Assembly: GCA_016464825.1 (NCBI GenBank)
Contig: JAEKNQ010000030.1
Location: 1 to 64,000 of the forward strand
Source of the DNA: Candidatus Dormiibacter inghamiae
GTDB taxonomy: Bacteria; Chloroflexota; Dormibacteria; Dormibacterales; Dormibacteraceae
Direction of reading: 5' to 3'
Length of the DNA stretch: 64,000 bases
Shown here: one piece after another, positions 1 through 64,000 of the stretch
Layout: each line of letters starts with the position of its first letter
Position numbering within the stretch: the stretch's first letter is position 1
The notes under the pieces: generated by a model
What the model saw: the letters and a program-made list of their open reading frames with translations, nothing else
The model's database searches: none
Told to the model about the DNA's origin: nothing
Program-made: the position numbers and the translations under genes

Positions 1-27
1 CCCCACGAAACCAGAGGTTTCGTGGGG
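1..27. terminator. Perfect hairpin at window edge, possible terminator
   Basis: Positions 1-12 and 16-27 are perfect 12-bp inverted repeats around a 3-nt loop. A second small hairpin (6-bp GC stem, GAA loop) lies at 107-121. Both sit downstream of the last visible nuo gene on the minus strand, so a terminator for that operon is plausible, but any U-tract would lie left of position 1. Nothing else recognisable is seen in 28-184. Confidence 0.35.
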
Positions 28-184
28 TGGAAAGGAAAGGGTGGAACGAGGAGGAGCGGATCGGAAGATCCGTAACGACGAAGGGCCCGGCCCGGTGCTG
101 CGGGGGCCCCGCGAAGCGGGGAATGTTACGCACGCATCGGCGCCCTGAGCCCCAAGATGCGGTCTGGTCGGTTGGTACAGGCAA

Positions 185-2098
185 CTAGGTAGCCAGCCTG
201 ATCAGAAGCAGTCCGCCGGCGACCACCACCCCCGCCACGAAGACGAAGGCATAGTTCCGGAAGAAGCCCGTCTGGGTGAGGGACAGCCCACCGGCGGCAG
301 CCTCGGCGCCGGTGCCGACGCCATCGACGCTGCCGTCGAAGATGGGGTTTTCCAGCAGCCGCTCCCCACCCCTGGCGAGCGTGTCCATACCCCGCACGAA
401 GACTGCGTTGTAGGCCTCATCGAAGTAGTACTTGTGCTCCAGCACCTGCTGCGCCCCGGGAAAGCGCAATGACCAAGGACTGAAGCGCTTCTCCACGTAG
501 AAATATCTGGCGAGCCAGAACGCCCCGGCCCCCAAAAGAAGCGTCGCCGCCGTGGCGAGCAATTCCAGCGGATTAGCCTCCCAGCCGAGCCTGCCGACCG
601 CCGGCGAAAGGAACTCCTCGATCGACTTGGGGCCCTGCGAGCCGAGCGCGCTGGTCTGGAGCAGGCCGCCCAAGACTGTGCAGCCGGCCAGGATCAGTAC
701 AGGCCAGAGCATCACCCGCGGCGCCTCGTGCGGTTCTAAGACCGCGCGATCGGGCGAAGGCGGACCCCAGAAGGCAAGCCACCACATACGACCCGTGTAG
801 AAGCCTGTCAGGATCGCCGTCGCGAAGCCGACCAGCCACATCAGCTGGGGGAAGCCGCTACCGCCTGGCTTGCTGAAGGCATCGCCGAGGATCAGCTCCT
901 TGGAGAAGAAGCCGACCAGGGGGATGATCCCGACCAGCGAGAGGGAGCCGATCAAAAAGGCGATGGAAGTGGGCCGCAACTGGCGCCAGAGGCCGCCGAA
1001 TCGGCGCATGTCCTGCTCGTCGTGCATGGCGTGAATCACGTTGCCAGCGCTCATGAAGAGGAGGGCCTTGAAAAAGGCGTGGGACAGCAGGTGGAAGAAG
1101 GCGGCCGCGTAGGCGCCGACGCCGACGCCCAGAAACATGTAACCGATCTGGCTCATGGTCGAATAGGCCAGCACCCGCTTGATGTCCGTCTGGACCAGGG
1201 CCACTGTCGCCGCAAACAGCGCCGAGGCGGCACCGATCACCGCCACGGTCCCGTGGGCGTAGAGGGCGACATCGTAGATCGGGTGCATTCGGCCGACCAG
1301 ATAGACGCCGGCGGTCACCATGGTGGCGGCGTGGATGAGCGCCGAGACGGGAGTCGGGCCCTCCATGGCGTCAGGCAGCCAGGTGTGGAGCGGAAGCTGG
1401 GCCGACTTGGCGATGCCGCCCACCAGCAGCAGGAAGGCGATCAGCTCTAGAGTAAAGCTGTCGCGGCCCCCAAGCCGCTGGAAGACGCCGGCGAAGTTGA
1501 CGGCATGGTAGGTGAGAAAGATGGCGAAGGCCGCCAGGATGAGGCCAATGTCCCCTATTACGTTCATGACGAAAGCCTTCCGTGCCGCCACCACTGCCGA
1601 GTTGCGCCAGTAGTAGAAGCCGATCAGGAGGTAGGAGCTGAGCCCGACACCGGCCCAGCCGACGATCAGGAACAGGAAATTGCCGGCCAGGACGAGGACG
1701 AGCATGGAGAGCACGAACAGGTCCATGTAGGCAAAGAAGCGAGCGTAGCTGCCGTCAGTCTCATGCTCCATGTAGCCGACTGCGTACGTGACTATCAGCC
1801 CGCCCACTCCGGTGATGACGAGGCACATGAAGATGGAGAGTCGATCGACCAGGAGGTTGAACGACAGCTGGAAGTCGCCGCTGCGGATCCAGGTCCAGTA
1901 GCTGAAGTCGTGCGACTGGGAGTGAGCCAGCGAGTCAAGGAACAGGTTCATGACGCAGATGAACGCCGCCCAAACCACACCGGGACCGATCACTCGGATC
2001 GCCCGGCGCGGGATCCGCAGGGCGCCGATCGCCAGCGCCAGCGCGCCCAGCGCCGGCAGCGCCAGGACTGCCAGCGCCACCACCTGGAGCAGGCTCAA
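185..2098 (-). CDS. nuoL: NADH-quinone oxidoreductase subunit L
   Basis: NuoL is the large antiporter-like membrane subunit of respiratory complex I, with the lateral helix that couples quinone reduction to proton pumping. The 637-residue product is the usual length and almost entirely hydrophobic. It carries the family signature GWAGVGLSSYLLIGFYYWR near residues 148-166 and the HTWLPDAMEGPTPVSALIHA segment with its conserved Lys/His/Glu set around 240-260. The C-terminal part has the lateral-helix and extra transmembrane region. It is the last nuo gene visible, and its start overlaps the nuoK stop by 4 bp. NuoM and NuoN would normally follow; they are not in this window. Confidence 0.97.
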   Translation of the reverse strand: MSLLQVVALAVLALPALGALALAIGALRIPRRAIRVIGPGVVWAAFICVMNLFLDSLAHSQSHDFSYWTWIRSGDFQLSFNLLVDRLSIFMCLVITGVGGLIVTYAVGYMEHETDGSYARFFAYMDLFVLSMLVLVLAGNFLFLIVGWAGVGLSSYLLIGFYYWRNSAVVAARKAFVMNVIGDIGLILAAFAIFLTYHAVNFAGVFQRLGGRDSFTLELIAFLLLVGGIAKSAQLPLHTWLPDAMEGPTPVSALIHAATMVTAGVYLVGRMHPIYDVALYAHGTVAVIGAASALFAATVALVQTDIKRVLAYSTMSQIGYMFLGVGVGAYAAAFFHLLSHAFFKALLFMSAGNVIHAMHDEQDMRRFGGLWRQLRPTSIAFLIGSLSLVGIIPLVGFFSKELILGDAFSKPGGSGFPQLMWLVGFATAILTGFYTGRMWWLAFWGPPSPDRAVLEPHEAPRVMLWPVLILAGCTVLGGLLQTSALGSQGPKSIEEFLSPAVGRLGWEANPLELLATAATLLLGAGAFWLARYFYVEKRFSPWSLRFPGAQQVLEHKYYFDEAYNAVFVRGMDTLARGGERLLENPIFDGSVDGVGTGAEAAAGGLSLTQTGFFRNYAFVFVAGVVVAGGLLLIRLAT

Positions 2099-2436
2099 CC
2101 CTTCAGCTCGCTCAGCTCATCGACGTCGTCGACGTCGCGCGTACGGAAGACGTCGACAAGCACCGCCAGGCCGACCACCGCCTCGGCCGCGGCCACCACC
2201 ATGGTCAGGAGTGCGAACAGCTGCCCCTCTGTGTTGTGCAGCTGTCGGGCGAAGGTGATCAGCGTCAGGTTGACGGCGTTGAGCATGAGCTCGATCGAGA
2301 CCAGAATCACCAACGGATTGCGGCGGATGATGACGCCGATGGCTCCGATGATGAACAGCACTGCCCCCAAGAGCAGGAACTGGACGGCGCCCACACTGCC
2401 GGCGTTGCCGATCTGAAGCTGGCCGTAGTCAGACAC
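2095..2436 (-). CDS. nuoK: NADH-quinone oxidoreductase subunit K
   Basis: Small three-helix membrane subunit of complex I, part of the proton channel next to NuoJ. The product is 113 residues, slightly longer than the typical 100 because of a hydrophilic N-terminus before the first helix. The core carries the conserved glutamates in SIELMLNAVNL and in VAAAEAVVGLA, the buried carboxylates needed for proton transfer. The C-terminus is acidic. The gene overlaps nuoJ upstream by 8 bp and nuoL downstream by 4 bp, so translational coupling is likely. Confidence 0.96.
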   Translation of the reverse strand: MSDYGQLQIGNAGSVGAVQFLLLGAVLFIIGAIGVIIRRNPLVILVSIELMLNAVNLTLITFARQLHNTEGQLFALLTMVVAAAEAVVGLAVLVDVFRTRDVDDVDELSELKG

Positions 2437-2971
2437 GGCGACCCTCCACGCCTTCTCGTTCCTCCTCGGCGCTGCGACCGCCGCGGCTCAGGTAGATCGC
2501 GCCCACGGCAGCGATGAGGAGCAGGATGGAGGTCAGCTCGAATGGATAGAGATAGGTGGTGAAGAGGCCGTAGCCGATCTGCTCGACAGTGCCGAAGAAG
2601 GTGATGTCGAGGCTGTCAGGCTTGCGAAACTGGATCTGGTTCAGGAGCGCCCAGAGACCGATCGTGAGCGGTGCCAGAACTACCAGGAGATAGGCCCAGT
2701 GCAGCTTCAAGGGCCCGCTCGGGCCCTCCCGGATGGGGCCCAGCAGGGCGACTACGAAGAGGAACAGCACCATCACGGCGCCTGCGTAAACAATGATCTG
2801 GACCGCAAAGACGAACTGGGCCGATAGCATCAGGAACAGGCCCGCCAGTGCCAGCATGACGCCCACCAGGCTCAGGACCGAGCGCACGGGTTCCTTCGAG
2901 ATGACCACTCCGACGCCGCCCAGCACGGCTATAAGCGCGAGCACATAGAAGAGAACGCCCGCCAAGCTCAC
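2429..2971 (-). CDS. nuoJ: NADH-quinone oxidoreductase subunit J
   Basis: Five-helix membrane subunit of complex I that contacts NuoA, NuoK and NuoH. The 180-residue product has the family core VFAVQIIVYAGAVMVLFLF around residues 54-72, including the tyrosine/glycine pi-bulge region of transmembrane helix 3 (YAGAVMVLF). The last 20 residues are charged (Glu/Arg rich) and extend into the overlap with nuoK. It lies 6 bp after the nuoI stop, in operon order I-J-K-L as in most bacterial nuo clusters. Confidence 0.95.
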   Translation of the reverse strand: MSLAGVLFYVLALIAVLGGVGVVISKEPVRSVLSLVGVMLALAGLFLMLSAQFVFAVQIIVYAGAVMVLFLFVVALLGPIREGPSGPLKLHWAYLLVVLAPLTIGLWALLNQIQFRKPDSLDITFFGTVEQIGYGLFTTYLYPFELTSILLLIAAVGAIYLSRGGRSAEEEREGVEGRRV

Positions 2972-2977
2972 AAGGGC

Positions 2978-3478
2978 CTAGCCCCCGACCCGGATCGGTT
3001 CTTGCTGGTCAGGATGAAGTCCGGGATCCGGCTCCAGCAGCATCGGCTTCGTATAGATCAGGCGCTCGCGGCTCACTTCTGAGAGCTCATACTCGGGACC
3101 CAGCACGATCGCCTGCACGGGGCAGGCCTCCTCGCAGTAGCCACAGAAGATGCAGCGCAGCATGTTGATCTCATAGACCTTGGCGTAGCGCTCCCCCGGG
3201 CTGACCCTGTGCTCCTCCGAGTTCTCGGCGGCGATGACCAGGATGCAGCCGACGGGGCAGTTGGCGGCGCACAGCTCGCAGCCTATGCAGCGCTCCAGGC
3301 CGTTGTCGTAGCGGCGCAGATAGTGACGGCCTCGGTAACGCGCTGAACGAGGCTTCTTCTCCTCCGGGTAGCTCAGCGTCACCTGGGGCTGGAACATCTC
3401 CCTGAGCGTGGTCCTGAGACCGACGCTCAGCGCCGCCACGTCTCTGAGAACGTTTTGCTCGCCCTTCTTCTCGCTCAT
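2978..3478 (-). CDS. nuoI: NADH-quinone oxidoreductase subunit I (2x 4Fe-4S)
   Basis: Peripheral-arm ferredoxin-like subunit that relays electrons to NuoB through clusters N6a and N6b. Both four-cysteine motifs are complete: CIGCELCAANCP near residues 63-74 and CIFCGYCEEACP near 109-120. The 166-residue length fits the family. The N-terminal 40 residues form the amphipathic region that docks on the membrane arm. It follows nuoH after 18 bp on the minus strand. Confidence 0.97.
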   Translation of the reverse strand: MSEKKGEQNVLRDVAALSVGLRTTLREMFQPQVTLSYPEEKKPRSARYRGRHYLRRYDNGLERCIGCELCAANCPVGCILVIAAENSEEHRVSPGERYAKVYEINMLRCIFCGYCEEACPVQAIVLGPEYELSEVSRERLIYTKPMLLEPDPGLHPDQQEPIRVGG

Positions 3479-3496
3479 CTCAATTGTCCCGCGCCA

Positions 3497-4546
3497 CTAT
3501 GAAACCGCCACCACTATCACCGCTGTGACCACCACGTTGGCGATGGCCAGCGGCAGCAGGAACTTCCAGCCCAACCGCATCAGCATGTCGTAGCGCAGCC
3601 GAGGCAGGGTGGCCCTGAGCCAGATATACACGAAGAGGACTATCACCACCTTGATGGCGAAGGTCAGAATTGCCGGCAGAAAGCCGAAGGTGGGATGCCA
3701 ACCGGCAAAGAAGATGAGCACCGCCAGCGCTGAGGTTGTGATCATGTTTATGTATTCGCCCAGATAGAAGCAGAGGAACTTCAAGCCCGAGTACTCAGTC
3801 AGATAGCCGCCGATCAGCTCCTGTTCAGCTTCGGGCAGATCGAAGGGCGTGCGGTTGGTCTCGGCCACCGCCGAGATGAAGTAGATGACAAAGCTGACCG
3901 GCGCTACGACGATCAGCGGCAGGGGGCCGTGGTAGGGACCCAGCTGAACGCTGTAGCTCGCGATGTCCTGCAGGCGCAGCGAGCCGGTGATCATGAAGAT
4001 CGGCACCAGCGAGAGACCCAACGCCATCTCGTAGCTGATCAGTTGGGCCGCCGCTCTGAGACCGCCCAGCAGGGAGTACTTGTTGTTCGAAGACCAGCCG
4101 CCCAGCAGTGTGGCGTAGGCGCTCATTGAGCTCACCGCAAAGACGAACAGAATGCCGATGTTCAGGTTGGCGACCCAGTAGGTGAAGCTGTCGCTGAGTC
4201 CGATCGGAATCACGGCCCAGGAGAGAAAAGCCGCAACGACGATGATCGCCGGCGCCAGCACATAGAGCAGGGGGTCGACGCCGACGGGCGCGAAGCTCTC
4301 TTTGAAAGCGATCTTCAAGCCGTCCGCCGCCAGCTGGAGGAGGCCCATCGGTCCCACGCGGTTGGGACCTGGCCGGTTCTGTATGAAGCCGAGCACCCGG
4401 CGTTCGTAGTAAACGGTGTAGGCGGTGGCGGTGAGCAGCACAAAAACCAGCATCACCATCGCAATGACGACCACCAACCAGTGGCCAATCGGGTTGCTGT
4501 AGACGCCAAACGGGTCGGGCGGGACCAGGAAAACCGGCGACGTCAC
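3497..4546 (-). CDS. nuoH: NADH-quinone oxidoreductase subunit H
   Basis: NuoH forms the quinone-entry chamber at the junction of the peripheral and membrane arms. The 349-residue product has about eight hydrophobic segments and the family signatures YYERRVLGFIQNRPGPNRVG around residues 47-66 and AETNRTPFDLPEAEQELIGG around 228-247. These loops line the quinone channel. The start codon overlaps the nuoG stop (ATGA-type overlap, 4 bp), and the stop lies 18 bp from nuoI. Confidence 0.97.
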   Translation of the reverse strand: MTSPVFLVPPDPFGVYSNPIGHWLVVVIAMVMLVFVLLTATAYTVYYERRVLGFIQNRPGPNRVGPMGLLQLAADGLKIAFKESFAPVGVDPLLYVLAPAIIVVAAFLSWAVIPIGLSDSFTYWVANLNIGILFVFAVSSMSAYATLLGGWSSNNKYSLLGGLRAAAQLISYEMALGLSLVPIFMITGSLRLQDIASYSVQLGPYHGPLPLIVVAPVSFVIYFISAVAETNRTPFDLPEAEQELIGGYLTEYSGLKFLCFYLGEYINMITTSALAVLIFFAGWHPTFGFLPAILTFAIKVVIVLFVYIWLRATLPRLRYDMLMRLGWKFLLPLAIANVVVTAVIVVAVS

Positions 4547-6546
4547 GGCCGCGAGGCTCCGAGGAGCACGGGCCGAGGCGGCGCTTCGGGTGCCGGCGGA
4601 TTCGCCAGCGTGGCGAGGTCGGGGAAGGTTGCGGCAGCCGCCCGCTGGATCTGAAAGATGCCGGCGAAGCGGTTCAATTCGGCCAGACCAAGGCGTACTC
4701 CCAAATCACAGAGCAGGTCCCAGCTCTCCCGCAGCGGTTGGCGCCCCTCCAGCGGCGGCCGCAGGAACTGCACCCGACCCTCCAGACTGGTGTAGCTGCC
4801 CTGCGTTTCAGCGAAGCTGAGCGCCGGCAGAGTCACGTCGGGCCTGCCGTGCGCCGGGCGCAGGACCGTGTCCCAGGCGACTACGAATCGGGCCGAGGCG
4901 GGCAGGGGAACGGCCGGCGGTCCGAAGCAGAGGACTGCGTCGCAGCCGACCAGGTCATCGGGTCTCCCGACCACCCCCGTGACCAGTGCCCCACGCTCAT
5001 TGGTCGCCTGGTAGAGCGGCATGACCTTGGCGCCGCAGCTGCCGGCGAGCTCTTGCGCCGCGGCTACCAGGTCGGCGCTGGCGGTCTCGTCGGGACCCTG
5101 GCCGTGGACTATGCCGACGGGGCCTGACTGGAGCAGCTCATGGCCGATCAGCTGCCTGGCTGCGGCAGCCAGGCCCGCCTCACCCGGCCGGATGTGCACA
5201 GAGTCCGGCCAGCGGTCAAGGTCGAGGTGAGCGGCGTTGATCAGCAGCAGCTTGGCGCCGAGCTTTTTGACAGCCTTCTTGATCCGAAGGTTGACAATGG
5301 GCGTCTCCTTCTCCGTGTCCGCGCCGAGGACGACTATTGCCTTGCACGTGTCGAGCTCCTCGATGCGCAGCGTCTCGCCCTGGGGCGGCGGCAGGTAGGT
5401 CCGACCCTCCATCGCCACCCGGGCTTCCTTCAGAGGACCTGCCAGAAGCCGACTCAGCAGATAGAGCTCCTCATTGGTCACATCGCGGCGAAGTGAGATG
5501 CCGAGCCTCCGCCCTTTCAGGCCTTCCGCCACCGCCTGCAGCGCGGCTTCCCAGGTGGCGGGCTGGCCCCCGAGCTGGGGCTGGCGCAGCCGCTCCGGCG
5601 CATTGACCTCCGTGTATTCAAAGCGGCCTCTGTCGCAGATCCAGCCATCATCGATCGCGTCGTTCTCGTGAGAGGTCACCCTGACCAGTTGGTTGCGCCG
5701 CTCCCAGAGCGTCACGTTGCAGCCGACCGAACAGCGGGAGCAGACCGAGAAGGTGTGGTTCATGTCCCAGGGACGCGACTCGAAGCGCCAGACGCGGCTG
5801 GTCAGAGCGCCGACCGGACAGAGGTCGATGATGTTGCCGCTGAAGACCGAATGGAGGGGTTCTCCGAACTGGCTCGTGATGAAGGCGTGCGCGCCGCGCT
5901 GGTCGGTGGTCAGCTCCTGCTCCCAGGCGATCTCGTCGTAGTAGCGCGTACAGCGGTAGCAGAGCACGCAGCGCTCGCGGTCCAGGGCGATCCTGGGCGA
6001 GAGAGGTATCGGTTTTTGGAAATGCAGCCGCGGAGCGTCGATCCGGCTGGTTGGATAGCCATGGCGAAAGGTGTAATCCTGCAGCGGGCATTCGCCCCCC
6101 TTGTCGCAGACAGGGCAGTCCAGCGGGTGGTTGACCAGCTCGTACTCCAGGATGTCGGCGCGGGCGCTCACAGCCAGCTGGGTGTTCGTCTGTACCTTCA
6201 TGCCCGGCGCAACAGGGGTCGTGCAGGCGGTCTGCGGCTTCGGCGGACCGGGACTGATTTCACAGAGGCAGAGCCGGCACGCGCCCACCGGATCCAGCTT
6301 GTGGTGGTAGCAGAAGACAGGGATCTCGATCCCCAGCCGCCGGGCCGCCTCCACTAGCAGCGTGCCCTTGGCGACGGAGATCTCCTGGCCGTCGATGCTG
6401 ATGCTGACCAGCTCCGGCGCCGGCGGGGGAGCGGCTGGTTCCGGTTGAGTGCGCCGATCGGGGGAGCGGTCCCCGGGAGCTGCTGCCTGCGCGGTGCTCG
6501 CCGGCTGAGGCGACTGACGCGTCTCCTTGGCCTCCTGGTCAGGCAA
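4543..6546 (-). CDS. nuoG: NADH-quinone oxidoreductase subunit G
   Basis: Large iron-sulfur subunit of the NADH-oxidising arm. The 667-residue product starts with a Pro/Gln/Ala-rich leader of about 45 residues not typical of the family. It then has the 2Fe-2S ferredoxin fold (cysteines in FCYHHKLDPVGACRLCLCEI), the His-Cys3 motif HPLDCPVCDKGGECPLQDY, a 4Fe-4S pair (CVLCYRC and DLCPVGAL) and a molybdopterin-oxidoreductase-like 4Fe-4S site (CSRCSVGCNV with a later CDRG), i.e. an N7-type cluster. The C-terminal third is a degenerate molybdopterin domain. It overlaps nuoF by 8 bp and nuoH by 4 bp. Confidence 0.95.
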   Translation of the reverse strand: MPDQEAKETRQSPQPASTAQAAAPGDRSPDRRTQPEPAAPPPAPELVSISIDGQEISVAKGTLLVEAARRLGIEIPVFCYHHKLDPVGACRLCLCEISPGPPKPQTACTTPVAPGMKVQTNTQLAVSARADILEYELVNHPLDCPVCDKGGECPLQDYTFRHGYPTSRIDAPRLHFQKPIPLSPRIALDRERCVLCYRCTRYYDEIAWEQELTTDQRGAHAFITSQFGEPLHSVFSGNIIDLCPVGALTSRVWRFESRPWDMNHTFSVCSRCSVGCNVTLWERRNQLVRVTSHENDAIDDGWICDRGRFEYTEVNAPERLRQPQLGGQPATWEAALQAVAEGLKGRRLGISLRRDVTNEELYLLSRLLAGPLKEARVAMEGRTYLPPPQGETLRIEELDTCKAIVVLGADTEKETPIVNLRIKKAVKKLGAKLLLINAAHLDLDRWPDSVHIRPGEAGLAAAARQLIGHELLQSGPVGIVHGQGPDETASADLVAAAQELAGSCGAKVMPLYQATNERGALVTGVVGRPDDLVGCDAVLCFGPPAVPLPASARFVVAWDTVLRPAHGRPDVTLPALSFAETQGSYTSLEGRVQFLRPPLEGRQPLRESWDLLCDLGVRLGLAELNRFAGIFQIQRAAAATFPDLATLANPPAPEAPPRPVLLGASRP

Positions 6547-7876
6547 CCGCTGTGGCCTCCACTCTCGCGAATTCGCATTCGCCTGTCGGGCACAGGCGGC
6601 GAAGGCAGTGGGCCTCGTACTCGACGCGGAAGTGCTTCACAGTCGAGTCGATGACCCAGCCGGCCGAGTCGCCCAGGCCGCACAGGCAGCGGCCGCCCTG
6701 GAGGCTTGCCTGAATTCGGTCAAGGATCTGCATATCCACAGCGCTGGCCCGGCCGGCCTGGATGCGATCGAAGGTGCGCACCGCCCAGTTGCTGCCAACG
6801 CGGCAGGGGGTGCACTTGCCGCAGGATTCGTGGGCGTAGAACTGCAGCAGCCGCGACGCCGCTTTCACTATGCAGTGGGAGTCGTCCATGACTATGACCC
6901 CGCCGGAGCCACCCATAGAACCGATCCTGGCCAGCTCGTCAAGGTCGGTTGAGGTGTCCAGCATGGATCCCGTCAGGACCGGCGCGGAGGAGCCTCCCGG
7001 CCAGAACACCTTCACCTCGCGCCCTTCCGGCGGGCCACCGGCGAGCTCCATGATCACAGTCCTGAACGAGGTGCCCAGTTCCACCTCGTAAACGCCTGGC
7101 TTCTGCACGTTGCCGCTCACCGAGAGCATCCGAGTCCCCTTCGACTTCTCGGTCCCAAACTGCGCGTAGGCCTCGCCGCCGTGGCGCAGGATCCAGGGCA
7201 GAGTCGCGAGTGTCTCCACGTTGTTGATCAGCGTGGGTCGGCCCCAGGCGCCCTTCACCGCCGGGAAGGGTGGCCGCGAGCGAGGCTGCGCCCGCTTACC
7301 CTCGAGCGACTCGAGCAGCGCCGTCTCCTCACCGCAGATGTAGGCGCCGTGGCCGCGATAGAGCTGGATGTCGAGCGCGTACTCGCAGTCAAAGGGTCGA
7401 TCGCCCAGGATGCCCGCCTGGCGGAGCTCGGCGATGGCGGCTCTAAGCATGCCGTAGGGACCGTCATACTCACCGCGGATGTAGATCCAGGCTTGGTGAG
7501 AGCCGATGGCTCGGCAGGCGATGCCGATCCCCTCCAGCAGCAGGTGGGGCGAGTTCTCGACCAGGTAGCGGTCCTTGCTGGTGCCCGGCTCTGCCTCGTC
7601 GAAGTTGACCACGACGTAGCGCGGGCCAGGGATGTCCTTGGGGATGAAGCTCCACTTGGTGCCTGTCGGAAAGCCGGCGCCGCCCCGGCCGCGCAGGCCC
7701 GAAGCCTTTACCTCGGCCTGGATCTGCTCAGGCTCCAACTCCCGGAGCGCGCGCGCCAGCGTCTCATAGCCGCCGTGCCGTCGATAGACATCGAGAGTGT
7801 GCAATTCATAGGTGCCGAAGAGCCCCGTCAACAGGTGGTCGCGCGCCTGCCCGTGAGAGCCTCGCAGCTCAACCAT
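6539..7876 (-). CDS. nuoF: NADH-quinone oxidoreductase subunit F
   Basis: NADH- and FMN-binding subunit of complex I. The 445-residue product carries the glycine-rich GRGGAGFPTGTKWSF motif near residues 63-77 for NADH/FMN binding and a second conserved loop YICGEETALLESLEGKRAQP near 179-198. The N3 4Fe-4S site SCGKCTPCRVG plus a distal cysteine in LCGLGD is also present. It overlaps nuoE and nuoG by 8 bp each, which suggests stoichiometric coupled translation of the E-F-G module. Confidence 0.97.
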   Translation of the reverse strand: MVELRGSHGQARDHLLTGLFGTYELHTLDVYRRHGGYETLARALRELEPEQIQAEVKASGLRGRGGAGFPTGTKWSFIPKDIPGPRYVVVNFDEAEPGTSKDRYLVENSPHLLLEGIGIACRAIGSHQAWIYIRGEYDGPYGMLRAAIAELRQAGILGDRPFDCEYALDIQLYRGHGAYICGEETALLESLEGKRAQPRSRPPFPAVKGAWGRPTLINNVETLATLPWILRHGGEAYAQFGTEKSKGTRMLSVSGNVQKPGVYEVELGTSFRTVIMELAGGPPEGREVKVFWPGGSSAPVLTGSMLDTSTDLDELARIGSMGGSGGVIVMDDSHCIVKAASRLLQFYAHESCGKCTPCRVGSNWAVRTFDRIQAGRASAVDMQILDRIQASLQGGRCLCGLGDSAGWVIDSTVKHFRVEYEAHCLRRLCPTGECEFARVEATAVA

Positions 7877-8525
7877 GGGACTTCTCCTGACGGGTGCCGG
7901 CCGAACGCCTGCGGCGAGGCCTGGCGACCTGAGGTGGGGCAGGAGTGCCCTGCTCCGACGGGCCTACCATCGGCACCGGGACCGTACCGGAAGGCGGTGG
8001 GGCGACTGCGGCCGGCTGCGCGCCCTCGCGGCGAGCCGCCTGGACCAGAGCGTCGATCTTCGCCGGCGTCAGGTCGTATTGATAAGCGTGCTGATAGCGC
8101 AGCATGGGCGCGTACTCGCAGGCGCCCAGGCACTCCACCTCCTCCACGCTGAAGAGACCGTCCTGGCTCACTTCACCAAACCTGCTCACACCCGTCTGAG
8201 CGAGCAGATGCGAGCTGATGTCGTGGGCGCCGCGCAAGGCACAGGACAGGTTGGTGCAGACGTAGAAGTGGTGCCTGCCGACTGGCTGGAGGTGGAACAG
8301 TGTGTAGAAGGTGGCCACCCCCTCCACGTAGCCGGGATCGAGGTCCAACGCGCCGGCCACCTGGGCCATCGCGGCGGGCGTCAGGTAGCCGAGCTCCTCC
8401 TGCGCCAAGTCCAGCGCCGGCATCACCGCGCTGCGGATCTCGGGGAAGCGTGCTGGCAGGGCTCGGATTTCGGCCAGCGCCTGCTCCGACAGGGCCCCTG
8501 CGCCTTGCCTCACGGTGTCAGTCAC
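7869..8525 (-). CDS. nuoE: NADH-quinone oxidoreductase subunit E
   Basis: Thioredoxin-fold 2Fe-2S subunit (cluster N1a) of the NADH module. The cysteine ligands are visible as CTNLSC near residue 92 and CLGAC near 133. The first 160 residues match the family; the last 50 or so are an Ala/Pro/Gln-rich tail ending in an Arg-rich stretch, which is longer than usual. It overlaps nuoD by 4 bp and nuoF by 8 bp. Confidence 0.94.
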   Translation of the reverse strand: MTDTVRQGAGALSEQALAEIRALPARFPEIRSAVMPALDLAQEELGYLTPAAMAQVAGALDLDPGYVEGVATFYTLFHLQPVGRHHFYVCTNLSCALRGAHDISSHLLAQTGVSRFGEVSQDGLFSVEEVECLGACEYAPMLRYQHAYQYDLTPAKIDALVQAARREGAQPAAVAPPPSGTVPVPMVGPSEQGTPAPPQVARPRRRRSAGTRQEKSHG

Positions 8526-9787
8526 CTGTCGACGTCGCCCAGTACCGCGTCAGCAGTGCCGATGACAGCTATCAGGTCGGCCACCATCGAGCCGAGGGCG
8601 AGCTGCTCCAGAGCCTGGATGTTGACGAATGAGGCCGAGCGGAACTTCGCTCGGCGCGGCTTGTGAGTGCCGTCGGAGACTATGTAGCAGCCGTTCTCGC
8701 CCCGGCCCGACTCAACCGCCACATAGACATCACCTGGCGGCAGCGAATAACCCTCGGTGGCCAGCTTGAAGTGATGGATGACGGCTTCCATCGATGTCTC
8801 CAACTCCTCTCGTGGCGGAGGCAGGATCTTGCGATCGTCGATGTTCACAGGACCGGGCGGCAGGCCGTCCAGCGCCTGGCGAAGGATCTTCACGGACTCC
8901 CGCATCTCCTTGATGCGCACCAGGTAGCGCGCGTAGCAGTCGCAGCCGTCTTCGACAGCAACTTCCCAGTCGTACTTGTCGTAGCCGGAATAGGGGCGGT
9001 CCTGGCGCAGGTCCCAGTTGATGCCGGAGCCGCGCAGCATGGGGCCGCTGGCCGCCAGCCGGATAGCGTCCTCGGGCCGGAGATGACCTATGCCCTTCGT
9101 GCGCGCGATCCAGATCGGGTTGTGCGTGAGCAGGTTCTCGTACTCGTCGACATTCCGGGGCATCTCCCGGATGAAGGCGTCGAGCATCTCCAGGAAGCGC
9201 GGCGTCGCGTCGGCAAAAACACCGCCCGGCCGGATGTAGGAGGTGTGCATCCGGAAGCCAGAGATCTCCTCGTTGAGATCCATCACCTTCTCCCGTTCGC
9301 GGAAGCCGTACATGAACGCGGACATGGCGCCCAGCTCCAGAGAGCTGGTGCCCAGCCACACGACATGAGACGACAGCCGCGTAAGCTCGGACATGATGAC
9401 TCGGAGGACCTGGGCCCGGGGGGGCGCCTCAACGCCGAGCAGCTTCTCCACCGCCAGCGCGTAGGCCAGGTTGTTGATCGGCGGGCTGAGATAGTCGTGA
9501 CGGTCGGTCAGCACCACAGCCTGCTGCCACCGCAGCGCCTCCATCTGCTTCTCGATGCCTGTGTGGAGGTAGCCGATGACAGGTTTCAGACCCCTGATCA
9601 CCTCGCCCTCCAAATCGACTATGAGGCGGAGGACGCCGTGCGTGCTGGGATGCTGGGGCCCGAAGTTGACGGTCAGCAGATCGCCGTCCCGGCCTTGAAG
9701 CCGGGTGCGCTGGATGGTCATGCCCTGCCCGTGCTCGGTCATCGGTCCCGCCGGAGCGCTCAGGCCGGCGGGGGTGCTGTCTGCCAT
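8522..9787 (-). CDS. nuoD: NADH-quinone oxidoreductase subunit D
   Basis: 49-kDa-type subunit, related to the [NiFe]-hydrogenase large subunit, that forms the quinone pocket with NuoB. It shows NFGPQHPSTHGVLRLIVDLE near residues 40-59 and the DRHDYLSPPINNLAYALAVE region around 97-116, with the conserved His and Tyr of the quinone site. The first in-frame ATG (9787) would overlap nuoC by 28 bp. Later ATGs at 9742 and 9721 precede the conserved core and may be the true start. The stop overlaps nuoE by 4 bp. Confidence 0.95.
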   Translation of the reverse strand: MADSTPAGLSAPAGPMTEHGQGMTIQRTRLQGRDGDLLTVNFGPQHPSTHGVLRLIVDLEGEVIRGLKPVIGYLHTGIEKQMEALRWQQAVVLTDRHDYLSPPINNLAYALAVEKLLGVEAPPRAQVLRVIMSELTRLSSHVVWLGTSSLELGAMSAFMYGFREREKVMDLNEEISGFRMHTSYIRPGGVFADATPRFLEMLDAFIREMPRNVDEYENLLTHNPIWIARTKGIGHLRPEDAIRLAASGPMLRGSGINWDLRQDRPYSGYDKYDWEVAVEDGCDCYARYLVRIKEMRESVKILRQALDGLPPGPVNIDDRKILPPPREELETSMEAVIHHFKLATEGYSLPPGDVYVAVESGRGENGCYIVSDGTHKPRRAKFRSASFVNIQALEQLALGSMVADLIAVIGTADAVLGDVDR

Positions 9788-10257
9788 GTCTCGTGGTCCT
9801 CGGAAAAGTCGACAGGCTCACCGCCGACCGGAAAGTCTCGGCGCAGGGGATGGCCAATCCAGTCCTCCGGCATCAGAATGCGCTCCAGGTTGGGATGGCC
9901 CTCGAACTTGACGCCGAACATGTCCCAGGTCTCGCGCTCGTCCCAGTTGGCGGCGGCGAAGATGTCCTGCACGCTGGCGATCTCGGGCCGCTCCTCCGGC
10001 AGGAACACGCGAACTCGGATCTCGCGACGCTGCTTCAGGTCCCGAAGCTGGTAGACGAGCTCGAAGCGCTGGGGCGGTTGCTGCAGCAGGGGCGTGGCCA
10101 GGTGATCGACGCAGGTGAGGAAGAGGAAGTAGGTGAATCCCTCGGCCTGCAACCGGCTCAAGGTGGCGCGAATCTGTTCGGGCTGCACCTGGATCCAGTG
10201 GTCCCGGGCGATCAACCCCTCGGCCATCACAGCGGTGGTGGGTATCTGCTGGCTCAT
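9760..10257 (-). CDS. nuoC: NADH-quinone oxidoreductase subunit C
   Basis: 30-kDa-type subunit of the peripheral arm, without a known cofactor. The start at 10257 was chosen because its ATG overlaps the nuoB stop (ATGA) and gives a 165-residue protein of normal size. Earlier in-frame codons lie inside nuoB. The signature [20 protein letters not shown], followed by [15 protein letters not shown], is near the C-terminus. NuoC and NuoD are separate genes here, unlike the enterobacterial fusion. Confidence 0.96.
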
Positions 10258-10742
10258 ACCCGCTGCCTGATTCCTTGCGCCTTGATCTTCTCCTGCAGGA
10301 TCATGAGGCCGTTGATCAGGTCCTCCGGTCGGGGCGGGCAGCCGGGAACGTAGACGTCGACGGGGACTATCTTGTCCACGCCCTGGAGGATCGCGTAGTT
10401 GTTGAAAACGCCGCCGGTGGAGGCACAGGCGCCCATGGAGATGACCCATTTCGGTTCAGGCATCTGGTCATAGATCTGGCGCAAAACGGGCGCCATCTTC
10501 TGCGACACACGGCCCGCGACGATCATCAGATCCGATTGCCGCGGCGAGGCCCGCATGGCCTCGGAGCCGAAGCGGCCCAGGTCATAGGCGGGGCCGGCGG
10601 CCGCCATCATCTCGATGGCGCAGCAGGCGAGGCCGAACTGGGCCGGCCAGACCGAGTTGGCCCGGCCCCAGCCGACCAACTTGCCGACAGTGGTGGTGAG
10701 CACATTCTCCCCCAGCGGCTCGAGGAGCTGTTCTACTCCCAA
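10254..10742 (-). CDS. nuoB: NADH-quinone oxidoreductase subunit B
   Basis: Subunit carrying the terminal 4Fe-4S cluster N2 that reduces quinone. Cluster residues are visible as [14 protein letters not shown] and [10 protein letters not shown] prefer a TTG start at 10742, giving 162 residues and a 10-bp overlap with nuoA. The longer upstream reading runs through nuoA in another frame and adds non-homologous residues. The stop forms an ATGA overlap with nuoC. Confidence 0.94.
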
Positions 10743-11095
10743 TCGAAGCCTCCCTTGCGCCAGATGTGGCCCAGCGCCACGAGCAAAATTGCTATGAAAA
10801 CGAACATCTCGATCACGCCGAACCACTTCAACTGGCGCAGGATGACCGCCCAGGGGTAGAAGAAGACAGCTTCGACGTCGAAGATGATGAAGAGCATCGC
10901 CGTCAGGTAGAAGCGGACCGACATGCGCTGCCGGGCGGGGGTAGTGGGCACCATGCCCGACTCATAGGGCAGGCGCTTGGCCGTGTACGCCTTGGCTGGA
11001 CCCAGGACGTAGGAGAGGGTCAGGAGCAGCCCCACGACAAGCACGACGATCACCGTGTAGATGACGAGTGGCGCGTAGTCGCTTAGCAAAAACAT
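10733..11095 (-). CDS. nuoA: NADH-quinone oxidoreductase subunit A
   Basis: First gene of the operon, encoding the small three-helix membrane subunit next to NuoH. The product is 120 residues, with the conserved loop [20 protein letters not shown] around residues 39-58 and the [13 protein letters not shown] motif with acidic residues in helix 2. The ATG at 11095 directly abuts a CTGGAG sequence, so initiation at the TTG two codons further on would be better spaced. The operon promoter should lie in 11096-11173 or further right, where the old upstream context has been disturbed by the IS element at 11392. Confidence 0.95.
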
Positions 11096-11173
11096 CTCCA
11101 GGTGGCAATGGCCGGAGGGGACTATGCCGCCAATTCTAGTGCTCGGCGGATTGCGTCAGCGCCCAGGTTGCGC

Positions 11174-11392
11174 CTACGGGTACTCACCGCTGGCTGGAGA
11201 GCTGTGGCTGTGGCGGATCCTCGTGCCGTTGGTGAGGGTGGCGTCGACTGGACAGTAGCGGTTGCAGGCCATGTCCAGCGCCTTCTCCACCTTGGTCTCG
11301 TCGGGCGTGAAGCCATCTTCCCAGCCGATCTGGAAGTTGATCCGAATTGAGCTGAAGGCGCGGGGCCAGTCAGCCTCCTGGTCGCCCTCCAC
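11174..11392 (-). pseudogene. OsmC-family C-terminal fragment (5' end lost)
   Basis: The last 72 residues of an OsmC/Ohr-type organic hydroperoxide resistance protein are recognisable from the helix ETKVEKALDMACNRYCPVDA, with the second conserved cysteine (NRYCPV). The N-terminal half with the first catalytic cysteine is missing. The reading frame runs straight into the left end of the IS481-type element at 11392, so the gene was cut by that insertion or an associated deletion. It is probably not functional. Confidence 0.75.
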
Positions 11393-12432
11393 TAGGTGTA
11401 CTGCTCAAATAGGTTATTGACAAGAGGAGAGCCATCCTGTGGGGTTGAGGTGTCGACGCCCACCCACGCAGGAGGCTCTCTATGCCACATCGTAGAGCGA
11501 TGCTCACCCCCTTTGGCCGGCTGCTCTTGGTTCAGCGAGTGTGCGAGCAGAACTGGTCGGTGCCGAGAGCCGCAGAGTCGGCTGGGGTCTCGCGGATGAC
11601 CGTCTACAAGTGGCTTCGCCGCTACCAAACTGAAGGCATGGCGGGACTCGACGACCGCTCCTCGCGGCCTTGGAGCTCGCCTCGTCAGACCTCGGCCAGG
11701 GAGGTCGCGGCGGTGCTCCAGCTGCGGCGACGTCGGCGTTGGGGACCGCATCGTATCGCTCCCACCCTGGGCATCCCCCGCTCGACCGTCTACGCGGTCC
11801 TCCGCCGCCAGGGCGAGTCCCGCCTGAGCGACCAAGATCGCTCCACCGGACTCCGTATCCGTTATGTCCGCGAGAACCCTGGGGAGCTGCTCCACCTTGA
11901 CGTCAAGAAGCTGGGTCGAATTCCAGAGGGCGGCGGACATGCCTTGCTCGGGGACCAGGCGCGGGTCCGTCGAGGCGGCGGCTGGGAGTACCTGCACGTT
12001 GCCATCGACGATTGCTCCCGCGTCGCCTATGGCGAGATCCGGCCGGCCGATGATGGACCCCAAGCGGCTGGCTTCTTGCTCGCCGCGGCAGGCTACTTCC
12101 GCGACCATGGTGTCCACATCGAGCGGGTCATGACCGATCGTGCTTACGCCTACACCCACTCTCGACTCTTCGAGAGCGCCCTGAGCGAGATCGGCGCCAA
12201 GCACAAGCTGACCTCGCCCAGGCGCCCGCAAACAAACGGCAAGGCCGAAGCCTTCATCAAGACCTCGCTCCGAGAGTGGGCCTACGCTCAGCTCTACCTC
12301 TCCAACCAGGAGCGAGTACAGGCCCTGCCGCTCTGGCTCGCCTACTACAACCATCACCGCACCCACACCGAGCTCAAAGACCAGACTCCAATGGCCGCGC
12401 TTGTCAGCAACGTATCCAGGAAGTACACCTAG
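11392..12432 (+). mobile_element. IS481-family insertion sequence, apparently complete
   Basis: The element has imperfect terminal inverted repeats of about 27 bp. The left end (from 11396) begins GTGTACTGCTCAAATA; the right end read inward from 12428 begins GTGTACTTCCTGGATA, and both continue to TTGACAAG or CTGACAAG. The palindrome CTAG occurs at both outer borders (11392-11395 and 12429-12432) and may be a 4-bp target duplication. One transposase gene fills the interior. Flanking genes on both sides are clipped at their 5' ends. Confidence 0.85.
11482..12432 (+). CDS. IS481-family DDE transposase
   Basis: A 316-residue transposase. The N-terminus has a helix-turn-helix (PRAAESAGVSRMTVYKWLRR, about residues 33-52). 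The integrase core has Asp in LLHLDVKKLG, Asp in VMTDRAYAY and Glu in the C-terminal RPQTNGKAEAFIKTSLREW, giving a complete DDE set. The ATG at 11482 has a strong AGGAGG Shine-Dalgarno at 11470-11475. The TAG stop overlaps the right-hand CTAG border. Nothing suggests inactivation. Confidence 0.93.
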   Translation: MPHRRAMLTPFGRLLLVQRVCEQNWSVPRAAESAGVSRMTVYKWLRRYQTEGMAGLDDRSSRPWSSPRQTSAREVAAVLQLRRRRRWGPHRIAPTLGIPRSTVYAVLRRQGESRLSDQDRSTGLRIRYVRENPGELLHLDVKKLGRIPEGGGHALLGDQARVRRGGGWEYLHVAIDDCSRVAYGEIRPADDGPQAAGFLLAAAGYFRDHGVHIERVMTDRAYAYTHSRLFESALSEIGAKHKLTSPRRPQTNGKAEAFIKTSLREWAYAQLYLSNQERVQALPLWLAYYNHHRTHTELKDQTPMAALVSNVSRKYT

Positions 12433-12824
12433 TGATCGCCGCTTACCTGACCTACTCTCACTACGAGCAGGTGCCGCTGGCCTGCACTCAGGGCCAGGTG
12501 GCGAACTGCGCGGCCGTCACCCACAGCAGCTACTCCACCCTGCCTGGCAGCGAGGTGCCCATCTCGGTGCCGGGACTGCTCTTCTTCGCGGGGGTCACCG
12601 TTTGGGCCGTGCTGGCGCTGAGTCGAGTGTTCGAGAAAAGTGCCTGGGCCGAGAGGGCGCTCCTGTTCTGGTCAATGGCTGGGCTGCTTTTCGTGCTCTA
12701 TCTGGTCTTCGTCGAGATAGTCCGCCTCCAACGTATCTGCGAGTGGTGCACAGCAGCGCACGTGCTGACGCTAGTCATCTTTCTGCTGGCTCTGAACCGG
12801 GTGGGCCGGCCCACGGCGGCTTAG
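12432..12824 (+). pseudogene. Vitamin K epoxide reductase (VKOR) family, N-terminally clipped
   Basis: VKOR-family membrane proteins reoxidise DsbA-like thioredoxins using quinone. The visible 130 residues keep the loop cysteines (PLAC and VANC), a conserved serine after them, and the active-site CEWC motif before the last helix; about four hydrophobic segments are present. The family normally has 10-20 more residues of transmembrane helix 1 upstream. Here the frame enters directly from the IS481 element, with only a GTG at 12432 overlapping its end. It may still be made, but it is probably truncated. Confidence 0.8.
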
Positions 12825-12838
12825 AACGGAGACTGAGG

Positions 12839-13672
12839 TCAGCCCGAGTACGGTTTGACGAACTCGGTCAGCTCCTCCAGCCGACGCAGCGCAGCGTCCC
12901 GGCCGTCGGGCGGCACGTAGAATACACACCGCTGCAGGCCGGCCGCGAGGAATCGCTCGACCTCCTGGGGGTCGGTGCGAGCGCCGTAGACCTGGACGGG
13001 GATCGGACCCCTGCCCGCCTCGTCCGCCAGGCGCTGCAGCTCGGCGATACGGTCGAGCCATCGGCCCCGGTTGGGCATCCAGCCGTCTGCGTAACGCACC
13101 ACCCGCTTCAGTGTGTTGGGCCCGTTGCCGCCGAGCCAGATAGGTGGGTGCGGCTTCTGGACAGGCTTGGGCCACAGCCAGAGGGGGTCAAAGTTGACGT
13201 GCCGACCGTGATACTCAGCTTCGTCCTCCGTCCAGATGGTCTTCATCGCCTCGACCCGCTCGCGCAACACGCCCCAGCGCTGGCTGAACTCGGTGCCGTG
13301 GTTGGCCATCTCCTCGCGGTTCCAACCGCCGCCGACGCCGAAGAGCAGGCGGCCGCCGGAGACATGGTCGAGGCTGGCCACTCGCTTCGCCAGGTCAATC
13401 GGCTCGTGCTCGACGACCAGGCAGACGCCAGTGCCCAACTTGAGAGTGGTAGTCGCTCCGGCAGCGACTGTGAGAGCGACGAAGGGGTCAAGTGTGTGCC
13501 AATACTCCTGCGGCAGGTCGCCACCACTGGGGTAGGGAGTCTGCCGGGAGACCGGGATGTGCGTGTGCTCGGCCACCCAGAGGGAGTCGAAGCCGCGCGC
13601 CTCGACTGCCTGGGCGAGCTCGGCCATGCCTATCGCGTAGTCCGTCGGAAAGATGGCGATGCCGAATCTCAT
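12839..13672 (-). CDS. LLM-class, probably F420-dependent oxidoreductase
   Basis: A 277-residue TIM-barrel protein of the luciferase-like monooxygenase superfamily. It begins MRFGIAIFPTDYAIG and contains the characteristic FDSLWVAEHTHIP, LDHVSGGRLLFGVGGGWNREE and KPHPPIWLGGNGPNTLKRVV segments of the subfamily usually assigned to coenzyme F420 rather than FMN. The substrate cannot be deduced. It converges with the VKOR gene, with 14 bp between stop codons. No F420 biosynthesis gene is in this window, so cofactor choice is inferred from the family. Confidence 0.88.
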   Translation of the reverse strand: MRFGIAIFPTDYAIGMAELAQAVEARGFDSLWVAEHTHIPVSRQTPYPSGGDLPQEYWHTLDPFVALTVAAGATTTLKLGTGVCLVVEHEPIDLAKRVASLDHVSGGRLLFGVGGGWNREEMANHGTEFSQRWGVLRERVEAMKTIWTEDEAEYHGRHVNFDPLWLWPKPVQKPHPPIWLGGNGPNTLKRVVRYADGWMPNRGRWLDRIAELQRLADEAGRGPIPVQVYGARTDPQEVERFLAAGLQRCVFYVPPDGRDAALRRLEELTEFVKPYSG

Positions 13673-13763
13673 CGAGGCCCATCTTCTCTCAAGCAGAACA
13701 AGGAGCGCAATCTAGTGGTACGGTTTACGTAGAGAATGTTGCAGCGTTGCTATCCTGTTTTGC

Positions 13764-14915
13764 ATGGGAGTGCCCTTCCGATTCATGTCTGGACGGGCTG
13801 AGACCGATCTGACCGGGGGTCGTCGAGGGTCTCGCTCGGGCATCTCTCTACCAGTTCAGTCCGGAAGGGCGCGACAGTGGGACCTGTTTGACGGCGACGC
13901 GCTGCGAGCGCTCTTCGAGAATGCTCCTGACGGCTTGGTCATCCTCTCCACGGGAGGGGACGTCATCCACTCCAACCGCGCAGCCAGGCGGCTCCTGGGC
14001 GGCTCGGGGCTCTCGCTGACCGAACGGTTGCGGGGGATCCAACTGGCCGCGGGGTCCTCGCAGACAGCTCAGGCCGAGCCGGGCGGCGCCGCTTGCGAGG
14101 TCCGCGCCGCCCCGACCAGCATCGGTGGCGAAAACGTCTGGCTGCTCTCGGTTCACGACGTGACAGCTCTCCGCCGCACCGAGCAGGAACGCGAGACAGG
14201 CCGGCAGGAGGCGCTCGACGCCTCCCGGCTGAAGGGCGAGATCCTGAACCTCGTAGCCCATGAGTTCCGCAGCCCACTCAGCGTGATCGGCGGCTACCTT
14301 TCCATGATGGCTGAGGGCCAGCTCGGCGAGGTGCCCCCTATGTGGGCCCTGCCAATCGAGCGCACCCAGCAAAAGGTGGAAGAGCTGAAGGGCATGGTCA
14401 ACGACGTGTTGACAGCCGCTCGCCTCGAGTCCGGCCGTCTGCAGGTCAATCGCCAGAACCTTGACGCCGGCCTGCTGGTGAAGCTGGCCGCCGAGCGCGC
14501 CAAGGGTCGCGTGGCCCTGCTCGAGGCGGACCTCCAGTACGACGTCTCGGACGAGGCGCTGCCTGTGAACGTGGATACCCACCAGCTCGGCATAGTGCTG
14601 GACAACCTGGTCAACAACGCCCTCAACTATTCCGAGGGGAAGCCTGAGCTGCGCCTGACCAGCCGCCGAGCAGGCGACGAGGCTGAGATCAGCGTCTGCG
14701 ATCATGGCCCAGGCGTCGCCTCTGAGCTGCAGGAGACCATTTTCGAGCGCTTCCAGCGCGGGGGTGGACAGGGGGAGCCGCGTCGGCGCGGCATCGGCCT
14801 GGGCCTGGCCATCGCCAGGGACCTGACCGAGCTGAACGGCGGGAAACTTTGCCTGGCCTGGAGCGAGCTCGGCAGGGGCAGCCGCTTCACGCTTCGTCTC
14901 CCACTCGCCGGCTGA
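13764..14915 (+). CDS. PAS-type sensor histidine kinase (orphan)
   Basis: A 383-residue cytoplasmic-looking histidine kinase. A PAS-like segment follows residue 45 (ALFENAPDGLVILSTGGDVI). The HisKA box is LVAHEFRSPLSVIGGY with the phospho-accepting His near residue 167. N, G1 and G2 boxes are visible as DNLVNNALNYSEG, DHGPGV and GIGLGLAIARDL. No transmembrane segment is evident. There is no adjacent response regulator, and the neighbouring PrsW gene pair is transcribed in the same direction 50 bp downstream. The start is uncertain, with no clear ribosome-binding site; a second ATG lies at 13785. Confidence 0.9.
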   Translation: MGVPFRFMSGRAETDLTGGRRGSRSGISLPVQSGRARQWDLFDGDALRALFENAPDGLVILSTGGDVIHSNRAARRLLGGSGLSLTERLRGIQLAAGSSQTAQAEPGGAACEVRAAPTSIGGENVWLLSVHDVTALRRTEQERETGRQEALDASRLKGEILNLVAHEFRSPLSVIGGYLSMMAEGQLGEVPPMWALPIERTQQKVEELKGMVNDVLTAARLESGRLQVNRQNLDAGLLVKLAAERAKGRVALLEADLQYDVSDEALPVNVDTHQLGIVLDNLVNNALNYSEGKPELRLTSRRAGDEAEISVCDHGPGVASELQETIFERFQRGGGQGEPRRRGIGLGLAIARDLTELNGGKLCLAWSELGRGSRFTLRLPLAG

Positions 14916-14965
14916 TCGGCGCTCCGGTCCGCGGCGTGCGGACCTTGTTAGCCTCTGTGTCCTGA

Positions 14966-15475
14966 ATGACCTCTCCCAGGCCCGGCCGCTATGAGCCCGA
15001 GAACCCGAGCCGGATCTACCACACAATGCTGCTGGCGGGCTACGCCGGCCTGATCATCTTGGTGGTCGGACTGCTGACATTTCTGGCCACTTCGCCACCC
15101 GGCCGCCACACTGCTCTACACACCGACGCCAGCGTCTACACCTACGACCCGGCGAGCAGCAGCATCAAGGGCGAGCCGCAGCAACACTTCCCCGCCGGTC
15201 AGGAGTTTGCAGGCTTGGTCAGCTGGGAAACGCTGCCTGCGGCCACAACTGTGGGCGCCAAGTGGTACGGCGCGCTGCAACAGGTGGAGGGCTCGGTTGG
15301 CCCGGCCAGGGCGGGCGAGCTGGCAGCGGCAGCCAAGCCGGTGCCTGTGCGGTCGAGTCAGACAGCCGCCCCCCTCCTGCCCGGCCGCCACACGCTCATG
15401 ATCCTGCGCTATTCCGGGGGGCTGCCATTGGAGATCGTGGGCCGCATCAGCGTCATCGTCGACCGCTACAGATGA
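14966..15475 (+). CDS. Unknown membrane-anchored protein coupled to PrsW
   Basis: I do not recognise this 169-residue protein. It has one strong transmembrane segment near residues 21-44 (LLAGYAGLIILVVGLLTFLA) and a predicted outside domain of about 120 residues with no cysteines. The stop codon overlaps the ATG of the PrsW-type protease gene (ATGA), so the two are translationally coupled. PrsW proteases cleave single-pass anti-sigma factors, so this partner could be a substrate or regulator, but that is inference from position only. Confidence 0.7.
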   Translation: MTSPRPGRYEPENPSRIYHTMLLAGYAGLIILVVGLLTFLATSPPGRHTALHTDASVYTYDPASSSIKGEPQQHFPAGQEFAGLVSWETLPAATTVGAKWYGALQQVEGSVGPARAGELAAAAKPVPVRSSQTAAPLLPGRHTLMILRYSGGLPLEIVGRISVIVDRYR

Positions 15476-16866
15476 CGGTGGCTGTCTCCCGGCCCGCCCG
15501 CCCGCTCCGCGCCTTTCTGGGCGCCGGCGCCATCGGCGTGCTGCTCCTGGTGGCCATGGCCATCACCTCAGTGGCGAACGTACGCTCCCATGGAGCGCCG
15601 CAGTGGACCGGCTGGTTCGGGCTGGTGGCCGGCGCGCTGGCGCTGGCCGGCGGGGTCTACGGCCTGCGAGCGGTGCGCGAGCCTACTCGCCGCTCGAGCC
15701 ATCTCCGGCGAGCGCTGCTGCTCTTCGGCCTCGGGCTCTTCGGCTGGCTGGTGGTGATGGACGTCTTCACCTACCTGCTGCTGGCCGGCCCAGAGGTGGC
15801 GCTGGCCGCCGCTCTCGCCTGCGTACCCACCACCGGCCTCGCCCTGTTGGCGGTGCGCTGGCTCGACCGCTACGACAGCCAGCCCTGGCCCTATCTGCTG
15901 GCGGCGCTCATCTGGGGAGCCCTGGCGGCCACGCTCCTGGTGTCGCTCTCGGAGACGCTCTGGCAGATGGCCAACTACGACCTGGTGCCGGGCCAGCCGC
16001 TCGAGATCTCCATCGCTTTCATGGCCGGCAGCAACGAAGAGGTGGCCAAGGGAGTGGCAGTTTTCCTGCTCTATCTTGTCCTGCGCGAGCGCTTCCAGGG
16101 CGTGGTGGCGGGAATCGTTTACGGCGCCGCTGTCGGCATCGGATTCAACTTTCTGGAGACGATGACTTACATCGCTCACCTCTACTACCTCTTCTCAGGT
16201 CTGGTCCCCGACCCGAAAGCCGGCCCGGCCTGGGTGGGCCCGCTGGCGGCTGGGGTGGCGCAGTGGTTCATCAGGCAGATCCTGGGCATGTTCTTGGGCC
16301 ATCCCACCTATACGGCACTGATCGGCGCCGGGATCGGAGCCGCAGCTGTGCTGCCCAAGCGCCACCAGCGCTTTCTCAGCATCCTCGGCGGCCTGCTCCT
16401 AGCCGTCGCCGCTCACTTCTCCTGGGACGCGTGGGCTTCCCTGTTCCCCACCTCCAGCAGCAACGCTCTGCTTCTGCTCATCTCCATCCCTGCGCGCAAT
16501 GTGCTCATGACCGGCCCCTTCACAGTGGTGGTGCTGCTGGTGCTGGTGATGGGGCTGGAAGTAGAGGGCGCGGGTCTGCGCCGCCAGCTCGAGCAGGAGG
16601 TGGCTGCCGCCGGCGGCGCGGTCGGGGCGGAGGAGGTTCCAGTCCTGCTCAGCGCCTGGCGGCGCCTGGACAGCCGCTATGCCGCCTTCGCCCTGCGCGG
16701 CTGGCGCGCCTACAGCAGGCTCAGCCAGCTCCAGACAGCGCAGCTCCGGCTGGCCCGCCTCAAGTGGCAGCGTCAACAGCAGGGCCGGCCTGCCGATGCG
16801 GAGTCCGAGGCGGCCGGCCGGTCCCGGATCCTAGAGCTGCGCCAGGCCCTGGCGGCTGAGGACTAG
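15472..16866 (+). CDS. prsW: PrsW-family intramembrane metalloprotease
   Basis: PrsW proteins are multi-pass metalloproteases that cut anti-sigma factors in or near the membrane. The start at 15472 gives 464 residues and an ATGA overlap with the preceding gene; the frame extends further upstream but only through that gene. The catalytic motifs are clear: SNEEVAKG (Glu-Glu), FNFLETMTY, GHPTYTALIG and HFSWDAW, with about nine hydrophobic segments. A C-terminal cytoplasmic tail of around 100 residues is Arg/Gln/Ala rich and helical. The stop overlaps the convergent ferric-reductase-like gene by 4 bp. Confidence 0.9.
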   Translation: MTVAVSRPARPLRAFLGAGAIGVLLLVAMAITSVANVRSHGAPQWTGWFGLVAGALALAGGVYGLRAVREPTRRSSHLRRALLLFGLGLFGWLVVMDVFTYLLLAGPEVALAAALACVPTTGLALLAVRWLDRYDSQPWPYLLAALIWGALAATLLVSLSETLWQMANYDLVPGQPLEISIAFMAGSNEEVAKGVAVFLLYLVLRERFQGVVAGIVYGAAVGIGFNFLETMTYIAHLYYLFSGLVPDPKAGPAWVGPLAAGVAQWFIRQILGMFLGHPTYTALIGAGIGAAAVLPKRHQRFLSILGGLLLAVAAHFSWDAWASLFPTSSSNALLLLISIPARNVLMTGPFTVVVLLVLVMGLEVEGAGLRRQLEQEVAAAGGAVGAEEVPVLLSAWRRLDSRYAAFALRGWRAYSRLSQLQTAQLRLARLKWQRQQQGRPADAESEAAGRSRILELRQALAAED

Positions 16867-17417
16867 GCCCGGCGGGCGGGCAGCCTGCCCCAGACCATGC
16901 GGGCCAGACTGAGCACCGCCACTGTGCCTGCCATCGACCACGTCAACGCCGAGACGAGCGGATCGCTGAAGTCGGTCCCTGCCAGCACCGCGTGCAGGAA
17001 GAGCAGGCCGAACGCCAGGTAGGAGAGGCGGTGCAGCCAGCGCCAGAGCTGCCCCGGAAGGCGCCCCCTTAGCCAGCCGGTCAGTGCCACCAGAAGGAAC
17101 AACTGGAGGGTCACCGTGCCCAAACCGATGGCAAGTTGGCCACGCGGGTCGTAGGGCGCCTGGAACGGTACCAGCAGGTCCAGCGGTCCTACGCGAGCCG
17201 TCTGGTCAAGCAGCAGACCGGCAATGTGAAGGCCGCCCAGCGGGAGCCAGAGAAGCGCCGTGTACTCATGCAGCGAGCGAAGGCCACGGTTGGGGCCGAG
17301 AAAGTCAAGCACTGCTGTGCGCAGTGCCAGACCCGTCAGGAGCGAGACGCTCAGCGCCGCAAACGAGGCCAGGCCGGAGATCCTGGCGAGCACCCAGAAG
17401 AGCGTCTGTTGATCCAT
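16863..17417 (-). CDS. Ferric-reductase-like transmembrane protein
   Basis: A 184-residue six-helix membrane protein with histidines in RSLHEYTAL, GGLHIAG, RWLHRLSY and FLHAVLAG. This pattern is typical of the ferric reductase/MsrQ-type heme-binding domain. The start at 17417 is chosen because it forms an ATGA overlap with the ApbE stop; the frame continues upstream only through apbE. Together with ApbE and DUF1501/DUF1800 upstream it forms a run on one strand. It probably moves electrons across the membrane via heme; the partner is not evident. Confidence 0.82.
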   Translation of the reverse strand: MDQQTLFWVLARISGLASFAALSVSLLTGLALRTAVLDFLGPNRGLRSLHEYTALLWLPLGGLHIAGLLLDQTARVGPLDLLVPFQAPYDPRGQLAIGLGTVTLQLFLLVALTGWLRGRLPGQLWRWLHRLSYLAFGLLFLHAVLAGTDFSDPLVSALTWSMAGTVAVLSLARMVWGRLPARRA

Positions 17418-18277
17418 CAGGCGCTCAGCGCGACAGCTCTGGGTTTCCTTTCCAGCCAGAAGCCGAGCGTCCGGCCGATTAGCACCAGCGGCGCCCGCTC
17501 CGAGCCGAGAAGAAGTCCTGTCTTCGCCCACATCTCTGCTTCCAGAGCGCATGTGGCCACCACCGAGACCTCGGCCAGATCGCTCTCGGACGGGCGGCCC
17601 GTGCGAGGGTCGATCAGATGATGCTTCGGGCCGCCGGCCGAAGACCAGCTCCTGCGTTGGCTGCTGCTCGTGGCAGCACCCTGGTCGCGCAGCAGCAGGG
17701 TCACGCCCGCCATTCGAACCGGCCAGCCGGCGTCGTCAGGGCCGCCGCCCCGCGCGAACAGGTCGCCGCCCAGATTGACCAGGCAGTTCGGCGCCAGCCA
17801 GCCGGCCAGCTCATCGGCCAACCAACCCTTCGCGATGCCGCCCAGATCGAGGGCGGTGCCAGCTCGAAGCCGAGCCCTACCCGGTCGGACCGAGAGCATG
17901 GCAGGCAGCGGTGGCGGCGGCTCCGGTGGTGGGTGAGCAAGGCCGGCGCCGAGGCGGAGCGGCCTCGTATAGCCGGCAGCCAGCAGCGCCGGCAACACGC
18001 CGGCGTGCACCCAGCCCGCAGTCTCTTCCCAGCTCCGCAGGGCCGCCTGCAGCAGCGCTTCCAGGTCAGTGGAGATGGCGTGCCAACCGCCTGCCGCGGC
18101 ATTGAGCCGGCTGAGCTCGCTCTCGGATTCGAAGCGGGTCAAGCGCCGATGAGCGGTGCTTATGTGGTCGACTGCGACGTCCAGCCGTTCGCCGCTACCT
18201 TCCACCGCCAGCAGGTGGCAGTCCGTGCCCAGGGCCCGGAAGCGCCGCTCGCCAAGGCGTGGTCCCCTAGGAGGCAT
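17417..18277 (-). CDS. apbE: ApbE-like FAD:protein FMN transferase
   Basis: ApbE enzymes attach FMN covalently to threonines in target proteins of extracytoplasmic electron-transfer chains. The 286-residue product has the ApbE hallmarks: FRALGTDCHLLAVEG at the start, RRLTRFESESELSRLN near residue 48, ALDLGGIAKGWLAD near 143-156, NLGGDLFARG and a C-terminal HHLIDPRTGRP with the catalytic/metal site. There is no obvious signal peptide. It overlaps the small anchor gene upstream by 11 bp and the ferric-reductase-like gene by 3 bp. The usual FMN-binding substrate domain is not found nearby. Confidence 0.88.
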   Translation of the reverse strand: MPPRGPRLGERRFRALGTDCHLLAVEGSGERLDVAVDHISTAHRRLTRFESESELSRLNAAAGGWHAISTDLEALLQAALRSWEETAGWVHAGVLPALLAAGYTRPLRLGAGLAHPPPEPPPPLPAMLSVRPGRARLRAGTALDLGGIAKGWLADELAGWLAPNCLVNLGGDLFARGGGPDDAGWPVRMAGVTLLLRDQGAATSSSQRRSWSSAGGPKHHLIDPRTGRPSESDLAEVSVVATCALEAEMWAKTGLLLGSERAPLVLIGRTLGFWLERKPRAVALSA

Positions 18278-18494
18278 AGGTCGAGGTGACCGGCGTCACG
18301 TCGCCGGTCTTCACGCTTGGCGAGAGGTTGAGGCTGCTCTCGGGCTGGCTCGCAGGGGCGCTGGGCCGGTTCACGACAGCGGGATGCAGCGGTGCCGCGG
18401 AGTTCTTTACGTGAGCGTTGACGTAGAGCGCCGCCAGACAGGTGAAACCCACCGTCAGCAGGGTGGTGGCGGCCTTTAGTCGAGCCGGCCGCAT
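18267..18494 (-). CDS. Small membrane-anchored Ser/Pro-rich protein
   Basis: A 75-residue protein with an N-terminal transmembrane or signal-anchor segment (residues 8-26) and then a Pro/Ser/Val-rich linker ending in STYAS. I do not recognise a domain. Its ATG directly follows the DUF1501 stop codon and its end overlaps apbE by 11 bp, so it is tightly embedded in the operon. In related clusters this position often holds an anchored FMN-binding domain protein. What is here resembles only the anchor and linker of such a protein, so it may be a shortened remnant. Confidence 0.6.
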   Translation of the reverse strand: MRPARLKAATTLLTVGFTCLAALYVNAHVKNSAAPLHPAVVNRPSAPASQPESSLNLSPSVKTGDVTPVTSTYAS

Positions 18495-19793
18495 TCAGTA
18501 GGCCAGCGCCGGCTGCTGCAGAGCGCCCAGCCGGTCGAAGCTCTCGCCCAGAATCTCTTTCGGGTCGGCGCCAAGATGCCCAGCCAAGATCTCCTGATAG
18601 ACCGAGCGGAAATCAACCGTGTACTTGAGGTTGTTAGTGGGGTCGAGGTCGGCCAAGCTGGGGGCTGCACCGTAGAGGCCGCCCTTCACAGGACTGCCGA
18701 TCAGGAACACCGGTGACGCGGAGCCGTGATCGGTTCCGCCCGATGCGTTCTCCTTGGGCCGGCGGCCGAACTCCGACCAGGTGGCGATGAGCACTTTGTC
18801 GGCCATGCCGTGGGCGGCCAGGTCCTGGTAGAAGGCTCCGACCGCGCTGTCGACGTACCCCATCAGGTCATCGTGACGCGTCAGCTCGGTGTAGTGGGTG
18901 TCGAAGCCACCCAGCGTGACGTGGAGCAGCCGCACCCCGGTGCCTGTCGTGATGAGCTCGGCCGCCAGCTGCAGCGCTGAGGCGAGCTGGTTCTTCGACG
19001 CATAGACCAGCTGCTCCTGATCGGTGTATGTGGCCTGGGGCTGGTAGTTGGCGGCTGAGGTGCGCAGCGCGTTGACGCTCTCGCCTGCTGTCGCGATGGA
19101 GCTGTCGAAGAGAGCGCCATAGATGCCTGGCGTGCCCTGGTAGAGCGCGCCCACTGCTGCCTCCACCTCGCTGCCGCCAGTGAAGCCGTACTTCTTCTGA
19201 TCGCTGATCACAGTCATGGTGGCCTGCAGATCGCGGAGCGCCCCCGGCGTGTCGGTGGCGCCGCAGGCGCAGCCAGTCAGCGGATGACCTGCGCTGTCGT
19301 AGTGCTGGGCCAACGTCCGGCCCAGCCAGCCGTTGACCTGGCGGAGAGACGGATCGCCTGTCTCCCAAATGCGCGTCGACTCGAAGTGCGAGAAGCTGGG
19401 CTGGGAGTAGCCAACGCCCTGCACCACAGCGAGCTTGCCCTGGTCCCAGAAGCCCTTCAGGTTCTTCAGGTTTTGATTCAGAGCGAACTCGGCGGTGATG
19501 GGCAGAGCGCCCGCCAGCGACATCCCGGCCAGCTTAGGCCGGAGATCGTGAAGCTTGGGATCCGTGAGTGGGATCACTGTGCGGAGGCCGTCGTTGCCGC
19601 CCGCAAGCTGGATCATGACCAGCACGTGGTCGTTCTGGACGCCGTTGGTCTTGGCGGCGTAAACGGCTCGGGCAAAGGCGTCAGGGACTGCCGCGTAGCC
19701 GGCCGCCAGGGCGGCGGCACCGGCGCCGAAGACCAGCCCCGAACGGAGGAAGGAGCGGCGGTCAAGACGGTTGATCCCAATCTCTTCAGTCAT
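18495..19793 (-). CDS. DUF1501 protein, Tat-exported
   Basis: A 432-residue protein with a twin-arginine-type leader (DRRSFLRSGLVFG followed by an Ala-rich hydrophobic stretch). The DUF1501/sulfatase-like fold is supported by LVMIQLAGGNDGLRTVIPL near residue 60, GGFDTHYTELTRHDDLMG near 294 and WSEFGRRPKENASGGTDHG near 340, with conserved acidic and histidine residues. The family is nearly always paired with DUF1800, as here (8 bp from the DUF1800 stop). The biochemical role is unknown; metal-dependent hydrolase activity is inferred from the fold. Confidence 0.88.
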   Translation of the reverse strand: MTEEIGINRLDRRSFLRSGLVFGAGAAALAAGYAAVPDAFARAVYAAKTNGVQNDHVLVMIQLAGGNDGLRTVIPLTDPKLHDLRPKLAGMSLAGALPITAEFALNQNLKNLKGFWDQGKLAVVQGVGYSQPSFSHFESTRIWETGDPSLRQVNGWLGRTLAQHYDSAGHPLTGCACGATDTPGALRDLQATMTVISDQKKYGFTGGSEVEAAVGALYQGTPGIYGALFDSSIATAGESVNALRTSAANYQPQATYTDQEQLVYASKNQLASALQLAAELITTGTGVRLLHVTLGGFDTHYTELTRHDDLMGYVDSAVGAFYQDLAAHGMADKVLIATWSEFGRRPKENASGGTDHGSASPVFLIGSPVKGGLYGAAPSLADLDPTNNLKYTVDFRSVYQEILAGHLGADPKEILGESFDRLGALQQPALAY

Positions 19794-19801
19794 GTCTTCA
19801 C

Positions 19802-21277
19802 CTACTTCAGTTGGAACTCTGGCGAGGCCAGGGCGATGAACCAGCGAGCGTGGTCGTCTGGAGCCTGGTTGAGCAGGCTGGCGGTCTGCTTGCCCAATAC
19901 GGAGTCGAGGTGTCCGAGCGCGGAGCCGGCGGCGGGCAGTTGCCTGGTCAGAGTCAGCGCGGCGGTGGCGAAGTTGACCCGAGCCAGCATCGTGTTTGAA
20001 GAGACCCAGGAGTCGTTGTTGGGCCAGCCGCCCACGTCCGGCGGGTCGAACAGCACCTGTCCCATCAGATGAGAGAAGGCGCCGGCCAGGGTGACCGCCT
20101 GAGGCCCTGTATTGCCAAGCGCCTTGAGCCCCGAAACCATGAACTCGACAGAAGACTTCACCAAGCCTCGATAGTTGGTTGAGGTGAACTCCTGACTAGT
20201 GAAGACCTCTCGGAGCAGCGTCCGCATGTCATAGCCGCTGGAGCGGAACCTATCCGCCAGCCGCTTGACGTAGCCACCGTCGGGCTGAGGGGTGACGAAG
20301 TGGACAGCCACCTTGCGCGAGATGAATACAGCTGTCGCCGGCTGGGCCAGCAGCTGCTTCAGCACAGCATCGGTGTTCCAGGCCTGGGTCTTGCCGAGGA
20401 ACTTGAGTGGGGCGCCCCGATAAGCGCGGTTGGGTGCGAACTGACCTGACGCCTGACGACTCCAAGTGGGATACCGCCGGGTGACGCCATTCTTCTGGTC
20501 CAGCGTTGCCTCGACTGAGCCATCGGGCGTGGGCTCCCGCCAACCGGCCAAGGCCGCGGCAGCCGCCCGCACGTCGTCCTCGCTGTAGTTGCCGACACCC
20601 AGCGTGAACAGCTCCATCAGCTCCCGGGAGTAGTTCTCGTTGGGGTTGGCGCCGGTGCTGGTCGCGAGATCGAGATAGCGCAGCATGGCCGGGTCGGTGG
20701 TGACCTTGGTCAGCATGGAGCCCAGGTCGGTCAGCGCCATGTTCCGCCAGGTCAGGTTCTGCCAGTAGATGAAGGGATCGCGGACGCCGACTTTCCGGTA
20801 GTCGCTGGTGAAGTGGTTGTGCCAGAACAGCGTCATCCGCTCGGCAAACGGCGTTTTGCTCGTGAGCATGTGCTGCAGCCACCAGTTCTGGAGCGCTGCC
20901 GGGCTGACGCCGTAGCCGCCGAGCAGTTCGTAGGGCGGCGGCTGCTGGGGCGGCGTTTCCAGCAGCCGATCGATAGTGCGGCTGTAGCCGTCCGAGCTGG
21001 CCTGTTCCAGCTCGGCGGCAGAGGCGCCGAAAGTGGTGCGGCGGAGGAGATGGTTCACCCGCGCCGTCTCGGAGTTGAGAGGTGATACCCAGTCGAGGCC
21101 GCTGCCGTGGGCGCCGGTCAATGCCTGCTGAACCGCCGGCGCCAGAGCCAGCAGCCGGAGGCCGCCGATCCCCGCCCCGCCGGCCACGGCCGCAGCCAGC
21201 GCTTGTCGCCGCGTGAGGCGGCCACGACGCGGTTGGGCTGGAACCGAGCTGCCTTCCCCGGGCGCTGCAACCGTCAT
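19802..21277 (-). CDS. DUF1800 protein, probably Tat-exported
   Basis: A 491-residue protein with an N-terminal RLTRRQALAAAVAGGAGIGG leader that fits a twin-arginine signal. DUF1800 features are VNHLLRRTTFGASAAELEQA near residue 90, MTLFWHNHFTSD near 146, and ENYSRELMELFTLGVGNYSE near 214. A second block FVTPQPDGGYVKRLADRF lies near 325. It is the first gene of the DUF1501/small anchor/ApbE/ferric-reductase-like run. The promoter presumably lies in the repeat-containing gap to the right. Function is not established. Confidence 0.88.
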   Translation of the reverse strand: MTVAAPGEGSSVPAQPRRGRLTRRQALAAAVAGGAGIGGLRLLALAPAVQQALTGAHGSGLDWVSPLNSETARVNHLLRRTTFGASAAELEQASSDGYSRTIDRLLETPPQQPPPYELLGGYGVSPAALQNWWLQHMLTSKTPFAERMTLFWHNHFTSDYRKVGVRDPFIYWQNLTWRNMALTDLGSMLTKVTTDPAMLRYLDLATSTGANPNENYSRELMELFTLGVGNYSEDDVRAAAAALAGWREPTPDGSVEATLDQKNGVTRRYPTWSRQASGQFAPNRAYRGAPLKFLGKTQAWNTDAVLKQLLAQPATAVFISRKVAVHFVTPQPDGGYVKRLADRFRSSGYDMRTLLREVFTSQEFTSTNYRGLVKSSVEFMVSGLKALGNTGPQAVTLAGAFSHLMGQVLFDPPDVGGWPNNDSWVSSNTMLARVNFATAALTLTRQLPAAGSALGHLDSVLGKQTASLLNQAPDDHARWFIALASPEFQLK

Positions 21278-21830
21278 GTCAGCATTGAACCGCGCGGCGC
21301 TCGCACCGTGGTCACCGCGGTGTCAAGCCTTTGTAATTACGGCCCTTTTGAGAGTGCCAACCTGCCATGTATCCGGACCTTCGAGAGTCAGCAAGCCCGG
21401 TTTCCGGTTAGCGCCGAACCTCAAATCATGTGTCGACTGAACAATGCGCCAGGCTGGAGCGTCCTAGCAGTAGAAAGAAAAACACCCTTCCTCCCATGCC
21501 GGCGGTGGTTCGCGAAAGCGGGCCGCCGCCTTTTCAGGAGAACCCTTCCTCCCAACAGGCGGTGGTTCGCGAAAGCGGGCCGCCGCCTCTCCCCAAGACC
21601 CTTGCTCCCCTACCGGGCGGTGGTTCGCGAAAGCGGGCCGCCGCCTTTTCAGGAGAACCCTCCTCCCAACAGGCGGTGGTTCGCGCAAGCGGGCCACCGT
21701 CTCCTTTTGAGCCCACTGCAGCCCGCTCCGGAGGAGCTTCCAACCAGCTCGCAGTCTCTTATGACTCACGCATAATGCCCGGAGATGCGAGGCAGACGCC
21801 TGTGACGAAGTTGGAGCAGCTAGTCACCAG
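21278..21830. other. Divergent intergenic region
   Basis: A gap of about 550 bp between the divergent DUF1800 and nagA genes. Apart from the four palindromic repeats at 21501-21701, I see no convincing gene. Short reading frames through the repeats on both strands are explained by their GC-rich periodicity. Promoters for both neighbours should be here, but I cannot pick out confident -35/-10 boxes. Confidence 0.6.
21501..21701. repeat. Four tandem-spaced palindromic repeats, about 57-bp period
   Basis: Copies of a 30-bp unit starting GGCGGTGGTTCGCGAAAG and ending GGGCCGCCGCC lie at 21501-21530, 21558-21587, 21616-21645 and 21672-21701. Copies 1-3 are identical; copy 4 differs at a few positions. 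Each can fold through its GGCGGTGG and CCGCCGCC arms and contains the palindrome TTCGCGAA. Spacers after copies 1 and 3 are nearly identical to each other (TTTTCAGGAGAACCC start), while the spacer after copy 2 differs, so the array looks like a duplicated two-unit block. Confidence 0.9.
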
Positions 21831-23015
21831 GTGAGCTCGCTGGTTCTCCACAATGCCCGCCTCGTCACGCCCGCTGGAGTCATCGGTCAGGCCTGGCTGC
21901 GGATCAGCGGCAGTCAGATTGATGCGGTCGAAGCCGGCTCTCGGCCGGTCGCTGACGGTCCCAGCCGTGACCTGGGCGGTGCCTTTCTGGCGCCTGGCTT
22001 CATCGACATGCACGTCCACGGCGGCGGGGGCGCTTCAGTGGTGGAGGGCGAGCCGGAGCAAGTGCGCCGATCTGTTGCCTACCACCGCGCCCACGGCACA
22101 ACTGGCCTTCTGCTGAGCCTCGTCACCGCGCCTCTGGCCCGGATGGAGGCAGCTGTCCGTCGCATCGCGATCCTGGTCGAGCAGAAAGAGCCCGCGGTGC
22201 TGGGCTGCCACCTGGAGGGCCCGTTCCTCAGCCGGCGGCGCTGTGGCGCCCAGGATCCACGATTCATGCTGCCGCCCGATCCAGAAGCCCTGGGCCGGCT
22301 CTTCGAGATGGGCAGGGGCTGCATCCGCATGGTGACGGTGGCGCCGGAAGCGCCGGGGGCACTGGATCTGGTCCGGCGAACCGTGGCGGAGGGTGCGGTG
22401 GCGGCGGTCGGCCACACAGATGCGTCGAGCGATCAGGTGACAGCTGCCATCGAGGCTGGAGCCCGGGTCGGCACCCACCTCTTCAATGGGATGCGTCCCT
22501 TCAGCCATCGGGATCCCGGTCCCGTCGGCGCGCTTCTGAGCGACGAGCGGGTCGTCTGCGAGCTGATCAACGACGGCGTGCATGTCGCTCCGGAGGTGGT
22601 CCAGATCGTCTTCAACGCGGCTCCAGGACGCGTCGCCCTCATCACTGACGCCATCGCGGCGGCCGGTATGCCGGATGGAGACTATGAGCTCGGCTCGCTC
22701 GCGGTGCGGGTCAGTGAAGGGCGTCCCGCACTGAAGGAGGGCGGCTCGCTCGCCGGCAGCACGCTCACCATGGACCGCGCGGTTCGCCGCACGGTCCAAG
22801 ACGCTCGGCAGTCCCTGCCCACCGCGGTCGCGGCCGCGAGCAAGGTGCCGGCCCAGGTGCTGGGCTTGGCGAAGTGGCTGGGCAGCGTTGAGGTGGGCAA
22901 GCAGGCTGACCTGGCGGTGCTGGGGGCGGATCTCGAGCTGCAGGCGGTTGTGGCGCGCGGTGTCTGGCAGGAGGCGGCCGGCCGGGGCCGACCGGCTGAT
23001 TTGCTCGCTGAGTAA
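21831..23015 (+). CDS. nagA: N-acetylglucosamine-6-phosphate deacetylase
   Basis: NagA removes acetate from GlcNAc-6-phosphate, the committing step of amino-sugar recycling. The 394-residue amidohydrolase begins with GTG at 21831. Metal and catalytic motifs are present: FIDMHVHGGGG near residue 60, GCHLEGPFLSRRRCGAQ near 124, VGHTDASSDQ near 193, GTHLFNGMRPF near 214 and the catalytic Asp in ALITDAIAAAGMPDG near 276. No nagB or PTS gene is adjacent. The next gene, a methyltransferase, starts 48 bp later on the same strand. Confidence 0.93.
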   Translation: MSSLVLHNARLVTPAGVIGQAWLRISGSQIDAVEAGSRPVADGPSRDLGGAFLAPGFIDMHVHGGGGASVVEGEPEQVRRSVAYHRAHGTTGLLLSLVTAPLARMEAAVRRIAILVEQKEPAVLGCHLEGPFLSRRRCGAQDPRFMLPPDPEALGRLFEMGRGCIRMVTVAPEAPGALDLVRRTVAEGAVAAVGHTDASSDQVTAAIEAGARVGTHLFNGMRPFSHRDPGPVGALLSDERVVCELINDGVHVAPEVVQIVFNAAPGRVALITDAIAAAGMPDGDYELGSLAVRVSEGRPALKEGGSLAGSTLTMDRAVRRTVQDARQSLPTAVAAASKVPAQVLGLAKWLGSVEVGKQADLAVLGADLELQAVVARGVWQEAAGRGRPADLLAE

Positions 23016-23063
23016 TGAGCCTGCGCTGGAGCTGGGCCGAAGATTCAGCCGGACAGTAGACAA

Positions 23064-23858
23064 ATGCCGGTCGACAACACCATCTACGACCGGCCTGGCG
23101 ACCTGTGGTGGGGCGACGACAGCCCGCTCTCGGCGATCCGCACAGCACTCAATCCCGGCCGGCTGGAGTATGTGGGTCGAGTCTCCGCGTCTCTGGGCAT
23201 CGATCTCAAAGGCAAGACAGTGCTCGACCTAGGGTGTGGCGGCGGCTTGCTGGCAGAGGAGCTCGCGCAGCTCGGTGGCCGCGTGACCGGCGTCGACCCT
23301 GCGGAGGCGTCGCTGGCGGTGGCACGAGATCACGCTGTGAGTGGAGGGTTGGAGATCGAGTATCAGGCGGGCAGCGGAGAGGCACTGCCGCTCCCCGACG
23401 CATCCTTCGACATCGTGTGCTGCTGCGACGTCTTGGAGCACGTGGACGACTTGGAGAAGGTCATCTCAGAGAGCAGCCGTGTCCTCAAGCCAGGCGGCCT
23501 GTACCTCTACGACACGATCAACCGCACTCTTCGGAGCCGGCTGGTCCTGGTCAAGCTTTTGCAGGAGTGGTCGTGGACGAGCTTCATGCCTCCGGATCTC
23601 CATGACTGGCACCAGTTCATCAGGCCCACCGAGCTCGTCAGCAGCCTGGAGCGTCACGGCCTGCGCAGCCTCGGCTACGCCGGCCTCAAACCCGCCGCCG
23701 GGCCGTTGGCACTCCTGCGCTTCCTGCGCCAACAGAAGCGAGGCCGGTTGACAGCGGTGGAGCTCGGCGAGCGCGCAGTCATGAAGCTGAGCCGCGACAC
23801 CTCCATCCTGTACATCGGCCACGCGATCAAGGACGGCGGACTATGCCGCTCGATCTAG
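23064..23858 (+). CDS. UbiG-like class I SAM methyltransferase
   Basis: A 264-residue Rossmann methyltransferase. The start matches UbiG-type proteins (VDNTIYDRPGDLWWGDDSPL). Motif I is VLDLGCGGGLLAEELAQLG near residues 53-71, and the post-motif CCDVLEHVDDL is near 120. UbiG in proteobacteria O-methylates ubiquinone precursors. In organisms of this type, homologues occur without a ubiquinone pathway, so the substrate is open. The 3' end overlaps the convergent peptidase gene by 18 bp. Confidence 0.85.
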   Translation: MPVDNTIYDRPGDLWWGDDSPLSAIRTALNPGRLEYVGRVSASLGIDLKGKTVLDLGCGGGLLAEELAQLGGRVTGVDPAEASLAVARDHAVSGGLEIEYQAGSGEALPLPDASFDIVCCCDVLEHVDDLEKVISESSRVLKPGGLYLYDTINRTLRSRLVLVKLLQEWSWTSFMPPDLHDWHQFIRPTELVSSLERHGLRSLGYAGLKPAAGPLALLRFLRQQKRGRLTAVELGERAVMKLSRDTSILYIGHAIKDGGLCRSI

Positions 23859-24386
23859 CAGCCTGTGAATCCTAGTCAAGGTTACGACGAGGCCCGGCCG
23901 GGGCCAGCGCTGAAGGCCAGGATGGTTGGGATCCAGAACGAGCCACTGGCGCCCCTCCACGGCAATGAGCAGCACGCTGTGGCCGCCAGTCGAGTAAGTC
24001 TGCGGTCGCAGAATGTTCCAGCCCCAAGTGCCATAAAGCCCTGGTTTCTCCTGGCCCCAGGCTAGGTTGGCCACCAGCAGCTCGTCCTTCGCCGGCCGCA
24101 CCGGCAGCCCCGGAAGAGCAGGCCGGGTCCGGGAACGAATCGCAAGGCCTTGCGCTCCCGCCAAGGCCTCGATCCGGCGATCCAGGCGCGCTCTGCGCCG
24201 GGGCAATCCGAAGTAGTCAAGAAGACCAGGAGGGCCGTAGGCATCTCGAGCGCCGAGAGCCAGCGTGACCGCGCCGAGCTCAGGTAGGGATTTCAGCCCC
24301 AGTAAGCCCAGCGCCGCCAAAACCGACGCCGCTGTGCAGGCGCCTCCGCGGTTCGGCACCCAGAAAGATTCCGGATCCTCGAGCAT
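23841..24386 (-). CDS. C39-like papain-fold cysteine peptidase
   Basis: A 181-residue protein with the layout of a C39-like cysteine peptidase: Cys17 in GGACTAASVLAALGLLGL, a central His in STGGHSVLLIAVEG near residue 138, and a following Asp/Asn in WLVLDPNHPG. There is no signal peptide or ABC transporter domain. It lies 7 bp after the sortase stop on the same strand, so the two form a protease/transpeptidase pair. It may process or mature a surface protein; no substrate is visible nearby. Confidence 0.65.
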   Translation of the reverse strand: MLEDPESFWVPNRGGACTAASVLAALGLLGLKSLPELGAVTLALGARDAYGPPGLLDYFGLPRRRARLDRRIEALAGAQGLAIRSRTRPALPGLPVRPAKDELLVANLAWGQEKPGLYGTWGWNILRPQTYSTGGHSVLLIAVEGRQWLVLDPNHPGLQRWPRPGLVVTLTRIHRLLDRAA

Positions 24387-24393
24387 GCCGGCC

Positions 24394-25038
24394 CTAACGC
24401 TGTGGCGCCCCCGTCTGCACAGCGGTGATCGCCAGGCGCTGCTGCGCCAGGCTGCCCGCCCAGAGCGGCCAGCAGGTGGTCAGAGTCGTGCGGTCCGGGC
24501 CCGTCTGCGCCAGCGGTCGGGTGTCGTTGGGCTGCACGATCTGGCGCTCCGTGACTTTGTAGTGGTAGTCCCCCCAGCGCGTCTCCAGGATGACCTCGTC
24601 GCCTGGCTGCAGGTCCCCAAACTTGATCCAGTAAACGTTGTGAGCCGCGACCCCCACGTTCCCGTGCTGCCCCGGCCAGGGGGTGGTCGGATAGTGGCCC
24701 GGGCCGGCCGCCAGCACCTTGAGGCTGACACCCTCAGCTATGGCCGCTCGATAACCGAACTTCGGCACTCGGATGGCAAAGGCGATGCCATCTTGCGCCC
24801 GGGCATTGGCGGGCGGCACCTGCCCGGCTGGGAGAGGCGGCGTGACGCCCGTGTCATGAATCTGGCTCCAGCGGGTGTCGAGCTGTCTCTGTTCGTTGGC
24901 GGCCTGCAGATATTCACCGCCGGCGAGCCCGAGCAGGATCAGCCCCGCCAGCAAGAGCGCCAGGCCCAAGAGCCGGCGCGCTCCCAACCGGCGCTGGCGT
25001 CGGCGCCCCCGCGTGGGAAGGACTGTTGTGCTGTTCAT
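24394..25038 (-). CDS. Sortase (class D/E type transpeptidase)
   Basis: A 214-residue membrane-anchored sortase: Arg-rich cytoplasmic N-terminus, transmembrane segment near residues 24-45, then the sortase barrel. The catalytic triad is visible: His in GVAAHNVYWIKFGDLQPGDE, Cys in TLTTCWPLWAG and Arg in LAQQRLAITAV. Sortases cleave LPxTG-like sorting signals and couple the protein to the cell wall or another protein. No LPxTG protein is found in the window. The downstream C39-like peptidase gene is 7 bp away. Confidence 0.88.
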   Translation of the reverse strand: MNSTTVLPTRGRRRQRRLGARRLLGLALLLAGLILLGLAGGEYLQAANEQRQLDTRWSQIHDTGVTPPLPAGQVPPANARAQDGIAFAIRVPKFGYRAAIAEGVSLKVLAAGPGHYPTTPWPGQHGNVGVAAHNVYWIKFGDLQPGDEVILETRWGDYHYKVTERQIVQPNDTRPLAQTGPDRTTLTTCWPLWAGSLAQQRLAITAVQTGAPQR

Positions 25039-25074
25039 GGGGCCGCGGCGATGGTACAGGCGCCGGTTGGCTGC

Positions 25075-25431
25075 TCAGCCTGTCTTCAGCTGGGAGCGAC
25101 CCGCGTCGGGACTCCCCCGTTGGCCTCTGCGGCTGCCGGCCACCTGCTTGTCGGCTCGGGCCAGGGCGCGGCCGGCAAGGCGCTGGGCGCGGCCGAGCCG
25201 CCGGTCCTGTCGCTTCCCGTGCTCGACTTGGAGCACCTCCTCCAAGCCGCGGCGCAGGTCATCGGCGCTCCTTCGGACTTGAGCCTCGGCCGCCTTGAGC
25301 TGCAGCAGCTCAGCTTCTACTGCAGCCAAGTGCTCGCGTGAGCGCTCCAGCTCAGCCCTGAGCCGCTCCCCCTCCCTGGCGTCGTGGCGGAGGCGGTTGA
25401 GAAGCTGCTTCAGCTCGGCTTCAGATGCCAT
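25075..25431 (-). CDS. Coiled-coil protein of unknown function
   Basis: A 118-residue, highly charged protein. Residues 1-70 form a continuous heptad-type coiled coil rich in Leu, Glu and Arg (ELKQLLNRLRHDAREGERLR and following). The C-terminal 45 residues are basic and probably disordered. No domain is recognised. It is on the same strand as the sortase, 36 bp upstream of it. A ribosome-binding site is not obvious, so the start is tentative. Confidence 0.55.
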   Translation of the reverse strand: MASEAELKQLLNRLRHDAREGERLRAELERSREHLAAVEAELLQLKAAEAQVRRSADDLRRGLEEVLQVEHGKRQDRRLGRAQRLAGRALARADKQVAGSRRGQRGSPDAGRSQLKTG

Positions 25432-25535
25432 GGCCAGAGCTTAGCCAGCAGGAGCTATCAATGGCAACGTCGCAACCCGCAGAGCAACCGATTGCTGCCC
25501 GTCAGCTACCCTCCGCCGCCGAAGGCCCGGTTCCC

Positions 25536-26468
25536 TCAGCAGATCGTGTCCAAGAACCTCTCCCGAAAGGCTTCCGCGTCGACTTCGAGAGCGAGTTCGA
25601 CAGGGCCCTCTGCCTGACGGCCGGGGCGCAGGTCAGCCACAGTCATGCCTCGCGTGCGCTCACCCCGCAGCTCCACCCGAAGCTGAGTCTTCCGGTAGGT
25701 GGCGAAGGAGCGGTCAAGCGCTATGCCAGCGGCCAGCGGATCATGCAGGGCGCAGGTGCGGAGGCCCATGAACTCCTGGTAGCGGTCCAGATAGAACTGG
25801 AGGATGTCCCAGCAGAAACGGGCTGTGTCGCGCTGGGAGTGCTCGATGCGCTTCTGATCGGCCTCACTGAGCAGCGCCTTCATGGTCACGTCCAGCCCCA
25901 CCATGGTCACCGGCCACCCAGCTGTGAAGACCAGGTCGGCCGCTTCCGGATCGTGCCAGATATTGGCCTCAGCATGGGTTGTCACATTGCCGGGTGCGAC
26001 TGCCGCTCCGCCCATGACCACTACGTGGGGAATCAGCTTGGGCAGGTCGGGGTCCAGCAGCAGTGCGAGACCGAGGTTGGTCAGCGGCCCGATGGCCAGC
26101 AGAGTCAGCTCACCCGGCCTCTCACGCGCCAGGCGGATGATCTGCTGCGCCGCCTCTCCCTGAGTCGGTTCGGCGCTGGGGACCGGCTGGCTGGTGTTGC
26201 CCAGGCCGTCGTCCCCGTGGATGTGAGCCGAGATGTCGACAGGCTGGGCCAGGGGCCGGTCCGCCCCCACGACCACCGGGATGCCCGAGAGCCCCGCCAC
26301 ATCCAGGACCCGGATCGTGTTCCGGGCGCCCGTGAGCGCCGTGACGTTGCCGTGCACGCTGCCCACGGCGACCAGGTCGCAGAGCCCGCTGTTCGCCAGG
26401 TAGAGAATAGCCAAGGCATCGTCGATGCCTGTGTCGCAGTCGAGCAGAACTGGCACCTTGTCAGACAA
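25536..26468 (-). CDS. Nucleoside hydrolase (IunH family)
   Basis: Hydrolyses the N-glycosidic bond of ribonucleosides to free base and ribose. The 310-residue protein has the Asp-rich calcium site LLDCDTGIDDALAILYLA near residues 8-25, VHGNVTALTGARNTIRVLD near 39, the LTLLAIGPLTNLGLAL segment near 120, VVVMGGAAVAPGNVT near 147 and a later HDPLAAG near 240. The ribokinase gene lies 103 bp upstream on the same strand, so released ribose could enter the pentose phosphate pathway directly. Base specificity cannot be told from sequence. Confidence 0.92.
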   Translation of the reverse strand: MSDKVPVLLDCDTGIDDALAILYLANSGLCDLVAVGSVHGNVTALTGARNTIRVLDVAGLSGIPVVVGADRPLAQPVDISAHIHGDDGLGNTSQPVPSAEPTQGEAAQQIIRLARERPGELTLLAIGPLTNLGLALLLDPDLPKLIPHVVVMGGAAVAPGNVTTHAEANIWHDPEAADLVFTAGWPVTMVGLDVTMKALLSEADQKRIEHSQRDTARFCWDILQFYLDRYQEFMGLRTCALHDPLAAGIALDRSFATYRKTQLRVELRGERTRGMTVADLRPGRQAEGPVELALEVDAEAFRERFLDTIC

Positions 26469-26571
26469 CTAAAGGAAACCTCCAGGGTTGAACGGCCGAG
26501 GGAGCGTCGATTGGGCCCGGTCCGCCGCAGCATCGGCGCACCTGATGACGAGGTCGACGAAGGCGAACCTC

Positions 26572-27546
26572 CTACCTGGTGTGGGTTGCGGTGCCGGCCT
26601 GGGCCAGGGCCGCTTCCCAGTCCAGCCCGGTGATCCTGAGCAGCTCTTTGCGATCGGGCAGGGATGATTGGGCGCCGTGCCGAGTGACTGCCGCGGCCGC
26701 AACCGCACTCCCCAGTCGCGCACCGGTTACCAGATTGGCCCCGGCAGCGAGAGCGGCGGCCAGACCGCCTACGAAGGCGTCGCCCGCGGCGGTGGTGTCG
26801 ACAGCTGTGACCTCATGCGCCGGCAGCCCGATCCGGCGCTCGCCTTCGACGACCACGCCCTGGCTGCCGCGCGTGGTGATGACGGCGCTGGCACCGCGGC
26901 GTCTGAGCTCCCGGCCTGCCTGCTCGCCCGCCAGGCCCGAGATCGAGGCAGCCTCGTCCTCGTTCACGATCAGCACGTCGACAGTGCGGAGCAGATCGTC
27001 ACTAAGCGGAGCCGCAGGAGCCGCGTTGAGCAGCACCTGAGCTCCCCCCCTCTGTGCCTGGCGGCCTGCGTGCTCGACCGCTGCCAGGGGTATCTCCAGT
27101 TGCAGGACGAGCAGATCACCGGCGCTGAGAAGGCTCAGCGCACGCTCCACGTCCGCCTGTCCGACCTGGGCGTTGGCGCCTGGGGCGATCGCTATCGCGT
27201 TCTCAGCTTGGGGGTCAACGAGGATCAGCGCTGCCCCGCTGGCCGCCGCGGGGTCGGCCGCCACTCCGCTGACGTCGACGCCGGCACCTATCAGGCTGCG
27301 GCGGAGAGCCCGCCCGAAGGAATCGTCGCCGACCCGGCCGACCATCGCCACCGGGGCCCCCAGCTTCGCTGCGGCGACTGCCTGGTTGGCGCCCTTGCCG
27401 CCGGGGTGAGTGGCCAGCGAGCCGCCCGCCACAGTTTCCCCGGGCCGGGGCAGGTGCGGCACGGCGAGCACGAAATCAGTGTTGAGGCTGCCGAGCACCA
27501 CCACTCCCTTCGGGATCTTCACCCCCGCCGGGATTTCGCTTCTCAA
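26572..27546 (-). CDS. rbsK: Ribokinase
   Basis: PfkB-family sugar kinase, 324 residues. It has the N-terminal GSLNTDFVLAVPHLPRPGET and the GGKGANQAVAAAKLGAPVAM signature (about residues 49-68) of ribokinases. The C-terminal catalytic motif is AVDTTAAGDAFVGGLAAALA, with the catalytic Asp near residue 257. It phosphorylates ribose to ribose-5-phosphate. Its operon neighbour downstream is a nucleoside hydrolase, which supplies ribose. An adjacent ribose transporter is not seen. Confidence 0.92.
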   Translation of the reverse strand: MRSEIPAGVKIPKGVVVLGSLNTDFVLAVPHLPRPGETVAGGSLATHPGGKGANQAVAAAKLGAPVAMVGRVGDDSFGRALRRSLIGAGVDVSGVAADPAAASGAALILVDPQAENAIAIAPGANAQVGQADVERALSLLSAGDLLVLQLEIPLAAVEHAGRQAQRGGAQVLLNAAPAAPLSDDLLRTVDVLIVNEDEAASISGLAGEQAGRELRRRGASAVITTRGSQGVVVEGERRIGLPAHEVTAVDTTAAGDAFVGGLAAALAAGANLVTGARLGSAVAAAAVTRHGAQSSLPDRKELLRITGLDWEAALAQAGTATHTR

Positions 27547-27593
27547 GCCTTCACCTTCCGCTGCCGGAGTCTCAACCGCTCAAGTGTGCCTTC

Positions 27594-29702
27594 TCAGGTG
27601 GCCCGGCGCAGAGCCTGTCGGCGCATGGGCCACCAGTTGACGTCCCCCAGAATCCTCATCATCGCCGGCACGAGCAGCAGGCGGATCAGCGTGGCGTCAA
27701 GCAGGATGGCGACGGCAAAGGTCAGGCCGAAGCCCTTGTTCAGGGAAAGCTGGCTCAGCGCCAGCGTGCTCGTTACAGCAACCAAAATCAAGGCCGCCGA
27801 CGTGATCACCTGGCCGGTTCGTTCCATCCCAGCCGCCACCGCCTCGGCGTTCGAGCGGCCGTTCAGCCACTCCTCCCGAATCCGACTGAGCAGGAACACC
27901 TCGTAGTCCATCGAGAGGCCGAACAGCCCAGCGAAGATGATCACCGGCACTGTGGCGTCGGTGAAGCCGGCGGTCTGGAAGCGCAGCTGGGCCGCGAGAT
28001 GCCCTTCCTGGAAGACCCAGGTGAGCACGCCCAGCGCCGCGGCCACGGAGAGCAGGTTCATCAGCACAGCCTTGAGCGGGAGCGCTACCGACCGGAAAGC
28101 GATGGCGAGGAGCAGAAAGGTCAGCAGCAGCACGGCGCCAATCACCAGCGGCACATCGCCCGCAAGCACGTTCAGGAAGTCCTGATAGGCGGCCGGCTCA
28201 CCACCGATCAGCATTGTCACACCGGGCGGCCAGCTGGCTGCCCGCAGCCTGTCCAGCCACAGATGCGTGCTGGGGTCGTTGACCTCTCCCGGTGAGCTCA
28301 CCTCGTAGACGGCGTAGCCCGGTTTGAAGTAGAGGCCCAGCAGTTGGGGCGGTACGTCCCCAGGCCCCGTCACCGGCTGGCCGCCGGCAGCGCTGCGGAC
28401 GTCCGCCTCGAGCTCTCGCGCCTGATTCAGATCGCGTACGCCGCGGGCGACCAGAATGGCCGGCTGCTGACGGGCGAAGCTCAAGCGGCTCTCCCCGAGA
28501 GCCTGGGCCTGCACAGCGCCGTCGTCAGGCGGCAGGGACTCCGAGCCCAGCACCCCTGGCCGGAGCGCGCGGGCTGGCGACGCCAGCAGCAGGATCACTC
28601 CCAGCGTGATCACTATGAAGACCAGCGGCCGGCGCATGACACTGCCGGCCAGCCCGCGCCAGAACCCGGCCAGGCTGCGATTGCGGGTGAAGGGCAGCGC
28701 CAGGGAATCCACCCGGGCCCCGAACACAGCCAGGAGGGCCGGGATCAAGGTCAGCGACGCCAGGACCGAGACCACAACCACCAGCGAGCCGCCGAGGCCG
28801 ATCGACCAGAGCACGTTGAGATGCGAGAGCATGAGGGCCCCAAAGCCGATCGCTACGGTTCCGCCCGATACGACTGTGGCCACACCAGCTGTGCCCACCG
28901 TCCTCGCCACCGCAGTCTCCGGATCGGCGCCGGCCCGCAACTCCTCCCGGAAGCGGTTGACGACGAGCAGGGAGTAGTCGATGCCCAGTCCCAGGCCGAC
29001 CACCGAGGTGACGTTGAGTGAGAACACCGACACAGTGTGGATTCGGGCAACGAAGCCGAGCAGAGCCAGGGCTACAGTGACAGTGCCCAGCCCGGTCAGC
29101 ACAGGCAGGGCGCCCGCGACCACACCGCCGAACACCAACAGCAGCAGGATCAGAGCAAGCGGAGCCGAGAGGCGTTCCGACTGCCCCAAGTCCTGCTCGG
29201 AGTGCATCACGAAGTTGTTGTAGACAGCGGCAAAGCCGCCGATGAACACCCGGGCCGGCCCTTCATGGCGGATGCCGCTCGCTTCCCGGGCTGCAGCCAG
29301 GAAGTAAGCGGGCTGTTCATTCGATTCCAGCAGCAGGGCAGCCGTCCGCCGGTCCTGGCTCAGAATCGGCCCAACCACCACTGTCGGGCTCTGGGGAGCG
29401 GAAGTCTGCCGGGCGAGACGCTCCAGATCGAGGCGCCAAGCCGCCAGCTGGGAGCGATAACCGGCGTCTTCCAGAGCTGCAGAGTCCGATTGAAAGACCA
29501 CTGCCAGCGCCGGCGCCCGCCGCTCCGGGAACTCCGACTTCAGGACATCCGCCGCCCGGGCCGCCTGAGTGTCGGTCTCGAAGCCGGCCGGCGAGAGAAT
29601 GCGCGCCGTGGAGGCGGCAAACGCTGCCAGGCCCAACACCAGCAGCAGCCAGACGGCGAGCACCCACCACCGGTGGCGGGCGACGAAGGCGCCCCAGGCC
29701 AT
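27594..29702 (-). CDS. MMPL/RND-type membrane transporter
   Basis: A large integral membrane protein with two repeats, each a transmembrane helix, a large outside loop and five more helices (about 12 helices in 702 residues). Diagnostic segments are LNVTSVVGLGLGIDYSLLVV and, in the second half, VIIFAGLFGLSMDYEVFLLS, both carrying the conserved Asp-Tyr proton-relay pair. The ATG at 29702 begins right before the first helix. The frame continues 79 codons upstream without hydrophobic or conserved content, and a GTG at 29726 is an alternative start. Exported substrate unknown; lipid export is common in the family. Confidence 0.9.
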   Translation of the reverse strand: MAWGAFVARHRWWVLAVWLLLVLGLAAFAASTARILSPAGFETDTQAARAADVLKSEFPERRAPALAVVFQSDSAALEDAGYRSQLAAWRLDLERLARQTSAPQSPTVVVGPILSQDRRTAALLLESNEQPAYFLAAAREASGIRHEGPARVFIGGFAAVYNNFVMHSEQDLGQSERLSAPLALILLLLVFGGVVAGALPVLTGLGTVTVALALLGFVARIHTVSVFSLNVTSVVGLGLGIDYSLLVVNRFREELRAGADPETAVARTVGTAGVATVVSGGTVAIGFGALMLSHLNVLWSIGLGGSLVVVVSVLASLTLIPALLAVFGARVDSLALPFTRNRSLAGFWRGLAGSVMRRPLVFIVITLGVILLLASPARALRPGVLGSESLPPDDGAVQAQALGESRLSFARQQPAILVARGVRDLNQARELEADVRSAAGGQPVTGPGDVPPQLLGLYFKPGYAVYEVSSPGEVNDPSTHLWLDRLRAASWPPGVTMLIGGEPAAYQDFLNVLAGDVPLVIGAVLLLTFLLLAIAFRSVALPLKAVLMNLLSVAAALGVLTWVFQEGHLAAQLRFQTAGFTDATVPVIIFAGLFGLSMDYEVFLLSRIREEWLNGRSNAEAVAAGMERTGQVITSAALILVAVTSTLALSQLSLNKGFGLTFAVAILLDATLIRLLLVPAMMRILGDVNWWPMRRQALRRAT

Positions 29703-30059
29703 GGCGAGACGGCGGGGTGGCTCCACCCTCCCATCGTCGCTCAGTGTCCTGCGCCAGAAATTCGTTGAGTAGGTTGTGGCAGGCGCCTGGAGGGCGCCGG
29801 CCTGGGCGCCGAGGCCAAGAAAGGAGGCACGACGAGGAGCGCACTTCCAGCCGGGGGCCCTGCGCAAGCGGAGCGTGCGACGCTGGGCCGGGCCCCATGA
29901 CGCCGGCACCGGTGTCCAGAGCCGCAAATGCCAACGCATCTCTGGCGCGGGACACTAAACAAGCTGGTGGCCGGTCGGCTGGAGCCTTGCCGAGCGCGGC
30001 CCAAGCCGGGGCAGTGCTTGCCTCGCCTTCCCCGGTCCCCGGTTGCTACGGTTGAGGCG
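29703..30059. other. Divergent gap without a recognisable gene
   Basis: About 350 bp between the divergent MMPL transporter and enoyl-CoA hydratase genes. Several open frames cross it on both strands, but none shows conserved or hydrophobic content. They look like GC-rich background. GGCGCC-type palindromes occur near 29790-29810. Promoters for both neighbours are presumably here. Confidence 0.5.
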
Positions 30060-30863
30060 ATGACTGAGCTGGCGGCCGGCGATCTGCTCTATGAGCGGCG
30101 CGGCGCCCAGGGCGAGATCGGCTGGCTGACCTTCAACCGGCCGGAGCGACGCAACGCAATCACTTTTGCGATGTACGACGCGTTGCGACAGCTGGCCGAG
30201 GAGGCCGGCCATGACCGCTCCCTCAGGGTGCTCGTCGTGAGCGGCGCCGGGGGCAAGGCGTTTGCCGCGGGGACCGACATGAGACAGTTCCACGAGTTCA
30301 AGACAGCTGCCGACGCTCTCGCCTACGAGGAACGTATCGAGTCAGTCTTGACAGCCGTCGAGTCAATCCCGATCCCCACCGTGGCCGCCATCCAGGGCGC
30401 CTGTACCGGTGGCGGCGCCGCCTTGGCCCTCGCCTGCGATCTCCGCCTGGGCTCGCCCAGTACCCGACTGGGTGTGCCCATCGCCCGCACTCTCGGCAAC
30501 ACGCTCTCGATGGGTAACTTCGTCAGGCTCGTCTCCATCCTGGGTGTGGCCCGGACTAAGCACCTTCTGCTGACCGCGCAGCTGCTCGACGCTCAGCAAT
30601 GCCTGCAAGCGGGCCTCTTGTGCGAGGTGACAGCTGACGAGCCGGCCCTCCTACCTCGGGCGGAGGAGCTGGCCGCCACGTTGGCAGGGCACGCGCCCAT
30701 CACCATGCGAACTACCAAGGTGGCGCTGCGCCGCATCGCAGCTCAGCTCATGCCGGCGGAGGGTGGCTCGGACCTGGTGGTCGAGGCCTATCTGAGCTCC
30801 GACTTCATGGAGGGTCTGGAAGCCTTCTTCGCCAAGCGCCCGGCCCGCTGGCGGGGCGTCTGA
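30060..30863 (+). CDS. Enoyl-CoA hydratase/isomerase family protein
   Basis: A crotonase-fold protein of 267 residues. The ATG at 30060 fits the family start; the frame extends upstream without homologous sequence. The CoA-binding and oxyanion-hole segments are NRPERRNAITFAMYDALRQL near residue 25, AFAAGTDMRQF near 72 and AIQGACTGGGAALALACDLR near 110-129. The catalytic Glu positions of true hydratases are not clearly both present, so it may be an isomerase or another crotonase. It converges on the algH-like gene with 16 bp between stops. Confidence 0.88.
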   Translation: MTELAAGDLLYERRGAQGEIGWLTFNRPERRNAITFAMYDALRQLAEEAGHDRSLRVLVVSGAGGKAFAAGTDMRQFHEFKTAADALAYEERIESVLTAVESIPIPTVAAIQGACTGGGAALALACDLRLGSPSTRLGVPIARTLGNTLSMGNFVRLVSILGVARTKHLLLTAQLLDAQQCLQAGLLCEVTADEPALLPRAEELAATLAGHAPITMRTTKVALRRIAAQLMPAEGGSDLVVEAYLSSDFMEGLEAFFAKRPARWRGV

Positions 30864-30879
30864 GCTTCCTTCGTTCCGG

Positions 30880-31434
30880 TCAGTTCAGCTCGATGTCCGT
30901 GGGGTAAGTGGCGACGATCGCCAGCTCGCCACCCTGCCTCCGCAGGACCCGGCCCCAGAGCAGCTCGGGCCGGCCGGAGAAGGCATCCGACGGCTTGCCG
31001 GGCAGGACGTACCAGCCGTCGCTGTCGATCTCGTCTTTCAGCTGCCCGGGTCCCCAGCCGGCGTAGCCCAGAAAGATCCGCGCTTGGCTCAGGGGCCCGC
31101 GGAGCTGGTCAGGATCAGCGCTCCCGTCCACGACACCCAGCCGATCAAGCAAGGGCAGCCAAGCGTCGGGCGCCTCGCCATCACGGGCCAAGCCGAGATG
31201 AATGACCGACTCCGGTGACACCGGGCCGCCCAGAAAGACAACTGCCGGCTCGCTCGAGACGGTGCTCCAGTCAGGCGCCATCTCGCGGACCGTGAGCTGG
31301 GAAGGCCGGTTCAGGATCACCCCCAGGCTGCCTTCGGCTGAGTGGGCCAGCAGAAGGATCACTGTGCGCTCGAAGTTGGGATCGCCGATGGCGGGCGTGG
31401 CGACCAGTAAGCTGCCTCGTTCCAGCATCACCAT
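30880..31434 (-). CDS. YqgE/AlgH family protein
   Basis: A 184-residue conserved bacterial protein of unknown biochemical role, historically named AlgH in Pseudomonas. It starts LERGSLLVATPAIGDPNFER, has the family block GSLGVILNRPSQLTV near residue 35, VFLGGPVSPESVIHLG near 66 and FLGYAGWGPGQLKDEI near 117. Length and motifs are typical. It lies 3 bp after the upstream methyltransferase stop, suggesting co-transcription. No enzymatic residues are known for the family. Confidence 0.9.
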   Translation of the reverse strand: MVMLERGSLLVATPAIGDPNFERTVILLLAHSAEGSLGVILNRPSQLTVREMAPDWSTVSSEPAVVFLGGPVSPESVIHLGLARDGEAPDAWLPLLDRLGVVDGSADPDQLRGPLSQARIFLGYAGWGPGQLKDEIDSDGWYVLPGKPSDAFSGRPELLWGRVLRRQGGELAIVATYPTDIELN

Positions 31435-31437
31435 TCG

Positions 31438-32325
31438 TCAGCGCCGCGCACCTGTGGCGGCCACGACGGTGTAAGCGAGGTGGTAATGGAAGGCATCCTC
31501 GCCCAGCCGCCTCATCTCAGACTCGACAGCGTTGAGGATTCGCCGGCGGAAGTTGAGGCCGAGGCTGTGGAGAAGCGCGTAAGGGCGCGGCCCCGCCCCG
31601 GCCATCATGTGCAGCCACTCGGCGGCAGAGCGAACGCGGCCACCTGTGACGAAAGTCGTCTCAGTCATGTCGGTGAAGCCCACATCCTCCAGCATGCCCT
31701 TCAGCACCCCAACCTCACCCAACAGGGAGCGCTGGTTACGAGGCTGGCGCAGGGCGATGGGCTGCTCACCGGCGAACTCGTCCAGCACGCCGAAGAAGAC
31801 CTGCTGCGCCAGGGTGTCCAGCGATCGGCGATGGACGGAGATTCCGATCCGGCCAATCGGCCGCAGCACGCGACGCGCCTCGCTCAGGGATCTGTACGGA
31901 TCCCGGAGGTAGGCGAGCGAGTCGCCGAAGGTCACAAGGTCGAAGCTCGCATCGCGAAAGCACAGGTCGGGCTCCGCACTGAGTCGCTGATAGTTCAGGT
32001 TTCCCGGCGCCCCAGCGCGAGCCAATTCGAGCATGCCGGCGGAGATGTCGATGCCAATCACGTGTCCCTCGGGTGCCACCAGTTTCCCCAGCGGCTTGGC
32101 GACGAGTCCCGTGCCGCAGCCGACATCCAGGCAGATCGCGCCGGGCTCAGGCTTCACAAGCTCCAGCAGCCGGGTGGCCACCCGCGGTCTTAGCCCCGCC
32201 GCCCAGTCCTCGTATGACTCGGCGCAGGAGTCGAAGAACTCGGCCACCGCCGCTGCGGGACGGGGACTGGTGCGGATGCCCACAACCGGTGCCTGCAAAT
32301 TAGCGTCCAGTTCCCGTGTTCCCAA
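31438..32325 (-). CDS. Class I SAM-dependent methyltransferase
   Basis: A 295-residue UbiE/type-11 methyltransferase. Motif I is AICLDVGCGTGLVAKPLGKL near residue 58. The acidic residue after strand 2 is in VIGIDISAGMLELAR, and LVTFGDSLAYLRDPYRSLSE marks the post-motif region near 128. Substrate cannot be assigned; the C-terminal 120 residues are less conserved and could form a substrate lid. It precedes the AlgH-like gene by 3 bp on the minus strand. Confidence 0.85.
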   Translation of the reverse strand: MGTRELDANLQAPVVGIRTSPRPAAAVAEFFDSCAESYEDWAAGLRPRVATRLLELVKPEPGAICLDVGCGTGLVAKPLGKLVAPEGHVIGIDISAGMLELARAGAPGNLNYQRLSAEPDLCFRDASFDLVTFGDSLAYLRDPYRSLSEARRVLRPIGRIGISVHRRSLDTLAQQVFFGVLDEFAGEQPIALRQPRNQRSLLGEVGVLKGMLEDVGFTDMTETTFVTGGRVRSAAEWLHMMAGAGPRPYALLHSLGLNFRRRILNAVESEMRRLGEDAFHYHLAYTVVAATGARR

Positions 32326-32554
32326 CTACCTCTTCCGCCTCCTCGCCCTGAGCGGTAGCCGTCAACTGCCTTCCACAATCTGCCCTTTCAACCTGGAAGA
32401 ACGGCCACCCCGTCCTCCAGTAAGATGCTAGTCGGCCGCCCGAGGCGGCTGGGAGAACTGTCACCGCCGAAGCGCCCCCCGTATGGTCGGCGCCCGCCCC
32501 AAGCTTTGCTTAAGCGGCCCGCGTTGTGGCACGCCGCAACCAGGAGAGAGACAA

Positions 32555-32962
32555 ATGGTAGACACTGAGGGAATCATGGCGACTGAAGAGGCGACCGGCC
32601 ACGGCCGCGGGGCGAAGAACCGCGCTGAGCCGGCCGGCGGCGGCATCACACTCGGCCCCGACGATCAGCTGGTCGGCAAGCTCGTTTACCACGGCGACGT
32701 GCGGGTGCAGGGCCTGCTGGAAGGCGAAGCCACGCTCGGGGGGGACTGCACGGTAGACGCTGACGCCACCGCCAAGGTGAGGCTCGAGAGCCGAAATCTG
32801 ACAGTCCGGGGCAACTTCGAGGGCGAAGCTGCGGTTCGGGAACGCCTTCAGGTATCGGGCTCCGGCATCATCAACGGCAATGTTCGGGTTGCTCGGCTGG
32901 TCATCGAAGATGGCGCGGTCCTCAACGGCAACGTCACGATGGAGCGGCCCACCTCAGCCTGA
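32555..32962 (+). CDS. Bactofilin (polymer-forming cytoskeletal protein)
   Basis: Bactofilins assemble into nucleotide-free filaments that scaffold cell-envelope enzymes. The 135-residue product has a charged disordered N-terminus of about 30 residues, then the right-handed beta-helix repeats (QLVGKLVYHGDVRVQGLLEG and successive short G-V-rich turns), and ends ERPTSA. The ATG at 32555 is preceded by a good CAGGAGAG ribosome-binding site at 32541; the frame upstream is not coding-like. It is a single gene; no bactofilin-associated peptidase is adjacent. Confidence 0.9.
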   Translation: MVDTEGIMATEEATGHGRGAKNRAEPAGGGITLGPDDQLVGKLVYHGDVRVQGLLEGEATLGGDCTVDADATAKVRLESRNLTVRGNFEGEAAVRERLQVSGSGIINGNVRVARLVIEDGAVLNGNVTMERPTSA

Positions 32963-33001
32963 AATTCGCCGCGCGCCGCCTGATAGTCGGCAGGTACGGC
33001 C

Positions 33002-34450
33002 GTGAGCAGCAAACCGATGGCGCCCTCCACGCCAGCGACAGTTGGGGAGCGCTGGTGGCGCAACGCGGTCATCTACCACATCTACGTGCGCTCATTCGTC
33101 GACTCCAACGCTGACGGCATAGGTGATCTGCCGGGCCTTCGGAGCCGGCTGGGATACCTGCAGTGGCTCGGGGTGGACGCGATCTGGCTGAGCCCCATCA
33201 TGGTCTCGCCCAACCGCGACTTCGGCTATGACGTGGCGGACTACTACCAGGTCGACCCTGCTTACGGCAGCCTGGCCGATCTGGACCTTCTGATCGCCGA
33301 GGCAGCCGCTCGAAACATCAAGGTGCTGCTCGATCTGGTGCCCAATCACACTTCCGACCAGCACCCTTGGTTCCGCGATCCCGAGCTGCGCCTGACCCGC
33401 TACGTCTGGACTGACCGGCCCAACAATTGGCTGGCAGCGTTCGGGGGGCCGGCCTGGACCAGGGATGAGGCAACCGGCAGATACTATCTGCACAACTTCC
33501 TGCCCGGCCAGCCTGACCTCGATTGGTGGAACCCAGCCGTCCGGCAGGAGTTCGAACTGATCCTTCAGTACTGGTTCGATCGGGGCGTCGCCGGTTTCCG
33601 CATCGACGTGGCGCACGCGCTGGTCAAGGATCGGCGCCTGCGGGACAATCCGGCCGCGAGTGAGCAAGACCCGCCTTGGCAGCAGCTGGCCGGCCTGAGC
33701 AATCGCTACAGCGCACGCCAGCCGGAGGTGCATGAGATCTATCGACACTGGCGTGGGATCGCGAAGGCTTACGCGCCGGAGCGGCTGCTGATGGGCGAGG
33801 TGCATCTCTTCGACGCCGAGGAGTGGGCTGCATACCACGGCCAGGACGACGAGCTGCAGCTGGCGCTCAACTTCATGCTGGTCTTCAGACCGTTCGAGCC
33901 GGACGCCCTGCGGACAATCGTGGAGCGCACTCTTGCGGTGCTGCCCGAGTCAGCGGATGCTGTCTGGCACGGTTCCAACCACGATGTCTCCCGCCTGGCG
34001 ACGCGCTGGGCCGAAGGCGACGAGCGACGAGTTCGCCTGGCGCTGACGATGCTGCTCACGCTGCCTGGCGCCACAGTGCTCTACCAAGGAGATGAGATCG
34101 GGTTGCGGGATGGTCACGTGCCGCATGAAAGCGTCCGCGACTGCGCAACCCCGAGCCGAGATCCACAGCGCACGCCCATGCGCTGGAACGCCGAGGCGAT
34201 GGGCGGGTTTACCAGCGGCGAACCCTGGCTGCCGGTTGAGCGCGACCCGCTCATCAACGTTGAGGCCCAGCGGAAGAAGCCTGGCTCCGTGCTGAACTTC
34301 ACCCGTGAGCTGATCCGGCTCAAACGCCGGCTTCAGGGTCGCTATGACTCGTTGGGCGCCCCCGCCGGGGTCTGGCGCTACAGCCGCGGTGAAGTTCTGG
34401 TCGAGCTGGATTTCGGGCGGCTGGAAACCCGCGTCAGCGAACCGGAGTAG
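33002..34450 (+). CDS. GH13 alpha-glucosidase / oligo-1,6-glucosidase type
   Basis: A 482-residue TIM-barrel glycoside hydrolase, likely cytoplasmic (no signal peptide). The four GH13 regions are clear: DLVPNHTSDQ near residue 118, GFRIDVAHAL near 198 with the nucleophile Asp, LMGEVHLFD near 262 with the acid/base Glu, and WHGSNHDVSRL near 321 with the transition-state Asp. QWLGVDAIWLSPIMVSPNRD near the start fits exo-acting alpha-glucosidases. GTG start at 33002. The 3' end overlaps the convergent sensor-kinase gene by 17 bp. Confidence 0.9.
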   Translation: MSSKPMAPSTPATVGERWWRNAVIYHIYVRSFVDSNADGIGDLPGLRSRLGYLQWLGVDAIWLSPIMVSPNRDFGYDVADYYQVDPAYGSLADLDLLIAEAAARNIKVLLDLVPNHTSDQHPWFRDPELRLTRYVWTDRPNNWLAAFGGPAWTRDEATGRYYLHNFLPGQPDLDWWNPAVRQEFELILQYWFDRGVAGFRIDVAHALVKDRRLRDNPAASEQDPPWQQLAGLSNRYSARQPEVHEIYRHWRGIAKAYAPERLLMGEVHLFDAEEWAAYHGQDDELQLALNFMLVFRPFEPDALRTIVERTLAVLPESADAVWHGSNHDVSRLATRWAEGDERRVRLALTMLLTLPGATVLYQGDEIGLRDGHVPHESVRDCATPSRDPQRTPMRWNAEAMGGFTSGEPWLPVERDPLINVEAQRKKPGSVLNFTRELIRLKRRLQGRYDSLGAPAGVWRYSRGEVLVELDFGRLETRVSEPE

Positions 34451-36554
34451 CTGTACTCGCGGCAGCCTCAGCTGCTGGCTCGGAGTCGCGGCCCCCTTCC
34501 CGGCGGCGAAGCGTCAGGCAGAAGATGGACCCTTGTCCGGCTGCGCTCTGCTGCAGCTCCAATCGGCCACCCATCTTCTCAGCCAGCGAGCGGCTCAAGT
34601 AGAGGCCGAGTCCAGTACCCGGTGGGTAGCCGAGCTCCGAGTGGTCGATCCGGGTGAAGCGCTCGAAGATCGTCTCGCGCTCCTCGTCCGGCACCCCGAC
34701 GCCCCTGTCACTGACCAGCAGCTGCACGCACTCGCCCTCATGCTGGAGCAGCAGTTGAACTTCCGGTTTGCCGCTCGAGTAATTGAGCCCGTTCATGATC
34801 AGGTTGTCCAGGATGCGACCCACGAACTCGAGGTCCCCGTCGACCAGCACGACCTCCTCAGGGTCCTCGAAGCGGACCCGGCCACCCCGCATGGAAGCGG
34901 CTGGCAGGGCGCGTTCGACAGCCGCACTGACGCACTCAGAGAGGTTGACGGGCTCGCTCAGGGGAGCCAGCATGTTGGCCTCCAGCTTGCTGGCCGCGAT
35001 CACGCCTTCAACCAGCCGGGCAAGCTCTGTGACCTTGGCCTGCAGGATCGACATCGGCCTCGCCCAGCTGGGCGGCGGGTCGCCGAAATCGCCAGTCGTG
35101 AGCATCGACAGATAACCGGTGATCACCGCCAGCGGCGTACGGAGTTCATGCGCGGTCATGTTGAGGAAAGTGTCCTTGGACTGGCTGGCCTCCTGGCTCG
35201 CTTCATAGAGCGTCGCATTTTGCAGCGCCAGAGCAGCGAGACTGGCGAGGATCGCCATCGTTTCCAGGTCACCGGATTGGAAGGGGTCACCCCGGCAGAG
35301 GGCAAGAACCCCAATGACGCGGTCCGAGATCGAGAGAGGAGCGCTCAGCACTCTGAGCGACCTGGCCCGCCCTTCGGCGGCGCCGGGCCAATCGGGCGCA
35401 TCGTTGAAGATGACAGGCCCCGCTGCGGCGATCGTCTGGGCCAGAAAGGAGCTCGACGCCACCGGCAGGTCAGTTCCGGGCGCCGGAACCTCGCCGGGGC
35501 GGCCTTCGGCCGCGCGGACTTCGATGACTTCCCCTCGGAGAAGCCCCACGAAACCGCACTGCAGGTCAAGCGCTCGCACAGAATGCCCGAGTACGCGGGC
35601 CGCCACCTGCTGCGCCTCCAGGGAGCGACCGAGGTCCGAGGCGGCTGCAACGCCTATCGCCAGGCGCTCGGCGGTGGCGACACCGAGGCGGGCAGACCGC
35701 TCGTAGAGCGCCAGCTCGCCTGTGAGTAGAGCGGCCGCCACCAGCGCTGGCAATGTGTGCACGGCGTACCACAGCGTCGTGAAGCGCCCAGGCACGAAAA
35801 CCATGACGGAGGCCGCCGCGCCGGCATAGACGAAGGCTGCCACCACGCCGTTGACGACGCGCTCATCACCGTGGTGACCGGTCAGGAATAATCCCAAGGC
35901 GAATATCACCGGCACCAGCCCGGCCGCTCCCAGCAGCGAAGCGAGCGGCGTAAAGGAGTCGGACATCACAACCGTGGTGATTGGGGAAGCCGCCAGCAGG
36001 ACGTCAAGGAAGCAGGCGCCGAGGCCGACAGCGGCGCCGGCGGCCGTGGCCCTGACCACAGCGCTCCGAGGATTGGAACGCAATGGGCGGGACCTGTAGA
36101 GAAAGGTCACCGCCAGGAATGCCGGAGTCACGAGGTTAATGGTCAGGAAGATCCAAGCCGCGATTTGACTCTTGAGGGCCATGCTGTCTCCCAGGAGCGT
36201 TCCGGGAAAGGCCAGGAAGTGGATGGCCCAGAGCAGTCCCAGCGCTACCGAGAGGGCGAGGATGGGCAGAGAACGCGTCTCGCGGCGCAGCAAGGCGTCC
36301 AGCGCGGACATTACGAGGCAGATGACAAGGCAGCCGATCGCCACCACGTCGGCCACCGGGACGAACCAGTCGAGCTGGAGTCGCTGGGTGCGGAAGAAGA
36401 GCGCAGGCAGCACGATCGCCCCGGCGAGCAGCAGGCTGAGGAGCGCGCTGGTGCGATCGATTTCGATAGCGCTCAGCCTCGTTTCCCGCCCAGCCCAGGA
36501 ACCGCGTTGCGTGTTCAAGCGAACCGAATTCTGCGCCAAAAAGCCTTTTCGCAA
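34434..36554 (-). CDS. Membrane sensor histidine kinase with GAF domain
   Basis: A 706-residue kinase. About eight transmembrane helices occupy residues 35-290, resembling an MASE-type integral membrane sensor. A GAF domain follows (about 310-450). The HisKA box FLNMTAHELRTPLAVITGYL is near residue 468, and the ATPase domain has NLIMNGLNYSSG, DRGVGVPDEE and PPGTGLGLYLSRSLAEKMGG. No response regulator is adjacent. The catalytic part resembles the kinase at 13764-14915, including the tryptophan-containing helix after the His box, so the two are probably related orphans. Confidence 0.9.
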   Translation of the reverse strand: MRKGFLAQNSVRLNTQRGSWAGRETRLSAIEIDRTSALLSLLLAGAIVLPALFFRTQRLQLDWFVPVADVVAIGCLVICLVMSALDALLRRETRSLPILALSVALGLLWAIHFLAFPGTLLGDSMALKSQIAAWIFLTINLVTPAFLAVTFLYRSRPLRSNPRSAVVRATAAGAAVGLGACFLDVLLAASPITTVVMSDSFTPLASLLGAAGLVPVIFALGLFLTGHHGDERVVNGVVAAFVYAGAAASVMVFVPGRFTTLWYAVHTLPALVAAALLTGELALYERSARLGVATAERLAIGVAAASDLGRSLEAQQVAARVLGHSVRALDLQCGFVGLLRGEVIEVRAAEGRPGEVPAPGTDLPVASSSFLAQTIAAAGPVIFNDAPDWPGAAEGRARSLRVLSAPLSISDRVIGVLALCRGDPFQSGDLETMAILASLAALALQNATLYEASQEASQSKDTFLNMTAHELRTPLAVITGYLSMLTTGDFGDPPPSWARPMSILQAKVTELARLVEGVIAASKLEANMLAPLSEPVNLSECVSAAVERALPAASMRGGRVRFEDPEEVVLVDGDLEFVGRILDNLIMNGLNYSSGKPEVQLLLQHEGECVQLLVSDRGVGVPDEERETIFERFTRIDHSELGYPPGTGLGLYLSRSLAEKMGGRLELQQSAAGQGSIFCLTLRRREGGRDSEPAAEAAASTATPVR

Positions 36555-36586
36555 ACCCGGAGAGACATGAAGTCAGAGTCCGGCAG

Positions 36587-37873
36587 TCAAGCCACTGCCA
36601 GAAAGCGATCAAAAACCCGGGCGCCGAAGCGAAGTCCCTCCAGGGGCACCCTCTCGTCAGCTGAGTGAATCAAACCTGTGAAGTCGAAGCCCTCCGGCAG
36701 GCGCAGGGGCGAGAAGCCAAACGAGTTGATCCCGATCTGAGCCAGGAAGCGACCATCGGTGCCGCCCGACATGCAGTAGGGCAGGATGACCGCCCGCGGA
36801 TCTTCGCTGCGGAGAGCCTCTTGCATGGCGTCGACGATCCGGCCCTGGTAGGGGACCTCGACCCCATCTCCCGCCATCTCCACCTCAACAGTGATGCCGG
36901 GCCCAGCTATGCGCTCAATCTCTTCCACCACGCCCGCCCGGTAACCCGGCACCACCCGGCAGTCGAGCCGCACAGCGGCCTCGCCCGGCACCACATTGTT
37001 CTTGTAGCCCGCATTGAAAATTGTCGCTTGAATGGTGTTGCGCAGGGAGGATTCGACCATCGGGCCCAGGCTTTCCAGGTGTCTGGTCAGCAGCTCGGGC
37101 TGGGCTTCGTCGAACGGCTGGCCCAGAAGTTCCGCCACGCCCTTGAGGAAGGACCGGCTCGCGTCGATGTAGACCAGCGGCTGCACAGCCTCGGTGAGGC
37201 GGGCGACGGCGGCGCAGAGCCGGGGAATGGGGTTGTCAGGGTTCAGGATTGAGGCATGCCCCGCCCGGCCTGACGCTCGCAGCACAAGCTGGACGCCGCC
37301 CTTCTCCGCCGTCTGGATGGGGTAGAGCCGCCGATCGCCGGCCAGGCTCACGCTGAAGCCGCCGATCTCGCTGACGGCCTCGCTGCAGTTCTGGAACAGC
37401 CCTGGCTGCTCCTTCACGAGCCAGGCCATGCCGAGCTGGCTGCCGGCCTCCTCGTCGGCGGTGAACGCGATCACCACGTCGCGCGCCGGCCGGCGGCCCG
37501 AACGCGCGTAGGCGCGCACGGTAGCCAGGTACATCGCGCCGGAGCTTTTCATGTCCAGAGCGCCCCGCCCCCAGAGGTGGCCGTCCGCAATGACCCCGGC
37601 AAAGGGCGGCTGCCGCCAATCGGCCGCTACCGCCGGGACCACGTCGAGATGAGAGTGGGCGACCAAGCCCGGCCGCTGTCGATCCGCGCCGGGCAGGCGG
37701 GCCACCACGTTGGTCCGGCCAGTCTCCGCGGCCAGCAGCTCCGGCTGGAGCCCGACCTCGCGAAGCTTCTCAGCCACCCACTCGGCCGCCGCCTGCTCAT
37801 TGCTGGTGGGGTTGGAGGTGTCGAATCTGAGCAATGCCCGGCAGAGGTCCAGGACTTCGTCTTCAGCCTTCAT
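36587..37873 (-). CDS. M20/M25/M40-family metallopeptidase
   Basis: A 428-residue zinc-dependent amidohydrolase/peptidase of the ArgE/DapE/acetylornithine deacetylase group. Metal ligands are visible as HSHLDVVPA near residue 79, GRGALDMKSSGAMYLA near 106 and FTADEEAGSQLG near 143. The dimerisation insert has RASGRAGHASILNPDNPIPR, and the final metal His is in LIHSADERVPLEGL. Start taken at ATG 37873; a GTG four codons earlier is possible. It is divergent from the MaoC gene, with 57 bp of shared promoter space. Confidence 0.9.
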   Translation of the reverse strand: MKAEDEVLDLCRALLRFDTSNPTSNEQAAAEWVAEKLREVGLQPELLAAETGRTNVVARLPGADRQRPGLVAHSHLDVVPAVAADWRQPPFAGVIADGHLWGRGALDMKSSGAMYLATVRAYARSGRRPARDVVIAFTADEEAGSQLGMAWLVKEQPGLFQNCSEAVSEIGGFSVSLAGDRRLYPIQTAEKGGVQLVLRASGRAGHASILNPDNPIPRLCAAVARLTEAVQPLVYIDASRSFLKGVAELLGQPFDEAQPELLTRHLESLGPMVESSLRNTIQATIFNAGYKNNVVPGEAAVRLDCRVVPGYRAGVVEEIERIAGPGITVEVEMAGDGVEVPYQGRIVDAMQEALRSEDPRAVILPYCMSGGTDGRFLAQIGINSFGFSPLRLPEGFDFTGLIHSADERVPLEGLRFGARVFDRFLAVA

Positions 37874-37930
37874 TGGTTCGGTCACTGTGCGCGCGTTGGC
37901 ATTCGGCAGGATGACGTTAGCATCGCAGAG

Positions 37931-38449
37931 ATGACGTTGAAGGAGGGATGGCGGGGTCGGTACTACGAGGACTTCGAGATTGGCGACGTGTACCAGTTTC
38001 CCCTGGGCCGAACTGTCACCGAGGCGGACAACGCCTTCCTCACCATGCTGACCATGAACAGCAACCCCATCCACTTCGATGCCCACTACGCCGGCCGAAC
38101 TCCCTTCGGCAAGATCCTCATCAACTCCGGCTTCACCATCGCGCTGGTCCTGGGCATGTCGGTGAGCGAGGTCAGTCAGAACGCACTGGCCAACCTCGAG
38201 ATGACAGACATCAAGCTGAGCCATCCGGTCTTCGCGGGCGACACCATCTACGTCGAGAACCGCGTGCTGGAAAAGCGAGAGAGCACATCTCGGCCCTACG
38301 CAGGCATAGTCGCAGTGCAGACCCGCGGCGTGAACCAGGACGGCGAGGTCATCATGACCTACCGCCGCAGCTTCCTGGTCTATAAGCGTGGACAGGGACC
38401 TTCGCAGGACCTATTCCCCACCGCCAAACAGGATTGGCCCAACCCTTGA
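37931..38449 (+). CDS. MaoC-family (R)-hydratase
   Basis: A 172-residue hot-dog-fold protein. It begins GRYYEDFEIGDVYQFPLGRT and has the hydratase motif region FLTMLTMNSNPIHFDAHYA (residues 36-54), with the catalytic Asp/His-type dyad position conserved in the NPIHFD part. The family covers (R)-enoyl-CoA hydratases and mesaconyl-CoA-type hydratases; length and N-terminus fit the single-domain group. The ATG at 37931 was chosen because upstream frame sequence is antisense to the divergent M20 gene. Confidence 0.87.
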   Translation: MTLKEGWRGRYYEDFEIGDVYQFPLGRTVTEADNAFLTMLTMNSNPIHFDAHYAGRTPFGKILINSGFTIALVLGMSVSEVSQNALANLEMTDIKLSHPVFAGDTIYVENRVLEKRESTSRPYAGIVAVQTRGVNQDGEVIMTYRRSFLVYKRGQGPSQDLFPTAKQDWPNP

Positions 38450-38576
38450 CAGGGCGCTCAAAACCCTAACTCCCACAAGTAACTCTGGCTGGTCTGATTC
38501 CTGTTGGCTGTGGCAGCGAATCCGCCCGCGAGGTAGGTTATCCTGCGGGAATCTTTGATCACAAGGGAGTTGAGCG

Positions 38577-40016
38577 ATGACGAACGGTAAGAGCCGCGGC
38601 GTTCTCGACAAGCTGGACAACCAGGGCGCGACATCCTTCTACTGGTACCTGGGCCTGCTGGCCACCATCGGGGGATTTCTGTTCGGATACGACACAGCCA
38701 ACATCGGCTCGGCGCTCGGCTTCCTGCCCTACAAGCTGTCGAACTTCGCCGAGGGCTATCTGGTCGCCGGCGCTTCCATCGGGGCGGCGGTGGGTGCGAT
38801 CGCGGCCGGCCCGTTGACTGACCGCTTCGGCCGTAAGTCCCTGCTCATCGTCGACGCGGCCATCTTTGCGCTCGGCGCGATCCTGTCAGCACTGGCTGTG
38901 AATGTCGAGATGCTGCTCGCCGCACGCACGCTCATCGGTCTCGCCATTGGAGCGGATTCCGCCATCGCCACTGCTTACATCTGCGAGTTCGCGCCTAGCG
39001 ACCGCAGGGGCTCGCTCAGCATCATCCAGCAGTGGATGATCACTGTGGGGATCCTGGTCTCCTACATCATCGCGATCATCATCCTGAAGGCGGCGCCGGG
39101 AGCGGCTGGCACCGTCGACTGGCGGCTGATGCTCGGCCTGGGCGCGGTCCCCGCCCTGATCGGTCTGGCTCTACGAGCCCGCATGCCTGAATCGCCCAGG
39201 TGGTTGATGCTCCACGGCCGCTTTGCCGATACGCGGAAGGCGCTCGGCATCCTGGGCATGGAAGTTACCGAGGAGGAAGTCCGGGCGACCGCTGAGCGGC
39301 TCAAGGAGGAGGAGAGTCAGCATGAGCAGGAGAGCAACTGGACGCCAGGCGTGAAGCGCGCGCTGGTAGTGGTCTGCGTCTTCTTCATCTTCCAGCAGAT
39401 CACCGGAATCAACATCCCCTTCTACTACGGTCCCAAGCTGATGGCCGGCTTCTTCCAGGGTCCGCACTCGGACGCGGTCACCTCGGCAGTCGCCGGCGTC
39501 CAGGTCACAGCGATTCTGGGCGCCGTCAACGTGGTGGCGACATTCTTCGCGTTTCGCTACATCGACAAGGTGGGCAGGAAGCCGCTCGCCATCGCCGCCT
39601 ACGCGGGCATGGCGGTGTTCATCCTGCTCGCCGGCGCGGGCGTCGCTTTCCTGGCCGGTGTCCCACAGATAGTCGTGGTCATGATTGGGTTCGCCCTCTT
39701 CATCACCTGCTTTGCGATAGGCGTGGGGGGCACAGGCTGGCTCATTCAGGGCGAGGTCTTTCCCACTGCCGTCCGCGGCCGGGCGGCGGCAATCGGCGCC
39801 AGCATCGACTGGGTTGCGAACTTCGCCCTGATCCAGGTCTTTCCCGCCGCGCAGCAGGCGATCGGCCTGGCCGGGGTGATGGTTTGCTTCGCCGGTCTCT
39901 CTCTACTGGCGATCATCTTCATCACCCGCTTTCTCCCGGAGACGAAGGGGTTGTCGGTCGAAGAGGTCATCCACCTGTTCGAACGGCAGGCAGAGGCAGG
40001 GCCGCTACCCGCCTGA
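38577..40016 (+). CDS. Sugar-porter-family MFS transporter
   Basis: A 479-residue, 12-helix proton symporter. Family motifs are GGFLFGYDTANIGSAL near residue 32, DRFGRKSLL near 82, the RxGRR-type second loop RYIDKVGRKPLAI, the FQQITGINIPFYYGP helix 7 motif near 272, and the C-terminal FLPETKGLSVEEV signature (PETKG). It probably imports a sugar or polyol. A GGGAG ribosome-binding site precedes ATG 38577, and a TTGACA box is present at 38446-38451 without a clear partner -10. The region after it (40017-40180) has no gene. Confidence 0.92.
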   Translation: MTNGKSRGVLDKLDNQGATSFYWYLGLLATIGGFLFGYDTANIGSALGFLPYKLSNFAEGYLVAGASIGAAVGAIAAGPLTDRFGRKSLLIVDAAIFALGAILSALAVNVEMLLAARTLIGLAIGADSAIATAYICEFAPSDRRGSLSIIQQWMITVGILVSYIIAIIILKAAPGAAGTVDWRLMLGLGAVPALIGLALRARMPESPRWLMLHGRFADTRKALGILGMEVTEEEVRATAERLKEEESQHEQESNWTPGVKRALVVVCVFFIFQQITGINIPFYYGPKLMAGFFQGPHSDAVTSAVAGVQVTAILGAVNVVATFFAFRYIDKVGRKPLAIAAYAGMAVFILLAGAGVAFLAGVPQIVVVMIGFALFITCFAIGVGGTGWLIQGEVFPTAVRGRAAAIGASIDWVANFALIQVFPAAQQAIGLAGVMVCFAGLSLLAIIFITRFLPETKGLSVEEVIHLFERQAEAGPLPA

Positions 40017-40180
40017 AGCCGAAATCTGGTCCATAACCACTGTTCAGCCTGAGGTCACCCTGGAGTTCCAGCTGGTCCTCACCAAGAGCTGCGCTGCTGC
40101 CGAGGCTGCGAGCCGCAGAGCGCGCTCAGTCCCGGACGTGCCCAGAATGATTGCTTCGTAAGCCCGCATCCGCGGTCTGG

Positions 40181-41012
40181 TCAAGGCATGGCACCGAGTT
40201 GCGAGGCACACCGAGCTCCTGCCTCGAGCGCGAGATTGGGCCCGCCGATCAGATAGCCGGCGGCGAAGGCGTCACCGGCGCCTGTCGAGTCGACCACCGT
40301 TGCTGGCACAGCCGGCAGCTCCTTGCGCCCGCCAGCCTCCAGGATGGTGCAGCCGCGCGACCCGCGCTTGACGACGACAGTGACGCCCGCCCAAGGTTGG
40401 TCACCGAGCGCGTGCAATTCCTTCTCGGTCGCAAAGACTACCGTGGGGCGAAGTTCGACGACGCGCGCTCGGAAAACATCCGAGCCGAGATCGCGGATCA
40501 CCGTCCAGGACGACGCATCGACGCTGACCCGGGCACCGAAACCGCGCGCGAGGTTGGCGGCCCTGACCGCGGTATCCGCCAGTCTTCCGCGCGTCAGCGC
40601 GTAACCGGAGACATGCAGCCAGTCACAGCGCTCGACCCAGCCTGGCTCAAACTCATCGGGCGTGAGATCGGCGGCTGAGCCGCGATCGGACGCCATCGAG
40701 CGCCTTCCCTCGACTTTGACCAGGGAGACGACCACGCCCGTCCGGCCGCCGACAGGACCGACCACTTGGACGCCGCGCCGCGTCAGTTCCTCATCGACGA
40801 GCCTGCCCGTGAGATCGGCCCCGCGCTTGCCGATGTATCGGGCCCGTGCGCCCAGGGCGGCGGCCCAGGGCGGCGGCCCAGGCTGCCACGTTCGCCGCCT
40901 GGCCGCCGGCGGACACCCGTGTCTGAGCCGGCGCATCGTCGTCAGGGGCGAGCGGCCGATCGAGGCGCACGATGACGTCCAGCACCAGGTCGCCGAGGGT
41001 GCAGACAAGCAC
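40181..41012 (-). pseudogene. psuK: PfkB-family kinase, probable pseudouridine kinase, frameshifted
   Basis: The first 45 residues (from a GTG at 41012: LGDLVLDVIVRLDRP, then SAGGQAANVAAWAAALG) are in one frame. The rest, from GARARYIGKRGADLTG to the catalytic VVDSTGAGDAFAAGYLIGG, is in another. The break coincides exactly with a 13-bp tandem duplication at 40851-40876; removing one copy restores an unbroken PfkB kinase of about 270 residues. Position next to a pseudouridine-5'-phosphate glycosidase gene suggests PsuK, which makes pseudouridine-5'-phosphate. Either a slippage mutant or an assembly error. Confidence 0.8.
40851..40876. repeat. 13-bp tandem duplication inside the psuK-like gene
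   Basis: The 13-mer CCCAGGGCGGCGG is present twice without spacer (40851-40863 and 40864-40876) and is followed by CCCAGG, the start of a third copy. Because 13 is not a multiple of three, the duplication alone accounts for the frameshift in the kinase gene. Loss of one copy would give AAWAAALGARARYIG in one frame, the expected PfkB sequence. Confidence 0.9.
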
Positions 41013-41046
41013 GCAGTCGATGATCGTACGCCCAGTTTGGGACTCC

Positions 41047-41942
41047 TCACGAAAGTGCGCTGAAGGCCGCGGCGACCTCAGCGGCAAGGCCTGCGTTGTC
41101 GACGATAAGGCGCTTGTTCACAGCAATCGTTCGCCCGCCCGTGTGCTCGTGAAGGTAGGCAAGCACGAAAGGCGTCACCGCCTGGCCCGACACGCCGCGC
41201 TCGGTGGCAGCAGTGACAGCCTTCTCGATCAGCGGCTCCAGGTCGTCCAGGCCCCCGTCGGCAGGCCGGGCGAGGAGCAGCGCCGTGTGCCGGTCAAGGC
41301 GCCAGTGGGCCTGGGCGACGCGGGCGGCCTCCTCCACCGTCTCCACTCGGGCGCTCACGGCTGGGCCGCCCCGAGCGGCGTAAAAGAGCGGCAGCAGTCA
41401 GTCTGCCAGCCAAGGTGCCGAGCGTCTCGAGTACCTCCGCGGTGGCGGGGACGTCCAGGATCGATTTGACACCGGCCGCAACCACCAGCACCTGGGCGCG
41501 GGCGAGTTCGGCGAGATCGGCGGAGACGTCCGGGGGGCGGGGAAAGCCGCGGTGAACGCCGCCCAGACCGCCGGTGCCCAGGAAGTGAATGCCGGCCAGG
41601 CGGCAAGCGGCCAGCGTGCCACCGACTGTGGTTGCGCCAAGCGCCCCCTGCACTGCGCACGGCCAGATCGCGCGGTCCGACCTTCCGCGCCTTGTGTCCG
41701 GCCAGCGCGAATCGCTCCAGATCCGCCCGAGCGAGGCCCACGCGGACAGCACCGTCGACCACGCCGACGGTGGCCGGGACTGCGCCCGCCGCGCGTACAC
41801 GCCGTTCGGACTCCAGCGCCACCTCAGCACCCTCGGGATAGGGGAACCCGTGCGATACGAGCGTCGTCTCCAGAGCCACCACCGGGGTGCCGTCGTGAAG
41901 AGCAGACTCGACCTCTTCGGTGAGGTTGATGAGCTCGGTCAA
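41047..41942 (-). pseudogene. psuG: Pseudouridine-5'-phosphate glycosidase, multiply frameshifted
   Basis: PsuG cleaves pseudouridine-5'-phosphate to uracil and ribose-5-phosphate. Family blocks appear in three frames in order: [20 protein letters not shown] and the KVGPRDLAV region (from 41942 to about 41655), then [31 protein letters not shown] and [20 protein letters not shown] (to about 41430), then [15 protein letters not shown] to the end at 41047. At least three frame changes are needed, one pair around 41380-41425. The product cannot be made from this sequence as read. Confidence 0.85.
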
Positions 41943-41996
41943 GGGGACTAGCGCCTTCCTTGCTGCTGATCGGTTGGGCGGGGCGTTAGAACGTCC

Positions 41997-42467
41997 TTAC
42001 GCGAACCGCAGCTCAGTGCTGATCGAGATGGCGCTCCCGATGCTCACAGCCACCGGACAGCGGCTGGCGTGAAACTCGTGGGCCCGCAGCGCCGCCTCCC
42101 GTTTGTCGCTCGGACAGCCCTCCAGGCGGTAGCGCACCCGGATGCGCTTGATCACCAGCACCTTCTGCTCCAGCACAACATCGCCCTCGGCCTCTGAGCT
42201 GAGCCTGCCTTCCGCCGCGTCGATCCCGCGCGCCTCCAGCGCGCCCCCGAGGGTGCCGGTCAGTCAACCGGCGGCCGCGGCCACCACGTAGTCAAGGGTG
42301 GTTGCGTGGTCAGGATAAAGGCCTGTGGCTGTCCCGTAGTGCTCGCGGACCTCATCGTGGGTCCCGAAGGTGACAGGCTCGGTCTCCGCCGGCAGGAACG
42401 CCCGTCGGATGGGGCCTTGGTCCCTGACAATGCGGACTCTCGACAGGTACTTGGGCTGCTCTTCCAT
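41997..42467 (-). CDS. OsmC-family protein with in-frame TGA at the catalytic Cys position (candidate selenoprotein)
   Basis: Read through a single TGA at 42264-42266, this gene gives a 156-residue OsmC-family thiol peroxidase. The part before the TGA ends HATTLDYVVAAAAG; the part after continues in the same frame with LTGTLGGALEARGID, then KVLVIKRIRVRYRLEG and FHASRCPVAVSIGSA, with the second conserved Cys in SRCPVAV. In OsmC proteins the residue between these halves is the peroxidatic cysteine, so the TGA sits exactly at Sec/Cys. A 6-bp hairpin at 42228-42244 follows at SECIS-like spacing. Known families include Sec-containing OsmC-like proteins. Alternatively a Cys (TGC) to stop mutation in a decaying region; no sel genes are in the window. 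Confidence 0.7.
42228..42244 (-). promoter_or_regulatory. Candidate bacterial SECIS hairpin
   Basis: In the mRNA the sequence GCGCGC-UGGAG-GCGCGC forms a 6-bp stem with a 5-nt loop. The loop begins 26 nt after the UGA and has G at its second position. Published bacterial SECIS rules ask for an apical loop 16-37 nt after UGA with a G in the first two loop bases, which this meets. GC-rich DNA forms such stems easily, so the evidence is supportive rather than decisive. Confidence 0.45.
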
Positions 42468-42518
42468 TCGAGCAGCTTACGGTTCTTGGCCGGCGGTTGG
42501 GCTGCTTGTACGCAGGAC

Positions 42519-43553
42519 TCAGGAGACGGCGGCAGTCTGGTCGATCGCGGCCATCGCTGCAGCGGGCTCCCGCCGGCCGAGGCCGCAGGCAGTCGCCAGG
42601 TCGACTCTGCGGCCCAGCCTCTCTTCGATCAGGCTGAGAACCTGGCGCTGGTCGTCGAGGCTCAGGTCCTCGTGGATGCAGCCTGCCACAAACCGGACCG
42701 ACTCGGGCAAGCGCAGGCCACTCAGCGGCGCGTACCAGGCGGCGTCCAGGGTTGGCGGGATGTCAGCAGCCGCGAAGGGTGCGTGGATGTACTGCAGCCG
42801 CCGTCCCTCCGGCCAGCGTTTGACAATCGCGTTCGCCAACTGGACCACCGGGCCGACGTTCTTGAGCTTGGTCAGCGACTTGTGGTTCATGTCGCCAAGG
42901 CAGAGGTGGATGCCAAAGCGCGATCCCTCCGGCGCCATCCTGACCATTCTTGTGATGCCACGCGCCATGTAGCTCGCAACCAAAGGGCGTGCAGGTCGCG
43001 GCGTTTGCGCGACAAAGACCAGCTCGGCGGGAACCTCGATCTGGAAGACCACGTCGGCGCCAGCCTCAGCCTGGATGGCCTTGATGTCGCGCGTGGTGGC
43101 CTGAGCGAAGAGCTTTCGCCTCCTCAGGATTCCAGCCGGTCCGAAGGTGAAGAGAGCCATATCCAGGTCGCCGGGTATGCCGACCTGGAAGGCCAGGGTC
43201 TCGAGAGCCGCCTCTGCCCGGGCAGCCTGGAAGACGGGATAGCTTGCGCGGAATGCGCGGAGATAGCCCAGGTCCAGCTTGTCCGCTGTCAGCTTGCGGC
43301 CGCTACGGACTTTGAAGCGCGGTGTCTTGTTGTAGTCGGACCAGTCGCCCTCCTTCGCCACCTCCAGGTCCGGGTGTGAGCGGAAGGACTCGACTATGTG
43401 GATGATCCAGTTCCTGCGCGCGCCAGTCTCGCCGTCGGGGAGGGTCTGAAGCCGGGCGCCGAGCCGGGTCAGCGCCTCCGACATCGCCTCCCCGGCGGTG
43501 GCGGCGGGCACGCTTCCCACGAGCAGCGCGCCGCGGCTCGTGGTAGTGCTCAC
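42519..43553 (-). CDS. UROD/MetE-like TIM-barrel protein
   Basis: A 344-residue protein that looks like the C-terminal barrel of cobalamin-independent methionine synthase or uroporphyrinogen decarboxylase relatives. It has LLVGSVPAATAGEAMSEAL near the start, LPDGETGARRNWIIH near 38, VVFQIEVPAELVF near 160, RFGIHLCLGDMNHKS near 212 and VAGCIHEDLSLDDQ near 290. A zinc-type Cys/His arrangement (HLCLGD, GCIHE) is suggestive of a methyl-transferring enzyme but not proven. It appears intact, between the OsmC gene and a stretch of gene fragments. Confidence 0.6.
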   Translation of the reverse strand: MSTTTSRGALLVGSVPAATAGEAMSEALTRLGARLQTLPDGETGARRNWIIHIVESFRSHPDLEVAKEGDWSDYNKTPRFKVRSGRKLTADKLDLGYLRAFRASYPVFQAARAEAALETLAFQVGIPGDLDMALFTFGPAGILRRRKLFAQATTRDIKAIQAEAGADVVFQIEVPAELVFVAQTPRPARPLVASYMARGITRMVRMAPEGSRFGIHLCLGDMNHKSLTKLKNVGPVVQLANAIVKRWPEGRRLQYIHAPFAAADIPPTLDAAWYAPLSGLRLPESVRFVAGCIHEDLSLDDQRQVLSLIEERLGRRVDLATACGLGRREPAAAMAAIDQTAAVS

Positions 43554-43562
43554 GGCAGGAGT

Positions 43563-43856
43563 CTACAAATCTCTATCTCGGTTCAGGTCGCGATCTGGTC
43601 GCTGCTGGTGCGATTCCGGTGGCGGCCATTGCGCGACCCGACTGAGCATCAAAGAGCCCACCGCCGGCGCTTCGCGGACGTACTTGCTTTCGGCGGCGCA
43701 ATCCACGAGGAACCCTGCGAGGTCGGCCCGGACCACGTGGCCCAGGTGTCCTCGCTCGCCCTCGCTGAGTACGCGAATACTACCTTGTGGCTTGCCTGTG
43801 ACGAACCGTGGAGGGCGCACCAGTACCCATTCGAGGTCGCTGGCACGCACCGCCAC
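43563..43856 (-). pseudogene. NAD(P)-binding oxidoreductase C-terminal fragment
   Basis: The segment beginning VRASDLEWVLVRPPRFVTG and continuing through GHLGHVVRADLAGFLVDCAA and YVREAPAVGS matches the C-terminal third of atypical SDR/NmrA-like NAD(P)H-binding proteins. The N-terminal Rossmann motif is missing, and sequence upstream switches to an unrelated antitoxin-like fragment at about 43858. It is a remnant. Confidence 0.6.
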
Positions 43857-43857
43857 A

Positions 43858-44077
43858 CCCGTGTCGCCGCGTCCAGGTGTGCCATGGCCGTCGGTGGCAC
43901 TTTGATCTGGTACTCGACCTCGAACGCTTCGGGCGATGCGCCGGTCATGATCGAGATTAGATCTTCAGTCATGGATTGGAGGTCGCCAAGAGTTCGAGCC
44001 TGCGTCGTGCGCTCGACCGCGGGAACATGCACCAGCCGAAACCGCCCGTCGCGGCTGACCTCTGCTCGGTACTTCTT
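43858..44077 (-). pseudogene. HicB-like antitoxin fragment
   Basis: About 70 residues beginning KKYRAEVSRDGRFRLVHVPA and including QARTLGDLQSMTEDLISIMT resemble the N-terminal RNase-H-like fold of HicB-type antitoxins. The reading then fuses out of context to the NAD(P)-binding fragment. No ATG or GTG start is available in frame; only a TTG just upstream. No HicA toxin is visible. Confidence 0.45.
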
Positions 44078-44190
44078 ATCGCCTCCACCACTTCGTTCCA
44101 AACTCTCCTTCGCACTCTTTGAAGATCTCTTCGGCGAATCGCTCGCCAAGCTCGACATGTCGAGGATCGGGATCATCGTCTGGCCGAGCG
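44076..44190 (-). other. C-terminal fragment of an unidentified protein
   Basis: A short stretch with protein-like character (RHVELGERFAEEIFKECEGE, ending KWWRR and a stop at 44076) reads just ahead of the HicB-like fragment. I do not recognise the family. Its upstream part is absent: the same frame to the right runs through the 3' end of a membrane protein gene in a different frame. Confidence 0.3.
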
Positions 44191-44594
44191 CTACCCAGGA
44201 AGCCGGCGCAAGCGTCTGAGCGCCTGCACCACCGCGAGCACCAGGACGGCGAACGGCACAACGAGCAGGAACTGCTGGGTCGCATACCGACGCTGGATCG
44301 CTCTGCCTGGTCCAGTTCGGCTGCCACCTCCTGGCGCGCTGTGCCCGAGCGAATCAGCACCACTGCGTAGATGAGCAGTGGAAGGTAATTGAGCGCGATA
44401 GAGGCCAGAAGCACTCCGACGCCGATCTCCCAGAATACCGGATGGCCGGGACCCGAGAGGCTGGAGCGTAGCGCCAGCCCTCCGAGGCCCCCGGCTAGCA
44501 CCACGGCACCGGCGAACTCGATCAGAACGAACCTCGCTTCGTGGAAGTTGAGATCCAAGGCAGCGAGCTTCCGGACATCGATGATGCGGCTCAT
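44191..44594 (-). pseudogene. Small multi-pass membrane protein with frameshift
   Basis: From an ATG at 44594 (MSRIIDVRKLAALDLNFHEA) the protein has three hydrophobic helices up to LIRSGTARQEVAAELDQAER. The natural continuation, RRYATQQFLLVVPFAVLVLA and a basic tail ending RRLRRLPG, is in another frame after about 44310. A single-base change would give a four-helix protein of about 130 residues. Function unknown. Confidence 0.6.
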
Positions 44595-44706
44595 TGAAAG
44601 GTGGAGCCCCGCGACAAGGAGCGGTGACAACCCTATTCAGGCGTCGGGCTCGCGCCGGGAGGCCCGATACAGATCGTACGGTCACGCGGGGAAAAGGCAG
44701 TAGTGA

Positions 44707-44746
44707 GGCTTCTGCCGTTTGGGGTTACTAACCATGTGCAGAAGCC
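44707..44746. repeat. 9-bp inverted repeat upstream of phd/vapC
   Basis: GGCTTCTGC at 44707-44715 is the perfect reverse complement of GCAGAAGCC at 44738-44746, separated by 22 nt. It lies between the membrane protein remnant and the toxin-antitoxin operon and could be a transcription terminator stem or a regulator site. No U-tract is present. Confidence 0.35.
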
Positions 44747-44776
44747 GCTCCTGGCCCTCGCTCAGACGCAACCAAT

Positions 44777-44805
44777 GTAGCCACCAAGGAGTACAATGTG
44801 GCTAC
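44777..44805 (+). promoter_or_regulatory. Probable autoregulatory operator of phd/vapC
   Basis: Perfect 8-bp inverted repeat GTAGCCAC (44777-44784) and GTGGCTAC (44798-44805). It brackets the AAGGAG ribosome-binding site (44786-44791) and the ATG at 44796. Phd-type antitoxins usually repress their own operon by binding such palindromes, so the placement over the start region fits conditional repression. Binding is inferred, not shown. Confidence 0.6.
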
Positions 44806-45083
44806 TCATGGAACTCGGCATCCGTGAGCTTAAGAACGGGCTGAGCTCTGCTCTACGCCGAGTGGCAGCCGGTGAGGTGATCTTGATCACTGATCGTGGT
44901 GTGCCGGTGGCCCGAGTCGTTCCGGTCGGTGGCCACGCCTCGCTGCCCCGTCACATTCAGGTTCTTCGCGACAAAGGGCAGCTCGAGCTTCGGTCCCCTC
45001 GCCGGAGCCAGCGACGGGGCGCCATCAAGATTAAGCCAGGCGAGAAGACGGCGGCCGACTACGTAAGTGAGCAGCGCCGATGA
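44796..45083 (+). CDS. Phd/YefM-family antitoxin
   Basis: A 95-residue antitoxin. The N-terminal fold is MELGIRELKNGLSSALRRVA followed by GEVILITDRGVPVARVVPV, the typical prevent-host-death DNA-binding domain. The C-terminal basic/disordered half (residues 60-95) would wrap the toxin. The ATG at 44796 has the better-spaced ribosome-binding site; an internal ATG at 44808 is possible. The stop overlaps the toxin start (ATGA). An operator-like palindrome covers its start. Confidence 0.88.
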   Translation: MWLLMELGIRELKNGLSSALRRVAAGEVILITDRGVPVARVVPVGGHASLPRHIQVLRDKGQLELRSPRRSQRRGAIKIKPGEKTAADYVSEQRR

Positions 45084-45520
45084 TCGTCTATGGGGACACC
45101 AGCGGTCTCGTGAAGCTCGTCATTGACGAGATCGGCTCGGATCAAATGGACTCCCTCTACTCGCGAGCCGATATCGTGGCTGCCGCCAGGATCGCCTATG
45201 CGGAACTGAGGGCCGCGCTGGCGGCCTTGGCTCGAGCCGGCCGGATTGCTAGAAGCCAGCTTCCGCGCGTGAGGGAGGAGGCCGAAGAGGTCTGGAACGG
45301 CGTCTCGCCCATTGAAGTGGATTCGAGTCTCGTCCAGCGTGCCGGTGAGCTTGCGGAGGAGCACTACCTATTCGGATACGATGCGGTCCATCTGGCAGCC
45401 CTGCAACGGCTCGCAGAGCCCGGAGGATGCCTGCTCGCGAGCTGGGACTCGGAACTGCGACGCGCTGCTCGCGCGCTCGGCTATGGACTCTATCCCGATT
45501 CGGCGGTGGGACTCCGATGA
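45080..45520 (+). CDS. vapC: VapC-type PIN-domain ribonuclease toxin
   Basis: A 146-residue PIN-domain protein. Acidic active-site residues are in VYGDTSGLVKL (Asp6), AYAELRAALAAL (Glu near 42), GYDAVHLAAL (Asp near 99) and ASWDSELRRAA (Asp near 117), so the catalytic quartet is complete. It is coupled by a 4-bp overlap to the Phd-type antitoxin upstream and by another ATGA overlap to a tiny membrane-protein gene downstream. The cellular RNA target cannot be predicted. Confidence 0.9.
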   Translation: MIVYGDTSGLVKLVIDEIGSDQMDSLYSRADIVAAARIAYAELRAALAALARAGRIARSQLPRVREEAEEVWNGVSPIEVDSSLVQRAGELAEEHYLFGYDAVHLAALQRLAEPGGCLLASWDSELRRAARALGYGLYPDSAVGLR

Positions 45521-45702
45521 CATCCTCCATGGCGTGGATAGCGCTTCTGGCCGTGCTCAGCATTGGCGGCTGGCTGCTTACCCTGCACTCCATCGACTTC
45601 GGCCGCATCCGGCTCCTGGTCCCCAGCCTTTGGGTGTGTGTGTTGGGAGTGACAGCAATCTTCGCGATCATAAGGAGAGGTGCGAGCGGCACGGCGTCGT
45701 GA
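45517..45702 (+). CDS. Two-helix mini membrane protein coupled to vapC
   Basis: A 61-residue protein with two hydrophobic helices (MAWIALLAVLSIGGWLLTL and LLVPSLWVCVLGVTAIFAII) and a basic C-terminus. The ATG at 45517 overlaps the vapC stop as ATGA, so it would be translated from the toxin mRNA. I do not recognise a family. Sequence character is clearly membrane-protein-like rather than random. Whether it belongs functionally to the toxin-antitoxin unit is unknown. Confidence 0.6.
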   Translation: MTSSMAWIALLAVLSIGGWLLTLHSIDFGRIRLLVPSLWVCVLGVTAIFAIIRRGASGTAS

Positions 45703-46610
45703 CCCGGGTGGCGGTACAACTCGGGCTGGGCTCTGAGACGCTGTGCCACTAGTTCAAGCAGGTCGAGATCGACGGCGGTCACCGGCCGGGGACGACGACC
45801 GAAGGGCGCCAACGGATCGGCGAGCCGGGCGGGAGGTCCGGGAGCAGCGGCGGGCCAACGAGTTCCTGAAGGCGGCCGCCAGTTTCTTCGCGCGGGAGCT
45901 CGACCCGCGACTGCCGAAGTAGTGAGCTTCATCAACGGCCAGCGCGGTCGTTGGGGGGTCGAGCCGATCTGCAGAGTGCTGGAGGTCGCCCCATCCACCT
46001 ATTACGCGGCGGCCTCGCGACGGCCCTGTGCCCGTCAGGTCCGCGACCAGGCTCTGAAGCCGGAGATCGCGCGCGTCCAACAGGACAACTGCGGCGTCTA
46101 CGGGGCCCACAAGGTTTGGCGCCAGCTCAACCGGGACGGCTTCGAGGTCGGTCGGGACCGAGTCCGGCGGCTGATGAGGCGGCTACAGCTGGCCGGCGTC
46201 TGGAGGGGCCAAGCTGAAGCGGACCACCCTCCCCGGCGAGGTCGGCGAACGGCCCCAGGATCTGGTCGAACGCAGCTTCGTGGCGGCTCCGAACCGGCTC
46301 TGGGTAGCCGACCTCACCTATGTCAGCGCCTGGACCGGCTTCGTCTGCGCGGCTTTGGGGGTCGATGCCTTCAGTCGCCGGATCGTAGGCTGGCGGGTGC
46401 AGGCCTCACTGCACGCACGAGGTGGCGCTGGATGCTCTCGAGACGGCGCTCTAGGTCCGCCGCGCCCAACAGCTCGAGGGCCTCGTTCATCACTCCGACC
46501 GCGGTGTTCAGTACCTGGCCATCCGCTATACCGAGCGCCTGGCTGCGGCGGGCGCGGTCCGCGAGGAGCTCTACTATCGTCAGTGCGACACCACCGACGT
46601 CGCATGAATC
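45700..46610 (+). mobile_element. Degenerate IS3-family element (orfA and orfB remnants)
   Basis: An orfA remnant (VTRVAVQLGLGSETL, then an in-frame TAG where Trp is usual, then KQVEIDGGHRPGTTTEG and, in a shifted frame, LKAAASFFARELDPRLPK) ends at about 45920. OrfB starts nearby (GVEPICRVLEVAPSTYYAAA, VYGAHKVWRQLNRDGFEVGR). It then shifts frame to RLWVADLTYVSAWTGFV and VDAFSRRIVGWRVQASL, and shifts again. The last Asp and Glu of the DDE set and the element ends are not found. Inactive relic. Confidence 0.8.
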
Positions 46611-46770
46611 CAATCCCCCGAATCTCCAGAAAACTCAGCGTGGTTCACTCGTGGCGTCCCTTCAATTTGAAGACCATGTTGGAGTCCAATGTCGATTTTC
46701 GCCGCCTGCCGTTCGATGGATCAGCAAGGCCAGGTTCACCCCGAACCCGGGATCACTCAGGAGAGGACAG

Positions 46771-47190
46771 ATGAGGTTCATGGTCATCGTGAAGGCGAAC
46801 GAGGAGAGCGAGGCGGGCGTCCTGCCGGATCAGGAGATCCTCACCGAGATGGGCAAGTACAACGAGGAGCTGACCAAGGCAGGGGTCATGCTTGCCGGCG
46901 AGGGGCTGCACCCAAGCTCCAAAGGCGCGCGCGTCAGGTTCGAGGGCGGGCGGCGGACGGTCACCGACGGCCCCTTCGCCGAGACCAAGGAGCTGGTCGC
47001 CGGCTTCTGGCTGATCGAGGTGAAGTCGAAGGAAGAGGCAATCGAGTGGGTGAAGCGGGCTCCCTTCGACGGGGGCACTGAGATCGAGATCCGGCAGGTT
47101 TTCGAGGCGGATGACTTCGGTGACGTGATGACGCCCGAGCTCAGGGAGCAGGAGGAGAGGCTGCGCGCGCAGGCGGCGCAGAAGCGATAG
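46771..47190 (+). CDS. YCII-related (YciI-like) protein
   Basis: A 139-residue dimeric alpha-beta barrel protein. It starts MRFMVIVKANEESEAG and has the conserved ELTKAGVMLAGEGLHPSSKG and TVTDGPFAETKELVAGFWLI segments of the YCII/DGPF family. A CAGGAGAGG ribosome-binding site precedes the ATG at 46771; the upstream in-frame sequence belongs to the IS3 relic. It lies 8 bp before an ECF sigma factor gene, a pairing seen very often for this family, where the YCII protein is thought to be regulated by or to act with the sigma factor. Confidence 0.9.
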   Translation: MRFMVIVKANEESEAGVLPDQEILTEMGKYNEELTKAGVMLAGEGLHPSSKGARVRFEGGRRTVTDGPFAETKELVAGFWLIEVKSKEEAIEWVKRAPFDGGTEIEIRQVFEADDFGDVMTPELREQEERLRAQAAQKR

Positions 47191-47198
47191 CAGGCGCG

Positions 47199-48461
47199 GT
47201 GACGGACCGCGAGACGCGGCGCGCCATCGAGGCGATCTGGAGGATCGAGTCGCCGCGGCTGATCGCGGGCCTCGCCCACATCGTGCGCGACGTCGGCCCG
47301 GCCGAGGAGCTCGCCCAGGATGCCTTCGTCGCCGCGCTGGAACAGTGGCCCGAGTCAGGCGTCCCAGAGCGACCGGGCGCCTGGCTCATGGGTACGGCCA
47401 AGCATCGCGCCATCGACCTGCTCCGCCGGAGGCAGCGGCTGGCGGAGAAGTACCAGAAGCTGGGCCGCGAGCTCGAGGTGGAGAAGGAGCTGGCCGCGCC
47501 GGACTTCGAGGCGGCGCTGGACGATGACATCGGCGACGACCTGCTCGGCCTCATCTTCACCGCCTGCCACCCGGTGCTCTCGACCGAGGCGCGCGCCGCC
47601 CTCACGCTGCGCCTGCTGGGCGGCCTCACCATCGAGGAAATCGCGCGCGCGTTCCTGGTGCCGGCGCCGGCGATCGCCCAGCGCATCGTCCGGGCCAAGC
47701 GCACCCTTGCGGAGGCGCGGGTCCCCTTCGAGGTCCCAACCGGGCCAGAGCTGGCCGCCCGTCTCTCGTCGGTCCTGGAGGTGGTTTACCTGATCTTCAA
47801 CGAGGGCTACTCGGCCACCGCCGGTGACGACTGGATGCGGCCCGCGCTCTGCCAGGACGCGCTGCGCCTCGGCCGCGTGCTGGCGGAGCTGGCTCCCGGT
47901 GAGGCGGAGGTCCACGGCCTGGTGGCCCTGATGGAGATCCAGGCCTCGCGCATGCGCGCGCGCGTCGGTCCTTCGGGAGACCCGGTGCTGCTGCTCGACC
48001 AGGACCGCGGACGCTGGGACCAGCTCCTGATCCGCCGAGGCCTGGCTGCCCTGGAGCGCGCACAGAAGCTTGGCGGAGCGCTCGGCCCCTACTCGCTCCA
48101 GGCCTCGATCGCCTCCTGCCACGCGCGGGCCCGCACTCCCGAGGAAACCGACTGGGTGCGCATCGCGGCCCTTTACGACGCCCTCGCGCAGCTGGCGCCG
48201 TCACCTGTAGTGGAGCTGAACCGAGCGGTCGCGCTTGGCATGGCCTTCGGTCCGGCGGCCGGCCTCGAGCTGGTCGATTCGCTGCGCTTCGAGCCGGCGC
48301 TGCAGGTCTATCACCTGCTGCCAAGCGTGCGGGGGGATCTGCTCGCGAAGCTTGGCCGTCGCGCCGAGGCGCGGGAGGAGTTCGAACGCGCGGCATCGCT
48401 GACCCGCAACGCGCGGGAGCGCAAGCTGCTCCTCCAGCGGGCGGTCGCCTGTGCCGGCTGA
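47199..48461 (+). CDS. ECF sigma factor with C-terminal DUF6596-type domain
   Basis: A 420-residue extracytoplasmic-function-like sigma factor. Region 2 is around residues 15-75 (AEELAQDAFVAALEQWPESG, ERPGAWLMGTAKHRAIDLLR) and region 4 around 125-175 (LTLRLLGGLTIEEIARAFLV). A long C-terminal extension (residues 185-420) holds LIFNEGYSATAGDDW and TPR-like repeats, as in sigma factors associated with YCII proteins. The GTG at 47199 follows the YCII stop by 8 bp. No anti-sigma factor is present; the C-terminal domain probably controls activity. Confidence 0.93.
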   Translation: MTDRETRRAIEAIWRIESPRLIAGLAHIVRDVGPAEELAQDAFVAALEQWPESGVPERPGAWLMGTAKHRAIDLLRRRQRLAEKYQKLGRELEVEKELAAPDFEAALDDDIGDDLLGLIFTACHPVLSTEARAALTLRLLGGLTIEEIARAFLVPAPAIAQRIVRAKRTLAEARVPFEVPTGPELAARLSSVLEVVYLIFNEGYSATAGDDWMRPALCQDALRLGRVLAELAPGEAEVHGLVALMEIQASRMRARVGPSGDPVLLLDQDRGRWDQLLIRRGLAALERAQKLGGALGPYSLQASIASCHARARTPEETDWVRIAALYDALAQLAPSPVVELNRAVALGMAFGPAAGLELVDSLRFEPALQVYHLLPSVRGDLLAKLGRRAEAREEFERAASLTRNARERKLLLQRAVACAG

Positions 48462-48492
48462 GCCGGACCTGCGGTGAGAGAATCTCGCGGCG

Positions 48493-48702
48493 ATGGTGCT
48501 TCTCCTGATCGGTGTGGCGGTGGCGCTGGTCGGTGTCGCGCTCTTGCTCAATCTCGCCAGCTCCGGCTCGTTCGTGATCAGGCACCTGACCTCGCGCAGC
48601 CTGGGGGAGCTGGCGCCCGGCTATGCTGCCAGCAGCACCGGCTTTCGCGTGTACGCCACGCTGGTCCTTGCCATTGGAATCAGACCCGACGAGCCAGACT
48701 AG
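48493..48702 (+). CDS. Small single-pass membrane protein
   Basis: A 69-residue protein starting MVLLLIGVAVALVGVALLLN (one transmembrane helix), followed by a short conserved-looking region with LGELAPGYAASSTGFRVYA and a second weaker hydrophobic stretch. I do not recognise a domain. It starts 31 bp after the ECF sigma gene on the same strand and could be part of that operon. Confidence 0.55.
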   Translation: MVLLLIGVAVALVGVALLLNLASSGSFVIRHLTSRSLGELAPGYAASSTGFRVYATLVLAIGIRPDEPD

Positions 48703-48783
48703 CCCTCCTGACGAGTGGAAGTCTGATATCTTATCTGTCGATCTTTGGATAGCAATCTGAGTGATGGCCGATATACTGTGTCC

Positions 48784-48987
48784 ATGCGTAAGACAACGAT
48801 CGCGGTGGATGACGACAAGGTCAGTGAGGCAGCCCGTGCCTTGGGAACGCGGAGCTTGAAGGAGACCGTGGACCGATCTCTGGATGAGGTCGTGGCCATG
48901 GCAGCCCGGCGAAGGCTGATAGATCGGTTCAGCCGGCCGACCGACCTTGCTGACGACGAGGTCATGGCCAGCGCCTGGCGGGATTGA
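48784..48987 (+). CDS. vapB: VapB-type antitoxin
   Basis: A 67-residue ribbon-helix-helix antitoxin: MRKTTIAVDDDKVSEAARAL forms the DNA-binding strand and helix, and TRSLKETVDRSLDEVVAMAA the second helix. The C-terminus (FSRPTDLADDEVMASAWRD) would bind the toxin. The ATG at 48784 was preferred over an upstream ATG at 48745 because the protein then begins with the RHH strand. Together with vapC 9 bp downstream it makes a type II toxin-antitoxin operon. Confidence 0.85.
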   Translation: MRKTTIAVDDDKVSEAARALGTRSLKETVDRSLDEVVAMAARRRLIDRFSRPTDLADDEVMASAWRD

Positions 48988-48996
48988 GAGGCTGAG

Positions 48997-49419
48997 GTGC
49001 TGAACGCGCGCTATCTCGTCGACAAGAGTGCATTCGCTCGCAAGTCCCATCCTGATGTAGCGCGTGTAATTGATCCCCTGATTGCGACAGGGTCGCTGGC
49101 GCGGTGCGGCATCTTCGAGCTAGAAGTCCTCTATAGCGCACGAAACGCCGAGGAACTCAACAACGATCGGCGGGATCTCAGGCTTGCTCTCGCTCTCGCT
49201 GATACCCGGCAGGACGACTTCGAGCGGGCGGCGGACTACTTGGGGCTGTTAGCCAAGCGCGGCCTGCACCGTTCGGTTCCGATTCCCGACTTGGTCCTAG
49301 CAGCGGTCGCTGAGCGAAGCGGGCTTACCGTCCTCCACTACGACCGTGACTTCGAGGCTCTCCGCACAGTGGTCGGACTGGACGCCGAATGGGTGATGCC
49401 GCAGGGCAGCGTGCCTTGA
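48997..49419 (+). CDS. vapC: VapC-type PIN-domain toxin
   Basis: A 140-residue PIN-domain endoribonuclease with GTG start at 48997. Acidic residues are in YLVDKSAFARKSH (Asp9), GIFELEVLYSARN (Glu near 43), PIPDLVLAAVAERSG (Asp near 97) and LHYDRDFEALRTV (Asp near 115). It is unrelated in detail to the first PIN toxin at 45080. The preceding vapB gene encodes the cognate antitoxin. Apparently intact. Confidence 0.9.
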   Translation: MLNARYLVDKSAFARKSHPDVARVIDPLIATGSLARCGIFELEVLYSARNAEELNNDRRDLRLALALADTRQDDFERAADYLGLLAKRGLHRSVPIPDLVLAAVAERSGLTVLHYDRDFEALRTVVGLDAEWVMPQGSVP

Positions 49420-49750
49420 GCGGATTACCGCGCTGGGTGGGCCCCACCGTTGCGCGCGGTCGGCTAACGTCAACAGCTCAAGCCTGCAGTAGCCGATGCA
49501 ATCGCTCAGACGGGGCTAGTTCGCGAAAGGCTGCCTTCAGCTGACGTCGGTACTCCTCAACGCTCGCTCGGCGCCGGGATAATTGCCGTTCGCGAGGTGG
49601 GTTCGGATCAACACTGCACGCGGGGGCTCACGCCAAGGCTCGGCGCTTACGCCCATCAAGGCCACACTGGCTGCCGCACCGTAACTGCGGCACGCGCATG
49701 CCGATCCTGATCGACACCGCGGCGCACCAGGCTCGCGGGATGGTCCACGG
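49420..49750. other. Intergenic region without recognisable gene
   Basis: About 330 bp between the vapC toxin and a DUF1801 fragment. No open frame has recognisable protein features. The right-hand part (about 49640-49745) reads through from the DUF1801 fragment after its TAG stop without matching that family, so foreign sequence may have joined here. Confidence 0.5.
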
Positions 49751-49876
49751 CTACTTGAACGCCTCCCTCGCTTCGGGCGCGGCGGATCGCACGAGGCGGC
49801 GCACCGCCTCGGCGATCTCGCGCTGGCCGTCGGGCAGAGCAGCGACGTAAGCGTCTACGGTCCGCTCAGCTGCCAT
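49751..49876 (-). pseudogene. DUF1801 protein N-terminal fragment
   Basis: From ATG 49876 the 41 residues RTVDAYVAALPDGQREIAEA and VRSAAPEAREAFK match the start of DUF1801 (YdhG-like) proteins, which continue with a Trp directly after FK. Here a TAG stop occurs at that point and the following sequence is unrelated. The ATG overlaps the last codons of the VOC gene, so the two were co-translated in an operon before truncation. Confidence 0.6.
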
Positions 49877-50282
49877 AGCGCTTGTGCTGGTTGAGGCTAA
49901 ACCAGTTCCCGGAATCGTCGCGAAACAGGGCCTCGATGCCGTAGGGGCGCTCGGCCGGCTCCTGCAGGAAGGTAACGCCCTTGCCCTTCAGCTCCTCGTA
50001 GGCGGTGCGGATGTCATCGGTCTCGATGACGCCGGCGCCCATCACGCCCTTGGCGACCAGCCGGAGGAGGGCCTGGGCGTCCTCCTCGCTGAACATCGGC
50101 GGCTGAGGGCGGGCGAGGAGGATGTTGAGGTCGGGCTGATCCTTCGGGCCGACCGTGAGCCAGCGGAACCCGTCCATGGTCGCGTCGCTGCGCACCTCGA
50201 AGCCGAGCTTCTCCGTGTAGAACGCCTTGGCGCGGTCCTGGTCTTCGACGAACACGTTCACGTGCGAGAGCTTCTTGATCAT
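49866..50282 (-). CDS. VOC-superfamily (glyoxalase-like) protein
   Basis: A 138-residue vicinal-oxygen-chelate protein. It has LSHVNVFVEDQDRAKAFYTE at the start with a metal-ligand His, GFRWLTVGPKDQPDLNILLA in the middle, and IEALFRDDSGNWFSLNQHKR at the C-terminus with the second ligand position. ATG at 50282 overlaps the AraC-type regulator stop (ATGA). Members include glyoxalases, dioxygenases and resistance proteins; the substrate is open. The regulator upstream probably controls it. Confidence 0.88.
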   Translation of the reverse strand: MIKKLSHVNVFVEDQDRAKAFYTEKLGFEVRSDATMDGFRWLTVGPKDQPDLNILLARPQPPMFSEEDAQALLRLVAKGVMGAGVIETDDIRTAYEELKGKGVTFLQEPAERPYGIEALFRDDSGNWFSLNQHKRYGS

Positions 50283-50770
50283 GGCGCCGACGCTACCGCG
50301 CGCCCGTCGTCTGTGCTTCTTCCGGATTGCTGACTTCTGGCGAGACCCGGCCGCGTCCACATGAGGACGAAGCAGCCCGGGATGGGCGGAGCACCGGCAG
50401 AGGCACGCCGGTACTCGGTCGGTGACATGCCCACGAGGTCGCGGAAGCGCGAGCTGAAGGAGCCGACGCTGTCGAACCCGACCAGGAAGCAGATCTCGGT
50501 GATGGTCAGGTTGGCCGCTCGCAGCAGGTCCTTGGCGCGCTCGAACCGGCGCCGGGTCAGATACATCCTCGGAGTCTCGCCGTAGGCCTTGGTGAACGCC
50601 CGCGCGAAGTGGAACTTGGACAGGTGCGCCGCCTGCGCCATCGAGTCGAGGGTGAGGGGCTGGGCGAAGTCGCGGTCGGTGAGGTCGCGCGCCCGCCGCA
50701 GCGCGATCAAGACCTCTGGATGGCTCAAGGCGTGGCCGGAGTCCTTCTTCCTTTCGCTGGAGCGCGGCAT
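50279..50770 (-). CDS. AraC-family transcriptional regulator (HTH-only)
   Basis: A 163-residue regulator made mainly of the double helix-turn-helix AraC domain: LDSMAQAAHLSKFHFARAFT, RRFERAKDLLRAANLTITEI and CFLVGFDSVGSFSSRFRDLV, ending SPTEYRRAS. No sensory domain is present. The start at ATG 50770 avoids an N-terminal extension that overlaps the tRNA remnant. It is coupled to the VOC gene by a 4-bp overlap, a common arrangement for a local regulator and its target. Confidence 0.88.
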   Translation of the reverse strand: MPRSSERKKDSGHALSHPEVLIALRRARDLTDRDFAQPLTLDSMAQAAHLSKFHFARAFTKAYGETPRMYLTRRRFERAKDLLRAANLTITEICFLVGFDSVGSFSSRFRDLVGMSPTEYRRASAGAPPIPGCFVLMWTRPGLARSQQSGRSTDDGRAVASAP

Positions 50771-50894
50771 TCTGACAGCGATTTGACACCAGAGATAGGG
50801 CGAACTTGGGCGAACGTCAGCGTACACGTGGCCGGCCCAACGCCAGATTTTCGTACCTGGGCCGACGGTGCGAATGACCACGAACAGTCGTTCG

Positions 50895-50953
50895 GCGGTC
50901 TCAAGAACGGTTGCCCGCAAGGGCGTGGGGTTCGACTCCCCCTCTCGGCACCA
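50895..50953 (+). tRNA. tRNA-Leu 3' remnant (likely integration site)
   Basis: The stretch contains an anticodon arm with CTCAAGA loop (anticodon CAA, Leu), a long variable arm TGCCCGCAAGGGCG, a T-arm with GGTTCGACTCCCC and an acceptor strand ending TCTCGGCACCA with encoded CCA. The D-arm half upstream is not tRNA-like, and the anticodon stem has a G-G mismatch, so it is a 3' fragment rather than a working tRNA gene. An integrase remnant starts 120 bp downstream, as expected for an attachment site created in a tRNA gene. Confidence 0.65.
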
Positions 50954-51072
50954 AACGATCTGAACTCAAATCGGTCCAAAACGAGCCGAGGGCCCCTCGT
51001 CAGCGATGTCGCTAGTCGCTGCTGACTGGCAGCCGTGAATTTGAGCCCATCTCCAATCGGAGGAGGCGGGCG

Positions 51073-51558
51073 ATGGCAAAGCGTGGCAACGGTCAGGGCG
51101 CGGTGTATCTCAGAGCCAACGGGCGCTGGGAAGCTCAGATCAGATTGGCGGGCGGCACCGCAGATCGGTCTACGGGAGGACTCGCAGGAGGCCCTCCGCC
51201 GGCTCCGCGAGGCTCGTTGGATGGCGGCCCATGGGTTTCCAGTCAGTTCGCGAAAAGTGACGGTTGGCCTCCTCCTCACCGGCTGGCTGGAGTTCACGCG
51301 GGAGCGAATCCGGCCGAACACGTACGAGAGCTACGAGCCCAACCTCCGGCGTCTTCTGGAGCCCCTCGGCGAGCTTCCGTTGGCCCAACTCACGGCTCCG
51401 CAGATTCGGGCTGCCTGCCGCAAGCTGCGCGAGCGGGGCCTCACGGAGTACAGCCTCCACCAAGTCCATGCCGTTCTCGACGCACACTGAGGCATGCCCT
51501 TCAGTGGGGCCTCGGCGATCTCAACCCGCAGCAGGGGGTGTGGTTGGCGGCGAGGTAG
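51073..51558 (+). pseudogene. Tyrosine integrase, N-terminal remnant with frameshifts
   Basis: The start MAKRGNGQGAVYLRANGRWE with AQIRLAG is the AP2-like arm-binding domain of phage or ICE integrases. The core-binding domain follows in another frame (EALRRLREARWMAAHGFPVS, LTGWLEFTRERIRPNTYESY, QIRAACRKLRERGLTEYSLH). The first frame resumes with HALQWGLGDLNPQQGV and stops. The catalytic domain (Arg-His-Arg-Tyr) is absent. It lies directly downstream of the tRNA-Leu remnant. Confidence 0.8.
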
Positions 51559-51699
51559 CGCAACGGAACCTGCTCGATCGCGGCCCGTTCCAGCCGCCGC
51601 GAGCTGAAGATGCCTTCGGAGTTGTGCAGAGCCAGGAGGGCTGGGGCAGGCTCTGCTGGAGGTCTCCGAGCTGACCGCGCCATTCACCATCGCCCTCAG

Positions 51700-52091
51700 C
51701 GCCTGACGTCCCGGCGCTGCCGACCGAGGTTCTCAGAGAGGCGGTCGCACGGCTTCAGCGGTGTCCGGCGGTGCTTGGGCCGGGCCCCGACGGTGGCTAC
51801 TATCTGGTCGGGCTCAGATCTGGCTACCGGCTCGAATCCCGCCGGAGAGCGTTCTTGCAGGCTCCGCTGGGTGCGCTGCCGTTCTGGCCCCATACCCAGG
51901 TCGCGCTCGGCGACCCGCCGCTGCTGCCGCCCCACCCCGACGTGGACACGCGCGATGACCTGGACTCGCTGGCTGTTCAGCTGGAGAGTGACCCGCCGCC
52001 TCGCCAGCTGTTGCCACCTGGTTGGACGGCTCGCGCCGTGAGTCGGAGCGCGCCGGTTGAGAGGGAGGGCCGGCGAAGGATACTGTCCTGA
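51700..52091 (+). pseudogene. DUF2064 / TIGR04282-type glycosyltransferase C-terminal fragment
   Basis: The segment PALPTEVLREAVARL, then VLGPGPDGGYYLVGLRSG and LLPPHPDVDTRDDLDSLAVQ, matches the second half of the small glycosyltransferase-like family known from arsenosugar and related clusters. The N-terminal half with the nucleotide-binding site is missing. The fragment begins abruptly after the integrase relic. The stop at 52089 is followed 34 bp later by the DsrE gene. Confidence 0.65.
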
Positions 52092-52125
52092 GTAGTTGTA
52101 GTGGAACACTAAACAGGAGAGCAGC

Positions 52126-52487
52126 ATGTCCAATCGCTTCTGCGTCAACCTCACACACGGAACCGATGACGTCGATCGGGCCACGGTCGGCTTCGTCGTC
52201 GCCAACGCGGCCCTGAGCGCCGGTCGGGAGACGATGATCTTCCTCACCATCGACGCCGTTCGGCTTGCCGTGCGCGGCCATGCGGACGGCGCTCAGGCCG
52301 CCGGTTTTGCCCCCTCTCAGAGCTGATCGCTGCGTTTGTCAGTGGGGGCGGCCAGCTCCTCGTCTGCCCGCCCTGTTTCAAGGCCCGGGGCCTGGACGAA
52401 ACCAGCGTGAAGACTGGGGCTGTCTTCGGCGGCGGGGCGAAGCTGGTGGAATTCCTGTCCGAGGGGGCGGCCTGCGTTTCCTACTGA
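52126..52487 (+). pseudogene. DsrE-family protein with one frameshift
   Basis: From ATG 52126 with a good AGGAGA ribosome-binding site, FCVNLTHGTDDVDRATVGFV and ANAALSAGRETMIFLTIDAV are in the first frame. After a run of five C at about 52308 the frame shifts and continues LSELIAAFVSGGGQLLVCPP, with Cys residues in VCPPCFKARGLDE, then KLVEFLSEGAACVSY to the stop at 52485. One base restores a 120-residue DsrE-like sulfur-relay protein. A sequencing indel in the C run is a real alternative to mutation. Confidence 0.8.
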
Positions 52488-53290
52488 TCGCTCAACCGCT
52501 GACGAACGCGTCGCGCAAGGCGGCCCCACACGAGCAGTCGCGCTCGGCGGGAAGGCTCGCGGCCAGTCAGGATCAGGTCACGGACCCGGTAGTTGTTCTC
52601 CACGAAAAAGCGTTCCACCTCACCTGCGGAGACAGGCTGCACGTCGGCGCGGCCCTCGAGGCCGGCGTCGTAGTCAGTGATCAAGGCGATGTTGACGTAG
52701 CACAGTTCTAGCTCCCGGGCCAGGATCGCCTCCGGATACTGGGTCATATTGATCACCTCCCAACCCGTCCTGAAAACCAGCGGCTCTCGGCGCGGGTCGA
52801 AAAGCGGGGCCCTGGATCACCACCACTGTGCCCCGGTCGTGCACTGTGACGCCCTGCTCGCGCGCGACCGTGATGGCCCGCCGGCGCAGCACCGCGCAAT
52901 AGGGATCAGCGGCGGCGACATGGGCCACCTGGGTGCCGTTGGGGTGATAGGTGTCGGCCCGGCCCCAGGTGCGGTCGACGAACTGGTCGCAGACGACGAA
53001 GTCGCCGGGCTTGACAGCCGGCTGCAGGCTGCCCGCCGCCGTCGGAGCAATGATCCGGCTCACACCCAACTTTTTCATTGCCCAAAGGTTGGCGCGGTAG
53101 TTGATGGCTGCGGGAGGGAGGTTATGCTCGGCGCCGTGGCGCGGCAAGAAGGCCACCGGGACGCCGCTCACCGCACCGAGGGCGATGGGCCCGCTGGGCA
53201 TTCCGTAGGGAGTCTGCACCTCCAAAAACTGGACCTGGTCCAGCAGACGGTAGAGTCCTGAGCCGCCGAAAACGCCGACCCCGGCTCTCT
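52481..53290 (-). pseudogene. mtnP: S-methyl-5'-thioadenosine phosphorylase, frameshifted
   Basis: MTA phosphorylase splits methylthioadenosine into adenine and methylthioribose-1-phosphate. Frame one runs from GVGVFGGSGLYRLL through LPRHGAEHNLPPAAINYRAN, ISRIIAPTAAGSLQP-like sequence and HDRGTVVVIQGP. The continuation STRAESRWF and then VINMTQYPEAILARELELCY, with ALITDYDAGLEG, are in other frames. Two single-base changes near 52750-52810, beside GGGCCCC and TTTT runs, restore it. No ATG or GTG precedes the first glycine motif. It converges on the DsrE gene. Confidence 0.8.
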
Positions 53291-53361
53291 CGAATTGGTC
53301 CCCCCCGCGGTCGGAACTATACAGTGAGGCAGGTGTCGCCTACCCCGTCAGGGCTCGGCCC

Positions 53362-53841
53362 ATGAACCGCGCAGTCGCCGTCCTGCGCATCTTCTTCGGA
53401 TTGGTCTTCCTCACCAATGGCGCCGCCAAATTGATTCCCGGCATCGCGCACCTTCCTGGCGGCTACTTCCTGATCGACTCGGAGGGGGCGCGAGGCATCA
53501 TTCAGCACAACGCGAGGCACCATCCGGTCGCCGCCTACCACGATCTGGTCTTCAACTTCCTAGTCCCCAACTGGACGTTCATCGGGCCTCTGGTCGGGTT
53601 AACGGAGGTAGCTGCCGGTCTGCTGCTGGTGTTCGGTTTCGCCTCCACGCTGGGCGCTCTGCTGGGCGCCGCCTTGACTCTGCACATCCAGTTCTCCGAC
53701 GCCAACGGCCCCTGGCTTTACGAGTACGCCGTGGAATGGGTGTCACTGCTCTGCCTCGCTTTCATGCACGCCGGGCGGACCTGGGGCCTGGACGGCCGGC
53801 TGGGTGCCTCGAACCGGCACTGGAGACGGCTCTTTGGCTGA
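53362..53841 (+). CDS. DoxX/DoxD-family membrane protein
   Basis: A 159-residue four-helix membrane protein. It starts VLRIFFGLVFLTNGAAKLIP, with later helices FIGPLVGLTEVAAGLLLVFG and a C-terminal helix around LLCLAFMHAGRTWGLDG. This pattern fits the DoxX/thiosulfate:quinone oxidoreductase small-subunit-like family, involved in membrane redox and sulfur or thiol stress. The ATG at 53362 begins right before helix 1. The AhpD-like gene follows after 42 bp on the same strand. Confidence 0.85.
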   Translation: MNRAVAVLRIFFGLVFLTNGAAKLIPGIAHLPGGYFLIDSEGARGIIQHNARHHPVAAYHDLVFNFLVPNWTFIGPLVGLTEVAAGLLLVFGFASTLGALLGAALTLHIQFSDANGPWLYEYAVEWVSLLCLAFMHAGRTWGLDGRLGASNRHWRRLFG

Positions 53842-53883
53842 TCGGATTTGCGGCGGCCCTCTCGACACAGGCAAGCTGTAGAG

Positions 53884-54381
53884 GTGAGCCAGGTTGAGCT
53901 GCTTACGGCTGAGCAGGCGCCCCTTTTGGCCCAGCCCTTCTATGCCCGTGGCGATCCCGGGCCAATCGTCCGGGCCCTGGCGCACGTGCCGGAGCTGATG
54001 GAGCCCGCGCTGAGCTTCATCGCAGCTGCCTTTGGACCGAGCCAGCTCGATTCCCGGCTGAAAGAGATCGTCGTCCTCCGCGTCTCGGCGGCCAACCGCT
54101 GCCACTACTGCATCGAGACTCACACCGGCGTCGCACAACGCATGTGCTTTTCCGCCGAGGAGATCGCGGCACTGCGGCGGGAGGCTCCGCCGCCGTCCGC
54201 CTGGGGCGACGTGGAGCATGCCCTGCTGGCCTTCTCGGATGCCCTCTCGGACCACCCGGACAAGGCCACAGCCAGCCTACGTCCACTCTTCGGCGAAGCG
54301 GAGATCGTGGAGCTGGTGACTGTTGGCTCCGCCACTATCATGCTGAACCGTTTCGCCACCTCGCTGGGCCTGCCGGCATGA
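53884..54381 (+). CDS. AhpD-like carboxymuconolactone decarboxylase-family protein
   Basis: A 165-residue alkylhydroperoxidase-fold protein. The redox motif is RCHYCIETHTGVAQR near residues 75-89 (CxxC followed by His), as in AhpD-type peroxidases. LKEIVVLRVSAAN precedes it, and AFSDALSDHPDKATASLRPL follows. GTG start at 53884 with nearby AG-rich sequence. The stop overlaps the radical SAM gene start (ATGA), implying a functional pair; AhpD-like proteins often accompany radical SAM enzymes in arsenosugar and peptide-maturation loci. Confidence 0.87.
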   Translation: MSQVELLTAEQAPLLAQPFYARGDPGPIVRALAHVPELMEPALSFIAAAFGPSQLDSRLKEIVVLRVSAANRCHYCIETHTGVAQRMCFSAEEIAALRREAPPPSAWGDVEHALLAFSDALSDHPDKATASLRPLFGEAEIVELVTVGSATIMLNRFATSLGLPA

Positions 54382-55205
54382 CGCTGCTGAGGGAGTCGGT
54401 GAAAGACCGCGGCATCGGCGGCCGCTTGTGGGTTTACGCCAACTACCACTGCAACCTACAGTGCGCCTACTGCCTGACCGAGTCGGGTCCCCTCGTGGCT
54501 CGGCGCGAGCTGTCGCCCGAGCGCCTGCAGGAACTGGCCGCCGAGGCACTGGCGGTGGGCTTCACCGCCCTCGGCGTGACCGGTGGTGAGCCATTCCTGG
54601 TGCCCGGTCTGGCTGCCGCCCTTCCGGCGCTGGCCAAGCGGATGCCCACCCTCGTGCTCAGCAACGGCACCCTCTTCACGGACCGGCTCATCGACCAACT
54701 CCGGCCGCTGGCCGGACTTGACTTCGCCATCCAAATCTCTCTCGATAGCGCGGAGCCCGACCGCAACGACGAGATGCGTGCTCCCCACAACTTCGCCAAG
54801 GTGGTGGCCGCGATCCCACGCCTGCAGGCGGCCGGGATCCGGGTGCGGATAGCGACCACCTCGGAGGGCCTGGGACATGGGGAGCTGGAGCGACTGTGCA
54901 ACCTCCACCGCTCCCTCGGTGTGCCCGACGATGACCACATCGTGCGCCCGATTGTCAGGCGCGGCCGCGCGGCGGAGCACGGCCTCGGCGCCGAAGTGGT
55001 GCGCCGGGATCTGCCCGCAGAACTGACAATCACCGCCGATGGCGCTTTCTGGAGCCCGTTCGGGCCGACGGTGCGCGGCGGCCGCCTTGACACCGACCTG
55101 CTTCTGACCCGCACCACTTCACCGCTCACGGTGCCAGTTGCAGCGATGGTTCGAGTCGCGCAGGGCACGCCGGGGAGCGAGCCCGCCGGCCTCGGCGTTG
55201 TTTGA
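54378..55205 (+). CDS. Radical SAM protein without SPASM domain
   Basis: A 275-residue radical S-adenosylmethionine enzyme. The 4Fe-4S motif is YHCNLQCAYCLTESG near residues 24-38 (CxxxCxxC). GVTGGEPFLVPGL near 63 binds SAM, and FAIQISLDSAEPDRNDEMRA marks the later beta strands. The C-terminus has only one or no extra cysteine, so auxiliary clusters are unlikely. The start overlaps the AhpD-like stop. Substrate unknown; neighbours suggest thiol, arsenic or sulfur chemistry, or peptide modification. Confidence 0.87.
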   Translation: MTLLRESVKDRGIGGRLWVYANYHCNLQCAYCLTESGPLVARRELSPERLQELAAEALAVGFTALGVTGGEPFLVPGLAAALPALAKRMPTLVLSNGTLFTDRLIDQLRPLAGLDFAIQISLDSAEPDRNDEMRAPHNFAKVVAAIPRLQAAGIRVRIATTSEGLGHGELERLCNLHRSLGVPDDDHIVRPIVRRGRAAEHGLGAEVVRRDLPAELTITADGAFWSPFGPTVRGGRLDTDLLLTRTTSPLTVPVAAMVRVAQGTPGSEPAGLGVV

Positions 55206-55518
55206 GCCTGAGGCACGGCCGCCTGGGGGGCGGCGAACGGTGGGCAGGCTCCAGAGCTAAGCATCCCGCTGGCGATCCTGGGGTCGCCCGCTTCGCCCTC
55301 TTCGGCCTCCCTTCCGTGAAGCTGCTGGAAAGCCTGGGCGTAGATCGCAGAGGCCGGCCTAACGCACCGCGTCAGATTACGTAGTGATGACGCACCCGCC
55401 CGAGGCCGCCGGTCGGGTCAGTCCGCCGCGAGGCAGCTGCCGGCCGGTCAAACCCACCGGCCGGAGCATCCGGCCGCCGTAGGCGCAGGCGAACAGGCGG
55501 CGCGGCCGACAAGGGCGG
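55206..55518. terminator. Convergent gap with strong hairpin at 55440-55464
   Basis: No gene is recognised in this 313-bp gap between convergent genes. CCGGCCGGT (55440-55448) and ACCGGCCGG (55456-55464) form a perfect 9-bp stem with a 7-nt loop. It lies 235 bp after the radical SAM stop and 55 bp from the GYD stop, so it could act as a terminator for either strand, although no U-tract follows. Confidence 0.45.
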
Positions 55519-55866
55519 TCAGCCGCCCTGGCTGAAGCCCTCGGGCGCCTTGTAGCTCTGGCCAGCGGCCATGCGCAGGGACTCGATCAATTCAGAAGGC
55601 GTCAGGAGCGCGGTGGTCCTTAATCCGCTGAGATGACCCGGGGCCCGGGCGGCGAGGCTGAAGGCGGCGGCCACCTTGTCGTCGGGGACTTCAAAGAGCA
55701 CCACGAGGTCGTGGTCACCCAATGCGTAGTAAAAGCCGTGCAAGCGACCGCCGAGGCTCTCGATGAGACTCCTCAGGCCTTCCGTCCGATCCTGCGGATT
55801 CTTCACGAACGCGGTCCAGGCCTCTTGCGTGTACGAGGCTTGAGCCAGATAAAATTTCATCTTCAC
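55519..55866 (-). CDS. GYD-domain protein
   Basis: A 115-residue small alpha-beta protein of the GYD family. It has KFYLAQASYTQEAWTAFVKN, LRSLIESLGGRLHGFYYALG and a central DHDLVVLFEVPDDKVAAAFS. The motif named in the family appears here as ALGDHD. Role unknown; members are ferredoxin-like-fold dimers. A second ATG two codons downstream is an equally good start. Single gene, convergent to the radical SAM operon. Confidence 0.85.
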   Translation of the reverse strand: MKMKFYLAQASYTQEAWTAFVKNPQDRTEGLRSLIESLGGRLHGFYYALGDHDLVVLFEVPDDKVAAAFSLAARAPGHLSGLRTTALLTPSELIESLRMAAGQSYKAPEGFSQGG

Positions 55867-56302
55867 GGTCCTCCATCTGCAACAGCGTGCCGCCGGCTCG
55901 GGTCGAAAGAATAGAACGTTATGCGGTCAAGATACCACCGGGCCGCCCGGCTAGAGGCACAAAAGATGCAGGGTCGATGGCACGTGCCGGGAGCCGCGAG
56001 ACTCGAACCACCCGGCTCAGGCGAACGTTTCGGTTCCGACGCCGCGCCTGCCATCGTCGCGGCGCTCGACGGTGTCTTGTTAGACGCACTCGTCCGCGGT
56101 CACTATGACCCGGGTCGCATTCGCGACGCGATCGTCCGAATCACGACACCAGAGCCTTTGATAGCCGCACGTCGCGCTGATCCCGGGTAGCCGAGGTGGC
56201 CCAACAGGCGATCCTGCCGCCCATACCGTTGCGCGCTTGACACTACCAAGCCATCATCGACAAGTTCTCCGTCCAAAAAGATGGCGGCTGGTGACAGCTT
56301 CC
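55867..56302 (+). other. Gene-poor stretch with possible TetR C-terminal fragment
   Basis: About 435 bp without an intact gene. Between roughly 56040 and 56150 on the plus strand, APAIVAALDGVLLDALVRGH and DPGRIRDAIVRI resemble the last helix of a TetR-type regulator, without its DNA-binding half. This is a weak similarity by eye. The rest shows nothing recognisable. Confidence 0.3.
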
Positions 56303-56671
56303 TTAACGGCACCCCGGGGTGGACGAACCGGTCTCCCGCCAGCTGTCGAAGGACTTGCCGGAGGGGAAGCCGGCCGCTCGGCGACGCATCCGGCGGGTGG
56401 CCGGGTCGACGTCGTCCACGACCGGCTGCTGGCGATGGGCTTTGCCGGCGACGGCGCGAACCTTGCCGTGCGACAGGTCGACCAGCTCCTCGATCTTCTC
56501 GGCGAAGGCGTCGACCAGCCGTGGCCGGTGCCCAGACCGGTAGGGGTCGTAGCCGGTGTCGCGCCGTTCCAGGTATTGGGCGACGGTCTTCGGGTCGCAG
56601 CTGGACAGCTCAGCCGCCGACCGGTAGCTCCGGGTGAGGTCGAACGCTTCGAGTATCTCCATGATCTCCAC
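56303..56671 (-). pseudogene. istA: IS21-family IstA remnant with internal 48-bp inversion
   Basis: From ATG 56671: MEILEAFDLTRSYRSAAELS, DPKTVAQYLERR, then RLVDAFAEKIEELVDLSHGK and VRA match the N-terminus of IstA. The expected continuation VDVVHDRLLAMGFAGD is present but on the opposite strand, at 56405-56452. The minus-strand frame then resumes with PATRRMRRRAAG. The rest of istA and istB are missing, so the element is dead. Confidence 0.7.
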
Positions 56672-56772
56672 GTGCTTCTTGGCCAGCGCTCTCCTCCGAC
56701 GTAGGCATGGACGTTGTGTGTCCTGAGTAGACTCGTTGGAAGCCGCGGCGGCGGAGAGGTACGGGAGCCTTG

Positions 56773-56851
56773 CTGTCCGCCTACGAGGAGATTTGATGGC
56801 CGTCAGCAGGGATTTCCATGTCCGCCTACGGGGAGTTTTCTACTGTCCGCC
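56773..56851. repeat. IS21-type end repeats
   Basis: Three related sequences stand upstream of istA: CTGTCCGCCTACGAGGAGAT (from 56773), TGTCCGCCTACGGGGAGTTT (from 56819) and CTGTCCGCC (56843-56851). Repeated transposase-binding motifs next to the terminus are typical of IS21-family ends. They mark the outer left end of the istA remnant. Confidence 0.55.
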
Positions 56852-57395
56852 CTCAGCTGGGTACTTGAGTCCGTGTAGCCCTAACCTGAACAGCTTCCGA
56901 GATAACGCGACAGGTGGACCTCATCGGGGGCGCATCTTCCTAGCACCATAGATCGACTCTGCCGGCGTCTTGCCGGCGCTTCGTCGTCCGGTGTGGGCAC
57001 GCTCGTAGTTGTAGTAGCCGAGGTAGTCGGCCAGGTCGCGCCGGAGGGCGGTGTAGCGGGGCACCAGGGAGCGGGCGAAGGTGGGCCGCCAACACTCCTC
57101 CAGGATCGTGCGCTGGGCCCGCTCGACCACGCCGTTCGTTTGTGGTCGCCCGGCCCGGATGAAGCGGTGTTCGGCACCGAGGTTGGCCACAGCGTTCCTG
57201 AAGTCGAAGGACCTGAACTCCTGACCGTTGTCTGTGGTGACAGCTCGCAGCTTCCAACCGGCCGCTGAGAGTTCGCGGGCGACGCGCCGGGCAAGCGCGG
57301 TGGTGAACCTGGCCGAGGGATTGCGTTCGGTGCGATGGACCTGGGCCCACATGAACGAGCTCGCCACGTCAACCGCGGTGATGCTCCTATGACTG

Positions 57396-58427
57396 TCAAG
57401 AGGCTCGAGCCGGCAGGAGTCGGAACACCTCGCGGGCCAGGTAGCGCTTAAGACAACGGATGATCTCTGGCTTGGAGAGCCCCTGGGCGGTGCGACGTGC
57501 GACGTAGGCTTTCGTGTCCTTGTCGCGATACATGCGGACTAGCACGATGAGGAAGAGGGCCCGGTTAGCCTGGCGGTCGCCACTTCGGCTTAGACGATGA
57601 CGGATCGTCTTCCCGGAGCTGGCCGGGAGCGGAGCCACGCCACAAAGGTGAGCGAACGAAGCCTCGGAACGAAGGCGGTCCGGGTTGTCGCCTGCAGCCA
57701 CTAGCAACGCGGTCGCTGTCTCGTAACCAACTCCCTGCAGAGCAACAAGATCAGGAGCCACTTCGCTGACAAGGCGCCTCATCTCCCTGTCGAGCACTTT
57801 GATTTCAGCTCCCAGTTCGACGTACCGGCGGGCAACCGAGCGAATTGCCAATCTGGCAGCAGCCGACGTGTCATCGGCCCGGGTTGCTCGCCACCGCGAG
57901 GCCCGCATCGCCAGCTGGCAACTGGTCAGGGTGCTCACCTGAGCACGCACCGGGTCGGGCGAGGTGATCAGCAGGCCGTGGAGCTGGTTTGCCGCCTGAG
58001 TCCGAGCCTTCACCGCTCCGCGTCGGGCTGTCCAGAGCAAACGGAGGCTCTCGACTCTGCCGTTAGCACCCTTAGGTTCAACTCGAACCTGCCCGGCCAA
58101 GACCGCCCGGGCAGCTCGGTCGGCGTCGAGCGTATCAGTCTTGCCGGCGATGCGCCGGCTACGCCGTTCTGGACGTTCAACTTCCAGCACCCGGACGCCT
58201 GCAGCCCTGACATACCGACTCAATCCGGCGCCATAGCTACCGGTGCCCTCAATCCCGACTGCGACGACGTCGCCGAAGCCCATGGCCCAAGTCAGCAGAC
58301 CTCGATGTCCACCGGCGCCTGTCGATACCGCCGTAGATCCAAGCGTCCGGCCCTGGCGGTCCAAAGCCACCGCGACGTTGATGTCTCTGTGTGTGTCCAC
58401 CCCAACGGTGACTTCGACTCGCTCCAT
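57396..58427 (-). CDS. IS110-family DEDD transposase
   Basis: A 343-residue recombinase. The RuvC-like DEDD domain shows TVGVDTHRDINVAV (Asp), VGIEGTGSYGAGLS (Glu) and AGKTDTLDADRAARA (Asp residues). The C-terminal Tnp_20 domain has LVALQGVGYETATALLVAAG and GVAPLPASSGKTIRHRLSRS with the catalytic serine region. ATG 58427 has an ideal AGGAGG ribosome-binding site; a longer frame starts at 58460. It appears intact. IS110 enzymes use an RNA encoded in the element to choose donor and target DNA. Confidence 0.93.
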   Translation of the reverse strand: MERVEVTVGVDTHRDINVAVALDRQGRTLGSTAVSTGAGGHRGLLTWAMGFGDVVAVGIEGTGSYGAGLSRYVRAAGVRVLEVERPERRSRRIAGKTDTLDADRAARAVLAGQVRVEPKGANGRVESLRLLWTARRGAVKARTQAANQLHGLLITSPDPVRAQVSTLTSCQLAMRASRWRATRADDTSAAARLAIRSVARRYVELGAEIKVLDREMRRLVSEVAPDLVALQGVGYETATALLVAAGDNPDRLRSEASFAHLCGVAPLPASSGKTIRHRLSRSGDRQANRALFLIVLVRMYRDKDTKAYVARRTAQGLSKPEIIRCLKRYLAREVFRLLPARAS

Positions 58428-58460
58428 CGCACCCTCCTGACGCTCCGATTCAAGGTGCAT

Positions 58461-58640
58461 CGCCCAGGCCGCGGACAGTACTGCGAGGGGTCTTACGACC
58501 AGCTCCTATCAGGTCACGCATTGGCCTGCGCGAGCAGGGGATGGGACGGCTCCGGGCCCAGTCGACAAATCACTGCAAGGACCTGAGGTCCACGTACTGC
58601 CAAGGGTCAGGCCGGGTCGAAACAGTCCCTCCCAGAGTCT
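58461..58640 (-). ncRNA. Candidate IS110 bridge RNA region
   Basis: Non-coding left end of the IS110 element. It contains TTGGCAGTAC (minus strand, 58603-58594), identical to the host flank at 58654-58645. Next come a GGACC-TCA-GGTCC hairpin (58591-58579) and TTGCAGTGAT (58578-58569), which can pair with ATCACCGCGG of the other host flank (57382-57373) at 7 of 10 positions plus two G-U. Near the transposase, 58487-58476 holds CTCGCAGTACTG, the exact reverse complement of the left junction. This guide-hairpin-guide order is what a bridge RNA needs. Transcription is not shown. Confidence 0.5.
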
Positions 58641-59445
58641 CGCAGTACTGCCAAACCTTGCCCTTGGTCCCGCTCAGGCTCCCGATGTGGAAGCAGTCGA
58701 TCTGGACCAGGTCACCCGGCTGCTCTGCTTCCAGATGGAGCTGTACAGGTCTCGGCGGCAGCTCGCGTTCTGGAGGAGCCGCGTAGCCGGCGACGAGGGC
58801 GAGCCGCCGTGGCCTGGTTCCCAAGCCGTGCCGGTGAAGCACCTTGAGTACACCAGAGGCCGAGACGCTGAGCTCTCCCAGCGGGTTCGGCTGAGCCAGC
58901 TGGGCGGCCAGGCGGCGCGGCCCGAGTCCGGGCTGAGCGAGTGCCAAGGTGATGATCTTTTGCTCGGTCCAGACCGGCAACTGGTTGGGCATCCGGGGCA
59001 AGCGCCGCTCCCGCGGCCGCAGGATTTCCAAGCCATTGCGCAATACTTGCCGGCGCCAGCGATAGTAAGTCGAGCGGTGGATTTTGAAGTCACGACAGGC
59101 CTGGCTGACGCCGACCCGCTCGACATGGGCGAAGAGAGCAACGCGGTTCAGGTAGAACCGGTCATCCTTAGTCATGGCGACCCCTCCTGAGTGGTTTGAG
59201 CACCCATAGGATGGGGTCGTCCTACGTCCTGGCGCTACCTCCCAGGTGTCGCCTGATCTTGTGAGCCGTTCACCCTAACCGGCCGGCCAGCAGGCCCGGT
59301 TGCACCCACCGCTGAGGCGTCCCGGGCACCGCTAAGGTCACCATCCGCCACTATCTGGTAAGGGGAGCTGGGATTCTCCGGATCCGGGTGAATTTGGTGG
59401 CCGCTGCCGTTGCGCGGTGACCGCCCCGTGGCTCGGGGCGCCCGG

Positions 59446-59619
59446 TCAATATTTGCTCGGCGCCTTGCAGCTGAAGGCGGTGACGAGCTGCCGGGTTCTC
59501 GCCTTGCCACATTTCGGACATGGCGGCGGCTTACCCTTCCAAGCGTCGTGCTCGCTCATCGACACGCTCACCTCGAAACGCTCGCCGCAGGACTGGCATT
59601 CACACACGTAGACCGCCAT
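59446..59619 (-). CDS. FmdB-type zinc-ribbon protein
   Basis: A 57-residue zinc ribbon: CECQSCGERFEVSVSM at the start and PPPCPKCGKARTRQLVTAFS in the middle give two Cys-x2-Cys knuckles. This matches the FmdB/CxxC_CxxC_SSSS putative regulatory family. The ATG at 59619 gives the conserved VYVCECQSCG start; the upstream in-frame codons add a non-conserved leader. Single gene between IS remnants. The 270 bp to its left (59176-59445) hold no recognisable gene. Confidence 0.8.
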   Translation of the reverse strand: MAVYVCECQSCGERFEVSVSMSEHDAWKGKPPPCPKCGKARTRQLVTAFSCKAPSKY

Positions 59620-59739
59620 TGACTTGCACCTCCGCACCCAATGATGTCGATCTCGGCACCGGCGTCAAGAGGCTCCTCACGATCAGGCCGAACTGGCGAC
59701 CGCCGAGTGTGTTGCCTGCTATGACCGGCGCGGCGTCGT

Positions 59740-60110
59740 AAGCGGAACGTTGTCGCGACGCTGGAAGGCCAAGCGTCGCAGGCTGTCCTCTCGAGGGCCG
59801 GGGTCCAGCTGACTGGCCAAACAGCACGGTCTCTCGCGGAGCTGGATCTACCAGCTCCTCGCTCGCTTCGTGAAGGTGGCTATGACGCCCTCGCTCCCCG
59901 TTCCCGGCGGCCTCGGTCCCGCTCGAACCAGGTTGACGTCGAGACGGAGGCCACCATCCTCCGTCTCCGTGAAGGACTGCTCGCAGCCGGCTATGACGCC
60001 GGCGCCCGGACCATCGGCCACCATCTGCTTCCGCTCGTCCCCAAGGCCCCTGCAGTCGCCACCATCTAGCGCATCCTCTCCCGCCAGGCGCTGGTCGGCG
60101 GGCGCGCTCC
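59740..60110 (+). pseudogene. IS481-family transposase N-terminal remnant
   Basis: Reading on the plus strand, GLSRSWIYQLLARF and, in a second frame, EGYDALAPRSRRPRSRSNQV, ILRLREGLLAAGYDAGARTI and RILSRQALV correspond to the helix-turn-helix half of IS481-family transposases. A TAG stop interrupts it before RILSRQ, and the catalytic half is missing. It directly abuts the 3' end of the alpha/beta hydrolase gene on the opposite strand. Confidence 0.65.
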
Positions 60111-60119
60111 ATCGCGGGA

Positions 60120-60841
60120 ATGTCAGGAGGCGTGTGCTGAAGAAATCCGGTGACCTCACCCAAGGCGGCCTCCTGATGCGGGCCGGCCAGGAGATCGGTT
60201 CCGTGCTGCTGACCGGGGTAGACGACAACCTACTTCTCGGGCGCCGCCACCGCATCTAGCAGCGTCCTGGCCTCTTGACGGGTGAGCAACGGGTCCTCCT
60301 CGCCAGCCACGATCAAGGTGGGCGCCTTGAGCTCCGGGGCGGCGCGGAGGGCGTTCATGCCTGGCTCCTGCTGCTCTCCGGACAGGCTCACCACCGCGGC
60401 TGGCGGCGGCTGCAAGCGGGTTCCGGCCACCATGACTGCGGCGCCGCCAATCGAGGCACCTACGAGCGCAAGACGCTGCACACTCTGCCGGCGCAGTTCC
60501 TCCGAGGCGGCCAGCACGTCGTCAGTGTGACCTGTGGCGAAGAAGTAGACGCGGATGCGGAATCCTCCCACCTGCAGTAAGCGTCTCACCAGTGGCTGCC
60601 AGGGACAGACGTTGTTGCCGCTCTGGTTGGCGATGACCACGCCAGTAGACCCGCCACCTACGACCTTGCCGTTCATTCCGGCAAAACGAACTGCCACAGG
60701 GTGGTCGGACTCGCTCAAGCAATACTGGCTCAGGGCCTGTACGACGGGGGTTTCGGTGGCGGGCGGCGTTGGCTTGGCGGTACTCGAACCGCAACCGACC
60801 AGGACGAGGGTGAGGAGGCATCCGGTCAGCCGAAGCAGCAT
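60120..60841 (-). pseudogene. Lipoprotein alpha/beta hydrolase with premature TAG
   Basis: From ATG 60841 the product has a lipoprotein signal peptide (LLTLVLVGCGSS, lipobox LVGC), an alpha/beta hydrolase nucleophile elbow LALVGASIGGAAVMVAG and the Asp in IVAGEEDPLLTRQEA. A TAG at 60230-60232 stops it after 203 residues. In the same frame beyond the TAG the sequence continues VVYPGQQHGTDLLAG, which has the expected catalytic His. So an amber codon sits between Asp and His of the triad; the last residues then merge into an IS481 relic near 60120. Confidence 0.7.
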
Positions 60842-61122
60842 CGCGCGATCGTAGCTGGCGGGCCTCGTCCATCGCAATCTTCCAATAGCGGCGGCCGAGA
60901 AGCCGGTGTGGCTTCATTGGGCTGCGTCCCTAGATGGGGTCCCGATAGCAACCGGGCAGAAAACAAACGCTAAGGGCGGGCAGATGCCGCAGGGAATGAC
61001 ATCTTCCCGCGACATCGTGGGGCGCGGCTCCGGTGTCCGCGAGTTCTCCGATCGCCGACGTGACACCGGTGCCGACGCCTTGAACCCGACACATTCCCTG
61101 CGATACCCTTCGGCCCCGATCC

Positions 61123-61724
61123 ATGAGCGCGGCGAGGACGAGGGGATGGCTGGTCAGGCTGCAGCGCGAGCGCAGCCAGCTCCAAGCGGCCGCCGACGCC
61201 TTCCTGGCCCAGCCTGACCTGGCCCCTCCAGCTGTCGCTCCTACGGTCAGACCCTGCGCCGGCTGGTCGCCACCCTGGGCGCCGACCACGAGGTCGGCGA
61301 GCTGGAGCCCAACCGGGTCGAGTTCGCCTTCCGCCAGGCCTGGAGTGGGGTCGCGCCCGCGACCGCGACCTGGAACCGCCACCTGGCGGCGTTGGGCTCG
61401 TTCGTGGACTTCTGCAGGCTGGTCGAGGACCTGATTGCCGGCCTGGAGCGGCGGCCGGAGAAGGCCGACCAGACCCGGGTCGCCTCCGCGCTCGAGCTGG
61501 AGCGGCTATGGGGCCGGGACGACGTCGCTCTCCGCGAGCCCTGCCTGTGGCGGCTGCTCTACAAGACCGCCGGCCGGGCCGAGGAGGCGCTCAGCCTCAA
61601 CGTGGAGGACGTCGACCCGGCCAACAAGCGCGCGGTGGTGATCTCCAAGGGCGGTGACCGCGAGTTCCTGCACTTCCAGACCGGCTCGACGCGGCTGCTG
61701 CCCCGCCTGATGGCCTCTGGCTAG
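61123..61724 (+). pseudogene. XerD-like tyrosine recombinase, truncated and frameshifted
   Basis: The start RTRGWLVRLQRERSQLQAAA is in one frame. From about 61230 the core-binding domain reads SYGQTLRRLVATLGADHEVG, WNRHLAALGSFVDFCRLVED in a second frame, and continues into the catalytic domain LWGRDDVALREPCLWRLLYK, with the first catalytic Arg in AGRAEEALSLNVEDVD. It stops at MASG, before the His-x-x-Arg and Tyr motifs. A weak hairpin (AGCTTTTCG/CGAGAAGCT) follows the stop at 61723-61742. Confidence 0.75.
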
Positions 61725-61777
61725 CTTTTCGACGAGAAGCTTCAACGGACTAGATAACTAGTGGTTGGGGAACCGCG

Positions 61778-62974
61778 TCAGCGTTGCAGGGAGTCCTCGT
61801 CGAACGTCATATCGGCCGTTGTGCAGTCCCGAAGCAGTGCAATGGCCGCCGCCTCCGCTGCGATCGCAGCCCTTGCGGCCGCAGACAGGGCGACGAACGG
61901 CATCGCCGTCAGCAGGAGTCTCTTGCCCTTCTTCTGTGGTCGCCATAGGCCGGCCACCCGGCCTTCCACCAGCATCACCCCAGGGTTTCCGGTGCTCCTC
62001 CAGACCAGTGTGTGCAACCTTCGGTCCGCGATCAAGGTGGTGCGGTCGCGCTGGTGGAGCCACATGTCGTATGGCGGCAGCAACCGCACCCCGGCCGCCG
62101 CCGGCGACGACTCGAAGGCCGTCAGGTCGTCGCGGAACAGCCAGCACTGGCTACTCTCGAACCGCACCTCGACCATCTCCTCCTGGCCCAGCTTCCAGGA
62201 GTGCTGCGCATCGGCGGCGGCTATCCCAGCCCACTCAGCGAAGTGGTCCGGCGTCGATGGGCCATAGCAGCGTAGATATCTACGAACCAGCTCAGCCCGC
62301 GCCTGGCGCTCATCCGGGGCCGGCAGCGGATGGCCCAGCCATTGATCTGTACGGATGAAGGAGGCCTCCTTTCCCGAACGGGGTGCGAAGCAGAAGAGCC
62401 CATGCAGCGACACCAGCCGGGCTAGGTTCGCGCCATAGAAGGTGCCGTGCTCAAACCATGGCCTCAGCTGGGGCGGCATTCGTTTACCCAATTCGACGCC
62501 CAGCTCCCATTTGGTCAACTGGCGTCCGTCGAGCGCCTGCCCGATGCCTGTCGCCGCGAGCTCGACTAGCTCGGTGAGAGGTATACCGCCGGCCTGGATC
62601 ATGGCGTCCAGGCTTTGCATGGCTGCGGACAATGACGCTTCGCTCATGGGCTGGACGCCGACGGTGAACAGAGGCCAGTCCGTGGCCGGAAAGAAGAACG
62701 GCGAGCCGCGCATGCTCCAGGCCTGCAGTAGTGTCCGATCCACCCCCAAGGCTGCGTCTACCTGATCGAGCGAGAGCGCATCGACACGGGCGTGCAGTCC
62801 GAGAACGGCGGAGCCCGGCGGCGTGTTCTGAATCCCGCAGGCACCGGTGGCCTCGAGCAGCGATCCCGCGGGCAGTCGCTGGGTCAGGTTATGCCCGCTG
62901 AGCCGGAAGGCAAGGACCTGGTCCCGATCGGCATGGAGAGGCTCAGAACTCACGGTTCTTCTCCTTGCCGCCAC
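61778..62974 (-). CDS. AlkZ/YcaQ-like winged-helix DNA glycosylase
   Basis: A 398-residue protein of the winged-helix DNA-binding family (PF06224) whose characterised members AlkZ and YcaQ unhook DNA interstrand crosslinks. It has VLAFRLSGHNLTQRLPAGSL at the start, AWSMRGSPFFFPATDWPLFT near 85, and YLRCYGPSTPDHFAEWAGIA near 234. The C-terminal LLPPYDMWLHQRDRTTLIAD and NPGVMLVEGRVAGLWRP blocks are typical. The catalytic QxQ/QxD-type motif is not obvious to me. A GTG at 62953 is an alternative start. Intact, between two recombinase fragments. Confidence 0.8.
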   Translation of the reverse strand: MAARRRTVSSEPLHADRDQVLAFRLSGHNLTQRLPAGSLLEATGACGIQNTPPGSAVLGLHARVDALSLDQVDAALGVDRTLLQAWSMRGSPFFFPATDWPLFTVGVQPMSEASLSAAMQSLDAMIQAGGIPLTELVELAATGIGQALDGRQLTKWELGVELGKRMPPQLRPWFEHGTFYGANLARLVSLHGLFCFAPRSGKEASFIRTDQWLGHPLPAPDERQARAELVRRYLRCYGPSTPDHFAEWAGIAAADAQHSWKLGQEEMVEVRFESSQCWLFRDDLTAFESSPAAAGVRLLPPYDMWLHQRDRTTLIADRRLHTLVWRSTGNPGVMLVEGRVAGLWRPQKKGKRLLLTAMPFVALSAAARAAIAAEAAAIALLRDCTTADMTFDEDSLQR

Positions 62975-63001
62975 ACGGTCGCGGGCAGGCCGGTTGGCGT
63001 T

Positions 63002-63355
63002 TCAGGCATCCGGTAACCCCCACGACTCCAGACCACGTGTTCGGCTCGATGCGGTCCTGGCACTCGCTGAGGCCACGAGGTTGAGGTCGATCAGCTCCTG
63101 CTGGACCAGCCAGCGGAAGAAGGAGCACAGGGTCCCGTGCCGTCGCCGACGGGTGGCGGGACTGCGATCCTGCTCGCCATCGAGGAAGGCGCGGATCGCG
63201 GCCGCGTCGACGGCCCCCAGCTTCGAAGGGACGCCAGCGGCGAATCGCCGGACGTCACCGGCATCCGCCTTGACCGTGGCCACCGGGACGTGACGCGCCT
63301 GGAGAGAGGCAAGGTAGTCGGTCGAAGCCGCCTCGACCGTCAGCATTCGGGGCAC
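63002..63355 (-). pseudogene. Tyrosine recombinase core-binding domain fragment
   Basis: About 110 residues: EAASTDYLASLQARHVPVAT, VRRFAAGVPSKLGAVDAAAI and SPATRRRRHGTLCSFFRWLV form the SAM-like N-terminal domain of a XerC/D-type recombinase. The reading then degrades and stops, without any catalytic domain. It is on the strand opposite to the other recombinase remnant at 61123. Confidence 0.7.
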
Positions 63356-63593
63356 CGTAGCAGATAACTAGGACAACCTCCTGCTCCGGGGCAGCGGTGC
63401 GTAGCCCGCTCAAGGGGGCCCATCCGAACTCTCTGACGGCCGAACAAAGAGCCCCTGGGAGAGCAGTCAGGCTGGCGTCTGTACCAGATAACTTTGCTTA
63501 TCTTGCACGTTGTAGCTCTTCGTCAGAAAGCTAACGGGAGGCCGTATGGCCGTGGCCGCGATGGAGCGCTAGCCGCTTCGCAGTCGTTCGGTT
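63356..63593. other. Intergenic region without recognisable gene
   Basis: About 240 bp between the recombinase fragment and the DUF1326 gene. It contains two copies of CAGATAACT (63361-63369 and 63485-63493); a third, TAGATAACT, is at 61751-61759. No gene or strong promoter is evident. Confidence 0.5.
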
Positions 63594-64000
63594 CTAGTGC
63601 GCCGCGCCTTGACGCAAATGGCTCGATTCAGACGTGTAGTCGAAGCTGGCGGCAAAGCCGCAGCGGCCGCGGAACTCGAAGGTGAGCGGATCGTCGTCGA
63701 CCTCCAGCGTCTCGTGCACCAGTTCCTCTCCCGGGTGGTCGTGCCCGGGGATGCCGCAGGACACGGTGGCCTCGGACATGAAAGGTGCCCGCGCCGCCAC
63801 GGTGACGGCGTCGTCGACCCGTATCCCCTGGCGGCCCCGTTCATGGATTACCTCGATCCGGGCCGGGCGCACGCCATATACCTCCTTGATCGCGGCTGTG
63901 TAGTTGCGCGCCGGGGTCCCGCCAGCCCGGCCTAGTAAGACGTCGGCGAGGGCCGCTTGGCGTGGAGCATCGGCCCGAGCGTCGACATAAAGGCGCACCC
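63594..64000 (-). CDS. DUF1326-like protein (N-terminus outside window)
   Basis: The last 134 residues of a protein that resembles DUF1326: LGRAGGTPARNYTAAIKEVY, VRPARIEVIHERG, ATVSCGIPGHDHPGEELVHE and LTFEFRGRCGFAASFDYTSE. Family members are about 200 residues, so 60-70 N-terminal residues should lie beyond position 64000. A GTG at 63998 is not likely to be the true start. Function of the family is unknown. Confidence 0.7.
   Translation of the reverse strand, partial: VRLYVDARADAPRQAALADVLLGRAGGTPARNYTAAIKEVYGVRPARIEVIHERGRQGIRVDDAVTVAARAPFMSEATVSCGIPGHDHPGEELVHETLEVDDDPLTFEFRGRCGFAASFDYTSESSHLRQGAAH

Follow-up and report, generated by a model that had tools for sequence, protein, structure and literature searches.

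A stretch of 64,000 nucleotides (the window) from Candidatus Dormiibacter inghamiae, a soil bacterium of the Dormibacterota, carries an OsmC-family reading frame that is interrupted by an in-frame TGA. The question raised by the locus is whether this TGA is read as selenocysteine (Sec) at the catalytic site of the protein, or whether it is the scar of a lost cysteine codon.

The reading frame and its decoding

The gene is on the minus strand, from an ATG at 42467 to position 42000, and encodes 156 residues followed by a TAA stop codon at 41999-41997. The first-pass annotation had placed it at 42228-42467; the locus was right, the gene is about 230 bases longer, and the strand, not given there, is minus. 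Translation of 42467-42000 with TGA as U gives ...TLDYVVAAAAG-U-LTGTLGGALEARG...HASRCPVAV..., and, as had been described, the TGA at 42264..42266 (-) after DYVVAAAAG is the sole interruption. Pfam OsmC (PF02566; cut-off 27.5 bits) matched residues 56-152 of the read-through protein with a score of 44.2 bits and matched all 57 members of the family, hereafter Sec-OsmC. A search of the whole genome for OsmC recovered the same locus with its one TGA. Profile alignment to the Thermus thermophilus OsmC (1ukk) placed the putative Sec, residue 68, on the first cysteine and Cys137 on the second. The position of the TGA at the peroxidatic cysteine, claimed earlier, is thereby borne out, and conservation agrees with it. 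The second cysteine, in the motif SRCPVAV (codon 42057..42059, minus strand), is intact, as reported, and invariant in the 57-member alignment; it is the proposed resolving residue.

The means of decoding UGA as Sec were sought in the source genome, a 3.09 Mb draft in 64 contigs, and the complete set was found. The genes selA (375.9 bits) and selB (321.4 bits) adjoin on contig C33, selD is on contig C3 (348.2 bits), and a tRNA-Sec with the anticodon UCA is on contig C11 (74.8 bits, against a gathering score of 47). The selD gene itself contains a TGA, within GAG-U-ACK, which we take to be the classical Sec position of SelD, and it is an internal positive control. That TGA might instead be an ordinary amino-acid codon in this lineage, a reading in keeping with a frame that remains open on read-through, is next to impossible and was rejected: 27 of the window's 44 long open stretches end at a TGA, which is the stop codon of the MFS, the upstream 344-aa and the PIN-type genes, many Sec-OsmC orthologues themselves terminate in TGA, and the UCA tRNA that was found is the tRNA-Sec.

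A small apical loop containing G is a hallmark of the bacterial SECIS element (PMC1088965). The hairpin at 42228..42244 (-) has its 5' arm at 42244-42239, a UGGAG loop at 42238-42234 and its 3' arm at 42233-42228. The loop starts 25 nt 3' of the UGA, as noted from the first, so that a stem-loop with a small G-containing apical loop stands shortly after the codon. The folding energy of the hairpin did not stand out from shuffled versions of this GC-rich segment (z 0.78), and an Rfam scan of the window returned no SECIS-like match, only an ALIL element. The significance of the hairpin is due to the synonymous-site test and not to folding energy. Synonymous variety collapsed at codons +7, +8, +9, +11 and +12 after the UGA (z -5.5 to -8.8). 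When synonymous codons were shuffled within each sequence, values this low never arose in 500 rounds, no other tested column went beyond -5, and the amino acids of the hairpin codons showed free synonymous variation elsewhere. In 93 of 106 sequences a stem of 5 bp or more was present, compared to 24% after synonymous shuffling, and one stem pair had undergone C-G to U-A double changes in seven distinct sequences, such changes being seen in some Actinomycetota and Chloroflexota. Judged by these sequence properties, the hairpin is a bacterial SECIS element.

Conservation and selection across the TGA

Relatives were compared for TGA or TGC at the site, as had been proposed. Among 151 relatives, nearly all full-length orthologues (in the Dormibacteria relatives, all but one) have exactly one internal TGA, and it falls on one and the same residue throughout a 25-row alignment. 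Named genomes were scanned with the patterns DYVVAAAA and [TV]H[DG][EAP]V[RA]EHY, both of which exclude the Sec site; all 80 Sec-OsmC loci had TGA at the identical site. By the phylum on record, these loci are from Chloroflexota (30), Actinomycetota (17), Acidobacteriota (11), Myxococcota (6), Dormiibacterota (5), Thermodesulfobacteriota (4), Gemmatimonadota (4), Nitrospirota (1), Bacillota (1) and, for one locus, an unnamed phylum. We give this spread as at least eight phyla because the phylum assigned to some draft genomes is out of date or open to doubt. Among named genomes, that of Candidatus Dormiibacter spiritus is the closest, at 97% identity. A bias toward GGT was seen in the glycine codon directly 5' of the UGA (46 of the 80 loci, L057-L136; z -4.5), which may be a context effect of read-through.

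About 40 more copies with the TGA, and several without any, came from a sample of 397 Actinomycetota genomes. Of the TGA-less copies retrieved, seven (L195-L200 and L204) have cysteine at the Sec site and one (L201) is degenerate there; a single Chloroflexota copy (L158) also has cysteine in the Sec column. These cysteine homologues of the same subfamily align with Sec-OsmC over most or all of their length, and the tree of 66 sequences requires at least two changes between Cys and Sec. The presence of the Sec machinery tracks the codon. Among TGA-carrying genomes of other groups, 21 of 23 have selA, the search giving no match in the other two. For selB, 25 of 30 genomes with the TGA form had a match over the cut-off and five had none over it, whereas no such match was present in any of five Actinomycetota genomes that have the Cys form. 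The absences from TGA genomes are likely explained by draft incompleteness. One further Cys-form genome (G438) has selB; with it counted, the gene is present in one of six, and the association with the codon gives a Fisher p of about 0.0035, which is merely indicative because the genomes are related. In one orthologue (L053, G020:C49:15834-16232), the Sec position is occupied by TGG (Trp) and the N-terminus is no longer alignable, in a genome with selA; this orthologue looks like a decaying copy.

The first-pass annotation had cautioned that neighboring genes are frameshifted, and that the TGA could be a decayed TGC. The first part of this caution holds: a psuG-like gene (Indigoidine_A, PF04227) and the next gene, a pfkB-family kinase, located downstream on the same strand (window 41942-40181, minus), are both frameshifted. 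A pseudogene of this sort is, however, scarcely credible for the OsmC gene itself, and decay from TGC is refuted by the conservation of the TGA at one site in 80 of 80 loci from at least eight phyla. The dN/dS ratio against the nearest relative was 0.02 before the TGA and 0.044 after it (0.0103/0.236), and it was below 1 past the TGA in nine of nine comparisons. Purifying selection is strong downstream of the TGA, and the constraint on the synonymous sites of the hairpin codons likewise argues against decay. Furthermore, a close relative (L057) has intact psuG (6536-7441) and pfkB (7475-8296) beside an intact Sec-OsmC gene. The frameshifts in the window may be decay or an assembly error, and they leave the Sec-OsmC gene untouched. 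The original proposal of a selenoprotein is thus supported by the Sec machinery, the conserved TGA, the constrained hairpin and the purifying selection that follows the TGA. From these sequence data, we consider it almost certain that 42467-42000 encodes an OsmC-type protein in which UGA is read as selenocysteine.

Relation to the known OsmC-like selenoprotein

Sec-containing OsmC-like proteins had been said to be known from environmental genomes, and this is so. An OsmC-like selenoprotein with the motif UxxT was described from the Sargasso Sea (PMC1088965, PMC2398784), and it is the single OsmC-like entry in a 2026 catalogue that lists 119 families and subfamilies of prokaryotic selenoproteins. 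By the rule of the catalogue review, different Sec motifs on one domain make separate subfamilies. The UxxT protein and the window protein are both PF02566 members with Sec at the equal position of the fold, and a SECIS-type hairpin after the UGA has been reported for the former, as found here for the latter.

That the window gene is this selenoprotein already known from marine metagenomes is nevertheless unlikely. Its motif is G-U-L-T-G-T, and U-x-x-G-T, in place of UxxT, is kept across the whole 57-row alignment of its family. The window protein matched no NCBIfam model, including NF041052 (OsmC_like_Se, OsmC-related (seleno)protein; cut-off 95 bits), for which there was no match at E 0.001. 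Eleven of the 57 family members do match NF041052 weakly, the best at E 2.1e-06, which together with the common domain and Sec position speaks for the identity. The true member of NF041052 in this genome is a separate gene, a second OsmC gene at C36:68044-68469 (L002, L205) with one TGA and the motif U-L-L-T, which scored 153-161 bits against the model. A profile comparison of the window family with this second gene aligned Sec on Sec at a non-significant score. From the motif, we infer that NF041052 corresponds to the published UxxT family. The known Sec-containing OsmC-like proteins mentioned at first are of the same kind as the window protein, the UxxT member in this genome being the second gene. 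A TGA-containing member of the NF041052 family, over the cut-off, was also present in 12 further relatives.

Sec-OsmC is probably a new subfamily, set apart by its motif and by the NCBIfam model rather than by the Sargasso sequences. We regard as fairly likely the broader view that it is an undescribed OsmC-fold selenoprotein subfamily with members in eight or more bacterial phyla, where Sec is the rule, and perhaps the older state, and Cys is the exception. If so, Sec would have arisen at least twice in OsmC proteins, in the window subfamily and in the UxxT family, and the window subfamily would become the second OsmC-like entry of the catalogue, beside UxxT. Since standard gene calling stops at UGA, an enzyme that is widespread among soil and sediment bacteria can readily escape notice or be annotated in pieces. 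The method deep-Sep relies on Cys homologues, according to its authors (PMC12013277), and methods of this type may pass over Sec-OsmC because its close Cys versions are scarce. The carriers include cultured organisms (Haloechinothrix, Pseudonocardia nigra, Qaidamihabitans and Anaeromyxobacter soli), in which the selenoprotein claim can be tested, and a comparison of its Sec and Cys forms offers a route to asking what Sec buys in the OsmC fold.

Fold, proposed chemistry and other features of the window

An AlphaFold2 model, computed with the 57-row alignment as input, had a mean pLDDT of 96.7, and its best matches in the PDB were OsmC/Ohr proteins (TM 0.78 for 2onf), with identities of 10-21% in the fold alignments. 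By sequence, the protein resembles OsmC proteins of solved structure only weakly (best E 0.013), and a profile search of the PDB sequences gave no match at E 0.001. On the strength of the model, the predicted fold of Sec-OsmC is that of OsmC. In the 57-row alignment, His37, His43 and Tyr44 are invariant, and Arg15 and Arg21 are conserved.

In Ohr, peroxide reduction falls to the first cysteine, resolution of the sulfenic acid to the second, and regeneration of the enzyme to a lipoylated protein (PMC5962072). The Cys-dependent OsmC/Ohr hydroperoxidases, such as the T. thermophilus OsmC (1ukk) and the Xylella fastidiosa Ohr, share with the window protein the fold, the peroxidatic site and a second cysteine in a CPV motif. 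They differ from it in having Cys in place of Sec, and the sequence identity is very low. A sequence of events can be proposed by analogy to these enzymes. The hairpin at 42244-42228 would recruit SelB with Sec-tRNA(UCA), such that the UGA at 42266-42264 is read as Sec. The selenolate of Sec68 would attack the hydroperoxide, Cys137 would resolve the selenenic acid, and a dithiol, for example that of a lipoylated protein, would reduce the selenenylsulfide. The analogy makes reduction of hydroperoxides the likely role of the product. A less likely, though appreciable, alternative is an OsmC-fold selenoprotein that is not a peroxidase, such as a Sec-dependent thiol protein or a selenium/sulfur transfer protein. 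The low similarity to characterized Ohr/OsmC proteins points in this direction, as do the invariant His37, His43 and Tyr44, which the known Ohr mechanism does not appear to explain. Against it, the redox residues fall on the two OsmC cysteines, Sec68 on one and Cys137 on the other, and the fold matches OsmC/Ohr. The peroxidase role is the one that we favor.

Clustering of open reading frames in the neighborhoods of the gene, a comparison confounded by antisense frames, gave no convincing conserved partner; psuG adjoins Sec-OsmC in the closest relatives only. Elsewhere in the window, a fragment of another OsmC C-terminus is located at 11389-11210 (-), at 24 bits (below the cut-off) and with no intact frame around it. 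The ALIL pseudoknot (Rfam RF01497, 69.8 bits) is at 45877-45993 (+); such elements usually serve as frameshift signals in IS3-type transposases.
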